DNA of 10,570 bases, taken from Cyclostephanos tholiformis. Taxonomy: Eukaryota; Bacillariophyta; Thalassiosirophyceae; Thalassiosirales; Thalassiosiraceae. Location of the stretch: NCBI GenBank assembly GCA_036939975.1, contig JALLPB010001242.1, positions 1 to 10,570 on the forward strand, read 5' to 3'. A program made the position numbers and the translations under genes. Under the pieces are notes generated by a model, which saw only the letters and a list, made by a program, of their open reading frames with translations, made no database searches and was not told the DNA's origin. Below are positions 1 to 10,570 of the stretch, piece after piece (within the stretch, counting starts at the first letter, position 1; each line of letters begins with the position of its first letter).

Positions 1-43
1 CTGGATTTCACAAAAGCAAAACAGGAATCCTAAAAAAGTAATT

Positions 44-59
44 AACAACCTAGGTTGTT
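44..59. repeat. Perfect 16-bp palindrome
   Basis: AACAACCTAGGTTGTT reads identically on both strands with no spacer, centred on CTAG. It immediately precedes and slightly overlaps the TCAT-rich repeat. Function is unknown; it could be a dimeric protein site or chance. Confidence 0.75.
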
Positions 60-112
60 GGTGTCATCATTGGTGTCTTTATTGTCATTGTCATCATCCT
101 TGGTGTCATTGA
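58..112. repeat. TTGGTGTC / TCAT-rich simple repeat
   Basis: The octamer TTGGTGTC occurs three times, at 58-65, 70-77 and 100-107. Between copies two and three lie ATTGTC and TCATCA units. This is an imperfect microsatellite-like tract of the kind common in intergenic eukaryotic DNA. Confidence 0.7.
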
Positions 113-962
113 CCATGTATTCCCTGACATGCATGCTCATGCCATTGCTCACCAACGTCTGCCACTACTCCGCCGTCTCGTTCCAGCATATTTCAATGGA
201 CAGCGCCATGTCAATGGCATTTTGATGATGCTCAAAATCTAGTCAGTACAATTGACCTCGATGCACCACCTCCATGACAAGGCGAGGTGGATGGGTGGAT
301 GGTAGGAGGATGGTGGCAGAGAGAATTGGTTGAAAGCAGTGACCTGTATTTGAAAAAAAACAGAGCATTGGACATTTCTCAGACGGGCATCGCCAGAAGC
401 AAGCATCAATCAGCTACACACAGGATCAAATGGCAGTCCAATCGGACCTCTAGTTGTCAAGACAATGCCATTTTATCTATTGACCGGTGGGGGGGGACTG
501 CTGTGGGCAGGCTGCAAAAGCAAATTTGGAAAAGAAAAAGGCAAAAAAATGCTGGCAGGGTGCACACACCTCCAAGAGAGTGGTATTACTTTGTTTGACT
601 CATGAAATTTACCACAGCTCTATCCAAAGAGAGGGGCAGAAATTTCCTTCTTTCCCTGCCATTGCTTAAATTACTCAGTAAACTTAGGCAATACTTATAT
701 GTCTAATTTGCATCACTCTATGTCTATTATTTCACTAACCATAATTTTACTCACCTTGTAACATGAAAATTGTTACATACATAGGTACTGGAAAACCCAA
801 TTTAAACATTGACTCTTTCTTAATACGGCACATGATTCATTGTAGGAATCCTTATTTAAATGCAGTAGATGGCATGAATCAAGCTTTAAGATGTGAATCA
901 CATCAGCCCTGTAAAAAATCAGAAGGAATCTTCCTGGTTATCCAAATTTGATTTTCCAGGCA

Positions 963-986
963 GCCGGGAAGTGGCAAGTTCCCGGC
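963..986. repeat. Inverted repeat, 8-bp arms
   Basis: GCCGGGAA (963-970) and TTCCCGGC (979-986) are perfect reverse complements around an 8-base loop. The stem is GC-rich in otherwise moderate DNA. No adjacent gene gives it a terminator role. Confidence 0.65.
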
Positions 987-1141
987 CGCCCAGGAAGTAG
1001 TGCTATCCTGATATTTATATTACATCTTTGGATGCACCAGACTACATGTCGTCCGATCATCCTCCAAGCACTCAGGCTGGCTTGCATCCACCTCCCAATG
1101 GGGGGGGGGTCAAGGCTGTCATTCACCCTCGGGTGGAGCGT

Positions 1142-1190
1142 GCCACCCTCCATGGCTCGGGCCCATTGAGGATTATGACAGGAGGGTGGC
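1142..1190. repeat. Inverted repeat, 10-bp arms
   Basis: GCCACCCTCC (1142-1151) and GGAGGGTGGC (1181-1190) are perfect reverse complements separated by 29 bases. A further GGGTGG just upstream could compete for the left arm. No function can be assigned. Confidence 0.65.
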
Positions 1191-1269
1191 GGACAGTAGT
1201 CCAACAAACGACCCTGCCTCTGGGGCAGGTTGGGGCAGGCGGTGGCGATTGTTGAGGCAGTGCCATCGT

Positions 1270-1500
1270 TGAACAGCTGGATGATGAGCGGTGCTGACAA
1301 TGCTACGATGGGAGGAAGGGCACTACAACGATGATGGTGACTATGATATAACAACAATATGACAACGATACAATGACAATGATGGCGGCATCATGGGAAA
1401 AAACAACAATCACACATTACTCTCTGCCTCCATTGCGGGAGGAGGAACAAGAAGAATGGTCTGAAGGAGGATGAAAGGGGAGACAATGACAATGAGGAGG
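1270..1500. repeat. GATGA/ACAA-rich low-complexity tract
   Basis: The stretch is built from short, imperfect GATGATG, ACAAC and GACAATGA units, for example around 1331-1390 and 1480-1500. It resembles, in reverse complement, the TCAT-rich tract at 58-112. It is probably simple-sequence expansion, not coding. Confidence 0.5.
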
Positions 1501-1801
1501 GGGGCAGGGAGACGAGATCCCGCCGCAATGCCATCATCATCCTGGAAATGACAACAGGCGATTCCAATCAATGCAACATGTGTGCAAAGGCAACGGTGAT
1601 GGCGGAGGCGGCGATCTCCATTGCGAAGAGGTTGCGGGGAAGGGGTGGGTAAAAATTAGATGGCAACTTCGTCAATAGGTGGCAATGAGGCCTAGGTACA
1701 TAGTTTCTACTACTTATCCATGTAGAAATCTCCTGTTGTCAATATTGGGAGTCCAAATGCTAAGAAACTGTAAGAATTCCTACGTATATAAGACAAAAGT
1801 T

Positions 1802-1840
1802 ACTTAAGAGATGTCAAGCGAAAATTGTGTGCTTAGTTTT
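1802..1840 (-). repeat. U5-side end of the 3' LTR (outer edge of element)
   Basis: These 39 bases match 10474-10512 at 37 positions; the two differences are transitions. The match starts sharply (T at 1801 versus C at 10473), as expected for an LTR edge. Beyond 1840 the two copies diverge rapidly, so the full LTR length cannot be measured. A copy of the same length at both ends of the coding region fits an LTR pair better than chance. No clear TG...CA terminus is seen. Confidence 0.7.
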
Positions 1841-1872
1841 TGGATCTTCTGATCCGAGCTACGGAACTAAGC
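1831..1872. repeat. Nested inverted repeat within the 3' LTR
   Basis: Outer arms GCTTAGTT (1831-1838) and AACTAAGC (1865-1872) are perfect reverse complements. Inside them GGATC (1842-1846) and GATCC (1851-1855) form a second perfect stem with a TTCT loop. Such a structure in LTR RNA could act in termination, polyadenylation or packaging, but that is conjecture. Confidence 0.6.
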
Positions 1873-2161
1873 ATATGGAACTTGGTGACGCACGATCTTC
1901 CAGTCATGAGTCAGCAGATAGGGACTCAGTCCCTTAAGCGGCCCAAAAATACTTGACAAAGGCACATGCTGCTGACGAAAAGACTAGACTGGGGTTCAAG
2001 TCACCAGGCATCACAATGATCCCAACATAGATGTGAAACAATTGCAAGGTTTCATAAGATACTAGTTGGTTCCCAAAGGAAGCGTGAATGTTTCTTTTAT
2101 GAAAAAAAATAAAAAGAAAAATTGAGGTTTAAGCAGGAGGATGAGTGCTCGAGACCTTTTG
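1841..2161 (-). other. Remaining 3' LTR and 3' untranslated region
   Basis: This lies between the pol stop codon (2162-2164) and the recognisable LTR end. It contains a perfect GGGACT-C-AGTCCC inverted repeat at 1921-1933 and an A-rich tract at 2100-2125, which is T-rich in the element's sense strand. I looked for a polypurine tract on the minus strand to mark the inner LTR edge and found no convincing one, so the LTR/UTR boundary is unresolved. Confidence 0.5.
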
Positions 2162-4639
2162 TCACGGGTGTAAGGCGTCCTGCGCACTGTTCGACGTTCG
2201 TGATGCTTCGAAGCAAAGGACATCAGTGAGGGCTTTATCATGGTATGCCACGTGAGCGCCTCGATCAATGTGGATCGAATATGTGGGAACGTCAAAAGAT
2301 GGTAGGGGGTTGTGAAACATCAATTTATGCTGGCAGAGGATGTCCCAATCAGATTGGCAAATACGGTCGCGGGTTTTGCATCCGCGGATGGTTGCAAATT
2401 CAAAGGAACCGTGAATGAATGTGTCAGTGTGTGTTGTATTCAGCCACTTCCAAAAAGGGAGGAGATTGTGTCGTATGGCATAATTGTCCGATGTGTCAGA
2501 AGGGCGGACGAGGTGTGTGTCGGTACTTAAAGACGGATGCAGGATATCCTCGCGACCGTGGAATTGGAGCCAGTAACGTTGATTGACGGCATTGTACCGC
2601 CAATCGGCGGGGTGGCAGGTGTAAAACTCAAACAGAAAGCGTCCGTCCAGCGTGCACAAGGGGTATAATGAAATGGAGTCCTCGAAAGCAACCCGAATGA
2701 GATGCCACTCTCGTGCATCATTGGCGCCAATATTATGAGAGACGAAAAACAGATGATCGTCGCTCCTGATAATGGCCGCCATGAGCAGGTGAATTGCGGG
2801 AATGGAGGGACTTGAATGAGCTGGTGCCGCCGGCGGTGGTCCTGTAGTCAACACAGTATGTCGTGAAGCCGAGTCCCCTGATAGGTAGCGTCCATATTCA
2901 GCGTCGTCGGCCCAGGGAAAGGGTGCAATGTCATCATTGAGTTCAGACAAGCTGGGCCAATGAAATGCCGCGCACCAATCAGTTTGGGCAAGGATAGATT
3001 TGGCGACTTTGAATGGTTGAATAGGGTTGAACTCATGTATGCCTGCTTCTTTAAAGGGGTGTGCGGAGATCGGCTTGTATAACTGGCCGTATCGAGTGTC
3101 CGCACCATCGACAGGTTGGAATGGGATCAATTCCGTGGGGTATGGGGACAAATCCGAAGCGTGTTTTCTCTCCTTTTTTGAAGGTTTATCACAGTGCTCG
3201 AGCTCGTACGATGCGCCGAGAAGGATGCCAATAACGCGCCGAGGGCCCGTGAAAGAGTATTGCAATTTGTCGATCGTTCCTCTGGCAGCGTCGGATTTCA
3301 TGGCACGTCGTGCGAAGACGACGTCGCCGATGGAGTACACGCGTGGGTCAGAACGGCGTGCGTTGATGAGTTCGCGATGATAAGAACGTTGTTCGCGAAC
3401 AAGAAGATCAACAACTTGACGACATGCAGAAAGGCGGGTGGCGAGTTCTCGGGAGTATGAGACGACAGAGCTCGGTGATGAAGTTAATTCCCAGTGTTTG
3501 CCGCTGGAGTAATCGATTGGAAAGGCGAACTCTCGGCCCACAGCAACAAGGCTGCGAGAGATATCTGTTCCTGGCACTGGGCATGAGTTCCATGCGTACA
3601 GGAGTAGTAGGATTGCTTCCAGCGCGACACGGACAGAATCACTTTCGTTGCACATGATTTTGAGGCCCTTTGTGAGGTAACGATTGACGCGTTCGACGAT
3701 CATTGGGTTGTGATTGGCGCTGGAGAGGACATGGCAGTTAATTTTTAGCAAGTCGATCGCTTTGCGACAGACGCCGAAGAACTTGCTGTCTTTATCCAAT
3801 ACAATGGTGTGACAGAACCCATAGCGAAGGAGTATTCTCATGATGGCTGACGCAAAGGTGGTGGCGGACGCATGCGTGATTGGCTCCATGCAGGCAAAGC
3901 TACACATTCCGCAACAGCCAATCAAATAGCATGCCGAACCTTCAAAGCCGGCATGCTTGCTGGCCGAGTATGCGTCAAAGAACATGACGAGAAATGGTGC
4001 CTCGATAGGGAAGTTGTAGACGAGCTCGGATGATTTACCACGAGTGGGGTTGGCCAAAGCGCAACCAGGACAGGCGTGACACATACGTTTAACATAGGAG
4101 TACATCCCAGGCCAATAGAAATGCAGTTGTAGCCGATGAAAGGTTCTGTATGCATTGAGATGACCACCAATTAGGTTGGTGTGGAAGGCGATGAATACGA
4201 TGTTCCTGAGCTCCGAAGGTACCAATTGCAGGCGTGTAAACGATGAGGTACCAATGATTGGTTCGTGAAGAATGAGCATGTCGTTCTCGATGACTATGAG
4301 AGATTGACGCAGTGGGCCCCTATAATTGTGATTGACGTTGGCTAAAGCTTTGTTCGAGATTTTGGATGGGTGCAGCGCGATGTCCCGCACAGCACACAGT
4401 TCGGTATCGTTGTTGTTAGCCTGGACCCAGCGCTCCTTTGAGGGAACGCGGGTGCAGATGGCGCCATTGACGAACGTTTGAATTGTGGCTGCGGGTGCAG
4501 CGAACTGATTGGGCAAAAATACTTCGCTGTTCGAATCACGCAGGTACAAAAGGTGGGAATGAACCTGCTCAAATAGCCATGATGAGGTTCGTCCAGGCAT
4601 CGCTGCGTCGAGTCCGAATTTGTACCATTCATGCGACAT
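2162..4639 (-). CDS. Pol C-terminal half: integrase with GPY/F-like module and unassigned tail
   Basis: Integrase inserts the cDNA copy into host DNA. Numbering from the ATG at 4639, residues 1-30 finish the methyltransferase-like domain described separately. A zinc-binding HHCC-type module follows: H153, H160 and C187/C190/C193 around the motif YWPGM. The catalytic core shows D222 (FFDAY), D282 (LDKDSKFF) and E316 (IVERVN), giving a DDE triad with 33 residues between the last two. Residues 436-500 contain GDVVFARR, FTGPRRVI, GASYELEH and HASDLSPY, which match the GPY/F module of Ty3/gypsy integrases. About 325 further residues (501-825) have no family I recognise. The ATG at 4639 is only the first in the open frame, which continues upstream to about 4822. 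The true polyprotein would read in from RNase H, and the link is broken by a frameshift near 4800. The whole integrase part is otherwise uninterrupted. Confidence 0.9.
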   Translation of the reverse strand: MSHEWYKFGLDAAMPGRTSSWLFEQVHSHLLYLRDSNSEVFLPNQFAAPAATIQTFVNGAICTRVPSKERWVQANNNDTELCAVRDIALHPSKISNKALANVNHNYRGPLRQSLIVIENDMLILHEPIIGTSSFTRLQLVPSELRNIVFIAFHTNLIGGHLNAYRTFHRLQLHFYWPGMYSYVKRMCHACPGCALANPTRGKSSELVYNFPIEAPFLVMFFDAYSASKHAGFEGSACYLIGCCGMCSFACMEPITHASATTFASAIMRILLRYGFCHTIVLDKDSKFFGVCRKAIDLLKINCHVLSSANHNPMIVERVNRYLTKGLKIMCNESDSVRVALEAILLLLYAWNSCPVPGTDISRSLVAVGREFAFPIDYSSGKHWELTSSPSSVVSYSRELATRLSACRQVVDLLVREQRSYHRELINARRSDPRVYSIGDVVFARRAMKSDAARGTIDKLQYSFTGPRRVIGILLGASYELEHCDKPSKKERKHASDLSPYPTELIPFQPVDGADTRYGQLYKPISAHPFKEAGIHEFNPIQPFKVAKSILAQTDWCAAFHWPSLSELNDDIAPFPWADDAEYGRYLSGDSASRHTVLTTGPPPAAPAHSSPSIPAIHLLMAAIIRSDDHLFFVSHNIGANDAREWHLIRVAFEDSISLYPLCTLDGRFLFEFYTCHPADWRYNAVNQRYWLQFHGREDILHPSLSTDTHLVRPSDTSDNYAIRHNLLPFWKWLNTTHTDTFIHGSFEFATIRGCKTRDRICQSDWDILCQHKLMFHNPLPSFDVPTYSIHIDRGAHVAYHDKALTDVLCFEASRTSNSAQDALHP

Positions 4640-5772
4640 CCTGTATTGAATATTGTCCGATAAGCTAAAGCATCTGGCGAATTCGTAGGTTGAAATAGCG
4701 TGTACATATGTATGATCATCGTGATGGAATTCGATGCCGAAATAGTGCTGAAAGATGTTACGATTGGGGCAGGATTCAAAGGGTGGACAAACGCTATCCC
4801 CGAGATTACTGCCGAGCCGGCTAAAATTGATACGTCCTGGCCGTCACAATGTAAAAAGTATTTGATGGAGACCAGTGGCAACGGAGATCGATTTGCGCTC
4901 GTTGGGGCGCTCGCCACCATCCTGCAGCTGTCGTCGGAGTTGAACTGAGGATTGTCCTTGCCATGACCAAGCGCGTGCTCCGGACGATCAAACAGCGCCC
5001 ATATGAAGTGCCCAACGGGACGCGGTGCAAGCAGCGGTGGCGATTGGAGGATCAGTGGGTTGACATTGGCGGCGCATGATGAATGAACGGCAGTGATGAG
5101 CAGGTAGGAGTCAGCGATGGAGTCCCCGATGTCGAGATAGGAGACCTCCCGTGAAGATATCTTCCAGTTAGCGGCAGTTAACCTTTTAGTGAATGATTTG
5201 ATGGCTTGTTTATCGTGGTCAGGGATGACTATCGCAATGACGATGGACAACGACCGGATAAGGCGTAGCTGCGCGATGATCGATAGTTGGAGCTTCCAAA
5301 AAGCAGAAGTGACGTCGCTCGTTTGGAAGCGATAAGAGTTGATGAGATAGCCGCTGATGACAGATTGCTCCCCAGAAGCGCGGATGTGATTGAGAAGGTC
5401 GTTTCCTGAGTTGAAGACTCATGCTAAAGGCGCGAACTCATGGAACAAGGAATGTCCAGCCTCAGTTGTGTCACAAGCAAGGCTGATAGTAAAGGGCAGA
5501 CTGCGGGAGTCGATCAACGACAAGAAGTGACCGTTAGAAAATGAGAATACTGCCCAGTCAAAAGTCAGAGCCTGGCGAGCATACTGAGCCAATTCCGAGT
5601 TGAGGAGAGAGCGTGATGGTTAAGTTGCAAGGACGGTGGCTGCCTCTGTAAACCGAACTGGGATGTTCGAGAGATGGCTGTGACCCCAGCCGGTAGAAGT
5701 TGTGATATCCGTCAGAAGGCTCTGGATGTGCAATATCTCGGCGGTCGAACTCTCTGTAGCGGAATTGTTACC
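4560..5772 (-). pseudogene. Pol middle region, C5-methyltransferase-like domain, broken
   Basis: This segment sits between RNase H and integrase, where most Ty3/gypsy elements have only a short linker. Reading leftward in the frame of the RT segment, it has a TAA at 5620-5622 and a TGA at 5419-5421. It then changes frame near 4800 to join the integrase frame. From about 5550 to 4560 (roughly 330 residues) the order of motifs parallels C5-cytosine methyltransferases. FSFSNG stands near motif I, SGYLINS where motif IV has its Pro-Cys, and IVIPDH where motif VI has Glu-Asn-Val. IGDSIADSYLLI aligns with motif VIII, YEFARCFSL with motif IX and GLDAAMPGR with motif X. The catalytic Cys, the ENV Glu and the QxRxR residues are absent, so no methyl transfer is expected. 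The assignment rests on motif order and length only; a different Rossmann-like fold is possible. Confidence 0.5.
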
Positions 5773-6391
5773 GGTTGGAAACGTGGCCCACGGTAATATG
5801 GCATATTCTCCAGTCGCATAGGAAGGTCAGTGGGGGCGGGGTGCGATTGCTGAAGTCGGCGTGTGGATTCGAGGTACTCCTTGAATAGGGGGTCGAATTC
5901 CATATCAACGCCAAGACGAGCTCCGAGTCCGGGCAATGCACGATATCGACATCCCAACACATGAGGCGCATCTGCAGACGTAAAATAGCAGGGTTGCCGC
6001 CTTCGTATGAGAGGATAAATTTGATAGCATAGCAATCCGTGACCCATACAAAGCGCTGCCCAAAGACATAGGAGCGACACTTGTTGATGGCGTAATCGCC
6101 AGAGAATCCTTCGCCTAAGTGGGAGTGGAGGCAAATCTCGTTTCCTCGCGTGCGTCGGGCACCGAAGCAGACGGGACGCAAAATCGCCTTGGAATCTTTG
6201 GTCATGAAGGTAAATCCCCTTCCCTCGAGATAGTCCCACACAGCGCCAATCGATACCGCATCATTCGCTGGCTGCAGTAGGACGTATCCGAAACCTTTGC
6301 TGGAAAAGTCAGTGCGCAACACGATAAGCTTGCGGTGGTCAAAACGTTGGATGCAGGGGTCGGCAGGATAGCTCCTTTTAGATGCTCCCAA
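5768..6391 (-). pseudogene. Pol RNase H segment, frameshifted at both ends
   Basis: RNase H removes the RNA strand from the RNA-DNA hybrid during copying. In the frame opening at 6391, acidic residues of the RNase H fold are visible: D28 (LRTDFSSKG), E94 (HLGEGFSGD) and D119 (VTDCYAIK). The sequence continues to VHCPDSEL at about 5921. The next expected piece, the ADxxSR-like stretch carrying the last aspartate, is missing. The family-like sequence resumes one frame over at 5918 (RLGVDMEFDPLF) and runs through PPTDLP-like and MPYYRG-like motifs to about 5774. This points to an out-of-frame deletion at about 5920. The 5' junction is a one-base-type frame change at about 6364, where the RT frame ends its homology. 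The first few residues from 6391 and the residues after 5921 in this frame are not genuine protein. Confidence 0.8.
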
Positions 6392-7821
6392 GCCGCCTCA
6401 GCGTCAGGAGTCCAATATGGCCCAAGCTCCTCAGTGTACTCCTGTTTAGTAACCGTGCGCAAAGCCTCAACTCGAATTTCGAAGTTGGGGATGAAGCGCA
6501 AGTAAAACTGCACAAATCCAAGAAACTTAGCCACGTCACGGACCAGCGTGGGGGCCGGCCAAGACTGGAGTAGCTGATGTTTGGATTTGGCCGGACGATT
6601 GCCCTCGGTACATACGTCAATTCCAACAAATTTGAATCGTTTGGGGAAGAAGTGGCTCTTTTCAAGGTTAAGCGAGAGACGATAGGCGCGGCAGACGGTG
6701 AGCTGGCAACGCATGTAAAGCAGGGCGTGCTGGAATGCCATTGCCCAGCTTACGATGTCGTCAACGATGATGCGCGTATTAGTATCGTCGTCGATGGTGA
6801 TGCCATGCGATTTACTTAACTCGTTCCATATGCTGTCAATGTCGTGAATGAAATTGATAAACGTGGCTGGTCCATTGGTAGGGCCAAAGGGCATGACTGT
6901 GTATGTCCATTTGATGGCGTCGACCCCTTGGAATGCCAGCTTTTCTTGACTTTCGGGCGCGACGGCAAGTTGATGATAGCCCATCGGCGCGTCGAACATC
7001 CACCACCATAGCGCACGGCCAAATTCGTTGAACACCGCGGAATCGCAGCAAGGAATCGGGTATGCAATTGTCCGAGTGACGCCATTAAGTGGGATGTAGT
7101 TGACGCAGAAGCGCCACACGAAGTTTTCGATATTGCGAACGTGCTCCTGATGGGGTTTCGCGGCCAGCAGTGCTTTGAACAGCCAGCGTCCATCCGTGAT
7201 TTGCCGGATGTGACCAACCTTGGCTAAGGCCGAGATGCATCGTCGCATAATGACGGTCTCTCGTTTGCCATACAAGATTTTCTTGACTGCGATGGGGCGG
7301 GCAGTACCGGTGTCGATGACGCATTCATAATTCTTCACCGTTACAAAGATGCCCCTCGCGTCGAACACAGGCCAAAATTCACGAATGAGATCGTACACTT
7401 GATGTTGTTGGTCACTCGTCAGATGGGAGAAATCCACCTTCTGATGCATAATCGCCTTGTGCTCCTCGGGGACGAAGGGGTAGTTGAAGCTGGGGTTGAC
7501 GGGACCATTGAGGTCCGGCATCGGATGGCATAGCTTCCATAGAATGGGTCCCCCGTCAATACTGTGGAGCAAGTGATCGTAGTCATCGGATTGATCGGGG
7601 AAGCCCCGATCATCCAAGAAGACGTTGTCTGATTTCCGTCGTCGTTTTGGCTTGGGCACGACGCGAATCGGGTCTCCCTCAGATGGTGGTGACGCGGCAG
7701 CTGCAAAGCTAGAAGCTTTGAGGCATGGTTTCCTGTGAGAGGGAAGAATACGAGGCTTGGTTAAACAGTGTCGAAATGGTTTGTTGAGGGGACTGTCGAT
7801 CCGATAGGGCAAACAAAGCAT
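6202..7821 (-). CDS. Pol N-terminal part: reverse transcriptase (3' end out of frame)
   Basis: Reverse transcriptase copies the element's RNA into DNA within the particle. Numbering from the ATG at 7821, the palm holds D277 in MFDAPMGYHQ, the PFGPTNGPATF motif at 311-321 and the catalytic pair D354-D355 in IIVDD. These are followed by LNLEKSHFF (primer-grip side) and the thumb/connection motifs FVGIDV and FLGFVQFYLRFIPNF. IVDD replaces the commoner YVDD/YIDD. About 30 residues rich in Asp and Ser intervene between the PFG motif and IVDD, longer than in classical gypsy RT. Homology ends at residue 486 (about 6364); the remaining 53 codons to 6202 are out of frame, and the true sequence continues in the next frame as RNase H. 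The ATG has A at -3 and lies 34 bases after the Gag stop. Confidence 0.92.
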   Translation of the reverse strand: MLCLPYRIDSPLNKPFRHCLTKPRILPSHRKPCLKASSFAAAASPPSEGDPIRVVPKPKRRRKSDNVFLDDRGFPDQSDDYDHLLHSIDGGPILWKLCHPMPDLNGPVNPSFNYPFVPEEHKAIMHQKVDFSHLTSDQQHQVYDLIREFWPVFDARGIFVTVKNYECVIDTGTARPIAVKKILYGKRETVIMRRCISALAKVGHIRQITDGRWLFKALLAAKPHQEHVRNIENFVWRFCVNYIPLNGVTRTIAYPIPCCDSAVFNEFGRALWWWMFDAPMGYHQLAVAPESQEKLAFQGVDAIKWTYTVMPFGPTNGPATFINFIHDIDSIWNELSKSHGITIDDDTNTRIIVDDIVSWAMAFQHALLYMRCQLTVCRAYRLSLNLEKSHFFPKRFKFVGIDVCTEGNRPAKSKHQLLQSWPAPTLVRDVAKFLGFVQFYLRFIPNFEIRVEALRTVTKQEYTEELGPYWTPDAEAAWEHLKGAILPTPASNVLTTASLSCCALTFPAKVSDTSYCSQRMMRYRLALCGTISREGDLPS

Positions 7822-7855
7822 GATTTCGACGAGGACCCCGGATAATGATTACGAA
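7822..7855 (-). other. Gag-Pol junction, frames do not overlap
   Basis: Gag stops with TAA at 7856-7858. The pol frame has its own TAA at 7849-7851, so it is closed upstream and does not overlap Gag. A simple programmed frameshift between these two frames is therefore impossible as the sequence stands. The third frame is open across the junction down to a stop at 7761-7763. Either pol re-initiates at the ATG at 7821, or this copy has lost an ancestral connection. Confidence 0.6.
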
Positions 7856-10273
7856 TTATAGAAAACGAATTGCAGTGCCTACCGGCATGATGTGCAGTCG
7901 TTTAGATAGGGCCTGCACCTTGGCCTCATAGTAGCGCTCTAGATGCGCGATTTCATTGATGATCATCTTGGTCGACTTGGCAATTTGGACGGTAGCACTC
8001 GGGTCGTCCGCGACAGGAACATGATTCGACGTTCGTCGGAAATCAATCGGGAAGGGTGGACAGTCGAGATACTTGCATTCGGCCAGATTGTCGACGAGGT
8101 CCAATATCATTCCTGTCCCCTGCATAAATGGCAGACCCAAAATGGTGTTGACAGAGACGTGAGGACCCGTGGCGATCAAGAGTGATGCTTCCTCCCCATC
8201 AGATGTCTTGTAGGGGAGGTGAAACTGAAATCCCACCTCTAACTCAGTGGTGACAGCTTCATCCTGATGGGACTGGACAACGCCTGACAAGACGATAGGT
8301 GCGTAGTCCTGGGGGGCAAAGACCTTTGCGACGCAATGCGGAAAGCGTTTCGCCAGAGACGCAAAGTAGTGAAAGTTCCCCATAGATAGAGCGGCGCACG
8401 AATCGACAGTGCAACGGATAGATGGGCTGTTAGGGCAGTTGAGAGTAGGTCCAAATTGCATGACAATATGAGGCAGGTTACTGTGGATGGCGATCGGCAT
8501 CATTTGCTTGAGGGTAGGTCCAGCGGCCAACACGGGGACGTCAATAATGAAGATGCGGCCGCCACCACGGCCAGCGGGCGACCCACGGCCAGCACCGCTA
8601 CCTCGGCCTCCCCCAGACCCGGGTGCGATAGCACTAGGTGTGGTAACGGAGGAGGCTATGCTTGTGGCATCGCTGACTTCGTGTCCAAATCCTTTTAAGC
8701 TGAGGAGGACCTGCTCCCTGATGCAATCTTGACCCGCTGAATCAAAATCGGCGAAGTTGGCAGTGCCGAGATTTTTTTGCTTGGTGTTCTGCCGATGACG
8801 CTTTTGACGATTTGCCTTCATCCTATTGATGTTCCTCCTTGCATTCTCACATACGCCTGGGCTATCCCTGTTTGGGCAGATTACAACATGCTCCCCGTTT
8901 TTAAACTCGGTCCAAGCGTGGGGGCGACCGCAGCCATGACACGCAAACAAACGTCGTCCCCGTCCATTACCCGTGGGGGTATTGGCAGAGCAACCGGTGG
9001 ACTGACCACCGCCAGGGGCATACCGTTGCATTGTCAGCTCGGCCTGACTTGGGTACGTGCCAACGATGGGGTTTCCCTTCCCTCCGCCGGAGGGCGAGGT
9101 GGCATGGAAGGCTTGAGAAAGGCCAACGGCCTCACGTGACACCCTTGTTATCATCAGGAAGTCATCCTCTGCAATCTGTGCGGCCTGCAGCATCTCCTGT
9201 AGCACCTTTCGCTGGTGCGCCACTTGGAGAGGTTGGACGACGCTATGATTAGGGTAGTTGCGGCAAAAGCCGGTTAGAAGGCAAGGGTCGAGGCCATCAA
9301 TAAAGCGAGCACAGACGCTAACTGGATACTCCCGTTGGCTAGAAAAGGGACGACTCGCGCTCATGAGCTGTTGATGATAGGCTTGGACGGAGCTGGAAAT
9401 CGGATTGCCATCACGGTCGGTATGCACCTGGCGAATATGGTCTAGCGCAGCGTGCGGCTGTGTGCTGTAGCCGGGGCATAGCTTGGTGAACATCGTCTGG
9501 CATATAGAAGCGGACGCGAGACAAAGAATCTTCTCCTGAATTTCCATTTTGATGGCAAAAGAGTCCGTCCTGGCGCCAGTGGCACCGAAGCTAGCGGCCT
9601 GGAGCTCGACGGGTCCATCCTGTAGGGTGAGATCCAATATTTGGGCCTGAACCTCTCGTGAGCTAAGCGTGCGCAGGTCCGATGTGCCGTGAAATGTTGT
9701 GAGGTTATAAGCGGCGCCAGTACCGTTCGTCATCTGGACCGTCGTCTGCGGAAGCTCAATAAAATACTCTATGCGTAGAATCGTGGGCCCGGGATCATCA
9801 AGGATGTTGAGGTCGATGAAGTTGACGGTGGATTGGATGCGGACGAATTTAACATTTTTGCAACATTCGTCAAGCCGGCCATTTTGAACTGGCAGAAGGA
9901 TTGATGAGTCGGCCGCGGTCGTCGTGTTGTTGACCTCATCCCCTTGGGTGTTGTGGAAGCTCAGAATTTGTAGCAGGGTGAAATCACACCATCGGTCATA
10001 AAAGTGCCGGAGCCAATCGTTGATTACGCCGTCGACTGTGGCGCTCAGGTTAAGCTGGTGCCCGAGGGCATCAAGTTGAGCGCGGAGGTCGATATTTTGC
10101 GAAGAGAGGGCGGTTTTATTGATGTGGAATGCATGGGCGTGCTCGTGAGTGGCCATAGACTGATCGATGACGGGGTATAGGTTGACCGTGCCTTGACCAA
10201 TGTTGACGGGCATGAGAGCGCACGGCGCGAAGGGCCCGCTCGATGAAGCGGGTTGAGGCATACTGTCGGTCAT
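7856..10273 (-). CDS. Gag with C-terminal aspartic protease domain
   Basis: Gag forms the particle and packages the RNA; the protease cleaves the polyprotein. The frame is open upstream of 10330 with a TTG there, but the first ATG is at 10273 in the context CACCATGA (A at -3), so I start there (805 residues). The first 400 residues are the presumed capsid part, with no motif I can name. Next comes a variant zinc-binding motif, C445-x2-C448-x3-H452-x13-C466, in CHGCGRPHAW. This is followed by a basic stretch (RRNINRMKANRQKRHRQ) and a Gly-Arg-rich patch at about 552-572, both fitting nucleic-acid binding. A retropepsin-like region follows: D624 in TVDSCAAL (flap side LSGVV) and the hydrophobic ILGLPF at 711-716. 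The protease has DSC where DTG or DSG is usual. Unlike pol, the frame is unbroken. The stop is 34 bases before the pol ATG. Confidence 0.85.
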   Translation of the reverse strand: MTDSMPQPASSSGPFAPCALMPVNIGQGTVNLYPVIDQSMATHEHAHAFHINKTALSSQNIDLRAQLDALGHQLNLSATVDGVINDWLRHFYDRWCDFTLLQILSFHNTQGDEVNNTTTAADSSILLPVQNGRLDECCKNVKFVRIQSTVNFIDLNILDDPGPTILRIEYFIELPQTTVQMTNGTGAAYNLTTFHGTSDLRTLSSREVQAQILDLTLQDGPVELQAASFGATGARTDSFAIKMEIQEKILCLASASICQTMFTKLCPGYSTQPHAALDHIRQVHTDRDGNPISSSVQAYHQQLMSASRPFSSQREYPVSVCARFIDGLDPCLLTGFCRNYPNHSVVQPLQVAHQRKVLQEMLQAAQIAEDDFLMITRVSREAVGLSQAFHATSPSGGGKGNPIVGTYPSQAELTMQRYAPGGGQSTGCSANTPTGNGRGRRLFACHGCGRPHAWTEFKNGEHVVICPNRDSPGVCENARRNINRMKANRQKRHRQNTKQKNLGTANFADFDSAGQDCIREQVLLSLKGFGHEVSDATSIASSVTTPSAIAPGSGGGRGSGAGRGSPAGRGGGRIFIIDVPVLAAGPTLKQMMPIAIHSNLPHIVMQFGPTLNCPNSPSIRCTVDSCAALSMGNFHYFASLAKRFPHCVAKVFAPQDYAPIVLSGVVQSHQDEAVTTELEVGFQFHLPYKTSDGEEASLLIATGPHVSVNTILGLPFMQGTGMILDLVDNLAECKYLDCPPFPIDFRRTSNHVPVADDPSATVQIAKSTKMIINEIAHLERYYEAKVQALSKRLHIMPVGTAIRFL

Positions 10274-10457
10274 GGTGAATCGCTTGATGATGGGCTGATT
10301 TTTGGACGTCCGAGATGGCCGTTCACTCAATTTTCGAGCGGCGAAGACGGGACGCGCTACACAATAATCAGCCGGATGAATATAGTTGAATAGAGACGAA
10401 TTTTTAGCCCCCCCGGCGTGATAGGATCATGGTAAGCCGGCGGAAGGTGAATTCAAA
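10274..10457 (-). other. 5' untranslated leader of the retrotransposon
   Basis: This stretch lies between the primer binding site and the Gag ATG. It holds a run of seven C at 10408-10414 (G in the transcript). The Gag frame stays open through much of it, back to a TGA near 10453, without an ATG. A packaging signal would be expected here in this class, but none can be identified by eye. Confidence 0.55.
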
Positions 10458-10474
10458 CAGTTGATGGAGCACCA
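10458..10474 (-). promoter_or_regulatory. Candidate tRNA primer binding site
   Basis: Directly inside the LTR edge the minus strand reads TGGTGCTCCATCAACTG. A primer binding site starts with TGG, the complement of the tRNA CCA end, and lies at or just inside the LTR, which is met here. The matching tRNA would end in GATGGAGCACCA. I cannot name that tRNA; it does not match the common initiator-Met site. Confidence 0.6.
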
Positions 10475-10570
10475 CTTAAGAGATGTCAAGCGAAGATTGT
10501 GTGCCTAGTTTTAGTATCTGTCGCAGCTAATATCGAATCTGCCTTAGCTTCGATATTAGATGCCTAGAAT
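10474..10570 (-). repeat. 5' LTR, U5-side end only
   Basis: The first 39 bases match 1802-1840 with two transitions. The LTR continues past the window edge, so its promoter and outer terminus cannot be seen. After 10512 the sequence differs from the 3' copy, apart from scattered short matches. Confidence 0.7.
10527..10559. repeat. Inverted repeat in the 5' LTR, 11-bp arms
   Basis: CTAATATCGAA (10527-10537) and TTCGATATTAG (10549-10559) are perfect reverse complements around an 11-base loop. The 3' LTR copy has a different but similarly placed hairpin (1831-1872). Confidence 0.7.

Follow-up and report, generated by a model that had tools for sequence, protein, structure and literature searches.

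A methyltransferase-like domain with a predicted C5-cytosine methyltransferase fold and replaced catalytic motifs lies between RNase H and integrase in diatom gypsy elements

The window, which is the whole 10,570-nt stretch of Cyclostephanos tholiformis DNA analysed here (contig C1207 in our numbering), carried a gypsy-type element on its minus strand, with a gag-like frame followed by reverse transcriptase (RT), RNase H and an integrase zinc domain. According to the Pfam matches in the window and in the related pols, RT preceded RNase H and RNase H preceded integrase, which is the Ty3/gypsy order. The features of the element are given below.

7856..10330, minus strand: gag-like frame (named by its position), 824 aa, before the RT
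6205..7848, minus strand: reverse transcriptase frame (RVT_1, E 2.9e-10)
5771..6397, minus strand: RNase H frame (RT_RNaseH, E 6.6e-10)
4520..5613, minus strand: methyltransferase-like domain with a predicted C5-methyltransferase fold and inactive-looking residues, in three open pieces here (matches C1207:4771-5613 and 4520-4816; fold taken from relatives)
about 4046..4222, minus strand: integrase zinc-binding domain (H2C2; PF17921, E 2.6e-16), the next domain recognised after the methyltransferase-like domain
2264..2794 (approximate), minus strand: conserved pol C-terminal domain, about 177 aa
5419..5421, minus strand: in-frame stop codon, decay of the window copy
about 4771..4816, minus strand: stretch that includes a change of reading frame, decay of the window copy (overlap of the two domain matches)
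1802..1847, no strand: 46-nt direct repeat, candidate LTR remnant, 91% identical to 10474-10519
10474..10519, no strand: 46-nt direct repeat, candidate LTR remnant close to the contig end

The 824-aa frame was without any Pfam match and is presumably also protease-like. The gag-like and RT frames met at about 7848-7859 (minus strand) in different reading frames. The LTR evidence in the window consisted only of the 46-nt repeat at 91%, one copy of which was near the contig end. The window copy of the element was decayed. The first-pass annotation had described an extra pol segment of about 330 residues between RNase H and integrase; the segment was indeed present at that place and was slightly longer than described (about 366 aa). 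It was real, and the window copy was broken into three open pieces, so the first reading had crossed frames because of the stop codon and the frame change listed above. The blocks named in that reading were recovered, namely, YEFARCFSL and GLDAAMPGR...LFEQV within 4562-4705 and those resembling motifs I, IV, VI and VIII, and a block at the motif II position was additionally located. The motif labels, like the residue labels of M.HhaI, are our own assignments.

5524..5556, minus strand: motif I position, WAVFSFSNGHF (YGFNSGHF in the family)
5434..5481, minus strand: motif II position, LACDTTEAGHSLFHEF, with an acidic Asp/Glu in 59/60 rows of the family
5326..5352, minus strand: motif IV position, GYLINSYRF, without Pro-Cys
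5212..5241, minus strand: motif VI position, VIAIVIPDHD, without Glu-Asn-Val
5083..5139, minus strand: motif VIII position, YLDIGDSIADSYLLITAVH, Gly kept and QxRxR replaced
4727..4789, minus strand: conserved block CPPF..CPN.NIFQ..FGIEF, counterpart of the target recognition region, lying between motifs VIII and IX
4655..4705, minus strand: motif IX position, VHAISTYEFARCFSLSD
4562..4612, minus strand: motif X position, LDAAMPGRTSSWLFEQV

The distribution of the domain was evaluated via searches of the 24.95-Mb genome and of protein databases. The genome gave matches to silicon transporters (best E 4e-206) and 17 matches to light-harvesting proteins, pointing to a diatom host. RT-related copies were found on 15 contigs, a count that excludes two weak RT matches (22-24%) to other elements, and the domain was matched on 12 of them, the exceptions being C1507, C618 and C940. 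Uninterrupted frames of 1867, 1891, 1909 and 1881 codons contained the domain, arranged as in the window, in C1549, C1342, C28 and C784, respectively. The database search with the domain returned 30 proteins, all at E 4.1e-56 or better. Hence, the segment is not a product of chance, because four elements of the same genome and these 30 proteins hold it. A search by RT similarity gave 76 proteins. Among the 54 proteins beyond the first 30 (P0031-P0084; hmmsearch), 28 had the domain at E < 1e-10, and 15 were more distant pols, six of which matched the domain profile at E < 1e-3; the remaining 11, which were other gypsy pols, gave no domain match below E 0.1. Pooled segments from the 15 distant pols (P0057-P0072 without P0058) were aligned with the near family by hhalign with a probability of 96.7 and E 4.5e-10 over 228 columns. 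The named species with relatives of the domain were Cyclotella meneghiniana, Cyclotella cryptica and Skeletonema dohrnii, the last of which belongs to a diatom genus of the Thalassiosirales. When the divergent member P0030 served as the query, the domain search recovered P0030 itself and one further protein, P0031, and scans of viral contigs with the host DNA methyltransferase (DNMT) and with alignment A1 gave no confirmed relatives. Alignment A1 contained 24 of the 30 domain-search proteins, leaving out the partial P0024, P0025, P0026 and P0029 as well as P0003 and P0015; alignment A2 contained 26 of 27 sequences, leaving out P0056. Direct repeats of 88-89% identity were present in two other loci, L014 (C949; 1-1831 and 8171-10000) and L010 (C1342; 8-1159 and 8853-10000), and those of L010 overlapped the 3' end of pol; the arrangement suggests putative head-to-tail tandem elements.

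The identity of the domain was explored by structure prediction and by profile comparison. In the predicted structure of relatives, the C5-methyltransferase fold was the top match and extended over the whole catalytic chain from motif I to motif X, as the first-pass annotation had supposed. A profile of 11 C5-methyltransferases (the host enzyme L017, M.HhaI 17-307 and nine phage enzymes) was aligned colinearly with the family, with a score of 35.0 and P 0.0011, and this result was independent of the structure. The match-column score was 28.6, which was reached by 0/200 column shuffles (maximum 23.7); the reversed profile scored 14.0. The 48 elements compared with the same profile gave P 0.00031. 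The hhalign probabilities of the family against C5-methyltransferases were modest (20.6 and 39.5%); the match was weak, at P 0.055, when only the distant group was used. The Pfam methyltransferase model (PF00145) matched 0/24 members and 0/4 pols, and the domain profile found no methyltransferase among the PDB sequences, where desaturase and hexokinase appeared at chance level (E 1 or worse). The identification therefore draws mainly on the predicted fold. The basis as observed comprises the fold of one relative, the position, the conservation, the RT correlation and the missing catalytic residues. Overall, the segment is highly probably a C5-cytosine methyltransferase domain captured into pol, with loss of its catalytic motifs before the elements diversified and retention by selection afterwards.

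The residues were counted over 71 rows. Four of these are own-genome copies, the three pieces of the window give one row each, and the rest come from 62 database proteins, among which P0058 takes up three rows; each count takes in the rows that cover the column, and the far proteins P0057, P0063, P0067 and P0069 are covered in part, so motif IV of the far group was judged only by a pattern search of whole proteins. One Gly of motif I was present in 59/59 rows and FxGxG was not kept. The motif IX Glu (64/65 rows) and Arg (62/65 rows, His in the window copy) were six residues apart, which is the canonical spacing according to the M.HhaI alignment, and the motif X Pro was found in 62/63 rows. No row of the about 60 that cover model positions 86-101 had Pro-Cys; a Cys near motif IV occurred in four rows at scattered columns and never in a Pro-Cys setting. 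Glu-Asn was absent from every row at motif VI. A Glu occurred in 3/63 rows at column 128, two columns before the mapped motif VI Glu, where the mapping, as for motif IV, is exact only to within a few residues. At motif VIII, the family reads GDSVxxSx instead of QxRxR, and an Arg near the second Arg of that motif (column 171) was present in 20/62 rows. Together with the Cys near motif IV and the Glu at column 128, these Arg residues count against the loss being complete. The distant pol P0057 has NAADYGDTIDSNRIMI at the motif VIII position, which we take to be close to the usual C5-methyltransferase form. Pro-Cys followed at 25-60 residues by Glu-Asn-Val/Cys was missing in 83/84 whole proteins, and in the exception, P0074, the methyltransferase sits elsewhere in the protein. 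P0074 was also the only candidate when a relative with intact motifs was sought via RT similarity, and it was set aside. The replacement of all three catalytic motifs, noted earlier for the window, thus extends to the family, the loss of the Cys included, and the reading of the domain as catalytically dead appears well supported by its residues.

The RT and domain distances among 48 elements were correlated with r 0.912, a value reached by 0/2000 permutations (highest 0.460). The correlation is consistent with a single capture and subsequent co-inheritance. In the four own-genome copies, the synonymous sites of the domain were saturated (pS 0.74-0.84), whereas pN was 0.24-0.39, which places the domain under purifying selection. 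A lower pN (0.12-0.25) was obtained for the more slowly evolving RT/RNase H and integrase parts, and the pairwise identity was 46-63% for the domain versus 65-82% for RT and integrase. We infer a single capture with an early loss of the catalytic motifs. An ancestor of this diatom gypsy group would have taken a C5-cytosine methyltransferase domain into pol; the catalytic motifs would have been lost before the group diversified, and selection would have kept the domain thereafter. After processing, the non-catalytic module may remain with the integrase, or else it may stay fused to RNase H, and its old cleft and target-recognition face may hold nucleic acid or a partner protein, by which the integration complex would be stabilised or steered. 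The place before the integrase zinc domain and the conserved recognition-like part suggest such a binding module of the integration complex. Over 56 domains, the net charge per 100 aa had a median of -1.1 and ranged from -3.1 to 2.5, which is slightly acidic and a little lower than, but overlapping with, that of the 11 C5-methyltransferases (-1.9 to 2.6 per 100 aa); the integrase part carried +11 to +16 in all. This acidity is mild evidence against strong unspecific DNA binding; it also counts, as does the faster evolution of the domain, against the proposed mechanism, which is put forward tentatively, at somewhat less than even confidence. Averaged over identity and mechanism, the confidence is somewhat better than even.

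The domain may instead bind host methyltransferases, or methylated or hemimethylated element DNA, and thereby blunt or steer silencing, which is a possible but unlikely role proposed by analogy. DNMT3L is an enzymatically inactive DNMT paralogue that acts through binding; it resembles the diatom domain as a DNMT without catalysis, a likeness at the level of description, and differs as a host regulator outside any mobile element. Interference with host methylation gains plausibility from the host's own DNMT, which has intact motifs (L017; Pro-Cys and Glu-Asn-Val together with an RKR block), and from the available part of a study on another diatom, Phaeodactylum, in which DNMT5a mutants lost methylation and retrotransposon expression rose (PMC9998398). 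The domain also retains the conserved part between motifs VIII and IX. However, it belongs to pol and has no separate frame, and its fast divergence, which fits an arms race, is non-specific. That the fold merely keeps RNase H and integrase apart is likewise rather unlikely: its divergence above that of RT and integrase and the lack of a marked positive charge agree with a structural spacer, whereas 31/383 columns are invariant in the 24 sequences aligned and 14 of these are polar or charged, which exceeds what a spacer needs.

Several near-invariant residues were new to the family, namely, His29 (58/59 rows), Arg54 (59/60), Asp164 (61/62) and, less strictly, His177 (56/62), at model positions; Asp48 was found in 57/60 rows and Ser165 in 51/62. 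These six residues are at or near the positions of motifs I, II and VIII and could line an old S-adenosylmethionine (SAM) site that now binds SAM, SAH or another ligand, or performs new chemistry. This repurposed pocket is quite improbable, and in 9/63 rows, including the window, the HPDHD block at motif VI has Ile instead of its first His. In a more specific form, the former cofactor pocket, with conserved His, Asp, Arg and Ser where the methyl-transfer residues had been, would bind a ligand, metal or nucleotide by which integration is controlled, and the elements would thereby sense the host's methylation or metabolic state; this is a distinctly speculative and very unlikely reading of the residues. 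An active enzyme with unusual motifs, for which the Glu at column 128 and the Arg at column 171 might speak, is hardly credible, as no row shows Pro-Cys at motif IV. The preferred reading is that of a non-catalytic module that would stay with the integrase and bind a partner or nucleic acid. These elements suggest a non-methylating role for a captured enzyme fold and make testable the question of what use a methyltransferase fold has to a mobile element unable to methylate. Furthermore, the profile of this pseudoenzyme family, which is invisible to Pfam, is usable for annotating diatom genomes and plankton metagenomes.

The domain shared with M.HhaI and other C5-cytosine DNA methyltransferases (PF00145) the predicted whole-chain fold, including a counterpart of the target-recognition part, the order of motifs I-X, the motif II acid, and the Arg and Glu of motif IX. 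It differed from them in its identity of about 9% and in lacking Pro-Cys, Glu-Asn-Val, QxRxR and a PF00145 match. The domain of the host DNMT (L017, 850-2655 on C425) was closer to M.HhaI than to DNMT1 among the PDB sequences, with E 4.7e-27 against E 4e-10 at best. P0074, encoded by an ENA contig (the longest has 33,321 bases), is also a gypsy pol with a C5-methyltransferase, in a polyprotein of 3112 aa; its methyltransferase lies at 869-1039, before the protease match, and has Pro-Cys and Glu-Asn-Val. This different position would imply a separate capture.

Among the matches listed in the literature search, no title or abstract opening described a methyltransferase-like domain between RNase H and integrase; subscription journals and preprints were mostly outside its scope. 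GyDi1 and GyDi2 of Thalassiosira pseudonana are, according to the available part of the source, diatom gypsy elements with the order PR, RT, RH, IN (Maumus 2009, PMC2806351), and the word "methyltransferase" was absent from that text on diatom gypsy elements. An opinion paper of 2019 places gypsy and DIRS elements encoding adenine or cytosine methylases in groups that include stramenopiles, and neither diatoms nor a domain between RNase H and integrase were mentioned in its available part (PMC6338049). DNMTs were reported in DIRS and LINE elements of Symbiodinium and in a gypsy element of Klebsormidium, and the DIRS-Dnmt3 enzyme methylated CG in yeast (de Mendoza 2018, PMC5890265, in the part available); the word "diatom" was absent from the text of that paper. 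Like KnitGypsy-Dnmt3, DIRS-Dnmt3 and LINE-Dnmt, as far as the available part describes them, the diatom domain is a retrotransposon-encoded C5-methyltransferase homologue under purifying selection, and like KnitGypsy-Dnmt3, it is located inside the pol frame of a gypsy element (PMC5890265). KnitGypsy-Dnmt3 retains the key functional residues, whereas the diatom domain lacks them, looks inactive and is too diverged for Pfam. The published captures of cytosine methyltransferases by retrotransposons, as given in the same part of that source, concern dinoflagellates and one charophyte and have kept these residues (PMC5890265), whereas the diatom family suggests an old capture, adjoining the integrase, that lost its activity and was nevertheless retained throughout a group of elements.
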